64,000 bases of DNA from Paracoccus halophilus (GTDB lineage Bacteria > Pseudomonadota > Alphaproteobacteria > Rhodobacterales > Rhodobacteraceae), in contig NZ_JRKN01000020.1 in assembly GCF_000763905.1 (NCBI RefSeq), positions 1 to 64,000 of the forward strand, in the 5' to 3' direction. Within the stretch, counting starts at the first letter, position 1, and every line of letters begins with the position of its first letter. Below, piece by piece: positions 1 through 64,000 of this stretch. The notes beneath the pieces were generated by a model. It was not told where the DNA came from. It saw only the letters and a program-made list of their open reading frames with translations, and made no database searches. Made by a program: the position numbers and the translations under genes.

Positions 1-45
1 ATCAACATCCCGCTCAAGGCCTCCGATAATCATCGGAAACACAAT

Positions 46-80
46 GGACCCAACCCCCGGTCGGTGGGGTCCCTTTTGGA
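46..80 (+). terminator. rho-independent-type terminator near the left edge
   Basis: A stem of about 10 bp with one A-G mismatch (46-55 pairs with 63-72) is followed by CTTTTGG. A second weaker hairpin (ACCCC 89-93 / GGGGT 100-104) follows. It probably ends a gene left of the window. Bases 1-212 hold no supportable coding region. Confidence 0.4.
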
Positions 81-212
81 CGCCGATCACCCCAGAAGCG
101 GGGTCCTTATTCCACGCCGAACAACATGTTGATGTCCTGAAGGATATTTCTCAACGATAAATATTTGGTAACCTTGGCCTGCTATAGGTCTGAAAAATCT
201 TGGGACCGATCA

Positions 213-1370
213 ATGACTCCGGAAATGATCAATTTTGCGACTCACGCGGTATTAAAGGGATCCGTTGCCAAGGCCGGCCCGCAGGCCGACACGGGCGAAG
301 CTGGATTTCTGAAGCTGCTCGCGTCGCCGGACGGCTCTGTCGCGGATATCCCGGATGAGGAACCGGTCGATTCCAACGAGCCGGATGAGGACGGGGAGCA
401 GGAAACGGGTTTCGGTCAGGATTGGCCGGGGCCAGATGTGCGTCCTCCCGGGGCTGCCGAGCAGCACAGGAAAACGTCGTTGGACGTTTCCTCCGGTTTG
501 GTGGATTCGGAACCGATCCCGACGACTCAAGCTGATTTACCGGACGGTCGGAGGGCGGATCCCATCGCGTCGGACGGGGAGCTTTCGGATACGCCCCGAC
601 CCAACGCCTGGGGCGGTGCGAAAATCATGCAGCAGGCCGAGAGTGGTTCCGGAGTACTCAGGTCGCAGGAACCATCTGATGGTCTCTCGGGTCCAATAAA
701 TGAACCGCCTGTGGCAATCGATGGCGAACTTCGGGCCGTCGCCGGCATGTCGTTACCCCGGAGGGTCGAGGGGAATATGCCACCCGGACAATTATCACGG
801 CGCGTCGAAAGCCTAGCTGCGCCGGATCCGACAAATGCCGCAATCGATCCTGATAATCTTTCGGTGAAAGAACCGGCTTTGCTGGCCGCAGAAGTCACTC
901 TGCATCCCGATACAGATTCGAGGACAGTCGCTGCCGCTGGTGCTCCATCCACGGCACGTGCAGCCCCTGTTGCTGCGAGTGATATAGCCAGACAGATCGC
1001 CTCCGGCGCCGCGAAAGGCGAGGCGGAGTGGGTCGAAATAACCCTGACTCCTGAAGAGCTTGGCAAGGTCAGACTTGTCGTTACCGGCGGTGAGCGCCCG
1101 TCCATCAGTGTCTATGCGGAACATCGCGACACTCTGGATCTGCTGCGGCGGCATTCTCACCTGCTTGCCCAGGAGCTTAAAGATACGGGATTCGGCGGCG
1201 CTGACCTTTCTTTTGCGGATGATGCCGGTGCTGGAAAGCGACAGGGCGCCAGGGCCGAGACAAAGCAGCCAGTTGCCGAGCCCGCGCGCGGTCCGCACGG
1301 AAATGACGAACCAAAGGCCCAGGCGGTATCGCGGATAGCGGGCGATTGTCAGATCGATATCAGGATATAA
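213..1370 (+). CDS. fliK: flagellar hook-length control protein, FliK-like
   Basis: Molecular ruler and export-switch protein of the flagellar type III apparatus, which acts at the growing hook. The first ~260 residues are low-complexity, rich in Asp, Glu, Pro, Ser and Ala, as is usual for FliK. The C-terminal third holds the Flg_hook-type domain, recognisable by EITLTPEELGKVRLVV followed by RDTLDLLRRHSHLLAQEL and a short tail. I chose the ATG at 213; an in-frame TTG at 165 would add 16 residues without homology support. The stop is 11 bp before flgD, so the two are co-transcribed. FliK sequences diverge strongly; the assignment rests on the C-terminal motif plus the flgD neighbour. Confidence 0.75.
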   Translation: MTPEMINFATHAVLKGSVAKAGPQADTGEAGFLKLLASPDGSVADIPDEEPVDSNEPDEDGEQETGFGQDWPGPDVRPPGAAEQHRKTSLDVSSGLVDSEPIPTTQADLPDGRRADPIASDGELSDTPRPNAWGGAKIMQQAESGSGVLRSQEPSDGLSGPINEPPVAIDGELRAVAGMSLPRRVEGNMPPGQLSRRVESLAAPDPTNAAIDPDNLSVKEPALLAAEVTLHPDTDSRTVAAAGAPSTARAAPVAASDIARQIASGAAKGEAEWVEITLTPEELGKVRLVVTGGERPSISVYAEHRDTLDLLRRHSHLLAQELKDTGFGGADLSFADDAGAGKRQGARAETKQPVAEPARGPHGNDEPKAQAVSRIAGDCQIDIRI

Positions 1371-1381
1371 GGAGCATATGA

Positions 1382-2047
1382 ATGGTGGTTGGCGTTTCCT
1401 CTTCCGTTGCCGGCACTGCGGCGGCAGTTCAGACGACAGGCGGCACAGCGGCCGGAGCGGCTTTCGCAAGCAGCGATTTTGAAACCTTTCTGAAAATGCT
1501 GACGACGCAGATCAAGAACCAGGACCCTCTCAATCCCATGGAGGGAACCGAGTTTGCGGTTCAGCTCGCGACATTCTCGGGCGTCGAACAGCAGGTACTG
1601 ACCAATCAGCTATTGGGTCAGCTATTGCAGGGCTCGTCCAGCGGCTTGGGTGATCTGTCGGGGTGGATCGGGCGCGAGGTCCGTACCGATGCTCCGGTCT
1701 GGTACGACCAGTCGCCGTTGACACTGAACGTCCACCCCATGGCTGGCGCCGATGAGGTGACACTCGTGGCCCACGATGCGCAAGGCAATGAGGTGTCACG
1801 CGAAAGCATCGGCACCGGCGCGGGCGAAGTCGACTGGCAGGGCCGCGATGCCGATGGCGAGCCTCTCCCTGCTGGAGCCTATCAGTTCCGAATCGAATCC
1901 CTGGCTGATGGCGAGGTTATCGGCATGGCAGTGGTTGAAGCCTATACACGCGTGACCGGCGCGGAAATCGTCAACGGCTGGCCCAGGCTGATCCTGACCG
2001 GAGGCGCCACGGCGGGCCTCGACGAGATAACCGCGCTACGTGAATAA
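1382..2047 (+). CDS. flgD: flagellar hook capping protein FlgD
   Basis: Scaffold protein that caps the growing flagellar hook and is needed for addition of hook subunits. The signature FLKMLTTQIKNQDPLNPMEG lies near residues 36-55 and is followed by the ...EFAVQLATFSGVEQ region typical of FlgD; the second half is the FLgD Ig/tudor-like region (NVHPMAGADEVTLVA...DWQGRDADGEPLPAGAY). The length of 221 aa is normal. AGGAG lies just upstream of the ATG at 1382; an overlapping ATG at 1378 is out of frame. It is the last gene of the fliK-flgD unit. Confidence 0.93.
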   Translation: MVVGVSSSVAGTAAAVQTTGGTAAGAAFASSDFETFLKMLTTQIKNQDPLNPMEGTEFAVQLATFSGVEQQVLTNQLLGQLLQGSSSGLGDLSGWIGREVRTDAPVWYDQSPLTLNVHPMAGADEVTLVAHDAQGNEVSRESIGTGAGEVDWQGRDADGEPLPAGAYQFRIESLADGEVIGMAVVEAYTRVTGAEIVNGWPRLILTGGATAGLDEITALRE

Positions 2048-2438
2048 GCGCAACTGTTTGATCCCACGGTTTGATGGTGCGCTCCATTCGCTGGAGTGGC
2101 AGGAAGCATTATGGGACAAGTTCGTCACGGCAGCGCCGTCACTGCCGTGACGAGGCCGAAACATCGTCCTCAAGTCGCGTCATCGGCCGATTGCTTCGGC
2201 GGCCTGTTCGGGACAAGCCCCGCCGAACTGGTATTTTTCCGGCGGCATTGGCGGCCTCCGGCATTTCCTCACCGGGGGGCTTTTGCTATAATGTATCAGT
2301 TATATGTCGACATGTGGACAAAGGGCGAACGAATCTGCCATTGAACCCGCCGCCCGTGCTGCCTATCTTCTCCGTCAGCAGGAAGCGCGGGCTGCCTTTC
2401 CACGGGGTCGCGGTTCTTGGCGAGAAAGGACTGTTTCG
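2048..2438 (+). other. intergenic region upstream of lon
   Basis: 391 bp without a convincing gene. A short open frame (2096-2344) has no recognisable motif and no ribosome binding site. The segment holds a TATAAT at 2287-2292 and the lon leader. The open frame that reads into lon from 2304 is the untranslated upstream extension, since homology to Lon begins at 2439. Confidence 0.6.
2287..2292 (+). promoter_or_regulatory. candidate -10 element for lon
   Basis: A perfect TATAAT in an AT-rich pocket 147 bp before the lon start. No good -35 hexamer lies at 16-18 bp spacing (TTTCCT at 2264), and I see no clear heat-shock sigma consensus, so this is a weak call. Confidence 0.3.
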
Positions 2439-4856
2439 ATGAACGAATTCGCCTATACCTCCCATCCGGTCCTGCCCTTGCGGGACATTGTGGTGTTTCC
2501 GCATATGATCGTGCCCCTGTTCGTGGGGCGCGACCGATCCGTGCGGGCGCTGGAAGCGGTGATGGAACAGGATCGCCCGATCCTGCTGGCGGCGCAAAAG
2601 GATGCGGCTGTCGATGAACCTACTGCCGAGGGCATTTTCCGCATCGGAGTGCTGGCCAATGTGCTGCAGCTTCTGAAGTTGCCCGATGGCACGGTCAAGG
2701 TCCTGGTCGAGGGTCGCGAGCGCGTCCAGATCTCGGACTTCGTGCCGAACGAGAATTATTTCGAAGCCAGCTGCGAGCCTTTGGCCGAGGATGCCGGCGA
2801 CGCCGACACGCTGACCGCGCTGACCCGCGCCGTGGCCGAGGAGTTCGAGCGTTACGTCAAGGTGCGCAAGAACATCCCTGAAGAGGTCGTCTCGGCCGTC
2901 GCCGAGGCGCGTGAGCCCGCGCGGCTGGCCGATCTGGTCAGCGGCCATCTGGGCATCGCCCTGGACCAGAAACAGGAACTGCTCGAGACGCTGGTGACTG
3001 CCGAGCGGCTGGAAAAGGTCTATGGCCTGATGCAGGGCGAGATGTCGGTTCTGCAGGTCGAGAAAAAGATCAAGTCCCGCGTCAAGACCCAGATGGAGAA
3101 GACCCAGCGGGAATACTATCTGAATGAGCAGATGAAGGCCATTCAGAAGGAACTGGGCGACGGCGAGGATGGCGGCAACGAGATCACCGAGCTGGAGGAG
3201 AGGATCGCCGCGACCAAATTCAGCAAGGAGGCCCGCGAAAAGGCCGAGGCCGAGCTGAAGAAGCTGAAATCGATGTCGCCGATGTCCGCCGAGGCCACGG
3301 TCAGCCGCAACTATCTGGACTGGCTGCTGGCGCTGCCCTGGGGCATCAAGTCGCGTGTCCGCAAGGATCTCGGCAAGGCCGAACAGGTCCTGGATGCCGA
3401 TCATTACGGGCTGGAAAAGGTCAAGGAACGCATCGTCGAATATCTGGCGGTGCAGAACCGCTCGACCAAGCTGAAGGGCCCGATCCTGTGCCTTGTCGGC
3501 CCTCCGGGCGTCGGCAAGACCAGCCTGGGGCGTTCGGTCGCGCGGGCGACGGGGCGCGAATTCATCCGCATCAGCCTGGGCGGTGTGCGCGATGAAAGCG
3601 AAATCCGCGGCCACCGCCGGACCTATATCGGCTCGATGCCGGGCAAGATCATCCAGGCGCTGAAAAAGGCCAAGACCACCAACCCGCTGATCCTGCTCGA
3701 TGAAATCGACAAGATGGGCCAGGATTTCCGGGGCGATCCGGCCAGTGCCATGCTGGAGGTGCTGGATCCCGAACAGAACGCGACCTTCGTCGACCACTAT
3801 CTTGAGGTGGAATACGACCTGTCCAACGTCATGTTCGTGACCACCGCCAACAGCTACAACATGCCCGGGCCGCTGCTCGACCGGATGGAGATCATCCCGC
3901 TCGCCGGCTATACCGAGGATGAAAAGCGCGAGATCGCGCGCCAGCACCTGCTGCCCAAGCAGATCAAGGCGAACGGGCTGCGCAAGGGTGAGTTCAGCGT
4001 CAGTGACGATGCGCTGACCCATGTGATCCGCTATTACACCCGCGAGGCCGGTGTGCGGTCGCTGGAGCGTGAAATCGCCAAGCTGGCCCGCAAGGCGGTG
4101 ACCGAAATCCTCAAGGGCAAGGTGAAATCGGTCGAGATCGATACCCAGAAGGCCGAGGAATATCTGGGCGTGCGCCGCCACCGCTACGGCCTGGCCGAAA
4201 AGGACGATCAGGTCGGCGTGGTGACGGGTCTGGCATGGACCCAGGTCGGCGGCGATCTTCTGCAGATCGAGGCGCTTAAACTGCCCGGCAAGGGCCGCAT
4301 GAAGACCACCGGCAAGCTGGGCGATGTGATGAAGGAATCGATCGATGCCGCATCGTCCTTTGTCCGCTCGATCAGCCCGGAACTGGGCGTGAAGCCGCCA
4401 ACATTCGAGGCCGTGGATATCCATGTCCACGTCCCCGAAGGCGCGACGCCCAAGGACGGGCCTTCGGCGGGCACCGCCATGGTCACCTCGATCGTGTCGG
4501 TGCTGACCCAGATCCCGGTGCGCAAGGATGTCGCCATGACCGGCGAGGTCACGCTGCGCGGCAATGTGCTGGCCATCGGCGGGCTGAAGGAAAAGCTGCT
4601 GGCGGCCCTGCGCGGCGGCATCAAGACGGTGCTGATCCCGGCCGATAACGAAAAGGACCTGGCCGAGATTCCGGCCAATGTGAAGGAAGGTCTCAGGATC
4701 ATTCCGGTCAGCCATGTCCGCGAGGTGCTGAGCCATGCGCTGGTGCGCAAGCCTGAGCCGGTCGAGTGGGACCAGGCCGCCGAAGAAGCGGCGGAAGCCA
4801 CCCGGCTGGCGGCGGCACGCGACCAAGGCAGTAGCGGGGCGGCAGTCGCCCACTGA
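2439..4856 (+). CDS. lon: ATP-dependent protease Lon
   Basis: Cytosolic AAA+ serine protease of protein quality control and regulated proteolysis. The 805-aa protein has the Lon N-terminal substrate-binding domain (starting [20 protein letters not shown]), Walker [10 protein letters not shown] at residues 354-362, Walker [11 protein letters not shown], and the C-terminal protease domain with the Ser-Lys dyad (S676 in [11 protein letters not shown]719 in GLKEKLLAA). Length is normal for Lon. The start at 2439 has GAGAAAGGA at 2422-2430, an ideal distance upstream, and matches where Lon homology begins. A strong terminator follows. The gene next to it encodes an HU-like protein; lon-HU order is a common arrangement. 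Confidence 0.98.
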
Positions 4857-4861
4857 ACACG

Positions 4862-4897
4862 AAGCCGCGCGGAAGGAATTCCGCGCGGCTTTCTTGT
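4862..4897 (+). terminator. lon terminator
   Basis: Perfect 13-bp stem (4862-4874 with 4879-4891), GGAA tetraloop, followed by TTCTTG. It begins 5 bp after the lon stop. Confidence 0.85.
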
Positions 4898-4933
4898 CCT
4901 GGTCCGTGCTCCATCAACAAGGGGGAGTCGTCC

Positions 4934-5224
4934 ATGACTATGCCAGAGCGAGGCGGCGGCCGGGTTCCGCACGATCCGCAGACGGCAAGGGTGCTGCAGA
5001 AACGGCAGTTGCTGGCGCATGTGGCGCGGCGCACAGGGCTGCGCAGCGCCGATATAAAACCCGTGGTCGAGGCAACGTTGGCCGAGCTTGGCGATGCCAT
5101 CGCCGGCGGCATGACGCTGGCCCTGCCGCCTCTTGGGCGCGCGCGGGTCAGCCGCAGCATTGACCGGTCGGGCGCCGAAATCATCACCCTGCGCCTGCGC
5201 CGCAAGGCCGGGGAAAGCACTTAG
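4934..5224 (+). CDS. divergent HU/IHF-family DNA-binding protein
   Basis: A 96-aa member of the bacterial histone-like family. The helical dimerisation core is clear (KRQLLAHVARRTGLRS...VVEATLAELGDAIAGG) and is followed by the first strands (LALPPLGRARVSRS). The arm region differs from canonical HU: the GRNPQTG-type beta-arm tip with its DNA-intercalating proline is replaced by a short IDRSGAEIITLRLRR, so the arm looks shortened. A basic, Gly/Arg-rich leader of ~20 residues precedes the fold. GGGGGAG lies 8 bp before the ATG. It follows the lon terminator and probably has its own promoter. Nucleoid or regulatory role is inferred from family only. Confidence 0.8.
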   Translation: MTMPERGGGRVPHDPQTARVLQKRQLLAHVARRTGLRSADIKPVVEATLAELGDAIAGGMTLALPPLGRARVSRSIDRSGAEIITLRLRRKAGEST

Positions 5225-5256
5225 GGGCGCGCGCAAGAAAATTCGCCACTGACCTC

Positions 5257-5285
5257 TTGCAGCAGGCCCCGACTGCGGCTATCTA
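5257..5285 (+). promoter_or_regulatory. promoter of tRNA-Val
   Basis: TTGCAG at 5257-5262, 17-bp spacer, TATCTA at 5280-5285, 9 bp before the tRNA. Good sigma-70 type match. Confidence 0.55.
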
Positions 5286-5294
5286 GCGCGGACC

Positions 5295-5369
5295 GGGCGA
5301 TTAGCTCAGCGGTAGAGCGCTTCGTTCACATCGAAGATGTCAGCGGTTCAAATCCGTTATCGCCCACCA
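5295..5369 (+). tRNA. tRNA-Val (anticodon CAC)
   Basis: A full cloverleaf can be drawn: acceptor GGGCGAT/ATCGCCC, D-arm GCTC..GAGC, anticodon stem CTTCG/CGAAG with loop TTCACAT (anticodon CAC, reads GTG), T-arm with GGTTCAAATCC, and an encoded CCA end. Length 75. Confidence 0.97.
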
Positions 5370-5754
5370 TACCACTGCTCAGGGACCGAAAATCCGCCGA
5401 AACCCCGAGGGAAAAAGCGGTTTCAAGGATTGCACCCTTGTTCCCGCGATATCCCGAAACCTCTGTAACGGCCAGTTGGGGCACAGCTCCGGCGAGCGTG
5501 GTTCCACCATTCCCATGGATACGCCAAGGGCGTGCCAGAAGAGTCATGGCCAATTCCACATGACAAGGCCCTTCACGCCTGTCTGGCGCGAGTTGAGACG
5601 GGCGGGCGTCGGTCCACCAGCGTCTGCCGCGTGAACCAGAAACGCATTCCTCACCAGATCCGGCGCGATCATGGCGATTTCCGGCCTAGCCGCCTCCGGA
5701 TATGGAGGGTTGCACCCCCGCGTTCGCCACGGATCGTCGGGGACGGCTACTCGG
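5370..5754 (+). other. non-coding stretch between tRNA-Val and mfd
   Basis: 385 bp without a supportable gene. Open frames on both strands lack family motifs; the one that reads ...GFEPLTSSM is simply the antisense of the tRNA. It could be scar sequence of an element once inserted at the tRNA 3' end, but I see no integrase remnant or repeat of the tRNA tail. Confidence 0.5.
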
Positions 5755-8700
5755 TCAACGTGTTTTCCCCTCGCGGATCTTCGCGGCCAGATCCCGCGCG
5801 ATGGCGAAACTGCCCTTGATCCGGTCGGCATCGCCCGGCCAATCGCGCAGGACGACGATCCTGTTATCGGTCACCTTCGCCTGTCCGCGCTGATCGTGAA
5901 TGAATTCGACCAGCCCGGCCGGGTTGGGGAACTTGTCGCCATGGAACTGGATCGTCACGCCCTTGGGACCCGCATCCAGCCGGGAAATATTGGCGCGCTT
6001 GGCCATGGCCTTGATGCGGATGACCAGCAGAAGCGTGTTTACCTCGCGCGGGAGCGGGCCGAAACGGTCGATCAACTCGGCCGCGAAACCCTCGAGTTCG
6101 ACCTTGGTGGTCAGTTCCGCCAGACGCCGGTACAGGCCCAGCCGCACATCCAGATCGGGGATATAGCTTTCCGGGATCGTCACCGGCACGCCAAGGTTCA
6201 GCTGCGGCGCCCATTCATCCTCGGGCGTGCCTTCGATTTCGCCGGATTTCAGCTTGGCGATGGTTTCCTCCAGCATCTGCTGGTAAAGCTCGAACCCGAC
6301 CTCCTTGATATGGCCGGATTGCTCCTCGCCCAACAGGTTGCCGGCCCCGCGCAGGTCCAGATCCTGCGAGGCCAGGTTGAACCCCGCCCCAAGGCTGTCG
6401 ATGGCGCCCAGGAATTTCAGCCGCCGCATCGCCTGCGGGGTCAGCGGCACGCGCGGTTTCGTCGTCAGATAGCAATAGGCCCGCGTCTTGGAGCGCCCGA
6501 CCCGCCCCCTGATCTGGTAAAGCTGCGCCAGGCCGAACATGTCGGCGCGCCAGACCACCATCGTGTTCGCGGTCGGGATATCCAGCCCCGATTCAACGAT
6601 GCTGGTCGCCAGCAGCACATCGTGGCTGCCGTCATAGAACGCGTTCATGCGCTGATCCAGATCGCCGGCGGCAAGCTGGCCATGGGCGACGATATAGCTG
6701 ATCTCGGGGACGTGTTCGCGCAGCCAATCCTCGATCTCGGGCAGGTCCGAGAGGCGCGGGACGACAAAGAAGCTCTGCCCGCCGCGATACTTCTCGCGCA
6801 GCAGCGCCTCGCGGATGGTCACACCGTCGAATTCGCTGACATAGGTGCGGATCGCCAGCCGGTCCACGGGCGGCGTGCCGATGATCGACAGGTCGCGCAC
6901 CCCGGTCAGCGACAGTTGCAGCGTGCGCGGGATCGGCGTCGCGGTCAGCGTCAGCACATGGATATCGCTGCGCAATTCCTTCAGCCGCTCCTTATGGGCG
7001 ACGCCGAAATGCTGTTCCTCGTCCACGATCAGCAGGCCAAGGTTCTTGAACCGCACCTGCTTGGCCAGCACCGCATGAGTGCCCACGACGATATCGACCG
7101 TGCCCTCGGCCAGCCCGGCGCGCGTCTGGGCCGCGTCACGGGCGCTGACAAAGCGCGACAGGGGCCGGACATCGATCGCGGTGCCGCGAAACCGCTCGGC
7201 AAAGGTGCGGAAATGCTGGCGCGCCAGCAAGGTCGTCGGCGCGACCACCGCGACCTGCAACCCCTGGCTTGCGGCGATGAAGGCCGCGCGCATGGCGACC
7301 TCGGTCTTGCCGAAGCCGACATCGCCCACGACGAGGCGATCCATCGGCCGGCCGGCGGCCAGATCCTCGGCCACATCGGCGATGGCCGCGGCCTGATCCT
7401 CGGTCTCGTCATAGGGGAAGCGGGCGGCGAATTCCTCGGTCTCGTGATGCTCGGGCTGCAGAACCGGGGCGGGGCGCAGCAGGCGCTCGGCCGCGACGCG
7501 CATCAGCCGGTCTGCGATCAGCCTGATGCGTTCCTTGAGCCGCGCCTTGCGGGCCTGCCATGCGCCGCCGCCCAGCTTGTCCAGCAGCCCCTCTTCATGG
7601 CCGTAACGGGTCAGCAGTTCGATATTCTCGACCGGCAGGTAAAGCCGGTCGCCGCCGGCATATTCCAGCGCCACGCAATCATGGGGCACGCCAAGCGCCT
7701 TGACGGTTTCCAGCCCGGTATAGCGGCCGATGCCGTGTTCGACATGCACCACCAGATCGCCGGGGGACAGCGTGGTGGTGTCGCGCAGGAAATTCTCGGC
7801 CCGGCGGCGCTTTTTCGCGCCCCGGATCAGCCGGTCGCCCAGCACATCCTGTTCCGAGATGACCGCAAGCGGCCCCGTCGCCTGCCCGTCCGAGACGAAC
7901 CCCTCTTCCAGCGGCCAGACCGCCAGCCCAAGCGCGCCGGGCCGGTCGGGCAGATCGCGCAGATCGGAGATCGGTTTCGCGCCGGTGACCCCTTCATCCG
8001 CGATCAGGCCCGACAGGCGTTCCCGCGCGCCTTCGGAAAAGCTGGCGATGACCACGCGATGCGCACGCGAAAGCGCCTGAATATGCTCCGCGAGCGTCTT
8101 GAACAGGTTTCCTTTTTCGGCCTGACGCTCGGGCGCGAAATTGCGCCCGACGCGGCCGCCCGCGTCCAGCACGCCCGGGCCGGGCGGCTGCGGCAGGACC
8201 GACAGGCGCAGCAGCCGATGCGCGGCCAGCCAGCGCCGCCATTCTGCCTCGTCGGGAAAGATCTGCGGCGGCGGCACCGGGCGGTAAACCGTATCCGCGC
8301 CGCCCTTGCGCCCGAGCGCCTCAAGCCGGGCATCGAACTGTTCCGAGATCATCTGCCAGCGCGCATCGCGCACCTGGTCAAGGTGATCGTCCGCCACCAG
8401 CGAGGCCCCGGGCAGATAGTCGAACAGGCTTTCCAGCCGGGCATGGAACCAGGGCAGCCAATGCTCCATCCCGGCCATCTTGCGGCCGGCGCTGATGCCT
8501 TCGTAAAGCGGATCATTGGCGCCGCCCCCGTATTCGGCGCGGTAGCTCTGGCGAAAGCGGGTGATCGCCTGCTCGTCCAGAATGACCTCGGACATGGGGG
8601 CCAGTTCGACCCGGTCCAGCCTGTCGGTCGAACGCTGGGTTTCGGGGTCGAAACGGCGCGCGCCCTCCAGCACATCGCCGAACATGTCCAGCCGGATCGG

Positions 8701-9216
8701 GCCGGTCTCTCCGGGCGGATAGATGTCGATGATGCCGCCGCGCATGGCGAAATCGCCCGGCTCGGTCACCGTGGGCGATTGCGCGAAACCCATGCGGGCC
8801 AGGAATGCGCGCAGCGCAGCCTCGTCCATGCGGTCGCCGACGGCGGCGGAAAAGCTGGCCTCGCGCAGGGCCTCGCGCGGGGGGACACGTTGCATGGCGG
8901 CGTTCAGCGTGGTCAGCAGGATGAACGGCCCCCGGATCGCGCCATGGGCCAGCGCCGTCAGCACCGCCATGCGCGCCGCCATCACCGCCGGCGCGGGCGA
9001 TACGCGGTCATAGGGCGTCGTATCCCAGGCCGGGAACTCCAGCACCACCGCCTGCGGCGCAAAAAAGGCCAGCGCGGCCCGCATCGCGGCCATGCGGCGG
9101 TCGTCGCGCGCGATATGGATGACCGGCTGGCCGCGCGCCAGTTCGCGCGCGATCAGGGCGGCGTCCATGCCCTCGGGCGCGCCGGAAAGGATCAGATGTT
9201 CGGGATGCGCTGACAT
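5755..9216 (-). CDS. mfd: transcription-repair coupling factor Mfd
   Basis: DNA translocase that releases RNA polymerase stalled at lesions and recruits UvrA. The 1153-aa product has the UvrB-like N-terminal region (FPAWDTTPYDRVSP), the CarD-like RNA-polymerase-interaction domain (LSPGDLVVHVEHGIGRYTGL), a superfamily 2 helicase core with Walker A GDVGFGKTEVAMRAAF near residue 631 and DEEQ box LLIVDEEQHFGV near 730, the motif VLTLTATPIPRTLQ, and the C-terminal TRCF domain. Length is typical. The large frame on the opposite strand is a shadow. It is transcribed alone, converging on nothing close by. Confidence 0.98.
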   Translation of the reverse strand: MSAHPEHLILSGAPEGMDAALIARELARGQPVIHIARDDRRMAAMRAALAFFAPQAVVLEFPAWDTTPYDRVSPAPAVMAARMAVLTALAHGAIRGPFILLTTLNAAMQRVPPREALREASFSAAVGDRMDEAALRAFLARMGFAQSPTVTEPGDFAMRGGIIDIYPPGETGPIRLDMFGDVLEGARRFDPETQRSTDRLDRVELAPMSEVILDEQAITRFRQSYRAEYGGGANDPLYEGISAGRKMAGMEHWLPWFHARLESLFDYLPGASLVADDHLDQVRDARWQMISEQFDARLEALGRKGGADTVYRPVPPPQIFPDEAEWRRWLAAHRLLRLSVLPQPPGPGVLDAGGRVGRNFAPERQAEKGNLFKTLAEHIQALSRAHRVVIASFSEGARERLSGLIADEGVTGAKPISDLRDLPDRPGALGLAVWPLEEGFVSDGQATGPLAVISEQDVLGDRLIRGAKKRRRAENFLRDTTTLSPGDLVVHVEHGIGRYTGLETVKALGVPHDCVALEYAGGDRLYLPVENIELLTRYGHEEGLLDKLGGGAWQARKARLKERIRLIADRLMRVAAERLLRPAPVLQPEHHETEEFAARFPYDETEDQAAAIADVAEDLAAGRPMDRLVVGDVGFGKTEVAMRAAFIAASQGLQVAVVAPTTLLARQHFRTFAERFRGTAIDVRPLSRFVSARDAAQTRAGLAEGTVDIVVGTHAVLAKQVRFKNLGLLIVDEEQHFGVAHKERLKELRSDIHVLTLTATPIPRTLQLSLTGVRDLSIIGTPPVDRLAIRTYVSEFDGVTIREALLREKYRGGQSFFVVPRLSDLPEIEDWLREHVPEISYIVAHGQLAAGDLDQRMNAFYDGSHDVLLATSIVESGLDIPTANTMVVWRADMFGLAQLYQIRGRVGRSKTRAYCYLTTKPRVPLTPQAMRRLKFLGAIDSLGAGFNLASQDLDLRGAGNLLGEEQSGHIKEVGFELYQQMLEETIAKLKSGEIEGTPEDEWAPQLNLGVPVTIPESYIPDLDVRLGLYRRLAELTTKVELEGFAAELIDRFGPLPREVNTLLLVIRIKAMAKRANISRLDAGPKGVTIQFHGDKFPNPAGLVEFIHDQRGQAKVTDNRIVVLRDWPGDADRIKGSFAIARDLAAKIREGKTR

Positions 9217-9263
9217 GAGCCGTCAGGTAAAGCCGGCACCGGCGAAGTCAAGCCCAAGCCACC

Positions 9264-9827
9264 CTATCCGAACGGATGTGCCAGCATCCAGCCGACGCCG
9301 TAGAAGGTCGTGAGCGCCACCGCCAGGATCGAGACCAGCGTCACCACCAGCCGGTGACGGCGCATCATCCGCGCGGCCTCGGCGGCGGGTTCACTGACCG
9401 AAAGCCCCGTTTCCGCGCGCCGCAGGATGGCCGACAGATGGCGCGCAAGCCGCATCTCGATCAGGCGGATCAGCGCAAAGGGAAGTGTCAGCAGGACCAG
9501 CGCCTGCGCCATTTCCAGCCCATAGACAAAGCCCAGCACCGCCAGCGTGGTCAGCGCAAAGGCCCCCATCCCGATCAGCGCCACACCCGCGCCCCGCGAC
9601 AGCTCCCGGCGCGGCAGGGTCAGTGAAAGCCAGTCCAGCAGCAGCAGCGCCGCGGGGTCGTCGTCCGGATCCGGGGCCGCGCGGTGCGCCGCCATGACCA
9701 CCTCGGTCGGCACGCCCAGCACATGGCGACCGGCAAGGGTCCAGGCAAGGATCAGCACGACCCAGAACCAGATCGAGCCGAAGGAACGGCTGTCCAGCAG
9801 GGCCAGAATTGCCTCGATGTTAAGCAC
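9264..9827 (-). CDS. conserved membrane protein of Rhodobacteraceae
   Basis: 187-aa protein with several hydrophobic segments (IWFWVVLILAWTLAG; GVALIGMGAFALTTLAVLGF; ALVLLTLPFALI; LVVTLVSILAVALTTF), so an inner-membrane protein with about four spans. The N-terminal LLDSRSFGSIWFWVVL...HVLGVP pattern is one I associate with a Rhodobacteraceae protein labelled component of the SufBCD complex in databases; that label is weakly supported and no iron-sulphur motif is visible. The start is GTG at 9827, with GGAGAGAG just upstream; the frame continues open further but without homology. It lies 47 bp upstream of mfd on the same strand, so co-transcription is likely. Confidence 0.7.
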   Translation of the reverse strand: MLNIEAILALLDSRSFGSIWFWVVLILAWTLAGRHVLGVPTEVVMAAHRAAPDPDDDPAALLLLDWLSLTLPRRELSRGAGVALIGMGAFALTTLAVLGFVYGLEMAQALVLLTLPFALIRLIEMRLARHLSAILRRAETGLSVSEPAAEAARMMRRHRLVVTLVSILAVALTTFYGVGWMLAHPFG

Positions 9828-9996
9828 GCTCTCTCCGGGCCGATTAGATGCAGGGGATAACCTATCCTTGGCGCGGGCAAAGAAAAACCTGGTATTTCGG
9901 TGTCGCGGCCGGCAGGGGTTGCGCGCCGCCGGGCAAGGGTGCAGTTTCAGCCCGATTGAAGCGCCGCGCTCCGGCCCCGCAGAACACAGGCCCGCC

Positions 9997-10995
9997 ATGT
10001 CCCCGACCCCGATCGTCGCCCCCTTCCCCGCCAGCCGGCTGCGCCGGCTGCGCCGCAGCCCCGCGATGCGCGCGCTTACCACCGAGGTGAACCTGACCGC
10101 CGCCAACCTGATCTGGCCGATCTTCGTCACCGAAATCGCGGGCGGCGCGGGCGAGATCCCCTCGATGCCCGGGATCGAGCGGCTGACGCTCGAGGGCGCG
10201 AAACGCGCGGCCGAAACCGCGATGCGGCTGAATATCCCCGCCATCTGCGTCTTTCCCCATTCCGATCCGGATCTGAAGACAGATGGCTGCGAACGCGCCT
10301 GGGACCCCGACAATATCGGCAACCGCGCCATCCGCGCGATCAAGCAGGTCGCGCCGGATCTGGCGGTGATGACCGATATCGCGCTGGACCCCTATAACGC
10401 CAACGGCCATGACGGGCTGGTGCGCGACGGCGTCATCCTGAACGATGAAACCGTCGAGGCGCTGGTGCGCATGGCGCTGGTCCAGGCCGAGGCGGGCGCC
10501 GATATCCTGGGCCCTTCGGACATGATGGACGGGCGCATCGGCGCGCTGCGCGGCGCGCTGGAAGGCGCCGGCCACAAGGATGTCGCGATCCTGTCCTACG
10601 CGGCGAAATATGCCAGCGGCTTTTACGGGCCGTTCCGGGATGCGGTGGGCGCCTCGGGGCGGCTGGTGGGGGACAAGAAGACCTATCAGATCAACCCCGC
10701 GAACCGCGACGAGGCAATGCGCTGCGTCGCCCGCGATCTGGCCGAGGGGGCCGATATGGTCATGGTCAAGCCGGGCATGCCCTATCTGGACATCTGCCGC
10801 ATGGTCCGCGACCAGTTCGCGGCGCCGACCTATGCCTATCAGGTCAGCGGCGAATATGCGATGATCGAGGGGGCGGTGCGCAATGGCTGGCTGTCGCGCG
10901 ATGTGGTTCTGGAAAGCCTGCTGGCCTTTCGTCGCGCCGGCTGCGACGGGATTTTGACCTATTACGCGCCACAAGTGGCTGAAAGACTGGCGTGA
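9997..10995 (+). CDS. hemB: delta-aminolevulinic acid dehydratase (porphobilinogen synthase)
   Basis: Condenses two 5-aminolevulinate molecules to porphobilinogen in heme and corrin biosynthesis; cytosolic. The 332-aa protein carries both Schiff-base lysine motifs (YAAKYASGFYGPFRDA and VMVKPGMPYLDI) and the RRLRRSPAMRAL start. The active-site metal region reads DIALDPYNANGHDG, in which the three zinc cysteines of the E. coli enzyme are absent, so it should be the zinc-independent Mg/K class, known from Rhodobacter. I chose the ATG at 9997 by homology; the upstream open frame is extension into the divergent gene. Confidence 0.97.
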   Translation: MSPTPIVAPFPASRLRRLRRSPAMRALTTEVNLTAANLIWPIFVTEIAGGAGEIPSMPGIERLTLEGAKRAAETAMRLNIPAICVFPHSDPDLKTDGCERAWDPDNIGNRAIRAIKQVAPDLAVMTDIALDPYNANGHDGLVRDGVILNDETVEALVRMALVQAEAGADILGPSDMMDGRIGALRGALEGAGHKDVAILSYAAKYASGFYGPFRDAVGASGRLVGDKKTYQINPANRDEAMRCVARDLAEGADMVMVKPGMPYLDICRMVRDQFAAPTYAYQVSGEYAMIEGAVRNGWLSRDVVLESLLAFRRAGCDGILTYYAPQVAERLA

Positions 10996-11065
10996 TCGGG
11001 CAAGTTCGCCTATCATTCCGCGACATAAGGGCGGGCCAACCGCCAACCAGGGAATGAGGCGACAG

Positions 11066-11638
11066 ATGAAGAAATCCAATGAAATGAGCCGCAGGTTCCT
11101 GCTGCTCGGCGGGGCCGCGCTCGGATTGGCGGGCTGCTCGAACGCGGTCGGTCAGGACGCCTCGTCGCGGCTGGATGCCCGCGTCGATGCGACGCGCAGC
11201 TATCTGCTGAGCACCTATCCCGGCGTCACGCAGATGATCCAGGGCGCCAAGGGCGTGCTTTACATGCCGCTGATGACCGAGGCGGGCTTTGGCGTCGGCG
11301 GCGCCTATGGCCAGGGCGCGCTGCGCATCAACGATGTCACGGTGGACTATTATTCCGCCACGCAGGCCAGTTTCGGCTTCCAGATCGGCGCGCAGCAATA
11401 TGCCCATGTGCTGATCTTCCAGACCGATGCCGCGCTCGCCGATTTCCGGCGCGCCCCCGGCTGGGTGGCCGAGGCCGGCGCCTATTACGCCCTGCCCAGC
11501 CGCGGCCAGTCGGTCGGAACCGACACGATCACCATGCAGCAGCCGGTCGTCGCGATGATCTTCGGCCAGTCCGGGCTGATGGCCGGGGCCTCGATCGCCG
11601 GGACGAAATACACCCGGGTCATCCCCTCGACCTTCTGA
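11066..11638 (+). CDS. SYLF/YSC84-domain lipoprotein
   Basis: 190-aa predicted lipoprotein: n-region MKKSNEMSRR, hydrophobic stretch and lipobox LAGC near residue 25. The rest matches the SYLF (Ysc84) lipid-binding domain: ARVDATRSYLLSTYPGVTQMIQGAKGVL start, glycine-rich AGFGVGGAYGQGAL, then FGFQIGAQ.YAHVLIF and a terminal GASIAGTKYTRV. Role in bacteria is poorly defined; envelope location is inferred. An ATG at 11054 is possible but has its AGGGA too close; GAGG at 11056 is correctly placed for 11066. It follows hemB by 70 bp on the same strand. Confidence 0.85.
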   Translation: MKKSNEMSRRFLLLGGAALGLAGCSNAVGQDASSRLDARVDATRSYLLSTYPGVTQMIQGAKGVLYMPLMTEAGFGVGGAYGQGALRINDVTVDYYSATQASFGFQIGAQQYAHVLIFQTDAALADFRRAPGWVAEAGAYYALPSRGQSVGTDTITMQQPVVAMIFGQSGLMAGASIAGTKYTRVIPSTF

Positions 11639-11659
11639 GCCCAGGGCCCGAATCACACG

Positions 11660-11686
11660 GGCCGGACATTACGCCCGGCCTTTCCC
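11660..11686 (+). terminator. terminator between convergent genes
   Basis: GGCCGG (11660-11665) pairs with CCGGCC (11675-11680), followed by TTTCCCC. It lies between the SYLF gene and the convergent transglycosylase gene. The stem is short. Confidence 0.5.
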
Positions 11687-11708
11687 CTTGCCCCGCGCTG
11701 CGGAGCAA

Positions 11709-12356
11709 TCAGCTTCCGTAGATGATGCGAACGTAGTTCTTGGTTTCGCGATAGGGCGGGACGCCGTTATATTTCTGGACCGCGCCGGGCCCGGCATTAT
11801 ACGCCGCCAGCGCCAGACGCCAGTTGCCGAAGGTGTTGTACATCATGCGCAGATAGCGCGCCCCGCCCTCCAGATTCTGGATCGGGTCGTTGGGATCGAC
11901 GCCAAGCTTTGCCGCCGTTCCCGGCATCAGCTGCGCCAGCCCTCGCGCGCCCTTGTTCGACCGCGCCGACGGGTTCCAGCCCGATTCCTGCTGCACCAGC
12001 CGCAGGAACAGATCCTCGGGTATGCCATGTTTTCGCGCCATGGCGCGGGCATGGGGCAGATACTGGCTGCGGCGATTGCCGCGATAGGCCGGGATATTGG
12101 TCGCGATATCAAGGTCGATCACGCTCTTGGATGAGGTGCCGCCCGGGCGCAACCGGACCGAGCGCTCATATTGGCCGGCCAGCCGCGAATCCATCAGCCG
12201 GGTCTGCCGCTCGAACTGCGCCAGCCGCGACTTGTTGCTCTTGCCCTGCAGCCGCAGCCCCTCGGCCGCGGCGGGAACCGCAAGGCCGACGCTCAGCGTC
12301 ATTACGACCGCCGCCCGCGCCAGCCGGCGCATCATCGCCCGATTGCGTGAAAGCAT
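11709..12356 (-). CDS. lytic transglycosylase, SLT domain, exported
   Basis: 215-aa exported murein lytic transglycosylase that would cleave the MurNAc-GlcNAc bond. N-terminal signal peptide ([14 protein letters not shown] then a hydrophobic stretch ending AVPAAAEG). The C-terminal SLT/goose-lysozyme fold has catalytic Glu in [17 protein letters not shown], followed by [28 protein letters not shown] and [15 protein letters not shown]. The start at 12356 has GAGGG upstream; the longer open frame lacks homology. Stand-alone gene, divergent from ssb with 203 bp between. Confidence 0.92.
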
Positions 12357-12559
12357 CACTGATCCCTCATGCCTACCAAGGTCTTGGTCTTTTTGCGCCG
12401 CACTATAACGCAAAGCCGCCCCCCGACCGCAAGGCAATTTCGCCCCCGGCCGCCGATCCTCAAGATGGGCGGAATTTCGCCGATCCCGGATCCCCCTTGT
12501 CGTTCCCCGCGCCGGCACGCTAAACCCCGGGAACGAAATTCAACGCGAGGACGGGCGAA

Positions 12560-13042
12560 ATGGCAGGCAGCGTGAACAAGGTGATCCTGGTCGGCAATCT
12601 GGGTCAGGACCCGGAGGTGCGCAGCTTCCAGAACGGCGGCAAGGTCGCCAATCTGCGGATCGCGACCAGCGAGACCTGGAAGGACCGCAACAGCGGCGAA
12701 CGGCGCGAGCGGACCGAATGGCATACCGTCGCGATCTATTCCGAGCCGCTGGTCCGGGTGGCCGAGCAATATCTGAAGAAGGGCTCCAAGGTCTATGTCG
12801 AGGGGCAGCTGGAAACCCGCAAGTGGCAGGACCAGAACGGCAATGACCGCTATTCGACCGAGATCGCGCTGCGCCCCTTCCGCAGCGAATTGCACATGCT
12901 TGACGGCCGTGGCGCGGGCGGCGGCGGCGGCGACCGCGACGGCGGCTACGGCGCCCCGTCGGGCGGCGGCTATTCCTCGGGCGGTGGCGGCAGCCAGTCG
13001 GGCGGTGGCCGTCCCGATTTCGACGACGACATCCCGTTCTGA
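12560..13042 (+). CDS. ssb: single-stranded DNA-binding protein
   Basis: 160-aa SSB that coats single-stranded DNA during replication, repair and recombination. OB-fold start [18 protein letters not shown], the [13 protein letters not shown] and [18 protein letters not shown] segments, then a Gly/Ser-rich flexible linker and the acidic C-terminal tip PDFDDDIPF that docks partner proteins. Length and architecture are standard. Start at ATG 12560 after GAGG. Confidence 0.98.
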
Positions 13043-13063
13043 CGACCGCAAGGATCGGTGCCT

Positions 13064-13079
13064 GGCCGCTGCTGCGGCC
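13064..13079 (+). terminator. possible ssb terminator hairpin
   Basis: GGCCGC-TGCT-GCGGCC hairpin 21 bp after the ssb stop. There is no T-run, so termination strength is doubtful. Confidence 0.3.
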
Positions 13080-13165
13080 GGCCCGAACAACAGGACCGCG
13101 CGGCCGGATGTCGCGACTGACGGTCGATGCTTGGCGGGATCGCGGGTCATGCCCATATTGGCCTC

Positions 13166-13849
13166 ATGCTGAAGCTCACGCCGATCATCCTGATCCTGCT
13201 CTATGCCGCCGCGATGTGGTTCTTTTCGCTGTGGCGCCTGAAGGCCGAGCTGAACGCGAACTCGACGCCGCTCACCCATCCCCGGCTGGTGCCGATGCTG
13301 GAGCGGCTGGGCCGCGCCATGGATCTGCCGCCGATTCGCGCCCATGTCTATGAAATCGCGCCGGTGAACGGGCTGGCCGCGCCCGATGGCCGCGTCTTTC
13401 TGACCCGCGGCTTTCTGGACCGGCTGGACCGGAACGAGGTCACCGCCGAGGAACTGGCCTCGGTTATCGCGCATGAGCTGGGCCATGTCGCCCATGGCCA
13501 CACGCGCCGCCGGATGGTCGATTTCGCCGGCCAGAACGTCATCCGCGTGGTGCTGGCCGGCGTGCTCGGGCGGTTTCTTCCGGGGATCGGCGCCTGGATC
13601 GCCAATCTGGTGGCGGCGACGGTGGCCGCACGCCTGTCGCGCCAGGACGAGTTCGAGGCGGACGCGTTCGCCAGCGCCCTGATGATCAAGGCGGGCCTTG
13701 GCACCGGCCCGCAGAAAAGCCTGTTTCGCAAGCTGGAAACCCTGGCCGGCCATCGCGGCACCGCGCCGGCATGGCTGATGTCGCATCCCAAAACCCCGGC
13801 CCGGATCGCCGCCATCGAAAAGCTCGAGGCGCGCTGGCGCGTTGCCTGA
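13166..13849 (+). CDS. M48-family membrane-associated zinc metalloprotease
   Basis: 227-aa peptidase of the M48/HtpX-Oma1 group. It starts with a membrane segment (LTPIILILLYAAAMWFF), then the conserved VNGLAAPDGRVFLTRGFL strand, and the zinc motif HELGH in SVIAHELGHVAHGHTRRRMVDF. The third ligand lies in the DEFEADAFA segment near residue 180. A second hydrophobic region (VLAGVLGRFLPGIGAWIANLVAA) follows HELGH. The C-terminal MSHPKTPARIAAIEKLE is the family end motif. The start at 13166 is taken from where the membrane anchor begins; there is an in-frame start at 13127. Likely envelope protein quality control. Confidence 0.88.
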   Translation: MLKLTPIILILLYAAAMWFFSLWRLKAELNANSTPLTHPRLVPMLERLGRAMDLPPIRAHVYEIAPVNGLAAPDGRVFLTRGFLDRLDRNEVTAEELASVIAHELGHVAHGHTRRRMVDFAGQNVIRVVLAGVLGRFLPGIGAWIANLVAATVAARLSRQDEFEADAFASALMIKAGLGTGPQKSLFRKLETLAGHRGTAPAWLMSHPKTPARIAAIEKLEARWRVA

Positions 13850-13921
13850 CCGGGCCGGTATCGGCCGCCTTGCCCGGCGCGGCGATTGGCCTATGCTGCG
13901 GCGCAAAGTTATTGAGCGCCA

Positions 13922-15121
13922 ATGACCCGCCCCTTTCGCCGCCGCATCCTGTATATCCCCGGTTTCGACCCGATCCCGCCGCGCCGCTACCGCGAGCTTT
14001 ATCGGCGCGAGGGCACCGAGCAGGCGCGGATTTCCGGCTACCGGCTTGCCTTCGGCCCGCGCCGCGACCGCAAGGGCTTTGGCTGGGCGGTCAGCGGCGT
14101 TTTCGGCGGGCAGCAGACCGAGGCCGAGTTCGAGGTGCTGGTCTGGGCCGATATCGTGCAGGAATCAATGGGTCAGTCGATCCCGGCAACCTATGGTCAG
14201 CTGTTGCGCACGGCATGGGCCTATATCGGCTCGGGGGCGCTTTGGCGGCTGATGCGGCTCAGGCGCGGGCCGGTGATCGCGGCGCTTTATCCGGTGGTTG
14301 TGCTGCTGGCGCAGCTGGCGCTGGCGCTGGCGGCCGGGGCAGCGATCGGCTGGGTTCTGGGCCGTTTGACGGGGCTTGGCGCATGGCTGGGGCTGCCGGT
14401 GACGCTGGCGGTGGCATGGGCCGGGCTGCGGCTCTGGCGGCGGCTCGACGGCCGGATCTTTGCCTATTACCTGATGCATGATTACGCCTTTACCGCGCAG
14501 CATGGCGGCGCCTACCCGCCCGCGCTCGAGGCGCGGCTGGCGCGTTTCACCGACCGCATCGCCGAGGTCCTGACCGGCGACTGGGACGAGGTTCTGGTGG
14601 TCGGGCACAGTTCCGGCGCCTATCTGGGGGTGTCCGTGCTGGCGGATCTGGCCCGTTCGGGGCGCGTACCGGCGGGCGGGCCGCGCCTGGGCTTTTTGAC
14701 GCTGGGCCATGTCGTGCCCATGGCCTCGTTCCTGCCGCGGGCGAAGCGGCTGCGGGCGGACCTGCGCGACCTGTCGATGCGGGGCGATCTGGACTGGATC
14801 GACGTGACCGCGCCGGGCGATGCTTGCTCTTTTGGCCTGTGCGATCCGGTCGCGGTCTCGGGCATCGAGCCCGAGGGCCGCAGGCAGCCGCTGGTCCTCT
14901 CGGCGGCCTTCTCGCAATCCCTATCGGCCGGGAAGCGGCGCAGCCTGCGCGGGCGCTGGTTCCGGCTGCATTTCCAGTATCTTTGCGCCTTTGACCGGCC
15001 CGGCAGCTATGATTACTTTGCCATCACCGCCGGGCCGCGCAGCCTGCGCGACCGCTTTGCCGGGCGGCAGCATTCGCCGGGCCGCATCGCACGCCCGGTC
15101 AACAGATGGACCGCGACATGA
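13922..15121 (+). CDS. membrane-embedded alpha/beta-hydrolase-like protein
   Basis: 399-aa protein. The N-terminal RRRILYIPGFDPIPPRRY resembles an alpha/beta-hydrolase oxyanion strand. Two hydrophobic segments lie at about residues 118-165 (VIAALYPVVVLLAQLALALAAG; GLPVTLAVAWAGL). The nucleophile-elbow motif GHSSG occurs in EVLVVGHSSGAYLGVSVLADL; a GHVVP segment and a late His may complete a triad. Substrate unknown. Its stop overlaps the downstream P450 start (ATGA at 15118), so the two are translationally coupled and may act on the same lipid or hydrophobic substrate. The function is inferred from fold motifs only. Confidence 0.75.
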   Translation: MTRPFRRRILYIPGFDPIPPRRYRELYRREGTEQARISGYRLAFGPRRDRKGFGWAVSGVFGGQQTEAEFEVLVWADIVQESMGQSIPATYGQLLRTAWAYIGSGALWRLMRLRRGPVIAALYPVVVLLAQLALALAAGAAIGWVLGRLTGLGAWLGLPVTLAVAWAGLRLWRRLDGRIFAYYLMHDYAFTAQHGGAYPPALEARLARFTDRIAEVLTGDWDEVLVVGHSSGAYLGVSVLADLARSGRVPAGGPRLGFLTLGHVVPMASFLPRAKRLRADLRDLSMRGDLDWIDVTAPGDACSFGLCDPVAVSGIEPEGRRQPLVLSAAFSQSLSAGKRRSLRGRWFRLHFQYLCAFDRPGSYDYFAITAGPRSLRDRFAGRQHSPGRIARPVNRWTAT

Positions 15122-16485
15122 TCCCGCCCAAGCCCCCCTCGCGCCAGGGCAAGGGCTCGGTCTGGCGCTTTATCCGCGATTTCCGCCGCGACATCCTGTC
15201 GGCCCAATCCGACCGGCTCTATCGCGCCTGGATGGCCGAGTTCCGCGGCCCGTTCATCCACAGCTTTACCTGCAACGATCCGAAGCTGATCGACCTGATC
15301 CTGCGGCAGCGGCCGATGGATTTCCCGAAATCGCCCCGCATGGCCGCCGGGTTGCAGCCGCTTCTGGGCAATTCCAGCTTCATCTCGAACGGCGACACCT
15401 GGCTCCGCCAGCGCCGGATCATCGACCCCGCATTCGAGGGCGGCCGGCTGCGCGAGGCGTTCCCCGCCATGTGGCAGGCGGCGCAGGCCGGCGTCGCGCG
15501 TCTGGCGCCCCTGGCCGACCGGCGCGAGATCGATATCGAGCCGCAGACCAGCCATATCGCGGCGGATGTCATCTTTCGCACCCTGTTCTCGATCCCGATC
15601 GAGAACCGGATCGCCGCGCAGGTGTTCGAGGCGTTTCGCGACCATCAGGACGCGCAGCCGATGGTGAATCTGGGCGGGCTGATCGCCCTGCCCCGCTGGG
15701 CGCGCCCGCATTCGCGCCGGGTGCGCGCCAGCGCGCGCCGCATTCGCGGGCTGATCCGGCAGCTGGTGACCGACCGCGCCGCCGGGATCGCGCAGGGAAC
15801 CGCCCCGCCCGATCTGGCGACCAAGATCATGACCACGCCCGACCCGCAGACCGGCGCCTGCCTGACCGATCGCGAGATGATCGACGAGGTCGCGACCTTC
15901 TTTCTGGCCGGGCACGAGACCGGGGCCTCGGCTTTGGCATGGGCGCTGTTCCTGCTGTCGGAAAGCCCCGAATGGCAGCAAAAGCTGGCCGAGGAGGCCG
16001 AGGCCAAGCTGGCCCCCGAATTCGGCGCGGTCAAGGAACTTGCCACCGCCCGCGCGGTGTTTCGCGAGGCGCTGCGCCTTTACCCGCCGGTCGCCATGAC
16101 CGTGCGCCAGTGCCGCCATGCCGAAACCCTGCGCGGCCGCCGCGCCCCCCGGGGGGCGCAACTGGTCCTGTCGCCCTGGCATCTGCATCGTCACCAGCGG
16201 CTCTGGGAGGCGCCAGATGCCTTTGATCCCGGCCGCTGGCAGACCGAAAACGGCCGGACCTGCATGCGCGAGGCCTATATCCCCTTTTCGGCCGGCGCGC
16301 GCGCCTGCCCCGGCGCCGGCTTCGCGATGATCGAGGGGCCGCTGATCCTGTCCGCCCTGGCAAAGGCTTATCATATCGCCCCCGGCGACACGCGGCCGGT
16401 GCCGGTCATGCGGCTGACGCTGCGGGGCAAGGCGGGCATCAGACTGCGCCTGAGCCCGCGCGCGGCCATGACCATGGGGGAATGA
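15118..16485 (+). CDS. cytochrome P450
   Basis: 455-aa soluble bacterial P450 monooxygenase. Visible landmarks: HNGDTWLRQRR-like helix C region (FISNGDTWLRQRRIIDPAF), I-helix oxygen-binding motif FFLAGHETGASALAW near residue 261, ExxR in FREALRLYPPV near 316, and heme-thiolate loop FSAGARACPGAGFAMIEG with Cys397. The FxxGxRxCxG spacing is canonical. Natural substrate cannot be told; the sequence has the feel of CYP groups acting on fatty acids or terpenoids. No ferredoxin or reductase gene is adjacent, so electrons must come from elsewhere. Start taken at 15118 (ATGA overlap with the hydrolase gene); an in-frame ATG at 15106 is an alternative. Confidence 0.93.
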   Translation: MIPPKPPSRQGKGSVWRFIRDFRRDILSAQSDRLYRAWMAEFRGPFIHSFTCNDPKLIDLILRQRPMDFPKSPRMAAGLQPLLGNSSFISNGDTWLRQRRIIDPAFEGGRLREAFPAMWQAAQAGVARLAPLADRREIDIEPQTSHIAADVIFRTLFSIPIENRIAAQVFEAFRDHQDAQPMVNLGGLIALPRWARPHSRRVRASARRIRGLIRQLVTDRAAGIAQGTAPPDLATKIMTTPDPQTGACLTDREMIDEVATFFLAGHETGASALAWALFLLSESPEWQQKLAEEAEAKLAPEFGAVKELATARAVFREALRLYPPVAMTVRQCRHAETLRGRRAPRGAQLVLSPWHLHRHQRLWEAPDAFDPGRWQTENGRTCMREAYIPFSAGARACPGAGFAMIEGPLILSALAKAYHIAPGDTRPVPVMRLTLRGKAGIRLRLSPRAAMTMGE

Positions 16486-16495
16486 TTGCCCAGCG

Positions 16496-16568
16496 TGCCC
16501 CCAGACGGGATCGAACCGCCGACCTTCGGTTTACAAAACCGCTGCTCTACCAGCTGAGCTATAGGGGC
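16496..16568 (-). tRNA. tRNA-Thr (anticodon TGT)
   Basis: On the minus strand: acceptor GCCCCTA/TGGGGGC (one G-U pair), D-arm GCTC..GAGC, anticodon loop TTTGTAA (TGT, reads ACA), T-loop GGTTCGATCCC. A 27-43 mismatch is present. CCA is not encoded. Confidence 0.95.
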
Positions 16569-16580
16569 CACGCGGATTGT

Positions 16581-16609
16581 CATTTAGCAGCCCCTCCGCA
16601 TCTGGGCAA
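16581..16609 (-). promoter_or_regulatory. promoter of tRNA-Thr
   Basis: Minus strand: TTGCCC (16604-16609), 17-bp spacer, TAAATG (16581-16586), 12 bp upstream of the tRNA 5' end. Confidence 0.5.
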
Positions 16610-16708
16610 GCATCTGCCGGCGCGGCCGGTATCCGATTTCGCGCCCCGTGAAATGCGGCGACACGGGCGCCCTACCCCCGCGGGGCGACCGAAAATGCGC
16701 ATCGGGGC

Positions 16709-16737
16709 TTGCAATCCGCGCGCGGTCGGACTATTCC
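16709..16737 (+). promoter_or_regulatory. candidate promoter of rpsB-tsf
   Basis: TTGCAA at 16709-16714, 17-bp spacer, TATTCC at 16732-16737. This leaves a leader of about 110 nt before rpsB, enough for a control structure, though I could not define one. Confidence 0.45.
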
Positions 16738-16851
16738 GCGCGCACTTCACAGGCGGGGTCGGGCCCCGGAGGGAGACATCCTTCGACGGTCCACCGGTTG
16801 GGGCACTGCCCTGAAAGCCCCGCCAAGGCGCAAACCGGAAAGGAAATGGAC

Positions 16852-17634
16852 ATGGCGCTTCCCGATTTCTCCATGCGTCAGCTGCTTGAAGCTGGCGTTC
16901 ATTACGGCCACCAGACGCAACGCTGGAACCCCCGCATGGCCGAGTTCATCTATGGTGAACGCAACGGCATTCACATCTTCGACCTGACCCAGACCGTGCC
17001 GATGCTCGACGCGGCGCTGCAGGTCGTGCGCGACACCGTCGCCAAGGGCGGCCGCGTGCTGTTCGTCGGCACCAAGCGCCAGGCGCAGAAGCCGGTCGCC
17101 GATGCCGCCGAGAAATCGGCGCAATATTACATGAACCACCGCTGGCTGGGCGGCACGCTGACCAACTGGAAAACCGTGTCGCAGTCGATCCAGCGCCTCA
17201 AGGCGCTTGACGAGACGCTGTCCTCGGGCGCCGAGGGCCTGACCAAGAAAGAGCGTCTGGGCATGGAGCGCGAGCAGGCCAAGCTGCAGGCGTCGCTGGG
17301 CGGCATCCGCGAAATGGGCGGCCTGCCCGACCTGCTGTTCGTGATCGACGTGAACAAGGAAGACCTGGCCATCGCCGAGGCGAAAAAGCTGGGTATCCCG
17401 GTCGTCGCCGTGGTCGATACCAACTGCTCGCCCAAGGGTGTGGATTACATCATCCCGGGCAATGACGACGCCGCCCGCGCCATCGCGCTGTATTGCGATC
17501 TGGCCAGCCGCGCCGCGCTGGACGGCATGACCGCCCAGATGGGCGCCGCCGGTGTCGACCTGGGCGCGCTCGAGGCGACCCCGGCCGAGGACCTGGAAGG
17601 CGAAGCCGCCGAAGAAGCCGCCGCCGAGGCCTGA
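16852..17634 (+). CDS. rpsB: 30S ribosomal protein S2
   Basis: 260-aa small-subunit ribosomal protein. Starts [20 protein letters not shown] and continues through the S2 signatures ([74 protein letters not shown]). The acidic Ala/Glu-rich C-terminal tail is common in alphaproteobacteria. The start at 16852 has GGAAAGGAA at 16837-16845; an in-frame ATG at 16846 lies inside that ribosome binding site. First gene of the rpsB-tsf unit. Confidence 0.98.
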
Positions 17635-17686
17635 TCCCGGCCGGCGGCCCGGATGGCCGCAGATGCCAGGTTTCACATAACGTTCA

Positions 17687-17711
17687 TCAGGCGGGGATAA
17701 GCCCCGCCTGA
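17687..17711 (+). promoter_or_regulatory. hairpin in rpsB-tsf intergenic region
   Basis: TCAGGCGGGG / CCCCGCCTGA, a perfect 10-bp stem with ATAAG loop, 28 bp before tsf. No T-run follows, so it may be a partial terminator or a processing/stability element that sets the rpsB:tsf ratio. Confidence 0.5.
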
Positions 17712-17738
17712 CGCATTGAAAAGCAAGGAGACAACCCG

Positions 17739-18629
17739 ATGGCTATCACCGCTGCGATGGTGAAAGAGCTGCGCGAATCGACCGGCGCGGGCATGATGGA
17801 CGCCAAGAAGGCGCTGACCGAAACCAATGGCGACATGGAAGCCGCCGTCGACTGGCTGCGCACCAAGGGTCTGGCCAAGGCCGCCAAGAAATCGGACCGC
17901 ATCGCCGCCGAGGGTCTGATCGGGGTCGCCGTCGGCGACGGTCGCGGGGTCGCGGTCGAGTTGAACTCGGAAACCGATTTCGTCGCCAAGAACGCGGATT
18001 TCCAGAAGCTGGTGCGTGACATCACCGATATCGCCCTGCAGACCGGCGAGAATGTCGAGATCCTGAAAGCGACCGAGCTGAACGGCAAGAAGGTCGAGGA
18101 GGTCCTGACCGACGCCATCGCCCGCATCGGCGAGAACATGACCCTGCGCCGCATGCATGTGCTGGAAGGCGAGACCATCGTTTCCTATGTCCACAACGCC
18201 GCGGCCGAGGGCATGGGCAAGATCGGCGTGCTGGTCGCGCTGAACGGCCCCAAGGACAAGGCGCAGGAGATCGGCAAGCAGATCGCGATGCATATCGCCG
18301 CGACCAGCCCCGCCTCGCTGTCCGAGGCCGATCTGGACCCGGCGCTGGTCGAGCGCGAGAAATCCGTGCTGACCGAACAGGCGCGTGAATCCGGCAAGCC
18401 CGAGGCGGTCATCGAAAAGATGATCCTTGGCCGGATGGCGAAATTCTTCGAGGAAGTCACCCTGCTGGGCCAGAAATTCGTCATCAACCCGGATGTCACC
18501 GTGGCCCAGGCCGCAAAAGAGGCCGGCGTCGAAGTGACCGGCTATGCCCGCGTCGCGGTCGGCGAAGGCATCGAGAAGAAGGAAGAGGATTTCGCAGCCG
18601 AGGTCGCCAAGACCCTGGGCGGCAACTGA
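17739..18629 (+). CDS. tsf: elongation factor Ts
   Basis: 296-aa guanine-nucleotide exchange factor for EF-Tu. N-terminal UBA-like helix pair ([20 protein letters not shown]), then [28 protein letters not shown] and [18 protein letters not shown], all classic EF-Ts segments. Length is standard. AAGGAGA lies 8 bp before the ATG at 17739. Second gene of the rpsB-tsf operon, followed by a GC-rich hairpin. Confidence 0.98.
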
Positions 18630-18642
18630 TCCGCAAAGCGAC

Positions 18643-18668
18643 GCCCCCGCCCGGTTCCGGGCGGGGGC
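18643..18668 (+). terminator. tsf terminator hairpin
   Basis: GCCCCCGCCC (18643-18652) pairs perfectly with GGGCGGGGGC (18659-18668) around a GGTTCC loop. There is no T-tail, but the position 14 bp after the stop fits. Confidence 0.55.
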
Positions 18669-18734
18669 CCGCGCCGCACCCGGCTCCGGCGATCCGGAAT
18701 CGCCGTTTTCCCGGCCGCTGCGCGCCCCGCGCCG

Positions 18735-19643
18735 CTACTGGTCTTCCTTCCCGGGTTCGCGACTGACAGAGGAAAAGGGCGCAAAGCTCGTAAAGCGCCA
18801 GGCATCGGTCGAGGCCGAGACCGCGGCGGCAGGCTTGCTCGTCCCGCTCTGGCTCGTCCCGCGCTGGCTCCCCCCGCTCTGCACGGTGCATGGCTCACCG
18901 GGATCGAGAAAGATCTGCCGGCGGCTCGATGCCAGCAGGATCGCCTGGGCGGTCGTTCGCGCCCCCAGGGCCTTGCGCGCCAGACGCAGATGCTTCTCGA
19001 CGGTTGCCGGGGTCAGGTCCAGAAGCTCGGCGATCTCCTGCGTGGTGCGCCCGATCGAGATGCTTTCAAGCACCTCGCGCTGCCGCAATGTCAGCACCTC
19101 GTCGGGCTGGTTATAGGGCAGGTTCGTCAGACGCAGGTGAACGATGCCGGTCAGCGCCTCGATTTCGCGGCGATATTTCGTCCAGTAGCCATCCAGCTTG
19201 TCCTGTTGCTGGCCCACCGCGCCATTCAGGATGACGCCGGCCCGCACCCGCTGGATCGTGTCGCCAAGGCTGATCGCATAGCCGGCCACATAGCCATAGG
19301 ACCGGAACAGTTCGAGCACGCGCAGCTCTTCGTCGCTGAGCCGGCCGGCAATGCGCCGCGCGTTCAGCCAGTCCCAGCTTTCGCTTCCGATATTGCGCTC
19401 GATCCAGCGATACATCGGGGTGTTGGTCACCAGGTTCTGCGCCAGCAGTTCGTGCAGCAGGCGCGGCGCGTGGCTGGACAGCAGGATGCTGTCATCAATC
19501 ACCCTTGCATTGAAGGTGCGGAGCAGCCGCACCGCCTGATAGGAGACATGCGGAAAGCCCCATCGGGTCATCGACTCCACATAGGACTGCCAGACACTCT
19601 CGGCCGAGCGCCCAGAAAGGATCCTCTCTACGGCGTCCAGCAT
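18735..19643 (-). CDS. LuxR-family regulator (autoinducer-domain type, solo)
   Basis: 302-aa DNA-binding regulator. Residues ~10-165 align to the autoinducer-binding domain (RWGFPHVSYQAV; SWDWLNARRIAGRLSDEELRVLELFRSYGYVAGYAISL). Residues ~185-245 are a GerE/LuxR helix-turn-helix (LTLRQREVLESISIGRTTQE, then IAELLDLTPATVEKHLRLARKALG split across it). The position corresponding to the conserved ligand Asp-Pro reads Thr-Pro (NTPMYRW), so acyl-homoserine-lactone binding is doubtful. A C-terminal tail of ~55 residues, rich in Ser, Thr and Gly, extends past the HTH, which is unusual. No luxI synthase is in the window. It is divergent from a sulfotransferase-like gene. Confidence 0.85.
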   Translation of the reverse strand: MLDAVERILSGRSAESVWQSYVESMTRWGFPHVSYQAVRLLRTFNARVIDDSILLSSHAPRLLHELLAQNLVTNTPMYRWIERNIGSESWDWLNARRIAGRLSDEELRVLELFRSYGYVAGYAISLGDTIQRVRAGVILNGAVGQQQDKLDGYWTKYRREIEALTGIVHLRLTNLPYNQPDEVLTLRQREVLESISIGRTTQEIAELLDLTPATVEKHLRLARKALGARTTAQAILLASSRRQIFLDPGEPCTVQSGGSQRGTSQSGTSKPAAAVSASTDAWRFTSFAPFSSVSREPGKEDQ

Positions 19644-19957
19644 TCCGCCACATCCCGCCGGGGCATTTCACGCCTGCCACAAAAATTGCAATAGTTCAGC
19701 ATTGATCGAAATATTATTACCCCAAAACCAGGCGTGTTCAATGACAACGCAATAAACCTATTCGACATCGCTGTACATTGTGCGGATGGGAAATGTAAAA
19801 TACAATTCTATCAAGGCGATGCTGACAATTGCTGGTTGCATCGCCCGGACCTCCGGACGAGGCGTCGCACCGCGCCCCCCGACCGGGCGCGGCAGAGAGG
19901 TTTTCCTGCCCTTTGATGCCCGCTAATGTGCCGCCAAACAAAGCGGGAGCTTCACGA
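19644..19957. promoter_or_regulatory. AT-rich divergent control region with two inverted repeats
   Basis: 314 bp between the LuxR gene and the gene at 19958, much richer in A+T than its surroundings and without a convincing ORF. It holds TACATT (19774-19779) with AATGTA (19792-19797), 12 bp apart, and GGCGATGC (19815-19822) with GCATCGCC (19838-19845), 15 bp apart. Either could be a regulator site; neither has the 18-20 bp layout of a classic lux box. Confidence 0.4.
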
Positions 19958-20833
19958 ATGCAGGTCGCCTTTCACTGCGGTGTCCATGGCACGGACATTT
20001 ACCGGATGGTCAAGACATTGCTGCAGAACCGCGACTGGCTCCTGCGCAACGGAATCGAGCCGCTGACTCCCAGCAGCCACCGCGAGGTTTTCCTGAGCGC
20101 CACCAATGCGCTGCAGGGCGCGCCGGCGACGCCGGACATGCAGCAGGTGATGCTGGACAGCCTGCTCGAGGTGGACGATCCCAAGCGCATGATCTGCAGC
20201 ACCCCCAATTTCCTGGGCACGGAGCGGCGCGCGATCTCGCCCGAGGGGCTCTATGTCACCGCCGGCGAAAAAATGGCGGCGCTGGCCAATCTCTTTCCCG
20301 ATTGCGAGGTGGAGTTCTTTCTGGCGTTGAAGAACCCCGCCACGCTGATTCCCCATGTCGTCTCGCACAAGAACACCGGCACCTATCGCGAGGTCATGGC
20401 CGGCGTCGATCCCGAGGCCATGCGTTGGGCGCCCACGATCCGCAGCATCCTGTCACACCTGCCCGGTCACCGCATCATCGTCTGGTGCAACGAGGACACG
20501 GCGCTGATCTGGCCCGAGGTGGTGCGCAGGATCGCGACCATGCCCAGCGATGTGCCGCTGAAGGCCGGATTGCAGATCCTGGGCGACATCATGCGTCCCG
20601 AGGGCATCCACATGATCCGCGAAGCCCTGGCGCGGGAAGAGCGGCTGACCACCGCCAGCCGCCGCCGGATCTTTTCCGAGGCGCTCGAGAAACACGCCCT
20701 GCCCGAGGAGATCGATATCGAGGTGAACCTGCCGGGCTGGACGCAGGAACTCGTGGACCGGATCACCGCGGCCTATGACCGCGACGTGGCCGAGATCGCG
20801 GCGCTGCCCGGGATCGAGTTCATCGCCCCCTGA
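19958..20833 (+). CDS. conserved protein of unknown function, possibly sulfotransferase-like
   Basis: 291-aa cytosolic protein without signal peptide or membrane segment. The start MQVAFHCGVHGTDIYRMVKTLL looks like a nucleotide-binding strand-loop-helix without a true Walker lysine, and EVEFFLALKNPATLIPHVVS resembles the 3'-phosphate-binding strand of PAPS-dependent sulfotransferases. I recall similar proteins in marine and soil Rhodobacteraceae but no proven function. GGGAG lies upstream of the ATG at 19958. It is divergent from the LuxR gene and shares its control region, so it is a candidate target. It converges with the MFS gene 19 bp away. Confidence 0.6.
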   Translation: MQVAFHCGVHGTDIYRMVKTLLQNRDWLLRNGIEPLTPSSHREVFLSATNALQGAPATPDMQQVMLDSLLEVDDPKRMICSTPNFLGTERRAISPEGLYVTAGEKMAALANLFPDCEVEFFLALKNPATLIPHVVSHKNTGTYREVMAGVDPEAMRWAPTIRSILSHLPGHRIIVWCNEDTALIWPEVVRRIATMPSDVPLKAGLQILGDIMRPEGIHMIREALAREERLTTASRRRIFSEALEKHALPEEIDIEVNLPGWTQELVDRITAAYDRDVAEIAALPGIEFIAP

Positions 20834-20852
20834 CCGCGAGGCGGGCGCGGCC

Positions 20853-22067
20853 TCAGATCTCGTCGACGCGGCGCATCAGCCACAGCGCCAGCGCCGAGCA
20901 GATCACCGTCGCCAGGATGATCGGCCGCGCGGTGCCGTCGTAAAGCAGCCCGACCGGCGCGGCGATCACCACCGCCCCGGTCGTCGAGACCGCCGCGATG
21001 ACCGAAGCCGCCATTCCCGCGATATGGCCCATGCGCTGCAGCGCCATGGCGTTGAGGTTGCCGAAGGTCACGCCGGCCATGAAGAACACGCTGACCGACC
21101 ACAGGAAGAAGGCCGGGAATTTCAGCGCCTCCGGCAGCAGATCGCCCAAGACCAGCACCGTCATCACCCCCGAGACCAGCACCTGCATCGCATAGGCTGC
21201 CGTCACGATCCGCCGCATGCCAAGCCGCATCACATAGCGTGCATTCAGCACCGTCCCGGTGCCGGACAGCAGCGCCATGCCAGCGAACCAGAGCGGAAAA
21301 TTGTCTCCGGTGCCGTAGGTCTCGACGAAAAGCTGCTGGGCGGAACTCAGCAGGGCGAACATCTGTCCGAAGCCCAGCGTCATGACCAGGGTGATCAGCT
21401 GCACCTGCCGGTTGACCATGACCTCGCGCGCCGAGACGATCAGATTGCCCATGTTCAGCTTGCGGCGCGCGGCGGCCGGCAGCGTCTCGGGCTGCAGCAG
21501 GCCCAGCCACAGGCTGCCCGCCAGCGCCATCACCACAAAGGATCCGAACACGCCGCGCCAGCCGACGAAATGAATGATGACCGCGCCGATCGACGGTGCG
21601 ACGGCCGGGATCAGGATAAAGATCATCATGGCAAAGCTGGTGATCCGGGCCATCTCGCGGCCCTGATACATGTCGCGCACCAGGGCCAGCGACACGATGC
21701 GCGGCGCCGCCGCCCCCAGCCCCTGGATAAAGCGCGACGCCAGCAGCAGTTCCAGCGAATTGGCGAACACCGCCGCGACGGCGGCCAGCGCGTAGACGGC
21801 AAAGCCGATGATGATCACCGGCTTGCGCCCGAAGGCATCGGAAAACGGCCCCGCCGCCAGCAGGCCCAGCCCCATGCCCGCCACGAAAGAGGTCAGCACG
21901 AGCTGCGCGTTATTGGGATTGCCGGGCGACAGTTCGCTGGCGATCTCGGGCAGCGCCGGCAGCATCGAATCGATCGAATAGGCGATGACCGCAAAGATCA
22001 GCGCCAGCATCGCGACAAAGGCCGGCATCGGTTGCCGGCGGACAGGCTGCGGGATCAGATCGGACAT
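20853..22067 (-). CDS. Bcr/CflA-family MFS multidrug exporter
   Basis: 404-aa inner-membrane drug:proton antiporter with 12 predicted spans. The N-terminal loop 2-3 motif GPFSDAFGRKPVIIIG and motif MLPALPEIASELSP are diagnostic for the Bcr/CflA group; LVRDMYQGREMARITS follows in the expected place. The start at 22067 has GGAAAG in front of it; an in-frame GTG at 22079 lies upstream of that site and is less likely. The substrate cannot be predicted. Single gene, divergent from DUF1489 with 115 bp between. Confidence 0.92.
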   Translation of the reverse strand: MSDLIPQPVRRQPMPAFVAMLALIFAVIAYSIDSMLPALPEIASELSPGNPNNAQLVLTSFVAGMGLGLLAAGPFSDAFGRKPVIIIGFAVYALAAVAAVFANSLELLLASRFIQGLGAAAPRIVSLALVRDMYQGREMARITSFAMMIFILIPAVAPSIGAVIIHFVGWRGVFGSFVVMALAGSLWLGLLQPETLPAAARRKLNMGNLIVSAREVMVNRQVQLITLVMTLGFGQMFALLSSAQQLFVETYGTGDNFPLWFAGMALLSGTGTVLNARYVMRLGMRRIVTAAYAMQVLVSGVMTVLVLGDLLPEALKFPAFFLWSVSVFFMAGVTFGNLNAMALQRMGHIAGMAASVIAAVSTTGAVVIAAPVGLLYDGTARPIILATVICSALALWLMRRVDEI

Positions 22068-22182
22068 GAGGCTTTCCACTATGCGACCCGCCGGACCTAC
22101 CCGCCACCGCCGGCCAAAGCAAGCCCGCAGGCCGCGCGCCCGGGGCGCTTGCGCGCGCCTGCCCCGGGGCTATATCTGGTGC

Positions 22183-22605
22183 ATGAGCGGAACCCTGAAC
22201 CTGATGAAACTCTGCGTCGGCTGCGACGACCCGGCCGAACTGGCCGCATGGCAAAGGCAGCGCTACCAGGGCGGCCCCGCCCGCCATGTCACGCGCATGT
22301 GGCCCCGTCGCGAGGCCGAGCTTCTGGATGGCGGCTCGATCTACTGGGTGTTCAAGGGGGTGATGCAGGCCCGCCAGCGCATCCTCGAGCTGCAGGAGGT
22401 CCTGGGAGAGGACGGCATCCGCCGCTGCGCGCTGATCCTCGGGCCCGAACTGATCCGTGTCGCCGCGGTCCCGCGCCGTCCCTTTCAGGGCTGGCGCTAC
22501 CTGCCTGCCGGCGATGCCCCGCCGGACCTGCCCCACGGCCGCGAGACCGAACCGGCCCTGCCGGCCGACATCGCCCGCGCGCTTGCCGATATGGGCCTGC
22601 GCTGA
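22183..22605 (+). CDS. DUF1489 family protein
   Basis: 140-aa alphaproteobacterial protein of unknown function. The start MSGTLNLMKLCVGCDDPAEL and the internal VTRMWPRREAELLDGGSIYWVFKG and ILGPELIRVAAVPRRPFQGWRYL are the family hallmarks. No signal peptide. Start chosen at 22183, where the conserved TLNLxKLCVG begins. It is 29 bp upstream of the fused sulfotransferase-GT90 gene on the same strand. Confidence 0.88.
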   Translation: MSGTLNLMKLCVGCDDPAELAAWQRQRYQGGPARHVTRMWPRREAELLDGGSIYWVFKGVMQARQRILELQEVLGEDGIRRCALILGPELIRVAAVPRRPFQGWRYLPAGDAPPDLPHGRETEPALPADIARALADMGLR

Positions 22606-22634
22606 ACATGCCCTGCCCCGCCCGAAAGTGATCC

Positions 22635-24416
22635 ATGGCGCCCGTTCACAGAAAAGTCTTCCAGATCGGTTTCAACAAATGCGGCACCAAGTTCCTGACC
22701 GAGCTGTTCCAGATGAATGGCCTGCCCGGCCTGCACTGGCTGGGCGGCAGGCTGGCCGAGGATATCGCCTATTCCAAGGCCGTTGGCCGCCCGCCGCTGC
22801 AGCCATGGATCGACCAGACCGTGCTGTTCACCGACATGGAATCGGTCCATCGCTACGGCGCGCCGATGCTGGAAGGGTTCAAGGAATACGAATTTCTCGA
22901 CCGCGCCTGTCCCGGCGCGATCTTCGTGCTGAACACGCGCAACGTCTATGACTGGATCAACAGCCGCTACATGCATCAGGGCGGCGAATACGCGCATTTC
23001 CATGCCACGCATGTGGGCGTTTCCCTGCCCGACCTGGCCGAGATCTGGTATGCCGACTGGGAACGCCATCTGGCCGGATGCCGGGCCTATTTCAAGGGCC
23101 GGCCGGAATTCGTCGATATCGACATCGACACCGCCCGGCCCGAGGATTACCGCGACATCTTCGGCCAGTGGTTCGACCTGAAACATTGCCCGGACCTGCC
23201 GGACGAAAAGGTCATCGACAGCCGTGCCGCCTATCTGCCCGGCCTGCAAAAGATGCTCTGGGCCGACGATTCCGAACACTCGTTCTCTGCCGACGAGATC
23301 GAGCAGACGGCCAGACAGATGGCCGAATTCGCCCGGCCGGCCCGTCTGCATAACGGACCCGAAGGCTATCGCGCCGCCTCGCTGATGGTGGCGCATTTCG
23401 ATGCCGCGACGAAAACCGGCCTTGACCGGGCGGGGAACAGGCTGCCGCTGGCGCAGGATGAAAACGGCGTTTACCTGACCGACAGACGCGCGGACAAGTT
23501 CCAGCGCACGGCAACCACCATCAGCCAGATCGCGCGGCACAGCCGGGACGGCAAATTCGTCATCGACATGCAGGATGCCCGCCGCGTCGGCACCCCGGGC
23601 AAGCGCGTCGGCCATCCGGTCATCGCCTATTGCCGGCGCCAGGGGGCCGAGAACGTGTTTCTCTGGCCGCTGCCCGGCTATCACACCATCGGCGCCAGCA
23701 ATTTCCCCGGCCAGCGGGTCAGCGACAGCCTCGCTTTCGCGGACAAGGTGGACAGGGCGGTCTGGCGCGGCGCCTTGTCCGGCAATTGCAGCGATGTCGT
23801 CGCGGGCCATTTCCACGACGCGGTCGAAGGGCCGATCTCCGTCATCGCCGGCACGCCGCCCGATTCCCCCGAAAGCCGCGCCGCGCAGGACCTGCTGTCG
23901 CGCAACATCCGCTTCGCCTTTGTCGAAACCCATGCCGGCGCGGCCGATATCGACGCCGCCCTGACCCCGGACGAGCAAACCCGCGCGGCGCTGGAACGGA
24001 TCGGCAAGACCCATCTGACGGATAGCTTCCGCCGCCCGGCCTTTTTCCATCGCTATCGCTACATGATCTCGTTGCGCGGCAACGACACCGGCTCGAATTT
24101 CCTGCTGGGCGCGAACAGCAATTCGGTCGTGCTCAAGGAAGAGGACGGGTGGGAGTTGTTCTATTCCTTCCTGTTCAGGCCCTGGCAGCATTACATCCCG
24201 CTGGCCCCGGGCGCCGGCGATATCCTCGACAAGCTGGACTGGGCGCGCCGCAACCCGGAAAAATGCCAGGCCATGTCACAAGATGCCCGCCGGCAATGCC
24301 TGAAGCTAGCCGACCGGAATATCCGCAACCGATATCTGGAACTGACCGTCGCCGCCTATCAGGAAAGCTGCCGCGAACACGCCCCGAAAGCGCGCCCCGA
24401 GCCCGAACGGCCGTGA
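22635..24416 (+). CDS. fusion of a sulfotransferase-like domain and a GT90 (CAP10) glycosyltransferase-like domain
   Basis: 593-aa soluble protein in one unbroken frame. Residues 1-~210 look like a PAPS-dependent sulfotransferase: P-loop-like KVFQIGFNKCGTKFLTELF (5'-phosphosulfate loop, residues 7-25) and FVLNTRNVYDWINSR (3'-phosphate strand). Residues ~290-585 resemble GT90/CAP10 transferases: FVIDMQDAR, YRYMISLRGNDTGSNFLLG near 475, SVVLKEE, then the hallmark FLFRPWQHYIPL and WARRNPEKCQAMSQDARR. Joining a sulfotransferase to a GT90 domain suggests one enzyme that builds and sulfates, or transfers next to a sulfated sugar, in a surface polysaccharide. No membrane segment. Both halves are by-eye calls; the GT90 half is the stronger. 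Confidence 0.72.
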   Translation: MAPVHRKVFQIGFNKCGTKFLTELFQMNGLPGLHWLGGRLAEDIAYSKAVGRPPLQPWIDQTVLFTDMESVHRYGAPMLEGFKEYEFLDRACPGAIFVLNTRNVYDWINSRYMHQGGEYAHFHATHVGVSLPDLAEIWYADWERHLAGCRAYFKGRPEFVDIDIDTARPEDYRDIFGQWFDLKHCPDLPDEKVIDSRAAYLPGLQKMLWADDSEHSFSADEIEQTARQMAEFARPARLHNGPEGYRAASLMVAHFDAATKTGLDRAGNRLPLAQDENGVYLTDRRADKFQRTATTISQIARHSRDGKFVIDMQDARRVGTPGKRVGHPVIAYCRRQGAENVFLWPLPGYHTIGASNFPGQRVSDSLAFADKVDRAVWRGALSGNCSDVVAGHFHDAVEGPISVIAGTPPDSPESRAAQDLLSRNIRFAFVETHAGAADIDAALTPDEQTRAALERIGKTHLTDSFRRPAFFHRYRYMISLRGNDTGSNFLLGANSNSVVLKEEDGWELFYSFLFRPWQHYIPLAPGAGDILDKLDWARRNPEKCQAMSQDARRQCLKLADRNIRNRYLELTVAAYQESCREHAPKARPEPERP

Positions 24417-24421
24417 TGGAT

Positions 24422-24495
24422 TGGAGCGGGTAGCGGGAATCGAACCCGCGCCAAGAGCTTGGGAAGCTCGTGTGATACCATTTCACCATACCCGC
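24422..24495 (-). tRNA. tRNA-Gly (anticodon CCC)
   Basis: Minus strand: acceptor GCGGGTA/TACCCGC, anticodon stem CGAGC..GCTCT with loop TTCCCAA (CCC, reads GGG), T-loop GGTTCGATTCC, encoded CCA. Length 74. Confidence 0.96.
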
Positions 24496-24505
24496 GCAGG
24501 GCAAG

Positions 24506-24535
24506 CAGATAGCATCCCGCGCCGCCCCACCGCAA
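24506..24535 (-). promoter_or_regulatory. promoter of tRNA-Gly
   Basis: Minus strand: TTGCGG (24530-24535), 18-bp spacer, TATCTG (24506-24511), 10 bp upstream of the tRNA. Confidence 0.45.
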
Positions 24536-24609
24536 GCGCAAAGCGCAGAACAGGCGCCTCGCCTTCTTCTTCATCCAAATATCCATGCCTCCGGTGCCGC
24601 CGCGCCGGC

Positions 24610-26241
24610 CTATCCCATCGCGCGGGCCCGGTCACGCAGCATGAACTTCTGGATCTTCCCGGTCGAGGTCTTGGGCAGATCGCCGAAAACCACCGTCTTG
24701 GGCGCCTTGAAATGGGCCATGTTCTGCCGGCAAAAGGCGATCAGATCGCCCTCGGACAGCGCCCGCCCCGGCTTCAGCGCCACGAATGCACAGGGTGTCT
24801 CGCCCCATTTCTGATCCGGGCGCGCGACCACGGCGGCCTCCATCACGTCGGGATGCTTGTAAAGCACGTCCTCGACCTCGATCGAGGAAATATTCTCGCC
24901 GCCGGAGATGATGATATCCTTCGAGCGGTCCTTCAGCTCGATATAGCCGTCGGGATGAATCACCCCCAGATCGCCCGAGGCGAACCAGCCGCCGCGAAAG
25001 CTGCGCTCGGTGGCCGAGGGGTTTTTCAGATAGCCCTTCATCACATTGTTGCCGCGCATGAAGATCTCGCCCATGGTGGCGCCGTCGCGCGGCACCGGCC
25101 GCATGGTTTCGGGATCGGCGACCATCAGCCCGCCAAGCGCCGGATTGCGCACCCCCTGCCGGGATTTCAGCTTTGCGCGCTCTTCGGCCGGGCGCGCGTC
25201 CCACGCCCCCTTCCAGGCGCAGACGACCGAAGGGCCATAGGTCTCGGTCAGGCCATAGACATGGGTAACCGATATGCCCATCGCCTCCATCGCCGCGATC
25301 ACCGCCGCCGGCGGTGCTGCGCCCGCCGTCATGACCTTGATCTCATGGTCGAAAACCTTCAGCTCGTCCGGCGCGTTGACCAGCATGTTCAGCACGATCG
25401 GCGCGCCGCAGAAATGGCTGACCTTTTCCTCGCGGATCAGGCGCCAGATCGGCTCCGCCCGGACCGCGCGCAGGCAGATGCAGACCCCGGCATTGGCGGC
25501 GATGGTCCAGGGAAAGCACCAGCCGTTGCAGTGAAACATCGGCAGCGTCCACAGGTAGCGCGCATGCTGCGGCATCCCCCATGAGACGATATTGGCCATG
25601 GCGTTCAGCGCCGCGCCGCGATGGTGATAGACCACGCCCTTGGGATCGCCCGTCGTGCCCGACGTATAGTTCAGCGCGATCGCGTCCCATTCGCTGCCAG
25701 GCAGCCGCCAGTCGAATTCCGGATCGCCCTCGGCCAGCAGATCGTCATAGCTGACCTGACCGATCCGCCGCCCGCCGTCATAGGAGGGGTCGATGATATC
25801 GACCACCATGATATCGTCGCGGCCTGCGATCCGCACCGCCCGCTCGGCCAGTTCGGAAAATTCGGGATCGACCAGCAATACCCGCGCCTCGCCATGGTTC
25901 AGGATAAAGGCCACCGCCTCGGCATCCAGCCGCGTATTGATCGCGTTCAGAACCCCGCCGGCCATCGGCACGCTGAAATGGCACTCGAACAGTTCGGGGA
26001 TATTGGCGGCGATGATCGCGACCGTATCGCCCGGCCGCAGGCCGCGCGCCTGCAGCGCGCCGGCAACCCGGCGGCAGCGCGCATAGGTCTCGGCCCAGTT
26101 CCGGCGCTGGCCCTCATGCACCACCGCCAGCGCCTCGGGATGGATCTCGGCCGTCCGCTCGATATAGCGCAAAGGCGAAAGCTGCTCGTAATTGGCCGCG
26201 CATGCATCCAGCCCCTGCTCGTAGATGTTGTAATGAGGCAT
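24610..26241 (-). CDS. AMP-forming acyl-CoA synthetase
   Basis: 543-aa member of the ANL superfamily that activates a carboxylic acid to its CoA thioester through an acyl-AMP. Phosphate-binding loop NYTSGTTGDPKGVVYHHRG, A5 motif VYGLTETYGP, A8 hinge GDLGVIHPDGYIELKDRSKD and A10 KTSTGKIQK with the catalytic Lys near the C-terminus. Overall it resembles the medium-chain/DmdB-like group of Rhodobacteraceae (MPHYNIYEQGLD start, MFHCNGWCFPW), so a fatty or methylmercaptopropionate-type acid is plausible but not proven. The start at 26241 has GAGAG upstream. Single gene, divergent from the RND operon. Confidence 0.88.
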   Translation of the reverse strand: MPHYNIYEQGLDACAANYEQLSPLRYIERTAEIHPEALAVVHEGQRRNWAETYARCRRVAGALQARGLRPGDTVAIIAANIPELFECHFSVPMAGGVLNAINTRLDAEAVAFILNHGEARVLLVDPEFSELAERAVRIAGRDDIMVVDIIDPSYDGGRRIGQVSYDDLLAEGDPEFDWRLPGSEWDAIALNYTSGTTGDPKGVVYHHRGAALNAMANIVSWGMPQHARYLWTLPMFHCNGWCFPWTIAANAGVCICLRAVRAEPIWRLIREEKVSHFCGAPIVLNMLVNAPDELKVFDHEIKVMTAGAAPPAAVIAAMEAMGISVTHVYGLTETYGPSVVCAWKGAWDARPAEERAKLKSRQGVRNPALGGLMVADPETMRPVPRDGATMGEIFMRGNNVMKGYLKNPSATERSFRGGWFASGDLGVIHPDGYIELKDRSKDIIISGGENISSIEVEDVLYKHPDVMEAAVVARPDQKWGETPCAFVALKPGRALSEGDLIAFCRQNMAHFKAPKTVVFGDLPKTSTGKIQKFMLRDRARAMG

Positions 26242-26423
26242 GGCACTCTCCCATTTGCCGACCGCGTTGCGAGATGCCACAATGCGCAGGGCCGGGTGGA
26301 ACGGCAAGCCCGGCACGGCCGGCGCGGATAGAAACTGATCACGATGTCGGTTTTGGGGATTGAATGTCGCGGTGGTTGCTGATCGTTATGTGCCCGAAGT
26401 CCCAGCCCCTGCGGAGCAAGACC

Positions 26424-27674
26424 ATGTCCGATATGTCACGTCGAATGGCCAGGCGCCTGATACTGCCGCTGGCCGCGGGATTGTTTCCCATTCTCGCGCT
26501 GGCGCAGCAGCCAGGCGAGGCGCCGCCCCCGGCGGTAACCGTCGTCACGCTGCGCGCCCAGGACGTGCCGCTGACCTCGACCCTGCCCGGCCGCGTGGCC
26601 GCCTCGGCCGAGGCCGAGGTGCGGCCCCAGGTGAACGGCATCGTCACCGAGCGATTGTTCCAGGAGGGCCGCCACGTCAAGCCGGGCGCGCCGCTCTTCC
26701 GGATCGACCCCACCACCTATGAGGCCGCCGTGGCGCAGGCCGAGGCCGCCGTGGCGCAGGCCGTCGCCCAGGCCGAGAATGCCCGGCGCGAGGCCGAGCG
26801 CGTCGGCGCGCTGCGCGACCGCCGGGTCGCCAGCGAAAGCTCGACCGACAGCGCCATTGCCGCGCGCGACGCCGCCGAAGCGGCGGTCAAGGTCGCCGAG
26901 GCGCAGTTGCAGACCGCCCGGATCGAGCTGGATCGCACCACCATCCGCGCCCAGCTGGACGGCGAGATCGGCCTGGCCCAGACCAGCCAGGGCGCGCTGG
27001 TCACGGCCAGCCAGGTCAACCCGCTGGCGGTGATCCGCAAGATCGACCCGGTCTATGTCGACGTGACCCAGTCGGCGGCCGAGGTGATCCTGTTCCGCCG
27101 GCAGATGGCCGAAACCGACTGGAAGATCCGCAGCGACCAGAAGGTGACGCTGCGCCTGGCGGATGGCTCGGATTTCGCACATGAAGGCCGGGTTGCCGCG
27201 GCCGAGCCCTATGTGAACGAAACCACCGGCGTGGTGACCCTGCGCCTGGCCTTTGACAATCCCGACCGGATCCTGCTGCCCGGCATGTATGTCCAGGCGG
27301 TGGTGCAGCGCGCCATCGCGCGCGGCGTGGTGCTGGCGCCCCAGGAGGGCGTCACCCGCGACCGTCGCGGCCAGCCCATCGCGCTGGTGGTCAATGACGA
27401 GAATATCGTCGAGCAGCGGCAACTGACCATCCTGCAGGACAGCGGCAATGACTGGGTGGTGAGCGAAGGGCTGGGCGATGGCGACCGGATCGTCGTCGAG
27501 GGGCTGCAAAAGATCGGCCCCGGCATGACCGTGGCGCCCGAGGAACGCCAGCCGCCCGCCACCGCCGGCGGCGACGCACAGGAAGCCGGGACCGCGGCCG
27601 CGCCGCAGGAGGAGACCGCGGCAGAAGAGGCCTCGGCAGAGGCCGCAGCTCAGGACGGAGAAACGACGAACTGA
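26424..27674 (+). CDS. RND efflux periplasmic adaptor subunit (MexA/AcrA type)
   Basis: 416-aa membrane-fusion protein linking an inner-membrane RND pump to an outer-membrane channel. Signal peptide (LILPLAAGLFPILALAQQ) without a lipobox Cys, so it is probably soluble periplasmic rather than lipidated. Barrel-sandwich half-motifs AEVRPQVNGIVTERLFQEGR and TTIRAQLDGEIGLAQ flank a long alpha-helical hairpin (residues ~90-160). The C-terminal 40 residues are Ala/Glu-rich and disordered. GGAG lies 8 bp before the ATG at 26424. The pump gene follows 33 bp later. No TetR regulator or TolC-type channel gene is adjacent. Confidence 0.93.
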   Translation: MSDMSRRMARRLILPLAAGLFPILALAQQPGEAPPPAVTVVTLRAQDVPLTSTLPGRVAASAEAEVRPQVNGIVTERLFQEGRHVKPGAPLFRIDPTTYEAAVAQAEAAVAQAVAQAENARREAERVGALRDRRVASESSTDSAIAARDAAEAAVKVAEAQLQTARIELDRTTIRAQLDGEIGLAQTSQGALVTASQVNPLAVIRKIDPVYVDVTQSAAEVILFRRQMAETDWKIRSDQKVTLRLADGSDFAHEGRVAAAEPYVNETTGVVTLRLAFDNPDRILLPGMYVQAVVQRAIARGVVLAPQEGVTRDRRGQPIALVVNDENIVEQRQLTILQDSGNDWVVSEGLGDGDRIVVEGLQKIGPGMTVAPEERQPPATAGGDAQEAGTAAAPQEETAAEEASAEAAAQDGETTN

Positions 27675-27707
27675 TCTTTCGTCGCGGAAAAAGGACAGGA
27701 ACCACAT

Positions 27708-30700
27708 ATGGCCCGTTTCTTCATCGACCGTCCGGTTTTCGCCTGGGTGATCTCGATCCTGATCATGGGGCTGGGGATCCTGTCGATCCTGTCGCTGCCG
27801 GTCGCGCAATATCCGCAGATCGCGCCGCCGACGGTGACGATCCGCGCCAATTATCCCGGCGCCTCGGCCGAAACCGTGGCCAATACCGTCACCCAGATCA
27901 TCGAACAGCAGATGACCGGGCTCGACGGGCTGCGCTATTTCAGCTCGTCCTCGACCTCGGCCGGGACCTCCAGCACCGACCTTACCTTCGAGACCGGCAC
28001 CGATCCCGACATCGCGCAGGTGCAGGTCCAGAACAAGCTTTCGCAGGCCACGCCGCTGCTGCCCGAACCCGTGCAGCGCCAGGGCATCACGGTCGAGAAA
28101 TCCGCCTCGGGCTTTCTGATGGTGGTCGGGCTGACCTCCAGCAATCCCGATTACGAACAGGTCGATCTGGCCGATTACCTGAATTCCAACATCGTCAACG
28201 ATCTCAGCCGGATCGAGGGCGTCGGCTCGGTGCAGGTTTTCGGCGCGCAATACGCGATGCGGATCTGGCTCGACCCGTCGAAACTGGCCGCCTTTGAGAT
28301 GACGCCAGGCGATGTGATCGCGGCCGTGTCGGCCGAGAACGCGCAGATTTCGGCCGGCGCCTTCGGCTCGCGCCCCGCCCCCGAGGGGCAGATGCTCAAT
28401 GCCACGATCACGGCGCAGTCGCTTCTGTCCACGCCCTCGGATTTCGAGCAGATCGTCCTGCGCGCCGAAGCCGATGGCGGGCTGATCCTGCTCAAGGACG
28501 TGGCCCGGGTCGAGATCGGCGCCGAGGATTACATGACCAGCGCCCAGTATAACGGCCAGCCGGCCTCGGGCATGGCGATCAGCCTGGCCTCGGGCGCGAA
28601 CGCGCTCGACACGGCCGAACGCGTCAAGGCGCGGATGGAAGAGTTCGCCCGCTTCTTCCCCGAGGACATGGAATATGTCATCCCCTTCGACACGACGCCC
28701 TTCGTGCTGATCTCGATCGAGGAAGTGGTCAAGACGCTGATCGAGGCGATCGTGCTGGTGTTCTTCGTCATGCTGCTGTTCCTGCAGAACTGGCGAGCGA
28801 CGCTGATCCCGACCCTGGCGGTGCCGGTCGTGCTGCTGGGCACCTTCGGGATTCTCGCGGCATTCGGATTCACCATCAACACGCTGACCATGCTGGCCAT
28901 GGTGCTGGCCATCGGCCTGCTGGTGGACGATGCCATCGTGGTGGTCGAGAACGTCGAGCGGATCATGGAGGAGGAAGGGCTGTCACCGCGCGACGCGACG
29001 CGCAAATCCATGGGCCAGATCACCGGCGCGCTGATCGGCATCGCGCTGGTCCTGTCGGCGGTTTTCGTGCCGATGGCCTTTTTCGGCGGCTCGACCGGGG
29101 TCATCTACAAGCAGTTCGCGATCACCATCGCCTCGGCCATGGGGCTTTCGGTGGTGGTCGCGCTGACCCTGACGCCGGCGCTTTGCGCCACGCTGCTGCG
29201 CAACGAGCACGGCCACAAGACGCGCGGCTTCTTCGGCATGTTCAACCGCGGATTCGACTGGATCATGGGCGGCTACGGCAGCTCAGTCGGCTGGATCATC
29301 CGCCGGCCGCTGCGCGTGATGGTGGTCTATCTGTGCATCGGCGCGGCGATGGTCTACATGTTCGCGCGCACCCCCACCGGCTTCCTGCCCGACGAGGATC
29401 AGGGGATCATGTTCGTCCTGATCCAGGGCCCGACCGGCGCCACGGCCGAACGCACCGAGGCCGTGATCCGGCAGATCCAGGGCTATTTCAACGAAAACGA
29501 AGCGGCGAATGTCGATTCCTCCTTCGGCGTCTCGGGCTTCAGTTTCGCCGGTCAGGGCCAGAACATGGGCATCGTCTTCCTGCGGCTGAAGGACTGGGCA
29601 GAGCGACCGCGCCCCGATCAGTCGGTGCAGGCCATCGCCGGGCGCGCATTCCCTGCCTTCATGCAGATCCGCGATGCCATGGTGTTTCCGATCGTGCCGC
29701 CCTCGGTCATCGAGCTGGGCAACGTCTCGGGGTTCGACCTCTATCTGCAGGCCCGCGCCGGCCAGCCGCATGAGCAGCTGCTCGAGGCGCGCAACCAGCT
29801 TTTGGGCATGGCCGCCCAGGACGCGCGCATCGAATCCGCCCGTCCGAACGGGCTTGAGGATGCCGCGCAATACAATCTGGATATCGACTGGCGCAAGGCC
29901 GGCGCGATGGGGGTCAGCGCCACCGATGTCGGCAGCCTGCTCTCGGTGGCCTGGGCCGGGAATTACGTCAACGATTTCATCGATCGCGGCCGGATCAAGC
30001 GCGTCTATGTGCAGGGCGAGGCGTCGTCGCGCGCGGTGCCGACCGATATCGACAAATGGCGGGTGCGCAACAATGCCGGCGGGCTGGTGCCCTTCTCGAA
30101 TTTCGCCGAAGGCCGCTGGAGTTTCGGCCCGCAGGGGCTGACCCGCTATAACGGCGTGCCCGCGATGCAGATCCAGGGCTCGCCCGCCGCCGGCGTCTCG
30201 ACCGGCGAAGGGATGAGCGCGATCGGGGAACTGGCCGCGCGCCTGCCCGAGGGATTCGACATCGCATGGACCGGCCTGTCGCTTGAGGAACAGCAGGCGG
30301 GCAGCCAGACGACGCTGCTCTACGCCCTGTCGCTGGCGGTGGTGTTCCTCTGCCTTGCGGCGCTGTACGAAAGCTGGGCGATTCCCTTTGCGGTCATGCT
30401 GGCCATGCCGATCGGCGTGCTGGGCGCGCTGGTCGGGGCATGGCTGGGAAGTTTCGACAATGGCGTGTTCTTCCAGGTCGGGCTGCTGACGGTGATCGGC
30501 CTGACCGGCAAGAACGCCATCCTGATCGTCGAATTCGCCCGCGAACAGGCCCAGGCCGGCAAGCCGCTCTATGATGCCGTGACCGAGGCCGCGCGCCAGC
30601 GTTTCCGGCCGATCATCATGACCTCGGTCGCCTTTTCGCTGGGCGTGCTGCCGCTGGTCATCTCGACCGGGGCGGGCGCCAACGGGCGCAATACGATCGG

Positions 30701-30839
30701 CGCGACGGTGCTGGGCGGCACCATCTCGGCGACGGTGCTGGGCGTGCTGTTCGTGCCGCTGTTCTTCGTGCTGGTCCGGCGCATGCTGGGCCGGCCCGAC
30801 ACGATGGTGCCGCCGGCGACAGCGGGCGCAAAGGCCTGA
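27708..30839 (+). CDS. RND multidrug efflux pump, HAE1 family (AcrB/MexB type)
   Basis: 1043-aa inner-membrane transporter that captures drugs or other amphiphiles from periplasm and membrane and exports them with proton antiport. Starts MARFFIDRPVFAWVISILIM; TM4 proton-relay pair D407-D408 in GLLVDDAIVVVENVERIM, exactly at AcrB numbering; TM10 Lys in GLTGKNAILIVEFA near 935; large periplasmic loops after TM1 and TM7. Length is standard for HAE1. Distal gene of a two-gene operon with the adaptor. Confidence 0.96.
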   Translation: MARFFIDRPVFAWVISILIMGLGILSILSLPVAQYPQIAPPTVTIRANYPGASAETVANTVTQIIEQQMTGLDGLRYFSSSSTSAGTSSTDLTFETGTDPDIAQVQVQNKLSQATPLLPEPVQRQGITVEKSASGFLMVVGLTSSNPDYEQVDLADYLNSNIVNDLSRIEGVGSVQVFGAQYAMRIWLDPSKLAAFEMTPGDVIAAVSAENAQISAGAFGSRPAPEGQMLNATITAQSLLSTPSDFEQIVLRAEADGGLILLKDVARVEIGAEDYMTSAQYNGQPASGMAISLASGANALDTAERVKARMEEFARFFPEDMEYVIPFDTTPFVLISIEEVVKTLIEAIVLVFFVMLLFLQNWRATLIPTLAVPVVLLGTFGILAAFGFTINTLTMLAMVLAIGLLVDDAIVVVENVERIMEEEGLSPRDATRKSMGQITGALIGIALVLSAVFVPMAFFGGSTGVIYKQFAITIASAMGLSVVVALTLTPALCATLLRNEHGHKTRGFFGMFNRGFDWIMGGYGSSVGWIIRRPLRVMVVYLCIGAAMVYMFARTPTGFLPDEDQGIMFVLIQGPTGATAERTEAVIRQIQGYFNENEAANVDSSFGVSGFSFAGQGQNMGIVFLRLKDWAERPRPDQSVQAIAGRAFPAFMQIRDAMVFPIVPPSVIELGNVSGFDLYLQARAGQPHEQLLEARNQLLGMAAQDARIESARPNGLEDAAQYNLDIDWRKAGAMGVSATDVGSLLSVAWAGNYVNDFIDRGRIKRVYVQGEASSRAVPTDIDKWRVRNNAGGLVPFSNFAEGRWSFGPQGLTRYNGVPAMQIQGSPAAGVSTGEGMSAIGELAARLPEGFDIAWTGLSLEEQQAGSQTTLLYALSLAVVFLCLAALYESWAIPFAVMLAMPIGVLGALVGAWLGSFDNGVFFQVGLLTVIGLTGKNAILIVEFAREQAQAGKPLYDAVTEAARQRFRPIIMTSVAFSLGVLPLVISTGAGANGRNTIGATVLGGTISATVLGVLFVPLFFVLVRRMLGRPDTMVPPATAGAKA

Positions 30840-31055
30840 TCGAAAACGTCAAACCGCCCGAACCGGCACCGGACAGGGGTCGGTTCGCGCGCATCCCGCT
30901 TGCTCCGTTGCCGCCCCGGGCCTAATCTCGGGGCAGCGAAAGCCGCCGCCACGGGCAAGGGGATGATGACCGGCAGCCAGATCAGCATAGGGGCGCCCCT
31001 GCAGGGACGGCGGCGGCGCGCGCCGGCGACCATTGCCGCCAGCAGGGGGTGATCC

Positions 31056-32345
31056 ATGCCGCGCCCGCTTCCGGCCACCGCCCGCCCGCCCGCGCGTCCG
31101 CTGATCGGCACCCGCATCCGCGAAAGGCGCCTGTCGCTGGGCCGGCGCCAGACCGATATCGCGCAGCGGGCGGAAATCTCGGCCGCCTATCTGAACCTGA
31201 TCGAACATAACCGCCGCCCGGTCGGCGAAAGGCTGCTGTCGCGACTGGCCGAGGCGCTGGAAATCGACGCCGCCGAACTGGCTTCGGATCGCGAAGAGAT
31301 CCTGATCGGCACCCTGCGCGAAGCCGCCGCCCGCGCGGCCGAGCAATCCGGCACCGGGGTCGAGCTTGACCAGATCGCCGAATTCGCCGCCCGCTTTCCC
31401 GGTTGGGCCAGCGCGCTTGCCGGCGCCATCCGGCGCGCCGACGCGCTTGAACGGCGGCTGGTCGCGTTGTCGGACCGCATGACACGCGACCCCTATCTGC
31501 TGACCACCCTGCACGAGGTGCAGTCTGCGGTCACGGCGCTGCGCTCGACCGCCTCGATCCTGGCCGAAACCCCCGAGATCGAGCCGGAATGGCGCGATCG
31601 TTTCCATGCCAATCTGGACAGCGACAGCCAGCGCCTGTCGCGCACCGCGCAATCGCTGGTCGCCTATCTGGACAGTTTCGAGGATGACGCGGTTCCCAGT
31701 TCGCCGCAGGAAGAGGTCGAGGCCTGGCTTGCCGCCGGCCAACCCGACCCCGCCGAGGCGGCCGAGCTGGTCTCGGATGCCGGGCGGGCATTGGCGCGCG
31801 GGCTGGCCGAACTGCTGGCCCATGACCGCGCGCTGTTGCCCGATGCCGCGCTTTCGGCGGCCATATCCGAGCCCGGTCTGGCCGACGACCCGGCGCTGAT
31901 CGCGGCGCGGCTGGGGCGGCCGCTCGATCTGGTGCTGCGGCGGCTTGGCACTTTGCGCCCCGGTCCCTGGGCGCAGGCCGGGCTGATCGTCTGCGACGGC
32001 TCGGGCGCCTCGCTCCTGCGCCTTGCCGCGGCGGGCTTTCCCCTGCCCCGCCCCGGCGAAGGCTGCCCGCTCTGGCCGGTCTTCGAGGCACTGGCCCAGC
32101 CGCAGCTTCCGGTCGCCCGGCTGATCGAGACCACGGGCGGGTCGCGCTTTGCCGCCTGGGCGGTGGCCGAACGCCTGTTGCCGATGGGCTTCGACGGGCC
32201 GCCGCTCTGCCGTGCGCAGATGCTTCTTCGGCCGGCGGCGGCACAGGACAGCCGCCCGGTTCTGGGCATCGGCCCCGCCTGCCGCATCTGTCCGCGCGCC
32301 TCCTGCATGGCGCGGCACGAGCCCTCGATCCTCGGCCCCGCCTGA
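31056..32345 (+). CDS. XRE-family regulator with DUF2083/ScfR-type C-terminus
   Basis: 429-aa transcription factor. Residues ~17-70 are an XRE helix-turn-helix (IRERRLSLGRRQTDIAQRAE, then AAYLNLIEHNRRPVGERLL). The C-terminal half fits the short-chain fatty acyl regulator family: a Cys cluster PACRICPRASCMARHEPSIL closes the protein. The usual IrrE-like HExxH metal site of longer relatives is absent. Residues ~150-205 (LHEVQSAVTALRSTASIL ... DSQRLSRTAQSLVAYLD) look like a HisKA dimerisation hairpin with an H-E at the phospho-site position. Family members control acetate/propionate-related genes, which fits the downstream SLC5-type sensor kinase. GGGGGTG precedes the ATG. Confidence 0.85.
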   Translation: MPRPLPATARPPARPLIGTRIRERRLSLGRRQTDIAQRAEISAAYLNLIEHNRRPVGERLLSRLAEALEIDAAELASDREEILIGTLREAAARAAEQSGTGVELDQIAEFAARFPGWASALAGAIRRADALERRLVALSDRMTRDPYLLTTLHEVQSAVTALRSTASILAETPEIEPEWRDRFHANLDSDSQRLSRTAQSLVAYLDSFEDDAVPSSPQEEVEAWLAAGQPDPAEAAELVSDAGRALARGLAELLAHDRALLPDAALSAAISEPGLADDPALIAARLGRPLDLVLRRLGTLRPGPWAQAGLIVCDGSGASLLRLAAAGFPLPRPGEGCPLWPVFEALAQPQLPVARLIETTGGSRFAAWAVAERLLPMGFDGPPLCRAQMLLRPAAAQDSRPVLGIGPACRICPRASCMARHEPSILGPA

Positions 32346-32404
32346 GTTTTGACAACGCCGTTCCCGCCCGCCATGATCGGAAAAATCCCGAAAGGAACCC
32401 GCCC

Positions 32405-32767
32405 GTGACCTCGGCCATCGATGTCCTGCTGATCGAGGATGAGCCCAGCATCGCCGAAGCCGTCCGTTTCGTGCTGACGCGCGAGGGCTGGAACTGCCGG
32501 CATTGCGCGAATGGCAGCGAAGCCATCGGGCAGATCCGCCGGCTGAAGCCGCGGCTGGTGATTCTGGACCTGATGCTGCCGGGCCGCAGCGGCGGCGAAT
32601 TGCTGGCCGATCTGCGCGCCGATTCCGTGCTGGCCCGGCAGCCCGTGCTGCTTCTGACCGCGCGCGGCACCGACGCCCTGCCCGAGGGCGCCGACCGCGT
32701 GCTGGCCAAGCCCTTTGCCAATGCCGATCTGCGCCTGGTCGTGCACGAATTTCTGGACCGGGCATGA
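32405..32767 (+). CDS. single-domain response regulator
   Basis: 120-aa receiver with no output domain. Acidic pocket IEDE at residues 10-13, phospho-acceptor D55 in LVILDLMLPGRSGGELL, switch T85 in LLLTARG and K102 in VLAKPFANADL. The start is GTG at 32405 with AAAGGAA upstream. It overlaps the next gene by ATGA at 32764, and the kinase gene follows, so it is the likely partner of that kinase or a phosphate sink. 59 bp separate it from the XRE gene, so all four genes may be one operon. Confidence 0.93.
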   Translation: MTSAIDVLLIEDEPSIAEAVRFVLTREGWNCRHCANGSEAIGQIRRLKPRLVILDLMLPGRSGGELLADLRADSVLARQPVLLLTARGTDALPEGADRVLAKPFANADLRLVVHEFLDRA

Positions 32768-33018
32768 AGCCCAGGACGCGCCGCCTGTTTCTGGGCCGCG
32801 AGGGCTATCGCCGGCGCCGCGCAGCCGACGCGACCCGTGTCGTCATGGCGGCCTTTGCGCTGGCGGCGCTGCTGCCGCCGATCTGGCTGCCGCAATATTT
32901 CAGCTATGCCCTGGGCACCGTCTGGCTGGCGGCGACCTGGAGCCTGACCATCCTCGCCACCGCGGCGCTGCACCGCATCCTGACCCAGCCCCCGGCGGAG
33001 GACGAGGATGACGCCTGA
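32764..33018 (+). CDS. small two-span membrane protein
   Basis: 84-aa protein with a basic N-terminus (MKPRTRRLFLGREGYRRRR) and two hydrophobic segments (VVMAAFALAALLPPIWL; ALGTVWLAATWSLTILATAAL), ending in an acidic tail. It overlaps the response regulator stop by ATGA and the kinase start by 11 bp. Its place directly before an SLC5-type gene recalls the small partner proteins (DUF4212/DUF485 type) of some SLC5 transporters, so it may be an accessory subunit of the kinase's transporter domain; this is inference from position. Confidence 0.8.
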   Translation: MKPRTRRLFLGREGYRRRRAADATRVVMAAFALAALLPPIWLPQYFSYALGTVWLAATWSLTILATAALHRILTQPPAEDEDDA

Positions 33019-35656
33019 AACGCTGGGCGCCGCCGCAATCGCCTATATCGCGCTGATGTTCCTGCTGGCCCATGCTGCCGACCGGGCTGCGGCGCGCGGA
33101 CGCTGGCGCTGGATGGACCGGCCGGTCGTCTATACGCTGTCGCTGTCGGTCTATTGCTCGGCCTGGACCTTTTTCGGCGCGGTCGGCTATGCGAGCCGCT
33201 CGGGGCTGGAATTCCTGACCATCTATCTGGGGCCCGGCATCGTTTTCGCCGGTGCATGGTGGGGCCTGCGGCGCCTGCTGCGCGTGGCGCGCATGCATCG
33301 CGTGACCTCGATCGCGGACCTGATCTCCAGCCGTTTCGGCAAATCCGCGGCACTGGCCGCGCTGGTCACGCTGATCTCCATGCTGGCGGCAACGCCGTAT
33401 ATTGCCCTGCAATTGCAGTCGTTTACCATGGCTATCTCGGTTTTTGCCGAACCCGGGGACCCCTTGCCGGGGAATATCTCGCTCTGGGTTGGGATCGGGC
33501 TTGCCGCCTTTACCATCCTGTTCGGCACCCGCAACCTGGCCGCGGATGAGCGTCACCACGGCGTCGTCATGGCGATCGCGGTCGAGGCGGTGGTCAAGCT
33601 GGCCGCCTTTATCGCGGTGGGCACCTATGTGCTCTGGGGGCTGGCCGACGGCCCGGCCGACGTGCTGGCGCGCATCGACCGTCTGGCGGAATCGCCCGAA
33701 GGACAGGGCTGGCTGATCCGCCCCGACCGCTGGTTCACGCTGATCGCCCTGTCCGGCGCCGCGGTCGTCGTCCTGCCGCGCATGTTCCACGTCCTCGTGG
33801 TCGAGGCCAATGACGAGGACCGGCTGCGCCATGCCGGCTGGGCCTTTCCCGCCTATCTGGCGGCCATGTCCTTTCTGGTCCTGCCGATTGCGGTGATCGG
33901 GCGCGATTTTCTGCCGGCGGACGCCAATCCCGATCTTTATGTGCTGACGCTGCCCCTGTCGCAGGGGCTCGATACGCTGGCGGCGCTGGTCTTTCTGGGC
34001 GGGTTCTCCTCGGCCATGTCGATGGTGGTGGTCAGCGCGATCGCGCTGTCGACGATGATGGCCAATCACTGGCTGGTGCCGCTGTGGCTGTGGCTGCGGC
34101 AGGCCACGCTGTCCGCGCCGGCCGGCGCGCAAGAGGATCTGGGCGCGCTGATGCTGAACGCAAGACGGCTGGCCATCGTCGCGGTGATCGGCGCGGGCTG
34201 GGTCTATCATCAGGCCTCGGGCGGGACCGCTGCGCTGGCGGCGATGGGAATCGTGGCGTTTTCAGGCATGGCGCAGGTCCTGCCGGCGATGGTCGTCGGC
34301 CTGTCCTGGCGCGGCGCCACCCGGCGCGGCGCCACGGCCGGCGTTCTGGCCGGCGCCCTGATCTGGGCGCAAATGGTGTTCCTGCCCTCGCTCGGGCTGA
34401 TCGCGCCGCCGGTCATGCCCGCCGGAATCGATCCTTTTGCCGGGGCGGTCCTGCTGGCCCTGTCGGTCAACCTGACGCTGCTCATTCTGGTTTCCCTGAT
34501 CGACTTTCCCGACCCCGTCGAGCGCATGCAGGCGCTGTCCTTCGTTCACGCCATTGCCCCGGACAGCACCCCGAACGAGGCCGCGCCATCCACCAAATCA
34601 GAAGAGCTTCTGACCCTTGCCGGGCGGATATGGGGCAGCGAAAACGCCCTGGAATTCTTTCGCGGCATGGCAGAGCAGCAAGGCAAATCGGGATATTTGC
34701 CGGATCTGACGCCGCGCTTTCTGGTCGATTTCGAACGCCGCCTTGCGGGAACGGTCGGCGCCGCGACCGCCGCGGCGCTGATGACGCGCGTGGTCGGCCG
34801 GGGCGGCGTGACCGTCGCCGATCTGATGGAGGTCGCCGGCGAGGCCAGCCAGGCACGCGAAGCGAACAGACGCCTTGAGCTGACCTCATCCGAGCTCGCA
34901 AGAACAGCTGCCATGCTACGGGAAACGAACGATAAACTTACCGCACTGTCGGCGCATAAAGATGCCTTTCTGGGCCAGATCAGCCATGAGCTGCGCACCC
35001 CCATGACCTCGATTCAGGCGTTTTCGGAAATCCTCAAAGAGCCCGGCCTGTCTGACGAGGACCGGTCCCGCTTTGCCGGGATCATCCATGACGAGGCCAG
35101 CCGCCTGACCCGGCTGCTGCAGGACCTGATCGACCTTGCCGTGCTCGAAGTGGGAAGCGCGCGGCTGAAGCCCGCGGTGATCAACCTGCATGACCTGATC
35201 GAGCGGGCCCTCGCGGCCTCGGGCGCGACCGCCCCGCAGCGCACATTCACCATTCAGCGCAATCGCCCGGCCGAGCATATGTCGGTCATCACCGACCCCG
35301 ACCGCCTGCTGCAGGTCTTGATCAATGTGATCGCGAATGCCCGCAAGTATTGCGATGCCGAGTTTCCGGTCATCCGAATCGATACCCGCCGCGCAGCTGC
35401 CGGCGGCACCGAGATCGACATCAGCGACAACGGTTCGGGAATCGCGCCGGAAAGCCGCGCGCTGATCTTTGAGAAATTCGCCCGGCTGAACGATCCCGCA
35501 CGCGCCGGCGGCGCCGGGCTCGGATTGGCGATCTGCAAGGAAATCATGGAGTTCCTGGGCGGTCGGATCGCCTATCTGCCGGGCCGTGGCGGTGCGTGTT
35601 TTCGCATCACCCTGCCCGCGCGGCCGCCCGTCTCGCAAGCGAATGATGCGAATTAG
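33008..35656 (+). CDS. SLC5-STAC-type sensor histidine kinase (CbrA/CrbS-like)
   Basis: 882-aa inner-membrane protein that fuses a sodium:solute symporter to a histidine kinase. Residues ~1-500 are the SLC5 transporter with about 13 spans (YCSAWTFFGAVGYASRSGLEFL, FSSAMSMVVVSAIALSTMMANHW). A STAC-like linker follows (DLTPRFLVDFERRLAG, TVGAATAAALMT). Then a coiled coil, HisKA with phospho-His H660 in GQISHELRTPMTSIQ, and an HATPase with N box NVIANARKY, G1 DISDNGSGIAPESRALIFEKF and G2 GAGLGLAICKEIM. Such proteins sense or transport small nutrients (acetate, histidine); here the ScfR-type regulator nearby hints at a short-chain acid. Translationally coupled to the two genes before it. Confidence 0.92.
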   Translation: MTPETLGAAAIAYIALMFLLAHAADRAAARGRWRWMDRPVVYTLSLSVYCSAWTFFGAVGYASRSGLEFLTIYLGPGIVFAGAWWGLRRLLRVARMHRVTSIADLISSRFGKSAALAALVTLISMLAATPYIALQLQSFTMAISVFAEPGDPLPGNISLWVGIGLAAFTILFGTRNLAADERHHGVVMAIAVEAVVKLAAFIAVGTYVLWGLADGPADVLARIDRLAESPEGQGWLIRPDRWFTLIALSGAAVVVLPRMFHVLVVEANDEDRLRHAGWAFPAYLAAMSFLVLPIAVIGRDFLPADANPDLYVLTLPLSQGLDTLAALVFLGGFSSAMSMVVVSAIALSTMMANHWLVPLWLWLRQATLSAPAGAQEDLGALMLNARRLAIVAVIGAGWVYHQASGGTAALAAMGIVAFSGMAQVLPAMVVGLSWRGATRRGATAGVLAGALIWAQMVFLPSLGLIAPPVMPAGIDPFAGAVLLALSVNLTLLILVSLIDFPDPVERMQALSFVHAIAPDSTPNEAAPSTKSEELLTLAGRIWGSENALEFFRGMAEQQGKSGYLPDLTPRFLVDFERRLAGTVGAATAAALMTRVVGRGGVTVADLMEVAGEASQAREANRRLELTSSELARTAAMLRETNDKLTALSAHKDAFLGQISHELRTPMTSIQAFSEILKEPGLSDEDRSRFAGIIHDEASRLTRLLQDLIDLAVLEVGSARLKPAVINLHDLIERALAASGATAPQRTFTIQRNRPAEHMSVITDPDRLLQVLINVIANARKYCDAEFPVIRIDTRRAAAGGTEIDISDNGSGIAPESRALIFEKFARLNDPARAGGAGLGLAICKEIMEFLGGRIAYLPGRGGACFRITLPARPPVSQANDAN

Positions 35657-35726
35657 CGGCGGCTAAACCTTTTGGCAATCAATCCCTGCCACTCTGCCTC
35701 GGAAAGCGTCATGATTCGGCCCGGAA

Positions 35727-36959
35727 ATGGAAAGCCAGACACAGGAACAGGCGGCAGGCGCGAATGGCGTCTCAGGTGAAAACCCTGCGGTTGGCGCTCC
35801 GGGATCGGTCCTGCGCCGGATGATTGCCGCCCGTGGCAGCAATCCCGCAGCTTCGGCGCCCGCCGCGATGCCGCTCGCCTTCGATCTGGAACGCGCGGCC
35901 GCCAATGCCCTGGGGCGCGCGGCGGAAAAGCAGCATCGCCTGCCGGTCTTTGTCGAGGGGGTGGAACTTGCCGCCATGACTGTTCCCGAACTGGCGGAAT
36001 TGCTGCCGGAACGGGCACTGCTCGCGGTGCTGGAAGGACCGGGGGACAAGCTGGGTGTCATGGCGCTTTGCCCCGATTTGCTTGCCGCGATGATCGAAAT
36101 GCAGGCGATCGGGCGTGTCACCTCGCGCCCCGCGCAAAGCCGCAAGCCGACGCGTACCGATGCCACCATATCGGCCGATTTCGTCAACGCGCTGCTTGCC
36201 GAGCTGGGGCAAGAGATGCGATCGGGCGCCGGGCATCCGGCCTTCGGCGCCTATCGCTACGCCACCTATATCGACGATCCCCGGCCCCTTGCGCTGATGC
36301 TGGAAGACGGCGACATGCTGCGCCTGAGCCTGCGCTTTCGCGTGGGGTCCGGCGGCCAGCGCGATGCCTCGATCCTGATCGCCCTGCCGGCCGAGGGAGG
36401 GTTGCCGATCCGCCCGCAGCCCGGACCCGTCGATAAAATCAGCGCCCTGCCTCCGGCCAACGCGTCACCGGACAGCCCGGTCGTTCCCGGCACGCTGGCT
36501 GCGGCCGCCCGACAGGTCCCGGTCCGGGTTGTCGGCATCCTCTGCCGGCGCAAGCTCAGCCTGCAGGCATTGCGGGCCCTGGCGCCCGGATCGCTGATCC
36601 CGTTGCCTCAGAATGTCCTGGACGATGCCAGGGTTGAAACCGAACAGGGGCAGTTTCTGGCGCGCGGCCGACTGGGCGAGGCGGATGGCTTTCACGCGAT
36701 CCGGCTGAGACATGCCTCTCCTGCAGAGCAGAGCAGGGCACAGGCCGGAACCGGCGCGCAGCCCCCCGACAGCGCCGCCGCGCCCGCTCCCGTGCAATTC
36801 GGCAATCAGCCGCTTCCGGCTTTCGGCGCAAAGGATCCTGCACCGCCCATCGCCGACCTGAACCAGCCGGACGCATTCCGCCAGGCGGCGACCGCCGACA
36901 TGGACGGCCCCGGCAATTCTGTCGGCCAGATTCCCGAAGGCAACGCCCTGCCCGGCTGA
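35727..36959 (+). CDS. FliM/FliN-type SpoA-domain protein (flagellar motor switch-like)
   Basis: 410-aa cytosolic protein. Residues ~40-230 loosely fit a FliM-like middle domain ([36 protein letters not shown]). Residues ~255-330 are a SpoA surface-presentation domain ([20 protein letters not shown], then [20 protein letters not shown] and [18 protein letters not shown]). The last ~80 residues are Pro/Ala-rich and disordered. It belongs with the flagellar genes at 0.2-2 kb but stands alone here. The start at 35727 has no strong ribosome binding site. Role in the C-ring is inferred. Confidence 0.75.
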
Positions 36960-37055
36960 CGAAGGGCGAAACCCGCAGAAGCGGCGATCAGGGCGCATTC
37001 CCGGCCTCCCCCCGGCGGCGGCGCAACACCTGCCGCCCGAAAACCCAGTTTGCCC

Positions 37056-37084
37056 TTGAAAACCCGGCCGTCTGGACGCATGTA
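37056..37084 (+). promoter_or_regulatory. candidate infA promoter
   Basis: TTGAAA at 37056-37061, 17-bp spacer, CATGTA at 37079-37084, 45 bp before infA. The -10 is a poor match. Confidence 0.3.
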
Positions 37085-37129
37085 GCAGACGCCCGCGACA
37101 ACGGCGGGCAGCCCCTTACAGGAGAGAAC

Positions 37130-37348
37130 ATGGCCAAGGAAGAAATGCTCGAATTTCCCGGCGTCGTGAAGGAACTCCTGCCGAATGCGACATTCCGGGT
37201 CGAGCTTGAAAACGGCCATGAGATTATCGCACATATGGCAGGAAAGATGCGCAAGAACCGTATCCGCGTCCTCGCCGGCGACAAGGTTCAGGTGGAAATG
37301 AACACCTATGACCTGACCAAGGGGCGGATCAATTACCGCTTCAAGTAG
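37130..37348 (+). CDS. infA: translation initiation factor IF-1
   Basis: 72-aa S1-like OB-fold protein that binds the ribosomal A site during initiation. [40 protein letters not shown] and a final RINYRFK are near-invariant. Length is exact for the family. AGGAGAG lies 8 bp before the ATG. First gene of an infA-maf-rng-yacG string. Confidence 0.99.
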
Positions 37349-37379
37349 GAACGGGACCCCTTCGGATGCGCCAGCGCCC

Positions 37380-38012
37380 GTGACTGACAGCGTCGAGAGG
37401 AAAGGCACCGATCACTCGTCAGCCCGAAAGCCCCGTGCGCCGAGACTGATACTGGGCTCGGCCAGTCCCCGGCGCCGTGAGCTGCTTGCCCAGATCGGGA
37501 TCGTGCCGGAACAGATCATCGCCACCGAGATTGACGAGGCACCGCGTCGCAACGAGCCGCCACGAAAATACGTCCTGCGCATGGCCCGCGAAAAGGCGCT
37601 GGCATTGGCCGATGGACAGGAAACCGCGATACTTTGCGCCGACACAACCGTGGTCGCAGGACGACGCATCCTGGGCAAACCCGCCGACGGGCAGGAGGCG
37701 GCGGCGTTTCTGCGCCTCATGTCGGGCAGACGCCATCAGGTGCTGACCGCGATCGCGCTTGTTTATCGGGGTAAGCTGCGCGAACGGCTGGTCGAAACTT
37801 CCATCCGCTTCCGTCCCCTGACCGCCGATGATATCGCGGCTTATGTCGCCTCGGACGAATGGCGGGGCAAGGCCGGCGGCTATGGGATACAGGGCCGCGC
37901 GGCGGCATTCGTGGCATGGATGCGCGGCTCTTATAGCGGCGTCGTCGGCCTGCCGCTCGCCGAAACAGCGACCCTGCTCGCCAGCATAGGAATAAGGGAA
38001 CAGCGCCGATGA
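37380..38012 (+). CDS. maf: Maf-family nucleotide pyrophosphatase
   Basis: 210-aa nucleoside triphosphate pyrophosphatase of the Maf/HAM1-like fold, thought to hydrolyse non-canonical or dTTP/UTP-type nucleotides. Signature LILGSASPRRRELLAQIGI, then CADTTVVAGRRILGKPADG and KAGGYGIQGRAAAFVAWMRGSY ending GSYSGVVGLPLAET. The GTG at 37380 gives ~21 extra residues before the fold; no better in-frame start exists. The last bases overlap the rng start (ATGA at 38009). Confidence 0.93.
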   Translation: MTDSVERKGTDHSSARKPRAPRLILGSASPRRRELLAQIGIVPEQIIATEIDEAPRRNEPPRKYVLRMAREKALALADGQETAILCADTTVVAGRRILGKPADGQEAAAFLRLMSGRRHQVLTAIALVYRGKLRERLVETSIRFRPLTADDIAAYVASDEWRGKAGGYGIQGRAAAFVAWMRGSYSGVVGLPLAETATLLASIGIREQRR

Positions 38013-39070
38013 GGGGCCGTCAGATCGTGATCGGGCAGGTCTTTGGCCGCGACGCCGCCGCATTGGTGCAGGACGGCCGGCTCGAGGATGTCATCATCGA
38101 TCCGGCCGGGGTCGTTCCCCTCGCGCCCGGTGCCATCTGCCGCGCCAAGGTGGACAGGCTGGTCAAGGGTCAGGGCGGCGTCTTCCTGCGCCTGCCCGCC
38201 GGTGCGCGTGGTTTTCTGCGCGATCGCAGCGGCCTGCGCGAGGGGCAGTCTCTGATCGTTCAGATCAACGGCAGCGCCGAGGAGGGCAAGGCCCTGCCCG
38301 TATCGGCGCGGCTGAACTTCCGTGGTCGCCTGGCCATCGTCACCCCCGGTGCGCCGGGGACAAATGTCTCACGCCGGATACGCGACGCGGAAGTTCGCGA
38401 CACATTGACGCAGCTGGGAAACAGCGCTCTTGCCGATCTGGCCGACCCGCCGGGGATCGTGTTTCGCAGCCTCGCAGCCCGGGCAGAGCCGACCGAGATA
38501 TCGCAGGAGCTCGCGCAGCTTCTGGATCTGGCGCAGGCGATCGCTCAGGACCGCGAAGGTACGCCCGAGCTGTTGCTGGACGCGCCCGACCCAGCCGAAA
38601 CCGCCTGGCAGGACTGGTCCGATCCGCAACCGGACAGCATCGTCGATCATCCGAATGCATTCGCCGAAACCGGTATGCTGGAGGCGCTGGAGGCATTTCT
38701 GAAGCCACGCGTCGACCTGCCGGGAGGCGCCTGGGCCGAGATCGAGGCGCTGCGCGCGCTCGTCGCCATCGATGTGAATACCGGCAGCGATCACTCTCCG
38801 GCAGCCGGCTTGAAGGCGAATATCGCCCTTGTCCGCGACCTGCCCCGCCAGTTGCGTCTGCGCGGCTTGGGCGGGCAGATCGTGGTCGATTTCGCCCCCA
38901 TGCCGAAACGCGACCGCGGCACGCTTGAGCAAAGCCTGCGCGCGGCTTTCAAGGCCGAATCGGCCGAAACGGTGCTGGTCGGCTGGACCGCGATGGGACT
39001 ATACGAGATCAGCCGGAAACGTGACCGGATCGCGTTGGCCCGGCTTGCACAGGGGGATGTCGCCGGATGA
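38009..39070 (+). CDS. ribonuclease E/G family endoribonuclease, short form
   Basis: 353-aa RNase G-like enzyme that cleaves single-stranded RNA. The N-terminal S1-like part (GAICRAKVDRLVKGQGGVFLR) precedes the catalytic domain with Asp residues in LVAIDVNTG and GGQIVVDFAPM. Shorter than E. coli RNase G; the zinc-link Cys pair seen in RNase E/G (CPRC type) is missing, so its dimer link would differ. Overlaps maf and yacG by 4 bp each, which places it firmly in a coupled operon. Confidence 0.92.
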   Translation: MRGRQIVIGQVFGRDAAALVQDGRLEDVIIDPAGVVPLAPGAICRAKVDRLVKGQGGVFLRLPAGARGFLRDRSGLREGQSLIVQINGSAEEGKALPVSARLNFRGRLAIVTPGAPGTNVSRRIRDAEVRDTLTQLGNSALADLADPPGIVFRSLAARAEPTEISQELAQLLDLAQAIAQDREGTPELLLDAPDPAETAWQDWSDPQPDSIVDHPNAFAETGMLEALEAFLKPRVDLPGGAWAEIEALRALVAIDVNTGSDHSPAAGLKANIALVRDLPRQLRLRGLGGQIVVDFAPMPKRDRGTLEQSLRAAFKAESAETVLVGWTAMGLYEISRKRDRIALARLAQGDVAG

Positions 39071-39216
39071 AATGCCCGATCTGCGGCAAGCCCGCCACCG
39101 AAAGCGATCACCCCTTCTGTTCGCGCCGCTGCGCCGATATCGATCTGGCGCATTGGCTGCGCGGTGACTACCGCATTCCGGCTGAGACGGTCAGCGAAGC
39201 CGAATCCGACGAGTGA
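39067..39216 (+). CDS. yacG: DNA gyrase inhibitor YacG, zinc finger
   Basis: 49-aa zinc-binding protein that in E. coli binds GyrB and blocks DNA binding. MKCPICGKPATESDHPFCSRRCADIDLAHWL gives the C-x2-C / C-x3-C zinc knuckle and the DLxxWL motif; a GDYRIP segment and acidic tail follow. It begins at an ATGA overlap with the RNase gene. Usual size is 60-65 aa, so this one is slightly short. Confidence 0.93.
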   Translation: MKCPICGKPATESDHPFCSRRCADIDLAHWLRGDYRIPAETVSEAESDE

Positions 39217-39292
39217 TTTTCTTTCTTTTCGCACTGGACAGCAGCGGCAAGCTGCCATAACAACGCGCCTGCCGAAATCGAATGGCAACGGC

Positions 39293-39368
39293 GCCCGGAT
39301 AGCTCAGTTGGTAGAGCAGCGGATTGAAAATCCGCGTGTCGGTGGTTCAAATCCGCCTCCGGGCACCA
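39293..39368 (+). tRNA. tRNA-Phe (anticodon GAA)
   Basis: Acceptor GCCCGGA/TCCGGGC, D-arm GCTC..GAGC, anticodon stem GCGGA with loop TTGAAAA (GAA), T-loop GGTTCAAATCC, encoded CCA. Length 76. A weak promoter (CTGGAC 39234, CATAAC 39256) lies upstream. Confidence 0.97.
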
Positions 39369-39399
39369 TTTAATCTCTTGACACTTAGTTTCTTCCTTG

Positions 39400-40465
39400 G
39401 CGATCTGCTCTAAGGCGTAAGCGCCTGGTGCTCTGCCGCATCGAGCGCTGACCAGCGCGGCTCGATCTGGACAGCTACCCCTACCTGCCCCGGGCGCGCG
39501 TCCAGACCACGAAACCAGCCAGCTAAATGAACCTGATGTCCGGAGCATCCGCATGAACGACACGCCCCAGATCCTGCTCCGGCATCATCTCAAGAAGCTC
39601 AAGCTGCCGACCTTCCAAGAACGAGTACGCCAAACATGCCCGCCAATGCGCATCGGAAGCCCAAGATCATGTCCAGTTTCTGCTACGCCTGCGCGAACGG
39701 GAGTTGGTAGAGCGCGAGCGTCGAATGATCGAACGCCGCATCAAGGCTGCAAGGTTCCCGGCCACCAAAAGCCTGGACAATTTCGACTTAAAGGCGATCC
39801 GTTCACTCAACACGGCATTGACGATGGAACTGGCACGCTGCAAATTCATCGACCGGCGGGAGAGCGTCATCGCCCTTGAGTCAAGCGGCACCGACAAGAC
39901 ATATGTCAGCCTGGGCCTTGGCCTCGCCGCCTGCCAGAAAGGCCTGCAGGTGCGCTTCACTGCCGCTTCCGCCCTGGTCTTGCGAACTTGTCGAGGCCAT
40001 CGACGAACGCCGCCTGCAGCGCCTGCAAAAATCCCTCGCAATCCAGGATCTGCTGATCATCGATGAACTCGGGTTCGTGCCGCTTATCAAGACCGGTGCC
40101 GAACTGCTGTACGAAATCATCTCGCAGCGCCACGAGCGTGGCTCGATCATCATCACCTCGAACCTGCCCTGCGACGAATGAACCGAGGTCTTCGGATTCG
40201 AAAGACATACGGGTGCAATCCTCGACCTCCTGACCCACCAAGCCCATATCCTCGAGATGAACGGCGAGAGCTTCCGCCTGCGCCAGAGCCGCACGGCCAA
40301 AGCCTGATCCCGCAATCACCGCCAAAGGGAAACTGACCTTCGGCCAGTGCGCCTTGACGCGCGTCAGCCTTCTGGTGGGCACACGCGCCATGGCGCATAC
40401 CAGATCACCGCTACCGGGGGCTATTCCACCGCAACGCTGACCAATTTTGCCCCGGGACTGACACC
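39400..40465 (+). mobile_element. IS21-family remnant (istA tail plus istB)
   Basis: Begins just after tRNA-Phe. A short in-frame tail ending LPRARVQTTKPAS and a stop at 39524-39526 is like the end of IstA, and the IstB frame starts at 39553, the usual IS21 order. The sequence from 40308 to about 40465 is probably the right flank of the element, cut where the IS5 remnant begins. Exact ends and terminal repeats could not be found. The rest of istA is missing, so the element is dead. Confidence 0.65.
39553..40307 (+). pseudogene. istB-like IS21 helper ATPase, degraded
   Basis: The normal product is an AAA+ ATPase that assists the IstA transposase. Homology runs through three frames: MNDTPQILLRHHLKKLKLPTF from 39553, then (after a shift near 39620) LRERELVERERRMIERRIKA.., then (after a second shift near 39980) LLIIDELGFVPLIKTGAELL to the tail. 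An in-frame TGA at about 40179 interrupts the third part where a Trp codon is expected, before TEVFGFERHTGAILD. The Walker A reads SSGTDKT instead of SGTGKT. Two frameshifts, a stop and a damaged P-loop show long decay. Confidence 0.85.
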
Positions 40466-41231
40466 GAGCCAAGCAAAGGTGCGTTCTACGACCCAGCGGC
40501 GGGGCAGAATTTCTAAACCTTCGGCGGTGTCGGATCGCTTGACGATCTGGAGCGTCCAGTGCGCGATCTGCTTGAGCGCATCCCTGAGCTTGGATCCGGC
40601 ATGGCCGCCGTCGGCGAAAATGTGGCGCGGCATGGGGTAGCGCTTGGCGACGGTCTTCAACACATTCGGCGCGCCGTCGCGATCCTGAATTGCGGCGCTG
40701 TGGATCTCGAGCCCCACCAACAATCCCACCGTATCGGTCACGATATGACGTTTGCGCCCTTTGATCCGCTTCCCTGCATCATACCCGCAAACCCCGCCGC
40801 TTTCAGTTGTTTTCACGCTCTGGTTGTCGATGATCCCTGGGCTGGACTTCACGGCCCTCGGCAAGGCGCGTGACCTGGACCAGCCTGCGATTCAAATCAT
40901 CCCGAAGACCGTGATTGCGCCAAACATAGAAATAGCCCCGCGCCGTGGACACCGGCGGGAAGTCCTTGGGCAACATGCGCCATTGGCAATAACCGGTCGT
41001 GGCAACGTATAGGATGGCGTCGACGACATCACGCAAGTAAGTCGTGCGAGGCCGGCCGGTTGACTTGCGGGCGGGCAGTAAAGGGGCAATCACCGCCCAT
41101 TCTGTGTCGGTCAAATCGCTTGCGTATCTGTCGCCTGCTCGGTCATGCTGACGGCCGGTGAGTTTGGCACAGGCCATCGTGATTTTCGTTCGGCTTCGCA
41201 ACCGAACAGAATCACAACCTGCTGAACTCAC
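40421..41231 (-). pseudogene. IS5-family transposase remnant, frameshifted and 3'-truncated
   Basis: Minus-strand DDE transposase in two frames. The 5' part (DLTDTEWAVIAPLLPARKST .. YLRDVVDAILYVATTGYCQW) lies in 40803-41231; the 3' part has the catalytic regions GIIDNQSVKTTESGG, HIFADGGHAGSKL and VVERTFAWLG in 40421-40864. The homology stops abruptly after FAWLG at about 40466, where sequence of the IS21 remnant takes over, so the C-terminus is missing. The left IS end is near 41237 (GTTCAGCAGGTTGTGATTC on the minus strand). Some IS5 groups use programmed frameshifting, but the truncation makes this copy inactive. Confidence 0.82.
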
Positions 41232-42109
41232 TCAATTACTTTCAAATCACCTTCTGAGTGAGGCCGCGGTGCGTGCACACTGGTCAGGCTCCACAGATCC
41301 GACTGGTTCAAAAAGGGAAAATTCTTCGCCAGAATTTGGTCGAAATCTCCGCTCGTGATCGGAGAGATCCCGCTGTTCGACCCGGGCACGACCCGACGCG
41401 AATCGTGCCCTTCGAATTTCAGTTGCAACGAGCCATGGGGGCGCGGATCGGCCAGTGAGGGGAAACGCTGCATCAGCGCATAATGGCCATAGGCAAAAAG
41501 ACTGCGATCCGCCTTTGGCAGGCGCAGTGCTGCGCCGCCGCCGTGAAAGGGGCGCCGGAACTCGTAGCACTGCGGATCTGCGCCCTGATAACGTGTCATC
41601 ACCAGCCCGCGCGGCAGCGAAAACGCGAATGCCGGATAGTCCTGCATCGCCCGCGCCGCGGCGGCCAGATGGGCAATGTAATCGGTCGAGACGCAATCGT
41701 CGTCGTCCAGCCGGAACTGGATCAGTGGCACGCGGCAACCCATAGACAATTCGTTCAGGACCGGGGCCAGGGCGCTGCCGACATCGCGCGCCTCGGAAAA
41801 GATCAACCGGATGCTCGGCTGTTCGGCACAAAGCGCCGTCAGCCGATCGCGCCACGGGGCCGGCATCGCGGCCGAACTCAGCACGACAAAGCTGAAGTCC
41901 CGATTCGTCTGCGCCGCCAGCGACGCCAGTGTCAGCATCTCGAAGCTGCGAAAGCGAAATTCCAGCCGCGCCTCGTCATAAAGCGCCGCATGAGTTCGCC
42001 GCATCGCCTCGGTTTCGGCCTCCGAGCCCGGTTTGGTCCGCGCGTAAGCCCCCCAATCGCCCCGCCCCCAGAACGAAAAGCGGCAAAATCCGACGATATG
42101 CTCAGACAT
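41228..42109 (-). CDS. putative rhamnosyl/glycosyltransferase, PF11316-like
   Basis: 293-aa soluble protein. The start MSEHIVGFCRFSFWGRGDWG, then LTLASLAAQTNRDFSFVVLSS and the DxD-like IQFRLDDDDCVSTDYIAHL, fit the putative rhamnosyl transferase family of Rhodobacteraceae, with a GT-A-like metal site. The donor and acceptor are unknown; surface polysaccharide is likely. GGGAGAG precedes the ATG at 42109. The stop codon falls at the edge of the IS5 remnant, so the last residues may be altered by the insertion. The 260 bp upstream, to the cyclase gene, hold nothing I can identify. Confidence 0.75.
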   Translation of the reverse strand: MSEHIVGFCRFSFWGRGDWGAYARTKPGSEAETEAMRRTHAALYDEARLEFRFRSFEMLTLASLAAQTNRDFSFVVLSSAAMPAPWRDRLTALCAEQPSIRLIFSEARDVGSALAPVLNELSMGCRVPLIQFRLDDDDCVSTDYIAHLAAAARAMQDYPAFAFSLPRGLVMTRYQGADPQCYEFRRPFHGGGAALRLPKADRSLFAYGHYALMQRFPSLADPRPHGSLQLKFEGHDSRRVVPGSNSGISPITSGDFDQILAKNFPFLNQSDLWSLTSVHAPRPHSEGDLKVIE

Positions 42110-42369
42110 GGCTCTCCCCGTGCCGCCGCGCGTCCGCAAACACCCTTGCAGCTTGGGTTTTACCTATCCCGCCGGCCTTGACAACCTGCGGTCGCACCAA
42201 GCGGGCGGGGCCCGAGGCAATTTCACCGCCGGCGAGAATGCGCTGCGTCCCGCCCTTTCGGGCGCTGTCATCTGGGCATTGCCGGTATCTGCGCCGAAGG
42301 AAAGATGCAACAAGCTGGGGCGCGCCATTCCTGTGGCGACCATGTGCGTGACCGAAGGCTTGGCCCGGT

Positions 42370-43350
42370 TCATCCGCGATCCGCCAGGATAACCCTGCCT
42401 CCTCCCATCGCCTTGGCACGATACAGGGCCGCATCCGCTCGCGCGATTTCTCGCCCGAGATCGCAGTCAAACGACATCGCGAACCTTGCCACGCCGACAC
42501 TCGCGGAAAGCCGCGCGGTACCGGATCCCAGCAGAATCGGCACCTCGATCCTTTCAATGATCCGTTGCAGGATGCCAAGCAGCCCGGGCTGCGAAGCAAG
42601 CCCGCCAAACAGAATCAGGAACTCGTCGCCACCGACCCGCCCGACAACGTCGCCGCGCCGCACGCCCAGCCGGATCGCTTCGGCCACCGCCACCAGCACC
42701 TCGTCCCCCGCGGCATGCCCCAGACGGTCATTGACCTCCTTGAACAGGTCCAGATCCAGTGCCGCGATCGCGTATTGCGGGTTGTTCCCTGCCGCCGCCA
42801 GCTTGCCACATTCGACAAGGAAACCGCGGCGGTTCAGTAGCCCCGTCAGCGTGTCCGTCACCGATATGCGCTCGGCCTCGCGGCGCTCGTGCTCAAGCGC
42901 GATATTGGCGCGCGATATCTCGCCCATGATGGCTTGGCTGGCTTGGTAAAGAAACAACAACTCGATGACATGATCCGAGGGCGAAAAATCCGCCTCGTTC
43001 AGTGCGAAGCTGATGATGGCATGCGGCAATGTCATTCCGAAGCCAAAGTTCAGAAGCAGGGTTTCATCGCCGATGCGAACGCCATGCCCGCGCAGCATAA
43101 GCTTGTCATATCCGCGCACTCGCACCAGAACCCGGCGACCGCTTTCTAAGGCCGAGATGATATCGCCCTCGGATCCATTTTTCAGAGAAGGCATATCCAG
43201 GGCGAACACATCCTGAAAACTCTGTGCATCGCCCAGCAATCTGCGGATCAATGGGCCCGCCCCCATGATCCTGCCCTGCAGGTCGATGACAAGATGCATC
43301 GGCATCATCTGATCCGCCCCAGCCGCATCTATACTATAGATCGGTTTCAA
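42370..43350 (-). CDS. diguanylate cyclase with HNOBA-like sensory domain
   Basis: 326-aa soluble protein. Residues ~15-140 match the heme-NO-binding-associated (HNOBA, PAS-like) domain: MHLVIDLQGRIMGAGPLIRRL, LMLRGHGVRIGDETLLLNFG, FALNEADFSPSDHVIELLFL. A coiled coil (~145-165) leads to a GGDEF domain with DTLTGLLNRRGF, DLDLFKEVNDRLGH and an intact VGGDEF active site; the RxxD inhibitory site (RRGD) sits exactly 5 residues before GGDEF. It should make cyclic di-GMP under control of the upstream H-NOX-like protein. Its start overlaps that gene by ATGA at 43350. Confidence 0.92.
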   Translation of the reverse strand: MKPIYSIDAAGADQMMPMHLVIDLQGRIMGAGPLIRRLLGDAQSFQDVFALDMPSLKNGSEGDIISALESGRRVLVRVRGYDKLMLRGHGVRIGDETLLLNFGFGMTLPHAIISFALNEADFSPSDHVIELLFLYQASQAIMGEISRANIALEHERREAERISVTDTLTGLLNRRGFLVECGKLAAAGNNPQYAIAALDLDLFKEVNDRLGHAAGDEVLVAVAEAIRLGVRRGDVVGRVGGDEFLILFGGLASQPGLLGILQRIIERIEVPILLGSGTARLSASVGVARFAMSFDCDLGREIARADAALYRAKAMGGGRVILADRG

Positions 43351-43925
43351 AGCCGGGCTCCGTGCATATTGCCCGCGACCAGCGCAAAGGGACGTTCGGC
43401 GCCGTATTGGCTCATTGCGATATCGACCCGCACCCCCGGCGCTGCTGCGGCGATGACGGCCAGTGCGCCATAATCATCCGCCATTCCCCGCAGCACGCCG
43501 GCCAGCAGCATCGTCCAGAGCCCGGTATCACCTTCGATCTCGACCTCGTAGGCCGCTTCTGAGCATCTACTGACCGAAATTCTGGGAATCTCAAGACACT
43601 CCACCACCATCAGCGCCCGGTCGGGAAACTCGCTCAACGATTCGACAAATTCCGGAAAATTCCGACCGCTGAAGCGCAAGAGACGGCGTATCGCTTCGCG
43701 TTGAGTCAGCCAGGCGCCGAGATCCTCGGTCAGTTCATCCGCAGTCTTGCCCAGGATGTTCGAGCCTTCGGCAACCAGCATATCGGTCACCGAGCCGGAG
43801 GAATTCTGCAGAAGGAAAAAACCGCGGGGATCCACCCTGGCGCGGCGAGCCAGGTTTTCCCAGACCCGATCGCCATAGCTGTCCCGTATGAACAGCTCGA
43901 AAGAGCGATTGATCAATCCATGCAT
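43347..43925 (-). CDS. H-NOX (heme-NO-binding) family protein lacking heme ligands
   Basis: 192-aa protein with an H-NOX start (MHGLINRSFELFIRDSYGDRVW) and the expected length and layout. By eye, the region around the proximal heme His (about residue 102) reads FVESLSEFPDRAL, with Pro101 where His is expected, and the Y-x-S-x-R heme-carboxylate motif is replaced by I-x-G-x-T around residue 130. The only histidines are His2 and His188. It may fold as H-NOX but is unlikely to bind heme in the usual way. It lies between comEC (1 bp gap) and the HNOBA-GGDEF gene (4-bp overlap), the standard H-NOX/cyclase pairing. AAGGAA precedes the ATG. Confidence 0.85.
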   Translation of the reverse strand: MHGLINRSFELFIRDSYGDRVWENLARRARVDPRGFFLLQNSSGSVTDMLVAEGSNILGKTADELTEDLGAWLTQREAIRRLLRFSGRNFPEFVESLSEFPDRALMVVECLEIPRISVSRCSEAAYEVEIEGDTGLWTMLLAGVLRGMADDYGALAVIAAAAPGVRVDIAMSQYGAERPFALVAGNMHGARL

Positions 43926-43926
43926 G

Positions 43927-46149
43927 TCATTTCCTTGAAAAGGAAAAATCAGGCAGAGCGGTGGCGGCCGCCGCGTCGTGGTCGCCAGTCCAGGCACGGC
44001 CGAAGCGGCTATCATCCGTCGATGCCAGCCGGAAGCCGCCCCCACTTGCAACCAGGGCGATGGCGCCGGACTGCTGCAGCGTTTCCCGGTCCAGCACGAT
44101 GCACTCCTGGCCCTCGGGGCGCCCGGCGGAGGCATTCACCACGATCAACGCTCCCTCGTGGCAAAAGGCAGCAACATTGGCCGGGCCGCTTTTGCCTGTC
44201 AAATGGTGGACGGTCAGCATCGGGCGCGGCGAGCCGATGTCAGCGCTGCGGGCGGACATAGCCCCATGCCAGCCGCTGCGCGCGGCGGCCTGTGTTCGGG
44301 ACACCGGATCGCCATCCGCCGCCAACCAGTTCGTGACGGCAAAAGCCCCGCCCCCGGGTTTCGAGGGCACGCGCCCGGCATCGGTCATGATCGCCACGGC
44401 ATCGCCTTCGGCCGAGATCAGCATCAGAGGACGTTCGGCCGCAAGCCAAAGCCCGCCCGAGAGGATCAGCATGAGCGCCCCGACAGCGCGGCGCATTTGC
44501 CCGAGCCACGGCATCTCGCCGGATTGCAGCGCCGGCGTCACCATCAACATCGCGCCGGCGCCCATCAGCGGCAACACCATTGGCGGCGCGGCGGGCACCA
44601 GTGTGACCGCACCATCCAAGCCGCCGATCCATTCGGCCACCAGCAGCATCCATTTCACGCCCTGCCCCATGACCCAGAGCGCCGGCCCCGCCAGCCCGAA
44701 GGGCGCCAGCACGGCGGCGAGAACACCCCCCGGCATGACCAGCGTTCCCACGACCGGCACGACCAGCAGGTTCGCGACCAAACCGTATTGCGCAATTCGC
44801 CCGAAATGAACGGCGGCGATGGGCGAAGTCGCCAGGCCCGCCACCAGCGAGGACAGAAACAGCATGGCGAGCGGCCGCAGCCACCACGGCAATCGCGGCG
44901 CGATCGCCAGCCAGGGCCCCTGCACGAGGATCAGCGCGACAGTGGCGGCAAAGCTCATCTGGAAACCGGGAGAGGTCAGCGCCTCGGGCGTCGCGATCAG
45001 GATGATGACGGCCGCCACCGCGACCGTGCGCAGGGAAATGGCACGCCGATCCACGATGATCGCCAGCAGCATGACGGCGACCATGATAAAGGCGCGCTCG
45101 GTCGCCACGCCTCCGCCCGACAGCCACAGATAGGCGGCTGAGGCGATCAGCGCCCCGACGGCGGCGGCCTTGTGCAGCGGCCATCCTGGCGCGGCGCCAA
45201 ACCCCTGCGCCGCTGCCCCGGCCAGGCGCAGCGCCGCATAGGCAAAGCCGGCGAGCATGCTCATATGCAGCCCCGAGATCGAGACGATATGATAGAGGTT
45301 CGCGGCGCGCATGAGCTCGTTCGTCGATTCTTCGATTCCGGATCGGTCGCCCGTCATCAGCGCCGCCGAGACGGCGCCGGCCTGACCGCCGATCTGCCCG
45401 GCGATCGCCCCGGACAGCGACATGCGCAGCCTGTGCAGGGTCTCGATCCCTCCGGCGCGGGGCGGCGCCACGGTCAGGACCGGCGTCCGGGAATAGCCCA
45501 CCGCGCCCAGACGCGAAAACCATGCCAGCCGGCGAAAATCGAAACCGCCCGGCTCGGACGGACCCGCCGGAGGGCCAAGATGCGCGGTCAGCATCAAGGT
45601 CGCGCCCGGCTCAGGCAACGCCTCGGACGACAGCAGCGAGATGCGGACGCGTTCGGGTTGCTTCCAGGGCGCGACATCGTGCAGGCGCACCCGGTCCAGC
45701 GTGATGCGCATGCGATCGCGCGCGGATCGGTCGATCGCGATCACCCGCCCTTCGACCGGGCCGTAATAGCGAAAACCCAGCACCGGCGCCGCGACCATCT
45801 GGCTGCGCAGCCCTGCCAGACCGGTGCCCGCGACCACCAGCACAAGCGCCAGCGATGCCAGTTGAAGCCGCTCACCCGTGGCCCAGCCGATCCGCCCCGC
45901 TTCGGCAAGCCGCAACGCGCGCCATCCCGCAAGAATGGCGGCCAGACCCAGCAGGGCAAGCAAGGCGTAGAAACTCCGCCCCGGCTCGTCGGGCAGCCAG
46001 AACCAGCCGCCGATCCCCAGCGACAGCCAGAACGGCACCCATGGCAGCAATCCGGCCCGCCGCGAAAGGGCGGCGTGGCGCGCGCGCGGCACAGTCGCCG
46101 ACATGCGCCGGGCGGGCAGCCCCGCGGGCGATGCGCTCACCGAATGCAT
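43927..46149 (-). CDS. comEC: ComEC/Rec2-family DNA uptake channel protein
   Basis: 740-aa multi-span inner-membrane protein of the competence channel family. An N-terminal DUF4131-like part ([34 protein letters not shown] split as strands) precedes the Competence domain with [33 protein letters not shown] and [16 protein letters not shown]. The C-terminal 200 residues lack the HxHxDH metallo-beta-lactamase motif found in ComEC of many bacteria, as is common in alphaproteobacteria. The start at 46149 has no strong ribosome binding site; 46104 is an alternative. Divergent from gltX. First gene of an operon with the H-NOX-like and cyclase genes. Confidence 0.9.
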
Positions 46150-46271
46150 ATCCGAAACTTGTCCTTGTCACACAGCTTGCGTATTTCTTGCGACAAGATT
46201 GGCATGCCGCCTCTTACGAAAGGATTAACGGCAGCCGCCAAACCGCCATTTTCTGGACTGATCTGAGGCCT

Positions 46272-47678
46272 ATGACTGATTCCCGCCCCGTCGTGACCCG
46301 CTTTGCCCCCTCGCCCACCGGCTATCTGCATATCGGCGGCGCGCGAACCGCGCTGTTCAACTGGCTTTACGCGCGTGGACGCAAGGGCAAGTTCCTGCTG
46401 CGAATCGAGGATACCGACCGCGCCCGCTCGACCGCCGAGGCGACCGAGGCGATCCTGCAGGGGCTGCGCTGGCTGGGGCTGGACTGGGACGGCGACCCCG
46501 TCAGCCAGTTCGCGCGGCGCGAACGCCATGCCGAGGTCGCGCGCGAGATGCTGGCCCGCGGCGCCGCCTATAAATGCTTTTCATCCCCCGAGGAAATCGA
46601 GGCATTCCGCGAAGAGGCGCGGGCCGAGGGGCGCTCGACGCTGTTTCTGTCGCCCTGGCGCGACGCCGATCCCGCCAGCCTGCCCGACGCGCCCCATGCG
46701 ATCCGGCTGAAGGCCCCGCGCGACGGTGAAACGGTCGTGCATGACGCGGTTCAGGGGGATGTGACGTTTCAGAATGCGCAGCTCGACGACATGGTCTTGC
46801 TGCGCTCGGACGGCACGCCGACCTATATGCATGCGGTGGTGGTCGACGATCACGACATGGGGGTCACGCATGTCATTCGCGGCGACGATCACCTGACCAA
46901 TGCCGCGCGCCAGATCCAGATCTATCAGGCCATGGGCTGGCAGGTCCCGGTATTCGCCCATATCCCGCTGATCCACGGCCCCGACGGCAAGAAGCTGTCC
47001 AAGCGCCACGGCGCGGTCGGCCTGCACGAATATGCCGCCATGGGCTATCCGGCGGCTGCCATGCGCAACTATCTGGCGCGGCTGGGCTGGAGCCATGGCG
47101 ATGACGAACTGTTCGACGATGCCCAGGCGCGGGAATGGTTCGACCTCGGGGGGATCGGCAAGGCGCCCGCCCGGCTGGATTTCAAGAAGCTCGAACATGT
47201 CAGCGGTCACCACATCGCGCAGATGCCCGACGATCTGCTGATCGGGGAACTGGCCGCCTATCTTGAGGCAACCGGCACTGAACCCTTGACCGCGCGCCAG
47301 ACCGACTGGCTGCGTCCCGCCCTGCCGGCGATAAAATCCAAGGCGAAAACCCTGCCAGCGCTGCTCGAACAGGGCCGCTTCGCACTGGTGCAGCGCCCGG
47401 TCGAGATCGAAGACAAGGCGGCGGCGGCGCTGGATTCCGTATCCCGTGGTATACTGGGCGAATTGACTGCCGCGGTGCAGCATGCTAGCTGGGACCGCAA
47501 CGAACTTGAGGCCGCCGCCAAGCAGATCGGCGAATCTCATGGTCTGGGGTTGGGAAAGGTGGCCGCGCCGCTCAGGGCCGCACTGGCGGGGCGCAGTTCA
47601 ACGCCCAGTGTGTTCGACATGATGTTGGCACTCGGCCGCGACGAAACGCTGGCCCGGCTTCAGGATCAGGCGGGCTGA
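46272..47678 (+). CDS. gltX: glutamate-tRNA ligase
   Basis: 468-aa class I aminoacyl-tRNA synthetase. [21 protein letters not shown] with the HIGH-type HIGG, the KLSKRHG form of [20 protein letters not shown] and [11 protein letters not shown]-like ([18 protein letters not shown]) all present; the anticodon-binding helical domain fills the C-terminus. Start chosen at 46272 by homology; the frame is open far upstream through the comEC shadow. Confidence 0.97.
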
Positions 47679-47732
47679 CGGCCCGCGCCCATCACCCGGC
47701 CGGCGGCCGGAGACAGGTGAAAGGAACAGGGA

Positions 47733-49025
47733 ATGGCTGAAAGCAAATCCGCAAAACTGCTGATCGAAGGAAAGGAGCTTGAGCTTCCGATCCTGACGCC
47801 CACCGCAGGCCCGGATGTCGTCGATATCCGGAAACTTTACGGTCAGGCGGATGTGTTCACCTATGACCCCGGCTTCACCTCGACCGCATCCTGCGATTCG
47901 ACCATCACCTTCATCGATGGCGACAAGGGCGAGCTGTGGTATCGCGGCTACCCGATCGAGCAACTGGCCGAAAAATCGCATTACCTGGAAGTCTGCTACC
48001 TGCTGCTTTACGGCGAACTGCCCTCGAACGAGCAACTGGTCGATTTCGAGAGCCGCGTCACCAATCACACCATGGTGCATGAACAGATGCACAACTTCTT
48101 CCGCGGTTTCCGCCGGGACGCCCATCCGATGGCGACCATGGTGGCCGTGGTCGGCGCGATGTCGGCATTCTACCACGATTCGACCGATATCAACGATCCG
48201 TGGCAGCGCGAGGTCGCCTCGATCCGGCTGATCGCGAAACTGCCGACCATCGCGGCGATGGCCTATAAATATTCGATCGGCCAGCCCTTCGTCTATCCGC
48301 AGAACGATCTCGATTACGCCTCGAACTTCCTCAACATGTGCTTTTCGGTCCCGGCCGCGCGATATGTCGTCGATCCGGCGCTGGCGCGCGCCATGGACCT
48401 TATCTTCACGCTGCATGCCGATCACGAACAGAACGCCTCGACCTCGACCGTGCGTCTGGCGGGGTCGTCGGGCGCGAACCCCTTCGCCTGTATCGCGGCC
48501 GGCATCGCCTGCCTCTGGGGGCCGGCCCATGGCGGCGCCAACCAGGCCTGCCTGGAAATGCTGCGCGAGATCGGCACGGTGGAGCGCATCCCCGAATTCA
48601 TCAATCGCGCCAAGGACAAGGACGACCCGTTCCGCCTGATGGGCTTTGGTCACCGGGTCTACAAGAATTTCGACCCGCGCGCCAAGGTGATGAAGGCATC
48701 GGCCGACGAGGTGCTGGACCTGATGGGCATCGAGAATAACGAGACGCTCAGGGTCGCCAAGGAACTGGAAAAGATCGCGCTCGAGGACGAGTATTTCGTC
48801 GAGAAGAAACTCTATCCCAACGTCGATTTCTATTCCGGCATCATCCTTGAGGCGATGGGCTTCCCGACCTCGATGTTCACGCCGATCTTCGCGCTGTCGC
48901 GGACGGTCGGCTGGATCTCGCAATGGAAGGAAATGATCGCCGATCCGCAGAACAAGATCGGCCGCCCGCGCCAGCTTTACGTCGGCGCGTCCCGGCGCGA
49001 CTACAAGCCGCTGGATCAGCGCTGA
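47733..49025 (+). CDS. gltA: citrate synthase, type II
   Basis: 430-aa enzyme that condenses acetyl-CoA and oxaloacetate, the entry of the TCA cycle. [20 protein letters not shown], then [54 protein letters not shown] and [13 protein letters not shown] carry the three catalytic residues (two His and the Asp of KNVDFYSG-type [10 protein letters not shown]). The length matches the hexameric Gram-negative type. AAAGGAACAGGGA precedes the ATG. Confidence 0.98.
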
Positions 49026-49050
49026 GCGCGCCGGACGGCATCGACAGGCA

Positions 49051-49080
49051 ACGGCCCCGGAGCGAATCCGGGGCCGTTTC
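49051..49080 (+). terminator. gltA terminator
   Basis: Perfect 11-bp stem (49051-49061 with 49067-49077), GCGAA loop, followed by TTC. It lies 25 bp after the gltA stop and overlaps any long form of the next gene. Confidence 0.75.
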
Positions 49081-49081
49081 G

Positions 49082-49477
49082 CTGCGCCCGCATCATGTGC
49101 TTTGCGCGATCGGCTGGCAGGGTCGCGGCTATTCGCCGGATTTCACCGAAAACATGAACGCAATCGTGCTGGGCCGGCTGCGCGCCGATCCCGCGACCGA
49201 GGTGGTCTTTACCATGGAGGCCGATTCGATCTGCGGCCCCTGCCCGTCGCGGCGCGGCACAGGCTGCGTCTCGGCGACGCGGATCGCGGCGCTGGACCGG
49301 CGTCACGCCAGCGCGCTTGGCATCGGCCCCGGCCAGCGCATGAGCTGGGCCGAGGCGCAGGCCCGCGCGACCGAACGCCTGCGGCCCCAGGATCTGGAAC
49401 GGATCTGCCGGGGCTGCCAGTGGCTGGCGCTTGGCATGTGCCAAGCCGCGCTGGCAAAGCTACAGGGCGGGCAATGA
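49082..49477 (+). CDS. DUF1284 cysteine-rich protein
   Basis: About 131 aa. LRPHHVLCAIGWQGRGYSPDFTENM marks the start of the DUF1284 homology. Cysteines cluster as CGPCPSRRGTGC and CRGCQWLALGMCQ, suggesting a zinc or iron-sulphur site; function unknown. The start codon is unclear: the homology begins at a CTG (49082), a GTG at 49097 would cut off the conserved RPHH, and an ATG at 48923 would overlap gltA by 103 bp and read through the terminator hairpin. I give the homology boundary. Confidence 0.7.
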   Translation: MRPHHVLCAIGWQGRGYSPDFTENMNAIVLGRLRADPATEVVFTMEADSICGPCPSRRGTGCVSATRIAALDRRHASALGIGPGQRMSWAEAQARATERLRPQDLERICRGCQWLALGMCQAALAKLQGGQ

Positions 49478-49502
49478 AAAACGCCGCCCCGAAAGGGCGG
49501 CG
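49476..49502 (-). terminator. bioY terminator (probably bidirectional)
   Basis: CGCCGCCC (49482-49489) and GGGCGGCG (49495-49502) around CGAAA. On the minus strand the stem is followed by GTTTTT, a good T-run, 39 bp after the bioY stop. Confidence 0.75.
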
Positions 49503-49540
49503 CGTTCATCCGGGCAGCAAGGCCTGCGCAGGTGGCGGGC

Positions 49541-50098
49541 TCAGCGCCGGCCCAGCAGGTTCCAGCCGCCGGCGATCGCCATGGCCGCGATGACCGCCTT
49601 GACCACCGCGCCCAGCAGGAACGGCGTCACCGCCAGCGCCACGGCCTCGGCCGCGGTCTTGCCCAGCACCAGCGCCAGCGCGCCCGCGCCCGGCACGAAC
49701 AGCAGCAGCCCCGGCAGCAGCGCCGCGACGAACAGCCGGCCGACGCCGCGATCCAAGCCGCGCTCGACCAGCCAGCCGGTCAGCCAGGCCATGCCGACAA
49801 AGCCCCACAGGAAGCCCGCGGTCGGACCGATCAGCGGCGCGATCCCGCCCGAGGCGTTCGAGAATACCGGCAGGCCCATCGCGCCCTCGGCCAGATAGGC
49901 CAGCACGGTCACCGCCGCCAGACGCGAGCCATAGGCCAGACCGATCAGCGACACGGCCAGCGTCTGCAGCGTCATCGGCACCGGGAACATCGGCACGCTG
50001 GCCTGCGCCGACAGCGCCAGCAGCGCCGAACCGGCCAGGATCAGCGCGATATTCCTCAGCGCGGAACGGCCAGGAAATGCGGCTTGGGTCAAGGTCAT
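49541..50098 (-). CDS. bioY: biotin transporter BioY (ECF S-component)
   Basis: 185-aa membrane protein with six predicted spans that binds biotin for uptake. VPMFPVPMTLQTLAVSLIGL with the conserved PVP-x-TLQT, LAEGAMGLPVFSNASGGIAPLIGPTAGFLWGF with the GPTAGF motif. No BioM/BioN genes are next to it, so it either works alone or borrows a shared energising module. I found no TTATCTATAA-type BioR box upstream. Confidence 0.95.
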   Translation of the reverse strand: MTLTQAAFPGRSALRNIALILAGSALLALSAQASVPMFPVPMTLQTLAVSLIGLAYGSRLAAVTVLAYLAEGAMGLPVFSNASGGIAPLIGPTAGFLWGFVGMAWLTGWLVERGLDRGVGRLFVAALLPGLLLFVPGAGALALVLGKTAAEAVALAVTPFLLGAVVKAVIAAMAIAGGWNLLGRR

Positions 50099-50234
50099 CA
50101 GGGGGCCCCTTTTCTTCGCGAAATCATCAGGGCGGCATCATGCGCCTTCCACCCGAAAAGTCAATGTGACGCAGCCGCGGCCGGCCGCGCGCTTGGGGCT
50201 TGCGCAGAACGCCGGCCGGTGCCAAATCGGCACC

Positions 50235-50891
50235 ATGACCGAAGATCAGAAAATCGCGCTGGTGACCGGCGCTTCGCGCGGCCTTGGCGCCGCCCTGGCC
50301 GAAGCCCTCGCCGCGCGCGGCTGGCATATCGTCGCCGTCGCCCGCACCACCGGCGCGCTTGAGGAACTGGATGACCGCATTCGCCGGGCCGGCGGCTCGG
50401 CCACGCTGGCACCGATGGATGTCGGCACGCCCGAGGCGATGGGCCAGCTGGCGCAGGCGGTGATGGAGCGCTGGCGGGGCATCGACCTCTGGGCGCATTG
50501 CGCCATCCATGCCGCGCCGCTGTCGCCGGCCGGCCATATCGACGCCGGGGATTTCCAGAAATCCGTCGATCTGAACATCCTCACCACGCGCGGGCTGATC
50601 AACCTGTTCGAGCCGCTGCTGCGCGCCCGCCAGGGCACCGCGCTGTTCCTTGACGACCCGCGCGCCGGGCAGAAGTTCTTTGGCAGCTATGGCGCGACCA
50701 AGGCGGGCCAGATCGCGCTGGCCCGCAGCTGGCAGGCCGAGAACGCGCAGATCGGCCCGCGCGTCGTGATCGCCGAACCCGCGCCTATGCCAACCGCGAC
50801 CCGCGCCCGCTTCTTTCCCGGCGAGGATCGCGCGAAACTGGCCCCGTGCCGGGACGAGGCCGAACGGATTCTGGCCGAATTGCTGGACTGA
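50235..50891 (+). CDS. short-chain dehydrogenase/reductase
   Basis: 218-aa Rossmann-fold oxidoreductase. Cofactor motif ALVTGASRGLGAALAEAL, then the YxxxK active site as YGATKAGQ. The central catalytic Ser position is atypical (ALFLDDPRAGQKFFGSYGA), and the NNAG motif reads AHCAIHA, so substrate range and activity are uncertain. The start at 50235 is by homology. Single gene followed by an insertion-sequence graveyard. Confidence 0.82.
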   Translation: MTEDQKIALVTGASRGLGAALAEALAARGWHIVAVARTTGALEELDDRIRRAGGSATLAPMDVGTPEAMGQLAQAVMERWRGIDLWAHCAIHAAPLSPAGHIDAGDFQKSVDLNILTTRGLINLFEPLLRARQGTALFLDDPRAGQKFFGSYGATKAGQIALARSWQAENAQIGPRVVIAEPAPMPTATRARFFPGEDRAKLAPCRDEAERILAELLD

Positions 50892-50979
50892 GGCGCGGCG
50901 CGCGCCCTCAGCAGGAGGGGCCACGCGACAGAGCGGGGAACCCGGGGCTTTCCCGGGACAAGGCCAGCAACTGTATCGG

Positions 50980-51123
50980 TCACGCGCCTTGAGGGTCCCA
51001 TACTTTGCGGGTTCTGCCTGGAGCGTCAGCGATGGTGACGAGCCTGCGTGCGGCAGCAGTGACGATGACCTTGTGCGGTTTTCCAGCCTCGCGCAATCGC
51101 TGTGCGAATGCCTTGACTATGCC
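50980..51123 (-). pseudogene. IS110-family transposase fragment, C-terminal end
   Basis: Minus-strand codons give FAQRLREAGKPHKVIVTAAA and RRLVTIADAPGRTRKVWDP before a stop, the typical end of IS110-type (Piv/MooV) transposases. About 47 residues remain; the catalytic DEDD region is absent. Confidence 0.65.
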
Positions 51124-51189
51124 CATGCCACCCAAATGGTCATGACGCATTCTCCCGATCTTACCTGCCCGCTCAGCGAAATTCCCGTA

Positions 51190-51520
51190 TGCGGCATCCT
51201 GCTCGAGGTTTCCAGCCCGCCCCCTATGACGCCTCTGCCGGAGAGGACGGGCCGCCGAGACTGGCAGGGCGCGTCGAAGAAAGCATGGTGTCATTGCGCG
51301 AGCACGTCCTCGAATCACTGATCAAGGAGGGACGCTGGCAACAGTTCGACATCTCACTTCCCCTCGGTAAGGTTTCCCAGTTCGTTGAGGAACTCCAAGC
51401 CAGTCTTTCCGAGTTAGAGAACGTTCGCCAGCATGTTATCGGGCATTTGGGCGACGGCGATCTGCATCTGTCCGTTCAGGCCGAAAACTCAGCCGACATA
51501 GCGAAACTGGTCTACGATCA
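51190..51520 (+). pseudogene. fragment of an FAD-linked oxidase (GlcD/D-2-hydroxyacid dehydrogenase type)
   Basis: Two frames together read like the C-terminal cap domain of FAD-binding 2-hydroxyacid dehydrogenases: CGILLEVSSP from 51190, then (after a shift near 51224) GRVEESMVSLREHVLESLIK, GRWQQFDISLPLGKVSQFVEE and VIGHLGDGDLHLSVQAEN. The GHLGDGDLH motif is the usual metal-site loop. The N-terminal FAD domain is absent and the IS5 fragment follows directly, so this is a decayed remnant. Confidence 0.7.
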
Positions 51521-51527
51521 GACGCCT

Positions 51528-51930
51528 CGATGCTCCCGGAACTGCTCGAACGGATCGCGCCGGACGAAGAAATCGCTACGGTGACGGCCGACGGCGCTTC
51601 CGACACCCGTGCGTGCCATGACGCCCTCGCCGCCCGCGGTGCGGCTGCGATCATTCCGCCCCGCCGAAACGCCAGGCCGTGGAAGCCGGACACAGCCGCA
51701 GCCCGGGCGCGCAACGAGATCCTGCGGACCTCGACTCGGCCGAACGATCTCGCGGCGCTGAAGCGGGTATCGTCGCCGAAGACGAGACGAAAATGAACTG
51801 CATGAAGCGGCTTGGGCCGCGACTGATGTCACGCGAATTCGACCGACAGGCGGCCCAGGTTCAGATCCGGGCGGCAGTCATGAACCGCTTCACCGCCCTC
51901 GGCATCCCGTTTGCTGTGCCCGCAGAATAA
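51528..51930 (+). pseudogene. IS5-family transposase fragment, C-terminal part
   Basis: MLPELLERIAPDEEIATVTA then DGASDTRACHDALAARGAAA and IPPRRNARPWKPDT, followed after a frameshift near 51745 by EDETKMNCMKRLGPRLMSRE and FDRQAAQVQIRAAVMNRFTA. These are the second DDE Asp region and the Glu region (here ETKM) of an IS5-group enzyme different from the copy at 40.4-41.2 kb. The N-terminal half is missing. Confidence 0.78.
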
Positions 51931-52004
51931 GTGTATCCAGGACAAGAGGAACTCTGGCCAGCACGTGATTTGCGAAACCGCCCCTCGAACCGAACATCGC
52001 CGGA

Positions 52005-53498
52005 TCAGCTTGCAGAGCCCGCAAACCGTTGGGTGACAGCACGGCTCAGCAGCCGGGCGGTCAGTCTGGCGAAACTCTCCGCCTCGGCCCGGACATCTGT
52101 TGCAAGCCGCAGCGTGTCGGCCCGCGCGCGCCAGTCCTCAATCATCTCGCGGAATTCATCATCTTCAGGGGCAAGCTGCCGCAGGAGCGTGGCGAAATCG
52201 CCGATCGCGGCACCGTCCTGGATCTTCAGGCAGCGTCCGGCCAGCGCCAGAGCGTGGATACCGTTCGCCCCCTCGTAAATCGAGGTGATCCGGGCGTCCC
52301 GCCAGATCTGCGACAGGCCGTATTCCTCAAGATAGCCATAACCACCCAGGATCTGGATGCCCAGATCGGCGGCACGGATGCCGGCTTCGCTGCCCGCGAT
52401 CTTGCAAAGCGGGGTCAGAAGCTCGACCAGCGCCGGTCGTTCGCCGCGCTCGATCTCGGCCAGGGCGATATGGCACATGCCCCGCGCCGCAATGACCAGA
52501 TCGCGCTGTTCGTCCAGCATCCGCCGAACCCCCGGGTGATCGGTCAGCAAGGCCGGGCTGCGATCGGGTTTGTGGCCTTGCTGGCGCTCTGACGCATAGG
52601 CCAGGGAAATGTCATGGGCGCGGCTGGCATGGGCCACGCCCTGCAGGGCCACATCCAGCCGGGCATGGTTCATCATGGTGAACATGGCCGCCAGCCCCCT
52701 GCCCTCGGCCCCGATCAGCTGGGCATTTGCGCCATCGAACTCCATCTGGCAGGTGGGCGAGGCATGCAGGCCCAGCTTTTCCTCGATCCGGGTGACGGTC
52801 ACGCTGTTGCGCGCGCCGTCATGCTCCGAGGGGCACAGGAACAGCGACAGGCCCCGGGTGCCGTCCTCGGGCGTGCCGGTGCGGGCAAGGACCAGATGCA
52901 GGATGCCCTGGGACATGTCCTGATCGCCGCCCGAGATGAAGATCTTCTGCCCGTCGATCCGCCAGCCATCGCCGTCGCGGCTGGCGCGGGTGCGGATGCG
53001 CGACAGGTCGGACCCCGCGCCTGCCTCGGTCAGGCACATGGTCGAAAGCCACCGCCCCGAGGTCAGGCGCGGGATGAACTCTGCCTGCTGATCGGGCGTG
53101 CCATGCGCCATCAGGGTCGCAATCGCGCCGGGCACAAGGTTCGTGACCATCTGCAAGGCATGGTTCGCGCCGGAAAAGATTTCCGAGACGGCTGCCGCAG
53201 TCAGATGATCCATGGCCTGCCCGCCGAATGCCTCGGGGGCGGTCAGGCCCTGCCAGCCATCGCCCGCAAGTTGCCCGTAAGCATCGCCGAAACCGTCGGG
53301 CATGCGCACCCGGCCGTTTTCCAGCCGGCAGCCCTGCCGGTCGCCCGGGCCGTTCAGCGGCGCCAGCACGCCCTCGGCAAAGCTGGCGAAATGCTGCACG
53401 ACCTCACGCGAAAGATCCGCGTCCCAGTCCGGCAGGTCGCCGGCAAACAGCTGCAGGCTGCGGAAGATATCGTCAACGGGGGCCTGAAAGGGGATCAT
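52005..53498 (-). CDS. acyl-CoA dehydrogenase, DmdC-like group, possibly C-terminally shortened
   Basis: 497-aa flavoenzyme that would oxidise an acyl-CoA to the 2,3-enoyl-CoA. MCLTEAGAGSDLSRIRTRA (FAD/substrate loop), DGQKIFISGGDQDMSQGILH, NHARLDVALQGVAHA, ILGGYGYLEEYGLSQIWRDA and the catalytic Glu in SIYEGANGIHAL near 430. The large-subunit relatives I know continue about 70-90 residues further; this one ends ARLLSRAVTQRFAGSAS, 75 bp from an IS5 remnant. It is the last gene of the ten-gene operon and could prepare saturated phenylpropanoid-CoA or fatty acyl-CoA substrates. Start at 53498, 7 bp after the MBL-gene stop. Confidence 0.85.
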   Translation of the reverse strand: MIPFQAPVDDIFRSLQLFAGDLPDWDADLSREVVQHFASFAEGVLAPLNGPGDRQGCRLENGRVRMPDGFGDAYGQLAGDGWQGLTAPEAFGGQAMDHLTAAAVSEIFSGANHALQMVTNLVPGAIATLMAHGTPDQQAEFIPRLTSGRWLSTMCLTEAGAGSDLSRIRTRASRDGDGWRIDGQKIFISGGDQDMSQGILHLVLARTGTPEDGTRGLSLFLCPSEHDGARNSVTVTRIEEKLGLHASPTCQMEFDGANAQLIGAEGRGLAAMFTMMNHARLDVALQGVAHASRAHDISLAYASERQQGHKPDRSPALLTDHPGVRRMLDEQRDLVIAARGMCHIALAEIERGERPALVELLTPLCKIAGSEAGIRAADLGIQILGGYGYLEEYGLSQIWRDARITSIYEGANGIHALALAGRCLKIQDGAAIGDFATLLRQLAPEDDEFREMIEDWRARADTLRLATDVRAEAESFARLTARLLSRAVTQRFAGSAS

Positions 53499-53505
53499 GG
53501 CAACC

Positions 53506-54480
53506 TCATTCGTCCAGAACCAGCATCGAAGTGCCCCGGTCCGACACGACAAAGCGCATCAGGTCGCGGCCGATCACCAAAGGGCCGTCATAGGTCGTCC
53601 GCGTACGGGCCATCAGTTCCTCGATGGGCGGATTTCCCATCAGGACCATGTGGGAATAGACGGCGAAATCGGGATCGGCCTCGGTAAAGACGCGGCCGAC
53701 ATCCTCGGGGCTGGTGTGATGGGCCAGCACGCGCGGCGTGGCGGGGTTCTGTGCCATTTCCTCGGTCGCCATGCCGACCTCGTGGATCAGCAGGTCGGTA
53801 TCCTTGCCGAATTTCATCACGTTCCGGTCGAAGGTGGTGTCGCCGCTGATCAGCACCGACTTGCCCTTGTAGTCGATGCGATAGCCGACGGCATTGGTGA
53901 TATTCTCGCCATGATGGACCGGAAAGACCGTGACCTTGACGCCGTTTTCATCGAAAACGACGCCCTCCTCAGCCTCATGAACCTCGATCTTCACCGCCTC
54001 TTCCGGGGTCTTTTCGTCGACGATGCGGGTGTCGATATCCCATTGATGCGCCATCAGGATGCCGTCAGCCAGCTTTTGCGTGCCAAAGGGGCCATAAAGC
54101 TGAAACGGGGTCTTGCGGCCGCCGACATAGGGCACGGTAATATAGCTGGTCAGGAACATGTCGGCCAGGCCGTTCACATGATCCGAATGGAAATTGGTCA
54201 GGAAGGTCGCGTCGATCTGACCGGTCACCAGCCCGGCCTGGGCGACCCGCATGCTGGCCCCGCGCCCGGCATCGAAGAGCAGGTTCAGCCCGCCCGCCTG
54301 CACCAGATTGGCGGAACTGAAGGCGCGGGTCCGGGGCGTGGGCGTGCCGGTGCCCAGCAGCGTCACCACCAGATCGTCCGCGACAGCGGGCTGGGTTTCC
54401 TGCGCGGCCAGAGGGGCCGCAGGCATCAGGGCGATGGCTGCGGCCGCCGCGAGGCGCCGCAAGGGGGTCGGGGTCATCAT
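53506..54480 (-). CDS. exported MBL-fold metallohydrolase with altered metal motif
   Basis: 324-aa protein with a signal peptide (RRLAAAAAIALMPAAPLAAQ) and thus periplasmic. Metallo-beta-lactamase fold of the RNase Z/arylsulfatase-like branch: VTLLGTGTPTPRTRAFSSAN, FLTNFHSDHVNGL, VHHGENI, LISGDTTFD, HHTSPEDVG and YSHMVLMG. The usual T-H-x-H-x-D-H reads T-N-F-H-S-D-H, so the first zinc ligand is Asn. A periplasmic hydrolase in an aromatic-acid operon might release the acid from an ester or sulfate before TRAP uptake; this is inference. GGAGG precedes the ATG pair at 54480/54477. Confidence 0.85.
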   Translation of the reverse strand: MMTPTPLRRLAAAAAIALMPAAPLAAQETQPAVADDLVVTLLGTGTPTPRTRAFSSANLVQAGGLNLLFDAGRGASMRVAQAGLVTGQIDATFLTNFHSDHVNGLADMFLTSYITVPYVGGRKTPFQLYGPFGTQKLADGILMAHQWDIDTRIVDEKTPEEAVKIEVHEAEEGVVFDENGVKVTVFPVHHGENITNAVGYRIDYKGKSVLISGDTTFDRNVMKFGKDTDLLIHEVGMATEEMAQNPATPRVLAHHTSPEDVGRVFTEADPDFAVYSHMVLMGNPPIEELMARTRTTYDGPLVIGRDLMRFVVSDRGTSMLVLDE

Positions 54481-54518
54481 GGTTTCCTCCGTCGAAAGGA
54501 TGTGCGCGCGGAACGCGC

Positions 54519-55400
54519 CTAGCTTTTCACGCCCAAAAGGCGCATGGCGTTTTCTTTCAGGATCAGGGGTCGCACCTCGTCGCGGAAATCGGCCTTGTCA
54601 AAGGCGTCCAGCCATTTTTCCGGCGCGATCATCGGCCAGTCGCTGCCGAACAGCATCTTTTTCTTCAGCATCGTATTGGCGTATTGGATCAGGATTTTCG
54701 GGAAATACTTCGGCGACCAGCCCGACAGGTCGATATAGACATTGGGCTTGTGCTGAGCGACAGAGAGCGCCTCTTCCTGCCAGGGAAACGAGGGATGGGC
54801 CAGAATGATCGGCATGTCGGGGAAATCGACCGCCAGATCGTCCATATACATCGGGTTGGAATATTTCAGCCGCATGCCGTTGCCGCCCCGCATGCCGGAA
54901 CCCACACCGGTCTGGCCGGTATGAAACAGCGCCGGTTTTCCGGTTTCGGCAATGGCTTCGTAAAGCACATAGGCCGCCCGGTCATTGGGATAAAAGCCCT
55001 GCATGGTCGGATGGAACTTGAAGCCCTGAACGCCGTGGTTTTCCACCAGGTCGCGGGCCTCGCGCGCGCCCAGCCTGCCCTTGGCCGGATCGATCGAGGC
55101 AAAGGGGATCAGGATGTCGGAATGCCGCGCACAGGCCTCGGCCACCTCGTAATTGTCATAGCGGCGATAGCCGGTCTCGCGTTCGGAATCGACGGGAAAG
55201 ATCACCGCGGCAATATTCTTTTCGCGGTAATGGGCGGCGGTTTCATCGATGGTGGGCGGGTGGCTCCACGGTGCGCCGAAATATTTCGCCATGGTCGATT
55301 GCAACTCGTCATAGCCGTCATCGGCATGGCAGCCGCAGGATTCCTCGGCATGGGTGTGAAAGTCGATGGCGCGGATCTTGTCGAAATCGATCTTGTTCAT
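54519..55400 (-). CDS. PF04909 amidohydrolase, candidate aryl-beta-ketoacyl-CoA hydrolase (CouO-like)
   Basis: 293-aa cytosolic metal-dependent hydrolase of the Amidohydrolase_2 group: metal motif IDFHTHAEES, GFKFHPTMQGF, ILAHPSFPWQEEAL and FGSDWPMIAPEKW. In hydroxycinnamate clusters a member of this family performs hydrolytic carbon-carbon cleavage of the 3-ketoacyl-CoA, giving an aryl-acid and acetyl-CoA. The neighbours (ligase, hydratase, SDR) are exactly the preceding steps, which supports that role here; family membership itself is firm, the reaction is inferred. 9 bp after the ligase gene. Confidence 0.8.
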   Translation of the reverse strand: MNKIDFDKIRAIDFHTHAEESCGCHADDGYDELQSTMAKYFGAPWSHPPTIDETAAHYREKNIAAVIFPVDSERETGYRRYDNYEVAEACARHSDILIPFASIDPAKGRLGAREARDLVENHGVQGFKFHPTMQGFYPNDRAAYVLYEAIAETGKPALFHTGQTGVGSGMRGGNGMRLKYSNPMYMDDLAVDFPDMPIILAHPSFPWQEEALSVAQHKPNVYIDLSGWSPKYFPKILIQYANTMLKKKMLFGSDWPMIAPEKWLDAFDKADFRDEVRPLILKENAMRLLGVKS

Positions 55401-55409
55401 GTTCCCTCC

Positions 55410-57284
55410 TCAGACCCGGATCAGGGCCGGGTCTTCGTTGTCGTAAAGCCGTTCCAGAAGATCGGCGCGGCGGGTCAGGATCTTGTTGATGTTGAGCGAG
55501 CCCTTGTCGGTGATCTCATGCCCCTCGACGCTGGGCGGCTCGGCCAGGATGATGGCGCGGGTGATGCGCTTGGCCGATCCGGTGACGCCGGCATTCAGCT
55601 GGCGCAGCCGCTCCTCGATCCGGGCTTTCAGCCCGTCATCGGTGACCGCGCCGCGGGTGGTGTTATCCTCGGTCGCGGTGCCCGGCGGAGGAAAGACGAA
55701 CAGCCCCACCTCGCCCCGGTCATGGCCGCAGATCACCACGTCCTGAACCAGCCCGGCCAGCGATTTCAGCACGTTCATGCGCAGGTTGCCGGCCTGCACC
55801 CAGGTGCCGGTCTCAAGCTTGAAATCCTCGGACACGCGGCCGTCGAAGATCAGGCCCCGGTTCATGTCCAGCGGATCGACGAAGCGCACCGCATCGCCGG
55901 TGATGAAGAACCCTTCCTCGTCAAAGGCCTTGGCCGTGCGTTCGGGGTCCTGGTAATAGCCGGGCATCACATTGGGGCCGCGCACGCGGATTTCGCAGCG
56001 CATGTCGTCGTCCGGGATCAGCTTCAGCTCGACCCCGGGCAGCGGCACGCCGATCACGCCGGAACGGCCGATGGGCTCATAGACCATGACGCAGGCCGGC
56101 GCGGTTTCCGTCAGCCCCCAGCTTGAGGCCATCATCGGCAGGCCGCCCCGCACCTCGATCATCGCCCGCTCGATCCGGTCCCAGACATCCTGCGGCAGCG
56201 ATGCGCCGGCATAGAAGATCAGGTCCAGATCCTTGAGCAGCCGGTGACGCAGCGCGCGATCCTGTTGCAGCCTGTCGGCGATCATCGCGTAGCCGACAGG
56301 CACGTTGAAGGCCAGCGTGCCCGGATAGGCGTCGCGATTGGCCAGCGTCTCGGCAAAGCCGCGGCCGGTCGGCTTGCCGCTGTCCACATGCAGCGTGCCG
56401 CCATGGGCCAGCATCATGTTGACGTTATGGCTGCCGCCAAAGACATGGTTCCAGGGCAGCCAGTCGGTGATGCGCGGCGGCGCATCCGACAGATAGGGCA
56501 TGACCGCCGACATCTGCGCCTGATTGACGCAAAGCATGCGATGCGTCGTCAGAACCCCCTTGGGATCCGAACTTGAGCCCGAGGTGAACATGATCTTGGC
56601 CAGCGTATCCGGCCCGACGGCGGCATGCGCGGCCTCAAGCCCCGGATGCAGGTCGTGGGACAGGAAATCGGCCATGGGCGTCAGGTCGCGGCCGACCTTG
56701 GCCACCCTGCCCGCGACCATCTCGACCCCTTGCAGTTCCGGCAGGACCAGCGCCTTGGCATAGCGCGCGGCGTCATCGACAAAGGCCATGCGCGGGCGCA
56801 CCTTGTCCAGCACATAGGTCAGCCGGGCATGGGCCTCGGGGATCAGGGAATATTGCTCGGCCAGCGGCACCACGGGCACGCCGACATATTGCGCGGCCAG
56901 CGACAGGATCAGATGATCGACCCCGTTGCCGGACATGATCACGATGCAATCGTCCGCCCCCATCCCCCGCGCCAGCAGGGCCGAGGCCGTCCGCCGCACG
57001 AAACGCAGCAGGTCCGCATAGGTGACATTGCGCCAGCCGGGTCCGTCGCGTTCGGCCACGGCCAGGCGATAGGGCGCCTCATCCGCCCAGCGATGCAGCC
57101 AGTCGCCGGTGCAGCGCACATATTCCGGCAGCCCATAGCCCGAGCGCAGCAGGATCGTGCCATCGGCCCGGTCCTCGCGCTCGACCTTGTGCGGCAGATA
57201 GCGGGTCAGCGTGCGCGATGCCGCCCATTCGGCGCGTTCGCGGAAATTTTCAGGCGTCGTGGGCGGAATTTCGATCTCGTCCAT
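55410..57284 (-). CDS. feruloyl-CoA synthase-like AMP-dependent ligase
   Basis: 624-aa ANL ligase. The N-terminal block RLAVAERDGPGWRNVTYADL and ILSL-type lid residues, IMFTSGSSSDPKGVLTTHRM (phosphate loop), DWLPWNHVFGGSHNVNMML, ASSWGLTETAP (A5) and a C-terminal GSLNINKILTRRA with a late Lys follow the FerA/feruloyl-CoA synthase pattern and its length of ~620 aa. It would convert ferulate, p-coumarate or a related acid to the CoA ester. GGGGGAGGAG is ideally spaced from the ATG at 57284; the ATG at 57290 overlaps that site. Confidence 0.87.
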   Translation of the reverse strand: MDEIEIPPTTPENFRERAEWAASRTLTRYLPHKVEREDRADGTILLRSGYGLPEYVRCTGDWLHRWADEAPYRLAVAERDGPGWRNVTYADLLRFVRRTASALLARGMGADDCIVIMSGNGVDHLILSLAAQYVGVPVVPLAEQYSLIPEAHARLTYVLDKVRPRMAFVDDAARYAKALVLPELQGVEMVAGRVAKVGRDLTPMADFLSHDLHPGLEAAHAAVGPDTLAKIMFTSGSSSDPKGVLTTHRMLCVNQAQMSAVMPYLSDAPPRITDWLPWNHVFGGSHNVNMMLAHGGTLHVDSGKPTGRGFAETLANRDAYPGTLAFNVPVGYAMIADRLQQDRALRHRLLKDLDLIFYAGASLPQDVWDRIERAMIEVRGGLPMMASSWGLTETAPACVMVYEPIGRSGVIGVPLPGVELKLIPDDDMRCEIRVRGPNVMPGYYQDPERTAKAFDEEGFFITGDAVRFVDPLDMNRGLIFDGRVSEDFKLETGTWVQAGNLRMNVLKSLAGLVQDVVICGHDRGEVGLFVFPPPGTATEDNTTRGAVTDDGLKARIEERLRQLNAGVTGSAKRITRAIILAEPPSVEGHEITDKGSLNINKILTRRADLLERLYDNEDPALIRV

Positions 57285-57311
57285 TTGCATCTCCTCCCCC
57301 AGAGTTCGATT

Positions 57312-58085
57312 TCAGCGGAAAACCGGCGCGCGCTTTTCCAGAAAGGCGCGCAGCCCCTCTTGCGCGTCGGGCGTGGTCTGGACCAGCGCGGCGCACAGGC
57401 TCTCGGTGAACAGCCCATCCGCGCGTGACATGTCGTTGATGCGCGACAGCGCCTGCACCATGAAGTAATTCGACATCGGCGCATTGCCGGCGATCTCGGC
57501 CGCCAGCTTGCGGGCCAGAGGCAGGGCCTCGCCCTCGGCCACGCTGTAATGCGCAAGGCCAAGGTTGAGCCCCTCGTCGGCGCTGTATTTGCGGCCGGTC
57601 AGCATCATCTCGACCATGCGGTCGGCGCCAAGGATGCGGCCCACCCGGACCGAGGCCCCGCCGCCCACGAAGATGCCGCGCCGCCCCTCGGGCAGCTGAA
57701 AGATCACCGAGGGTTCGGCAATGCGCACATGGGTCGAGGTGGCCAGTTCCAGCCCGCCGCCGATCACCGCGCCCTGCATGGCGGAAATGGTGACGATACC
57801 GCTGAACTGGATCATGTCCATGACCCGGTGCCAGTTGCGCGAATGATAGACGCCATCCTCTGCGGAACGGTCCACATGTTCGGACAGATCGAGACCCGAG
57901 CAGAAATGCCCGCCCGCCCCGGTCAGGATCACCACCCGCACATCCCTGGGCAGGCTGGCATAGGCGTTTTCCAGCGCGGCGATCAGGCCGTCGCTCATGG
58001 CGTTGCGCTTGTCGGTGCGGATCAGGGTGACGGTGGCGATCTGGCCGTCCAGTTCGGTCGTCAGGTATTTCGCGTGATCGGACAT
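57312..58085 (-). CDS. crotonase-family enoyl-CoA hydratase (CouM-like role)
   Basis: 257-aa enoyl-CoA hydratase/isomerase superfamily protein. Oxyanion-hole motifs GGHFCSGLDLSEHV and AMQGAVIGGGLELATSTHVR, then QLPEGRRGIFVGGGASVRVGRI. In this operon it should hydrate the cinnamoyl-type CoA ester to the 3-hydroxy form; it could also be a hydratase-lyase (Ech) that directly gives the aldehyde, but no vanillin dehydrogenase gene follows. The start at 58085 has GGAGGAA; an ATG at 58109 overlaps the SDR stop. Confidence 0.85.
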   Translation of the reverse strand: MSDHAKYLTTELDGQIATVTLIRTDKRNAMSDGLIAALENAYASLPRDVRVVILTGAGGHFCSGLDLSEHVDRSAEDGVYHSRNWHRVMDMIQFSGIVTISAMQGAVIGGGLELATSTHVRIAEPSVIFQLPEGRRGIFVGGGASVRVGRILGADRMVEMMLTGRKYSADEGLNLGLAHYSVAEGEALPLARKLAAEIAGNAPMSNYFMVQALSRINDMSRADGLFTESLCAALVQTTPDAQEGLRAFLEKRAPVFR

Positions 58086-58105
58086 GTTTTCCTCCTTCGG
58101 GACGG

Positions 58106-58870
58106 TCATTTCGGGGCCAGGCGCACGGCGCTGTCGATACGGATCACCTCGCCGTTCAGCAGCGGGTTCTCGACGATCTGCTGCACCAGCATGGCGTATT
58201 CCTCGGGGCGGCCCATGCGCGACGGAAAGGGCAGCCCGGCTTCCAGCGAGGCCTTGGCCTCCGGTGGCAGGCCGGCGCTCATCGCGGTCTCGAAAAGACC
58301 CGGTGCGATGGTCATCACGCGGATGCCGAACCGGGCCAGTTCGCGCGCGGCGGGCAGGGTCAGCGAGGCGATGCCGCCCTTCGAGGCCGCATAGGCCGCC
58401 TGCCCGATCTGCCCGTCCTGCCAGGCGACGGATGCGGTGTTGACGATCACGCCCCGCGCGCCGTCATCGTCCAGCGGATCGGTCGCCGCCATGGCGCGGG
58501 CGGCATGGCTCAGCACGACATAGCTGCCGTAAAGGTTGATCTTCAGCGTCCGCTCGAACGCATCCAGCGACAGGCTGCCATCGCGCGGCAGGATGCGCGC
58601 GGCGGTGCCGATGCCGGCGCAGTTCACCACGATGCGCGGTGTGCCCAGATCCTGCATGACGCGGGCGAATGCGGCCTCGACCGCGGCGGCGTCGGACACG
58701 TCGGCCGCAACCGCCAGCCCGCCGATTTCGCCGGCCACGCGATCCGCGGCCTCTTGCGCCAGATCCATCACGGCCACGCGCGCACCGAGTGCCGCCAGCC
58801 GCCGCGCCGTTGCCTCGCCGAGACCGCTGCCGGCGCCGGTGACAAGGGCGATCTGTCCGGAAATATCCAT
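58106..58870 (-). CDS. SDR, 3-hydroxyacyl-CoA dehydrogenase type II-like (CouN-like role)
   Basis: 254-aa NAD-dependent dehydrogenase: ALVTGAGSGLGEATARRLAA, VVNCAGIGTAARILPRDGSL, NTASVAWQDGQIGQAAYAASKGG with the Ser-Tyr-Lys triad, and PGLFETAMSAGLP. The ILPRDGSLSLDAFERTLKIN and MGRPEEYAMLVQQIVENP blocks are typical of the HSD17B10-like group that oxidises 3-hydroxyacyl-CoA. Placed between hydratase and ligase genes, it should make the 3-ketoacyl-CoA for the amidohydrolase. AAGGAA precedes the ATG. Confidence 0.87.
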   Translation of the reverse strand: MDISGQIALVTGAGSGLGEATARRLAALGARVAVMDLAQEAADRVAGEIGGLAVAADVSDAAAVEAAFARVMQDLGTPRIVVNCAGIGTAARILPRDGSLSLDAFERTLKINLYGSYVVLSHAARAMAATDPLDDDGARGVIVNTASVAWQDGQIGQAAYAASKGGIASLTLPAARELARFGIRVMTIAPGLFETAMSAGLPPEAKASLEAGLPFPSRMGRPEEYAMLVQQIVENPLLNGEVIRIDSAVRLAPK

Positions 58871-58885
58871 CGAAAATTCCTTTCC

Positions 58886-60166
58886 TTACATGAAGCCGCG
58901 CAGCGCGAGCATCGCCGCGACCAGCGCCAGATCGGCCAGAATGAACGGCACGATGCCGGCAAAGACCTGTTCCAGCCGCACATAGTCGCGCGCGACCGAA
59001 TGGATGACGAAGACATTCAATCCCACCGGCGGGGTGATCATCCCGATCTCAAGCAGCTTGGCGACCAGCAGGCCGAACCACAGCTTGTCGACCCCGTGCT
59101 GCGCCAGAATCGGCAGGAACAGAGGCAGCGTCAGCAGCAGCGCCCCGATCGGTTCCAGAAACATCCCCAGGATCAGGTAGATCACCACGATGGCCAGGAG
59201 CAGCGCGAAGGTGCCCAGGCCCAGCCCCTCGACGAATGCGCCCATCTGCATCGACAGGCCCGACATCGCCACCAGCCGCGTGAACAGGTTGGCGCCGATG
59301 GCGATGATGAACAGCGCGCCCCCGGACAGCAGCGTATCGACAAGGCTTTCCTTGAAGCCCTCCCATGTCAGCGAACGGCGCACCAGCCCGATCAGGATGG
59401 CCACGAAACTGCCGAAGGCGCCGGCCTCGGTGGCGGTGAAGAAGCCGCTGAACAGCCCGCCGAAGACCGCGACGATCAGCAGGAGCACCGGCCAGATTTC
59501 CAGCGTCTTGGACCAGCGGTCGCCCATCGTATAGGGCTCGGCCCGGGGCAGGCTGTCGGGGTCGCGCCACCAATAGACCAGCACCGCCGCGATATAGAAG
59601 GCCAGCGAGGCAAGGCCCACGAACAGCCCGCCAAGGAAAAGCTGGTTGATCGAGGTCTCGGCCTGGATGCCGAACAGGATCAGGATGATCGAGGGCGGGA
59701 TCAGCGCGCCGATGGTGCCGCCGGCCGCGACCGCGCCGGTGGCGATGCGCAGATCGTACCCCTGACGCGCCATTTCCGGCACCGCGATGCGCCCGATGGC
59801 GGCCGAGCAGGCGACCGAGGACCCCGACACCGCCGCAAAGCCCGAGGCGCCGGCCAGCGAGGCAATGGCCAGCCCGCCGGGCAGCCAGCCCCACCAGACG
59901 CGGGCGGCCTCGAACAATCCGCGCGTCAGCCCCGAGTGATAGGCGATATAGCCCATCAGCAGGAACATCGGGATCGAGGACAGCGTCCAGCTGGCCGAGG
60001 TGGTATAGGGGATCGTGGACAGCATCGACAGCGCCGGCCGCAGCCCCGCGACCGCCCAGATGCCGATGAATGACACGCCGATCAGGCTGGCGGCGATGGG
60101 CACGCGCGCCGCGATCAGGGCCAGCAGCGCGACCAGCGCCAGAATGCCGATGGTGACGGGTTCCAT
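58886..60166 (-). CDS. dctM: TRAP transporter large permease, DctM type
   Basis: 426-aa inner-membrane permease with about 12 spans: IPMFLLMGYIAYHSGLTRGL, SGSSVACSAAIGRIAVPEMA, GALIPPSIILILFGIQAETS and FLEPIGALLLTLPLFLPIL are DctM-type signatures. It forms the channel of a sodium-coupled TRAP system with the genes at 60.2 and 60.8 kb. The ATG at 60166 shares one base with the dctQ stop (TGATG); the GTG at 60169 is less likely. Confidence 0.95.
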   Translation of the reverse strand: MEPVTIGILALVALLALIAARVPIAASLIGVSFIGIWAVAGLRPALSMLSTIPYTTSASWTLSSIPMFLLMGYIAYHSGLTRGLFEAARVWWGWLPGGLAIASLAGASGFAAVSGSSVACSAAIGRIAVPEMARQGYDLRIATGAVAAGGTIGALIPPSIILILFGIQAETSINQLFLGGLFVGLASLAFYIAAVLVYWWRDPDSLPRAEPYTMGDRWSKTLEIWPVLLLIVAVFGGLFSGFFTATEAGAFGSFVAILIGLVRRSLTWEGFKESLVDTLLSGGALFIIAIGANLFTRLVAMSGLSMQMGAFVEGLGLGTFALLLAIVVIYLILGMFLEPIGALLLTLPLFLPILAQHGVDKLWFGLLVAKLLEIGMITPPVGLNVFVIHSVARDYVRLEQVFAGIVPFILADLALVAAMLALRGFM

Positions 60167-60705
60167 CACGCGTCCTCCCGCATGGCGTCGACCTGATCCA
60201 GCGGGTCGTGATCGCCGTCACGGAACTGCCCGGTCAGGACCTCGATGATGCGGATCGCGATGACGATCAGCGCCAGGCCAAAGGAAAACGGCAGGATCCA
60301 GTAGCTGGGCCAGGTGATGAAGCGCATCGTGCCGGCCTCGATATAGGCGCCGCGATCCATCTGCCGCATCGCTTCGCCGAAAGATCCGTAAAGCAGCACC
60401 GCCAGGACCGCGCCAAAGACCAGGAAACCGAACAGCAACACGGCCTTCAGCGGCGCGCCGGTCAGTTTCTGGGTAAAGATGGTCGCCTCGATATGGCGGC
60501 GCTTCAGCTCGGTCAGGGCCAGCGGCAGCACGCTGACCGCGACCATGTAATATTTGCCGACAAGGTCCGGGGTGGCCGGAAATCCCGCGCCCAGAAAGGC
60601 GCGCATGAAGACGTCCACCACGACCTGAAGCATCATCAGGACCAGCACGAGGCCGCCCATGACCATGCTGAACCGCGCCACGGCGGTTTCAACCGGTTTC
60701 AACAT
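60166..60705 (-). CDS. dctQ: TRAP transporter small permease, DctQ type
   Basis: 179-aa four-span membrane protein: MLKPVETAVARFSMVMGGLV, DVFMRAFLGAGFPATPDLVG and ELKRRHIEATIFTQKL match DctQ. It pairs with DctM to form the membrane complex. GGAGG lies 6 bp before the ATG at 60705. Confidence 0.92.
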   Translation of the reverse strand: MLKPVETAVARFSMVMGGLVLVLMMLQVVVDVFMRAFLGAGFPATPDLVGKYYMVAVSVLPLALTELKRRHIEATIFTQKLTGAPLKAVLLFGFLVFGAVLAVLLYGSFGEAMRQMDRGAYIEAGTMRFITWPSYWILPFSFGLALIVIAIRIIEVLTGQFRDGDHDPLDQVDAMREDA

Positions 60706-60772
60706 CCGATCCTCCGGGGGAATTGCGGGGTGAGGTCGCGCGCGCAGGCATTCGGCGCGCGCGGGCTGGCGG

Positions 60773-61876
60773 TTACTGACCGTAGGTCGCGTAATCGACC
60801 TTGGACCAGATTTCCCGGTCGCGCAGGGCGGCCAGTTCATCGGGTGTGGTTTCGGGCGTGACCAGCCCTTCCCATTTCTCGATCAATTCCTTGTAGCGGT
60901 CCACCTTGGCCTGTGCGTCGGTGACTCCACGGCTTGCCAGAACCTCGGCCGCGCCGGCCAGACGCTCGGCGTTGAACTTGTCGCGGGCCTCGATCACCTC
61001 GGGGTCGGGGGTGATGAACTCGACCATGTTTTGATCCCTGACCTCGGCCACCTGACGGTCGAAACCGGCCAGCCCCTCGGCCAGCCCGTATTGCGCGGCA
61101 ACGGCCAGCGCCTGACGGTCGGCCGTGTCCATCCGGTCCCAAAGCAGGCGGCTGGCGGTCATCACGGCGGCGCCGTTGAACACGCCCTGATCGATGACGG
61201 TGACATAGTCGATCACGTCGCCCAGCCGGTTCGCAATGATCTCGTGCGGGGAACTGAAGGTCGCGTCGATCACGCCCTGGCTCAGGCTTTCGAACAGCTC
61301 GCTCGATTGCATCTGCACCGCGACACCGCCCATCGCCTCGATATAGGCGGCGTAGAAGGGCGAGCCGCTGCGCACCTTGAGCCCCTTGAAATCGTCGAGC
61401 GCGCGCACCGGCCTGGTGGTCAGCAGCTGGTAAAGCGGCGTCGTGTCCGAGCCCAGATAGACCTGCCCGTTGCGGCTGAATTCGGCCTGGCAGGGTTCGC
61501 ACCCCACCAGATATTCCGTCACCGCCGAGGAGACGACCTGCGGGCTTGACCCAAGCATGGACAGTTCCGACACCAGCGCGCTTTCGGGATATTCGGCGAT
61601 GAAATAGGGCATCAGAAGCGGCCCGAAATCGGTCACGCCGTCGCGCAGCCCGGTCGACATCTCGTTCGGCGCCACCAGACCCGAGGGCGTGTCCTGCCCG
61701 GTCCAACGGCCGTCGGTCAGTTCCTCGAGCTTGGTGAACATGGTCGGGTAGAAATCGCGGGCGATGGCGTGGTTCGGCCCGAAGGCGCTGGTGGCGCGGA
61801 TGGTGTCGGCCGAGGCCGCCACGGCCAGCGCGGAAATCGAACATGCGACAACGGTCGCGGCAATGCGCGTCTTCAT
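60773..61876 (-). CDS. dctP: TRAP transporter substrate-binding protein, DctP type
   Basis: 367-aa periplasmic binding protein with a signal peptide ending SALAVAASADT. DctP features: AFGPNHAIARDFYPTMFTKL, LDDFKGLKVRSGSPFYAAYI, FESLSQGVIDATFSSPHEII with the ligand-binding Arg in KVRSG. A CEPC pair near residue 128 could form a disulphide in the periplasm. With a hydroxycinnamate-type catabolic set downstream, an aromatic acid is the likely cargo. 57 bp after marR and 67 bp before dctQ. Confidence 0.93.
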   Translation of the reverse strand: MKTRIAATVVACSISALAVAASADTIRATSAFGPNHAIARDFYPTMFTKLEELTDGRWTGQDTPSGLVAPNEMSTGLRDGVTDFGPLLMPYFIAEYPESALVSELSMLGSSPQVVSSAVTEYLVGCEPCQAEFSRNGQVYLGSDTTPLYQLLTTRPVRALDDFKGLKVRSGSPFYAAYIEAMGGVAVQMQSSELFESLSQGVIDATFSSPHEIIANRLGDVIDYVTVIDQGVFNGAAVMTASRLLWDRMDTADRQALAVAAQYGLAEGLAGFDRQVAEVRDQNMVEFITPDPEVIEARDKFNAERLAGAAEVLASRGVTDAQAKVDRYKELIEKWEGLVTPETTPDELAALRDREIWSKVDYATYGQ

Positions 61877-61933
61877 GTGTTCCTCCCAAGGGTCAGGTCT
61901 GGGCCGGCTTCCTCTCCGGCCCGCAAGTGGTCG

Positions 61934-62416
61934 TCAGGTCGTCGTCTGGGGCGCCCCTGCGTCAAGCCGTTCCAGGACGGCCAGAAGATGGGCGCGGTCT
62001 TGCGGGTTCAGCCGGCCGATGACAGCGTCCTCGGCCTGCCGGACCTTTTCGGCGACGCTGTCGCGAAGACGGCGCCCCCGCAGCGTGGCCGTCAGCGCAT
62101 AGCGCCGGCGGTCGGTTGGTACTCTCTCGCGGCCGATCAGGCCGCGCTGTTCCAGCTCGTCAATGATCACGACGAGGTTGGAACGCTCCATCTGCAGGAC
62201 CGCCGCAAGCTCGGACTGCACGATTCCGGGGTTGTCTGCGATGATCGACAGGCAGGAAAAGCTGACCACGCGCAGGTTCTCGCCGGCGAGCACGCGCTGC
62301 GCCTGAGGCTGGATCTGCATATAGGCCCGCTTCAGCCGATACCCGATCAGCGTGCCGAGGACGGTATCCTCTACCTGCACGGGATCGTCCTGAAACTGAT
62401 CATCAAGCTGCGCCAT
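61934..62416 (-). CDS. MarR-family regulator, candidate repressor of the hydroxycinnamate operon
   Basis: 160-aa winged-helix dimer: NPGIVQSELAAVLQMERSNL (recognition helix region), VVIIDELEQRGLIGRERVPTDRRRYALTATLRG wing segments. MarR proteins of this kind (CouR, FerR) repress phenylpropanoid genes and are released by the CoA thioester. It heads the ten-gene minus-strand operon and has a perfect 18-bp inverted repeat over its promoter. GGGGGA precedes the ATG at 62416; the open frame continues upstream through the operator. Confidence 0.87.
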   Translation of the reverse strand: MAQLDDQFQDDPVQVEDTVLGTLIGYRLKRAYMQIQPQAQRVLAGENLRVVSFSCLSIIADNPGIVQSELAAVLQMERSNLVVIIDELEQRGLIGRERVPTDRRRYALTATLRGRRLRDSVAEKVRQAEDAVIGRLNPQDRAHLLAVLERLDAGAPQTTT

Positions 62417-62438
62417 CGATTCCCCCCTTCTTCGTTCA

Positions 62439-62484
62439 TAGTTACACCAGATAATAGTTATGCTCAATAACTATTATCTGGTGT
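62439..62484 (-). promoter_or_regulatory. marR promoter with perfect 18-bp inverted-repeat operator
   Basis: Left arm ACACCAGATAATAGTTAT (62444-62461), 5-bp spacer GCTCA, right arm ATAACTATTATCTGGTGT (62467-62484), all 18 positions complementary. On the minus strand TTGAGC (62462-62467) and TAACTA (62439-62444) are 17 bp apart, so the left arm fills the promoter spacer. Binding here would block the RNA polymerase. Confidence 0.8.
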
Positions 62485-62576
62485 GCGTATTTCGATGCTG
62501 TCCGGCGAAGCCCGCTCAGCGCGGCAGCATGAAGCCTTCGAAGAAACCGGCAAGCCAGGTCATCTCTGCCCTTCAG

Positions 62577-63623
62577 CTATGTCCTTCCGCTCCTGTTAAG
62601 GACGCCCAGCATGGCCGGAACGAGCACAAGCAGGATCAGGATGCGTGCAAAGTGGTGGAGAGCCACGAATGCCGGATCATATCCAAGCGCGAGTCCGATG
62701 GCAGCCATCGCCTCGACGCCGCCAGGTGCAAAGGCGATCCAGACCTCGCCGAGCGGCAGTCCGGTCAGCGCCGCGGTGGCGGCCGCGAATGCGAACGAAA
62801 GCAGGGTCGCCGACAGGACGACGGCGATACCGGCACGCAGCAGGCGCACGGTGTGGCCCTTGCGGATCAAGCGAAGCCGGGTGCCGAGTGCGCTTCCCGT
62901 CAGGAGGAACCCGACGGCAATTGCCCAACCGGGCGCAGCGCCCTCGGCCAGTCCGGCGACATGGGCGGCGCCCGAGACGATCATGCCCGCGAGAAGGCAC
63001 GCGGCCGGCAGGCCGAGCCGGCCTCCGACGGCGCCGATGGCGTATCCCGCGAGCACGAGGCCGGCGAAGGTATATGGCTGCATCGTCTGGTGGACCGGAG
63101 CAATCGCCTCGATGAGGCCGAGCGCGAAGACGAGAAGGGGGACGGTCGTGACCATCATGAACAGGCGGACGAGCTGTAGCGCGGTCACGACGGTCACATC
63201 GCCACGGCCCTCAAGCGCGACGGCAACGGCATAGGACATGGTGCCGGGGCTGCTCGACAGAACGGCCGTGTCGGCATCGAAACCAAAAACGCGGCGGAGC
63301 ATCGCCGCACCGACGGCGACCGTCGCGACCAGGGATGCCGCGAGCATTGCAAGGCTGATGCTCCAGTCCCGCGATTGGGCAAGAAGGTCGGCCTCGATAC
63401 CGGCGCCGAGCGAGACGCCGATGATGACGAAGGCGATGTCGCGAAGCCGCGCCGGCAAGGCCACCGGTAGGCCTGCGCCTGCCGCGGCGGCAACGGCAAG
63501 GCAGCTGCCGATCAGGGCAGCTGCCGGGAGGCCGAGCATGGAGGCGGTCGCTGCGCCGGCGGCGCCGAGCGCCAGGGTTGCGCAGATCCGCAAGATCGGG
63601 CCAGCGGGAATAGGGCTGAACAC
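62577..63623 (-). CDS. AbrB-family membrane protein (putative ammonia monooxygenase-like/AbrB duplication)
   Basis: 348-aa protein with about ten hydrophobic segments and an internal duplication: GLPAAALIGSCLAVAAAAGA .. VIIGVSLGAGIEADLL in the first half and LGLPAACLLAGMIVSGAAHV .. LTGSALGTRLRLIRKG in the second, each followed by PGTMSYAVAVALEGRGDVTV or FAPGGVEAMAAIGLALGYDP. This is the AbrB (TIGR03082) repeat family, often next to tricarboxylate (TctABC) transporters as here. Function unproven. 160 bp before marR on the same strand; the gap holds the palindrome. Confidence 0.87.
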   Translation of the reverse strand: MFSPIPAGPILRICATLALGAAGAATASMLGLPAAALIGSCLAVAAAAGAGLPVALPARLRDIAFVIIGVSLGAGIEADLLAQSRDWSISLAMLAASLVATVAVGAAMLRRVFGFDADTAVLSSSPGTMSYAVAVALEGRGDVTVVTALQLVRLFMMVTTVPLLVFALGLIEAIAPVHQTMQPYTFAGLVLAGYAIGAVGGRLGLPAACLLAGMIVSGAAHVAGLAEGAAPGWAIAVGFLLTGSALGTRLRLIRKGHTVRLLRAGIAVVLSATLLSFAFAAATAALTGLPLGEVWIAFAPGGVEAMAAIGLALGYDPAFVALHHFARILILLVLVPAMLGVLNRSGRT

Positions 63624-63668
63624 GTGTGGGGCTTCCCTGTCTTGATGCGACGCAGGCGCCGCGAAAGG

Positions 63669-63695
63669 CCGCCGGCCGCCCGAGGCGGCCGGCGG
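63669..63695 (-). terminator. tctA terminator
   Basis: Perfect 12-bp GC stem (63669-63680 with 63684-63695) with a CGA loop; on the minus strand it is followed by CCTTTCG. It lies between the tctA stop and the AbrB gene. Confidence 0.7.
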
Positions 63696-63702
63696 TCCCT
63701 GA

Positions 63703-64000
63703 TCATTCCTCGGCAGACACCGCTAAAGTGCTGCGGTTCCGACGCGACAGCCAGATCGGCAGGACAACGACGAGAAGCGCCAGAACGTAGAGCATGATGC
63801 TCTTGTAGTCAGCGACCAATATTCCCCAGTCGCCGCCCGAGATCGAGAGAGCGCGGCGCAGGTTGTTCTCGAACAGGCTGCCGAGGACGAAGCCGAGGAT
63901 AACCGGCGCCAGCGAAAAGTCGAGCTTGCGCAGGAACCACCCGAAGACGCCGAGCCCGGTGATCAAGAGCAGGTCGAACGGGTTGCCGACGATCGAATAG
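63703..64000 (-). CDS. tripartite tricarboxylate transporter permease TctA, C-terminal part
   Basis: Partial: the frame runs off the right edge. The 99 visible codons read ...NPFDLLLITGLGVFGWFLRK, FSLAPVILGFVLGSLFENNL, RRALSISGGDWGILV and a last hydrophobic span YVLALLVVVLPIWL, the typical end of TctA. It should form the large permease of a TTT system with TctB and TctC genes outside the window. Confidence 0.88.
   Translation of the reverse strand, partial: YSIVGNPFDLLLITGLGVFGWFLRKLDFSLAPVILGFVLGSLFENNLRRALSISGGDWGILVADYKSIMLYVLALLVVVLPIWLSRRNRSTLAVSAEE

Follow-up and report, generated by a model that had tools for sequence, protein, structure and literature searches.

How does an H-NOX protein that has lost the histidine by which heme is held come to be kept beside a diguanylate cyclase, and what does it do there? 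The locus that raises this question lies on the minus strand of a Paracoccus halophilus contig, in a window of 64,000 nucleotides (the whole stretch of DNA that was analyzed); its features are collected in Table 1. The gene order on this strand is comEC, then the H-NOX-like gene, then the GGDEF gene. comEC is directly upstream, its end at 43927 lying 1 bp from the H-NOX start at 43925, and the H-NOX end at 43347 overlaps a possible TTG start of the cyclase at 43350 by 4 bp. These coordinates agree with the two gene contacts described in a first-pass annotation of this DNA, the second of them given the possible TTG start. The same -4 position recurs in relatives, where 68 of 112 cyclase ORFs have there the start codon that lies closest to the end of H-NOX, so the overlap is a repeated feature and not due to chance; judged by sequence, the exact start in P. 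halophilus can be the TTG at 43350. The match of the comEC product to ComEC_Rec2 is below the NCBIfam cut-off. The H-NOX-like protein is the sole HNOB match in its genome. Insertion-sequence remains (39704-41231) lie beside a rhamnosyl-transferase-like gene (41228-42139, minus strand); they comprise an IS4/5-type transposase in two frames (40803-41231 and 40421-40864, minus strand) and IS21 IstB pieces at 39704-40181 on the plus strand.

Table 1. Features of the comEC, H-NOX-like and GGDEF genes in the P. halophilus window
Feature	Coordinates	Strand	Description
comEC	43927..46149	-	740 aa; Pfam Competence 5.2e-62
H-NOX-like protein gene	43347..43925	-	192 aa, group-5 H-NOX without proximal His (translation)
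Pro101 codon CCC	43623..43625	-	place of the proximal heme-ligand His (alignment column)
Residues 130-134, I-E-G-D-T	43524..43538	-	place of Y-x-S-x-R (multiple alignment)
GGDEF diguanylate cyclase	42370..43350	-	326 aa from TTG; Pfam GGDEF 2.1e-32
Cyclase N-terminal PAS-like region, residues 1-115	43006..43350	-	tentatively taken as degenerate HNOBA domain
RxxD product-inhibition site, cyclase residues 231-234	42649..42660	-	sequence motif
GGDEF active-site motif, cyclase residues 240-244	42619..42633	-	invariant in 76 aligned rows

The H-NOX fold proposed in the first-pass annotation is borne out by both profile and structure, and the P. halophilus protein belongs to the H-NOX / HNOB fold family. 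It matches Pfam HNOB (PF07700) at 7.2e-14 and scores 52.4 bits, where the cut-off is 25.5. The AlphaFold2 model, for which 106 of the 115 group-5 sequences defined below were used as input and 7 near-copies were left out by hand, has a pLDDT of 91.8 and a pTM of 0.85. A fold search with this model matched human sGC (8hbh_B; Z 20.6, rmsd 2.1 over 171 residues), Nostoc H-NOX (2o09_A; Z 20.1, rmsd 2.2 over 169 residues) and the S. oneidensis chain 4u99_A (Z 18.7). Further matches, at Z 8.4-9.1, are Bet3/TRAPP chains, and one of them (6aq3_A) carries covalently bound palmitate.

Within this fold the features of a canonical heme H-NOX, the proximal His and the Y-x-S-x-R motif, are both missing, as had been claimed. 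Pairwise, profile and multiple alignments all place Pro101 in the canonical proximal-His column, and their concordance rules out an alignment artefact; in the multiple alignment, I130, G132 and T134 occupy the Y-x-S-x-R columns. The translation contains His2 and His188 and no other histidines. The gene nevertheless looks maintained. dN/dS is approximately 0.20 and 0.29 against the two closest relatives, values that are rough at a dS of 1.0-1.3, and together with the conserved residues particular to the group (below) they suggest a working protein rather than a decaying sensor. A pseudogene is ruled out by the open frame and the same dN/dS of about 0.2-0.3.

The loss of the ligand is real, but most members of a group already published share it, and it is not a peculiarity of this genome. 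Excerpts of PMC5588039 describe the H-NOX proteins of Paracoccus denitrificans and Rhodobacter sphaeroides as lacking the axial His and the P. denitrificans gene as overlapping a GGDEF gene, and PMC8738867, likewise in excerpt, describes a large "Group 5" of H-NOX in which the proximal His is kept in less than 10% and replaced by Pro in most. The central point of the first-pass annotation, loss of the heme ligand in an H-NOX, is therefore already in print. By its clustering, its Pro and the lack of a conserved Cys (the commonest Cys column in group 5 reaches 28 of 115), the P. halophilus protein is a group-5 H-NOX, an assignment made from our own tree and motif split.

A profile match was found in 169 of 170 loci. 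Dropped before counting were L001 (a copy of the P. halophilus sequence), L123 (partial), L126 (no profile match), L162 and L078 (frame-broken) and 12 sequences that duplicate another over the first 150 residues, leaving 153 distinct sequences. In L162 and L078 the H-NOX-like gene appears as two profile matches in separate frames or ORFs, as if broken. "Group 5" here denotes the 115 sequences without a whole Y-x-S-x-R, and "canonical" the 38 with the motif. In the proximal column the canonical set has 37 His and 1 Gln; the Gln belongs to L109 and may be an alignment slip. The group-5 set has 83 Pro, 16 His, 6 Arg, 3 Gln, 2 Lys, 2 Gly, 2 Asn and 1 Ala. Its His share of 14% is a little above the published figure, in a sample that is uneven, having come partly from a peptide scan with the P. 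halophilus protein and partly from best-scoring matches. Among Paracoccus genomes, 97 of 101 have a match to the H-NOX-like protein. In a class-wide draw HNOB was found in 18 of 385 genomes, 13 of them outside Rhodobacteraceae; the 11 of these 13 proteins that were classed are all canonical, L123 and L126 having been left out.

Nine residues are nearly invariant in group 5 (n = 115): D68 (115), R80 (112), R81 (108), R84 (115), R103 (112), R146 (110), D150 (113), D151 (114) and Y152 (114). Some of them are seen in canonical sequences too, but only in a minority, and for none of the nine do both canonical sets have it as their most frequent letter. The structural Pro P114 is likewise conserved, in 111 of 115.

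In a tree of the two sets (17 of the 38 canonical sequences and all 115 of group 5), canonical and group-5 sequences fall on opposite sides of a branch with support 99*, and the P. halophilus protein is on the same side as L011. With the canonical set as outgroup, the deepest group-5 sequences keep the His while their motif is no longer whole, although the support of these forks is moderate (88-93). A single loss of the His, modeled by forcing all His-less sequences together, was rejected (p-AU 0.0185) on a "quick" tree with a constrained group named after an earlier tree had been seen. This test used 6 canonical sequences, with L171-L173 added and L164, L166, L167 and L168 left out as long branches or fusions; L031 was also omitted, without good reason. 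It follows that the His was lost repeatedly, or else was regained after a loss.

Homologues in sister species that keep the His, which the first-pass annotation had set against its own reading, do occur: they are 16 of the 115, including P. sulfuroxidans (L035; identical to L015 over the first 150 residues) and probably Dinoroseobacter shibae, and the majority lack it. They show that the His can persist in the family; they do not restore it in P. halophilus. The L171 protein has the nine group-5 residues checked together with His101 and an Arg at the last motif position, and the L172 protein has Pro at the proximal position. We take L171 to be the D. shibae H-NOX (Dshi_2815) and L172 to be, presumably, from R. 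sphaeroides. This His-keeping member of group 5 is probably the D. shibae NO sensor: Table 4 of PMC8846402 includes the H-NOX of this species among heme NO sensors, and excerpts of PMC7232146 and PMC8846402 report that it inhibits Dgc1 when NO-bound.

A GGDEF gene adjoins or is fused to the H-NOX gene in all 115 group-5 sequences, compared with 8 of 38 canonical ones. Three single-chain H-NOX-GGDEF fusions were seen, L070 with His and L167 and L168 with Pro. RxxD-x5-GGxEF is whole in 111 of 112 group-5 partners and the P. halophilus cyclase has both motifs; its active and inhibitory sites are, as predicted from these motifs, intact, in line with the c-di-GMP cyclase partner named in the first-pass annotation. 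At the N terminus of the cyclase, 46 of the 76 partner orthologues scanned out of 112 matched Pfam HNOBA at E up to 1, the best of them at 6.7e-13; the P. halophilus cyclase has no HNOBA match at E up to 1, and its N-terminal 173 aa gave no credible match. The cyclase alignment covered 76 of the 112 partners, and the family profile matches sGC beta1 residues 206-383 (E 1.4e-5) and 2p04_A (E 4e-5). A model of the P. halophilus cyclase (pLDDT 92.8, pTM 0.69) has a PAS-like part, a long helix (128-164) and the GGDEF domain. The strands and helices of this model, along with the HNOBA matches of orthologues and the profile matches, are the grounds for tentatively taking residues 1-115 as a degenerate HNOBA domain. 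In a fold search the model matched mainly GGDEF chains, which tells little about its PAS-like part, with no HNOBA-type or sGC chain among the 50 matches listed.

The adjacency of comEC is real but confined to some Paracoccus. comEC is present in all 101 Paracoccus genomes; it is adjacent to the H-NOX-like gene in 22 of the 97 with a match, by coordinates compared by eye, where split contigs may hide some. A scripted count found it adjacent in 19 of 112 group-5 sequences with at least 1.2 kb upstream, all 19 within one branch of 25 Paracoccus sequences (support 82). The three-gene order described in the first-pass annotation thus holds here, but the comEC part of it does not extend to most relatives. 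As to a connection with gene transfer, excerpts of PMC7232146 report that an R. capsulatus c-di-GMP gene beside an H-NOX homologue affects gene transfer agent production and motility, and excerpts of PMC9143464 that this gene is CtrA-regulated. No TTAA-N6-8-TTAA (CtrA) site was found near comEC in P. halophilus or the 7 relatives looked at; there is a lone TTAACC in two relatives and a lone CGTTAA in P. halophilus. A word search of the available literature for H-NOX together with comEC found one paper, in which the two are dealt with separately in the portions available. A link of the H-NOX/cyclase pair to DNA uptake in P. halophilus is offered here as a hypothesis.

What, then, does the protein do? 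On balance it is probable, if only somewhat, that the group-5 H-NOX is a regulatory subunit of the neighboring diguanylate cyclase, which has kept the fold and the partnership, has lost the His-ligated heme and most likely inhibits without NO. The basis for this in the data is the fold, the ligand loss, the constant cyclase neighbor, the intact cyclase motifs and the signs of purifying selection. The protein, presumably devoid of heme, would contact the cyclase and hold it down with no need of NO, and output would be set by the amount of H-NOX-like protein or by a non-heme cue. In heme H-NOX, NO would act by breaking the heme iron-His bond, so natural loss of the His may lock the protein for good in its partner-inhibiting, NO-on form. 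A His-to-Gly H-NOX of Shewanella reportedly mimics the NO-bound state, and 2kil, by its title, is presumably its structure. A word search of the available literature for H-NOX with H103G found no paper, and PMC9756655 makes no mention of HNOB, H-NOX or HNOX. The abstract of PMC12329717 fits the iron-His bond model; in the same source, however, NO-bound Caulobacter H-NOX leaves its kinase uninhibited, and the iron-His rule therefore has exceptions.

Mutant phenotypes have been published for P. denitrificans, whose homologue (L128) has Pro at 101 and shares its first 150 residues with L011. We presume this protein to be Pden_3719. As described in the available parts of PMC5588039, loss of hnoX leaves attached growth partly deficient, and a dgcAB double mutant makes biofilm in excess; the authors of that paper suggest from this that H-NOX inhibits DgcA, with NO promoting inhibition. 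These opposite phenotypes also bear on the view that the protein is a passive scaffold like the sGC alpha-subunit H-NOX, needed for cyclase assembly or stability and not a switch. The GGDEF neighbor or fusion in 115 of 115 and the layout of split or fused H-NOX, PAS-like part, helix and cyclase, which resembles sGC, fit a scaffold, but loss of hnoX should then look like loss of the cyclase, and we consider a scaffold improbable. If the group-5 protein with His101 is that of D. shibae, as is probable, it is the H-NOX that reportedly inhibits Dgc1 in its NO-bound form. Against inhibition without NO, PMC5588039 still proposes, in the passages available, that NO acts through the P. denitrificans H-NOX; and c-di-GMP could not be detected in extracts of P. 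denitrificans (PMC12582929, in excerpt), which leaves the support for inhibition indirect.

That tie between H-NOX and the NO effect on biofilm (PMC5588039, in excerpt) could also mean that heme is still bound through another residue, for example His2, present in 85 of 115 group-5 sequences, and that the protein senses NO. Against this, 28 of 115 have neither His2 nor His101, and none of the 115 has a whole Y-x-S-x-R, which is true by definition of the set, although the same sequences also make up one side of the 99* branch. Tyr and Lys are commonest at canonical position 2, and thus His2 was not inherited from the canonical set; we regard such heme binding as quite improbable, the least likely of the explanations weighed. 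The main rival is a sensor of a different signal, in which some other ligand, for example a small anion or a lipid-like or acyl molecule, would occupy the former heme pocket or the new charged network and so gate the cyclase. The kept P114 (111 of 115) and the near-invariant charged residues would be needless for an always-on inhibitor and may point to a ligand or cue; the group-specific residues, purifying selection and retained fold are consistent with this, as are the Bet3/TRAPP matches with their palmitate-bearing chain and the raised acyl-homoserine lactone at high cell density in P. denitrificans without hnox (PMC12582929, in excerpt). A Z near 9 may, however, be merely a shared arrangement, and the lactone change may be indirect; we hold this explanation to be unlikely, though less so than the other two. 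Also unlikely, and a shade less credible than the main rival, is the wider view that Rhodobacteraceae H-NOX repeatedly shed the heme ligand and became switches for non-gas cues, through the charged network or an emptied apolar pocket, with cyclase output kept. An inhibitory subunit acting without NO is the reading that we prefer.

What heme-less H-NOX proteins sense is a question posed in PMC8738867, in the parts available. It is made easier to test by the constant cyclase partner and the rejection of a single His loss; further handles are a probable His-bearing group member that is a reported NO sensor and nine mutable group-specific residues. Added beyond what is in print are the 115/115 partner count, the intact partner sites, the signature residues, the rejected single loss and the probable His-keeping D. 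shibae member. The P. halophilus locus is in itself of modest value, being chiefly one more case of a puzzle already described.

Among known systems, the alpha-subunit H-NOX of soluble guanylate cyclase is without heme, and it resembles the P. halophilus protein as an H-NOX domain lacking heme beside a cyclase. The match is weaker (Z 9.2 for 7d9r_A, a chain we take to be sGC alpha; profile E 0.25 for alpha-1, 6pas_A), and the enzyme is a eukaryotic GMP cyclase. Canonical heme H-NOX proteins (Nostoc, Shewanella, Vibrio) have the fold in common with the P. halophilus protein, but keep the His in 37 of 38 and, by definition of the set, Y-x-S-x-R, both of which it lacks. The D. shibae pair, taking its H-NOX to be Dshi_2815, is alike in the group-5 signature residues and in a GGDEF partner (Dgc1) of the same N-terminal type, and unlike in keeping His101. 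In P. denitrificans, Pden_3719 and DgcA (Pden_3720) are described in excerpts of PMC5588039 and PMC8738867 with the same Pro at the proximal site and an overlapping or adjoining GGDEF gene; in L128 comEC is likewise directly upstream, 37 nt away, and the H-NOX proteins of the two species are 42.9% identical.
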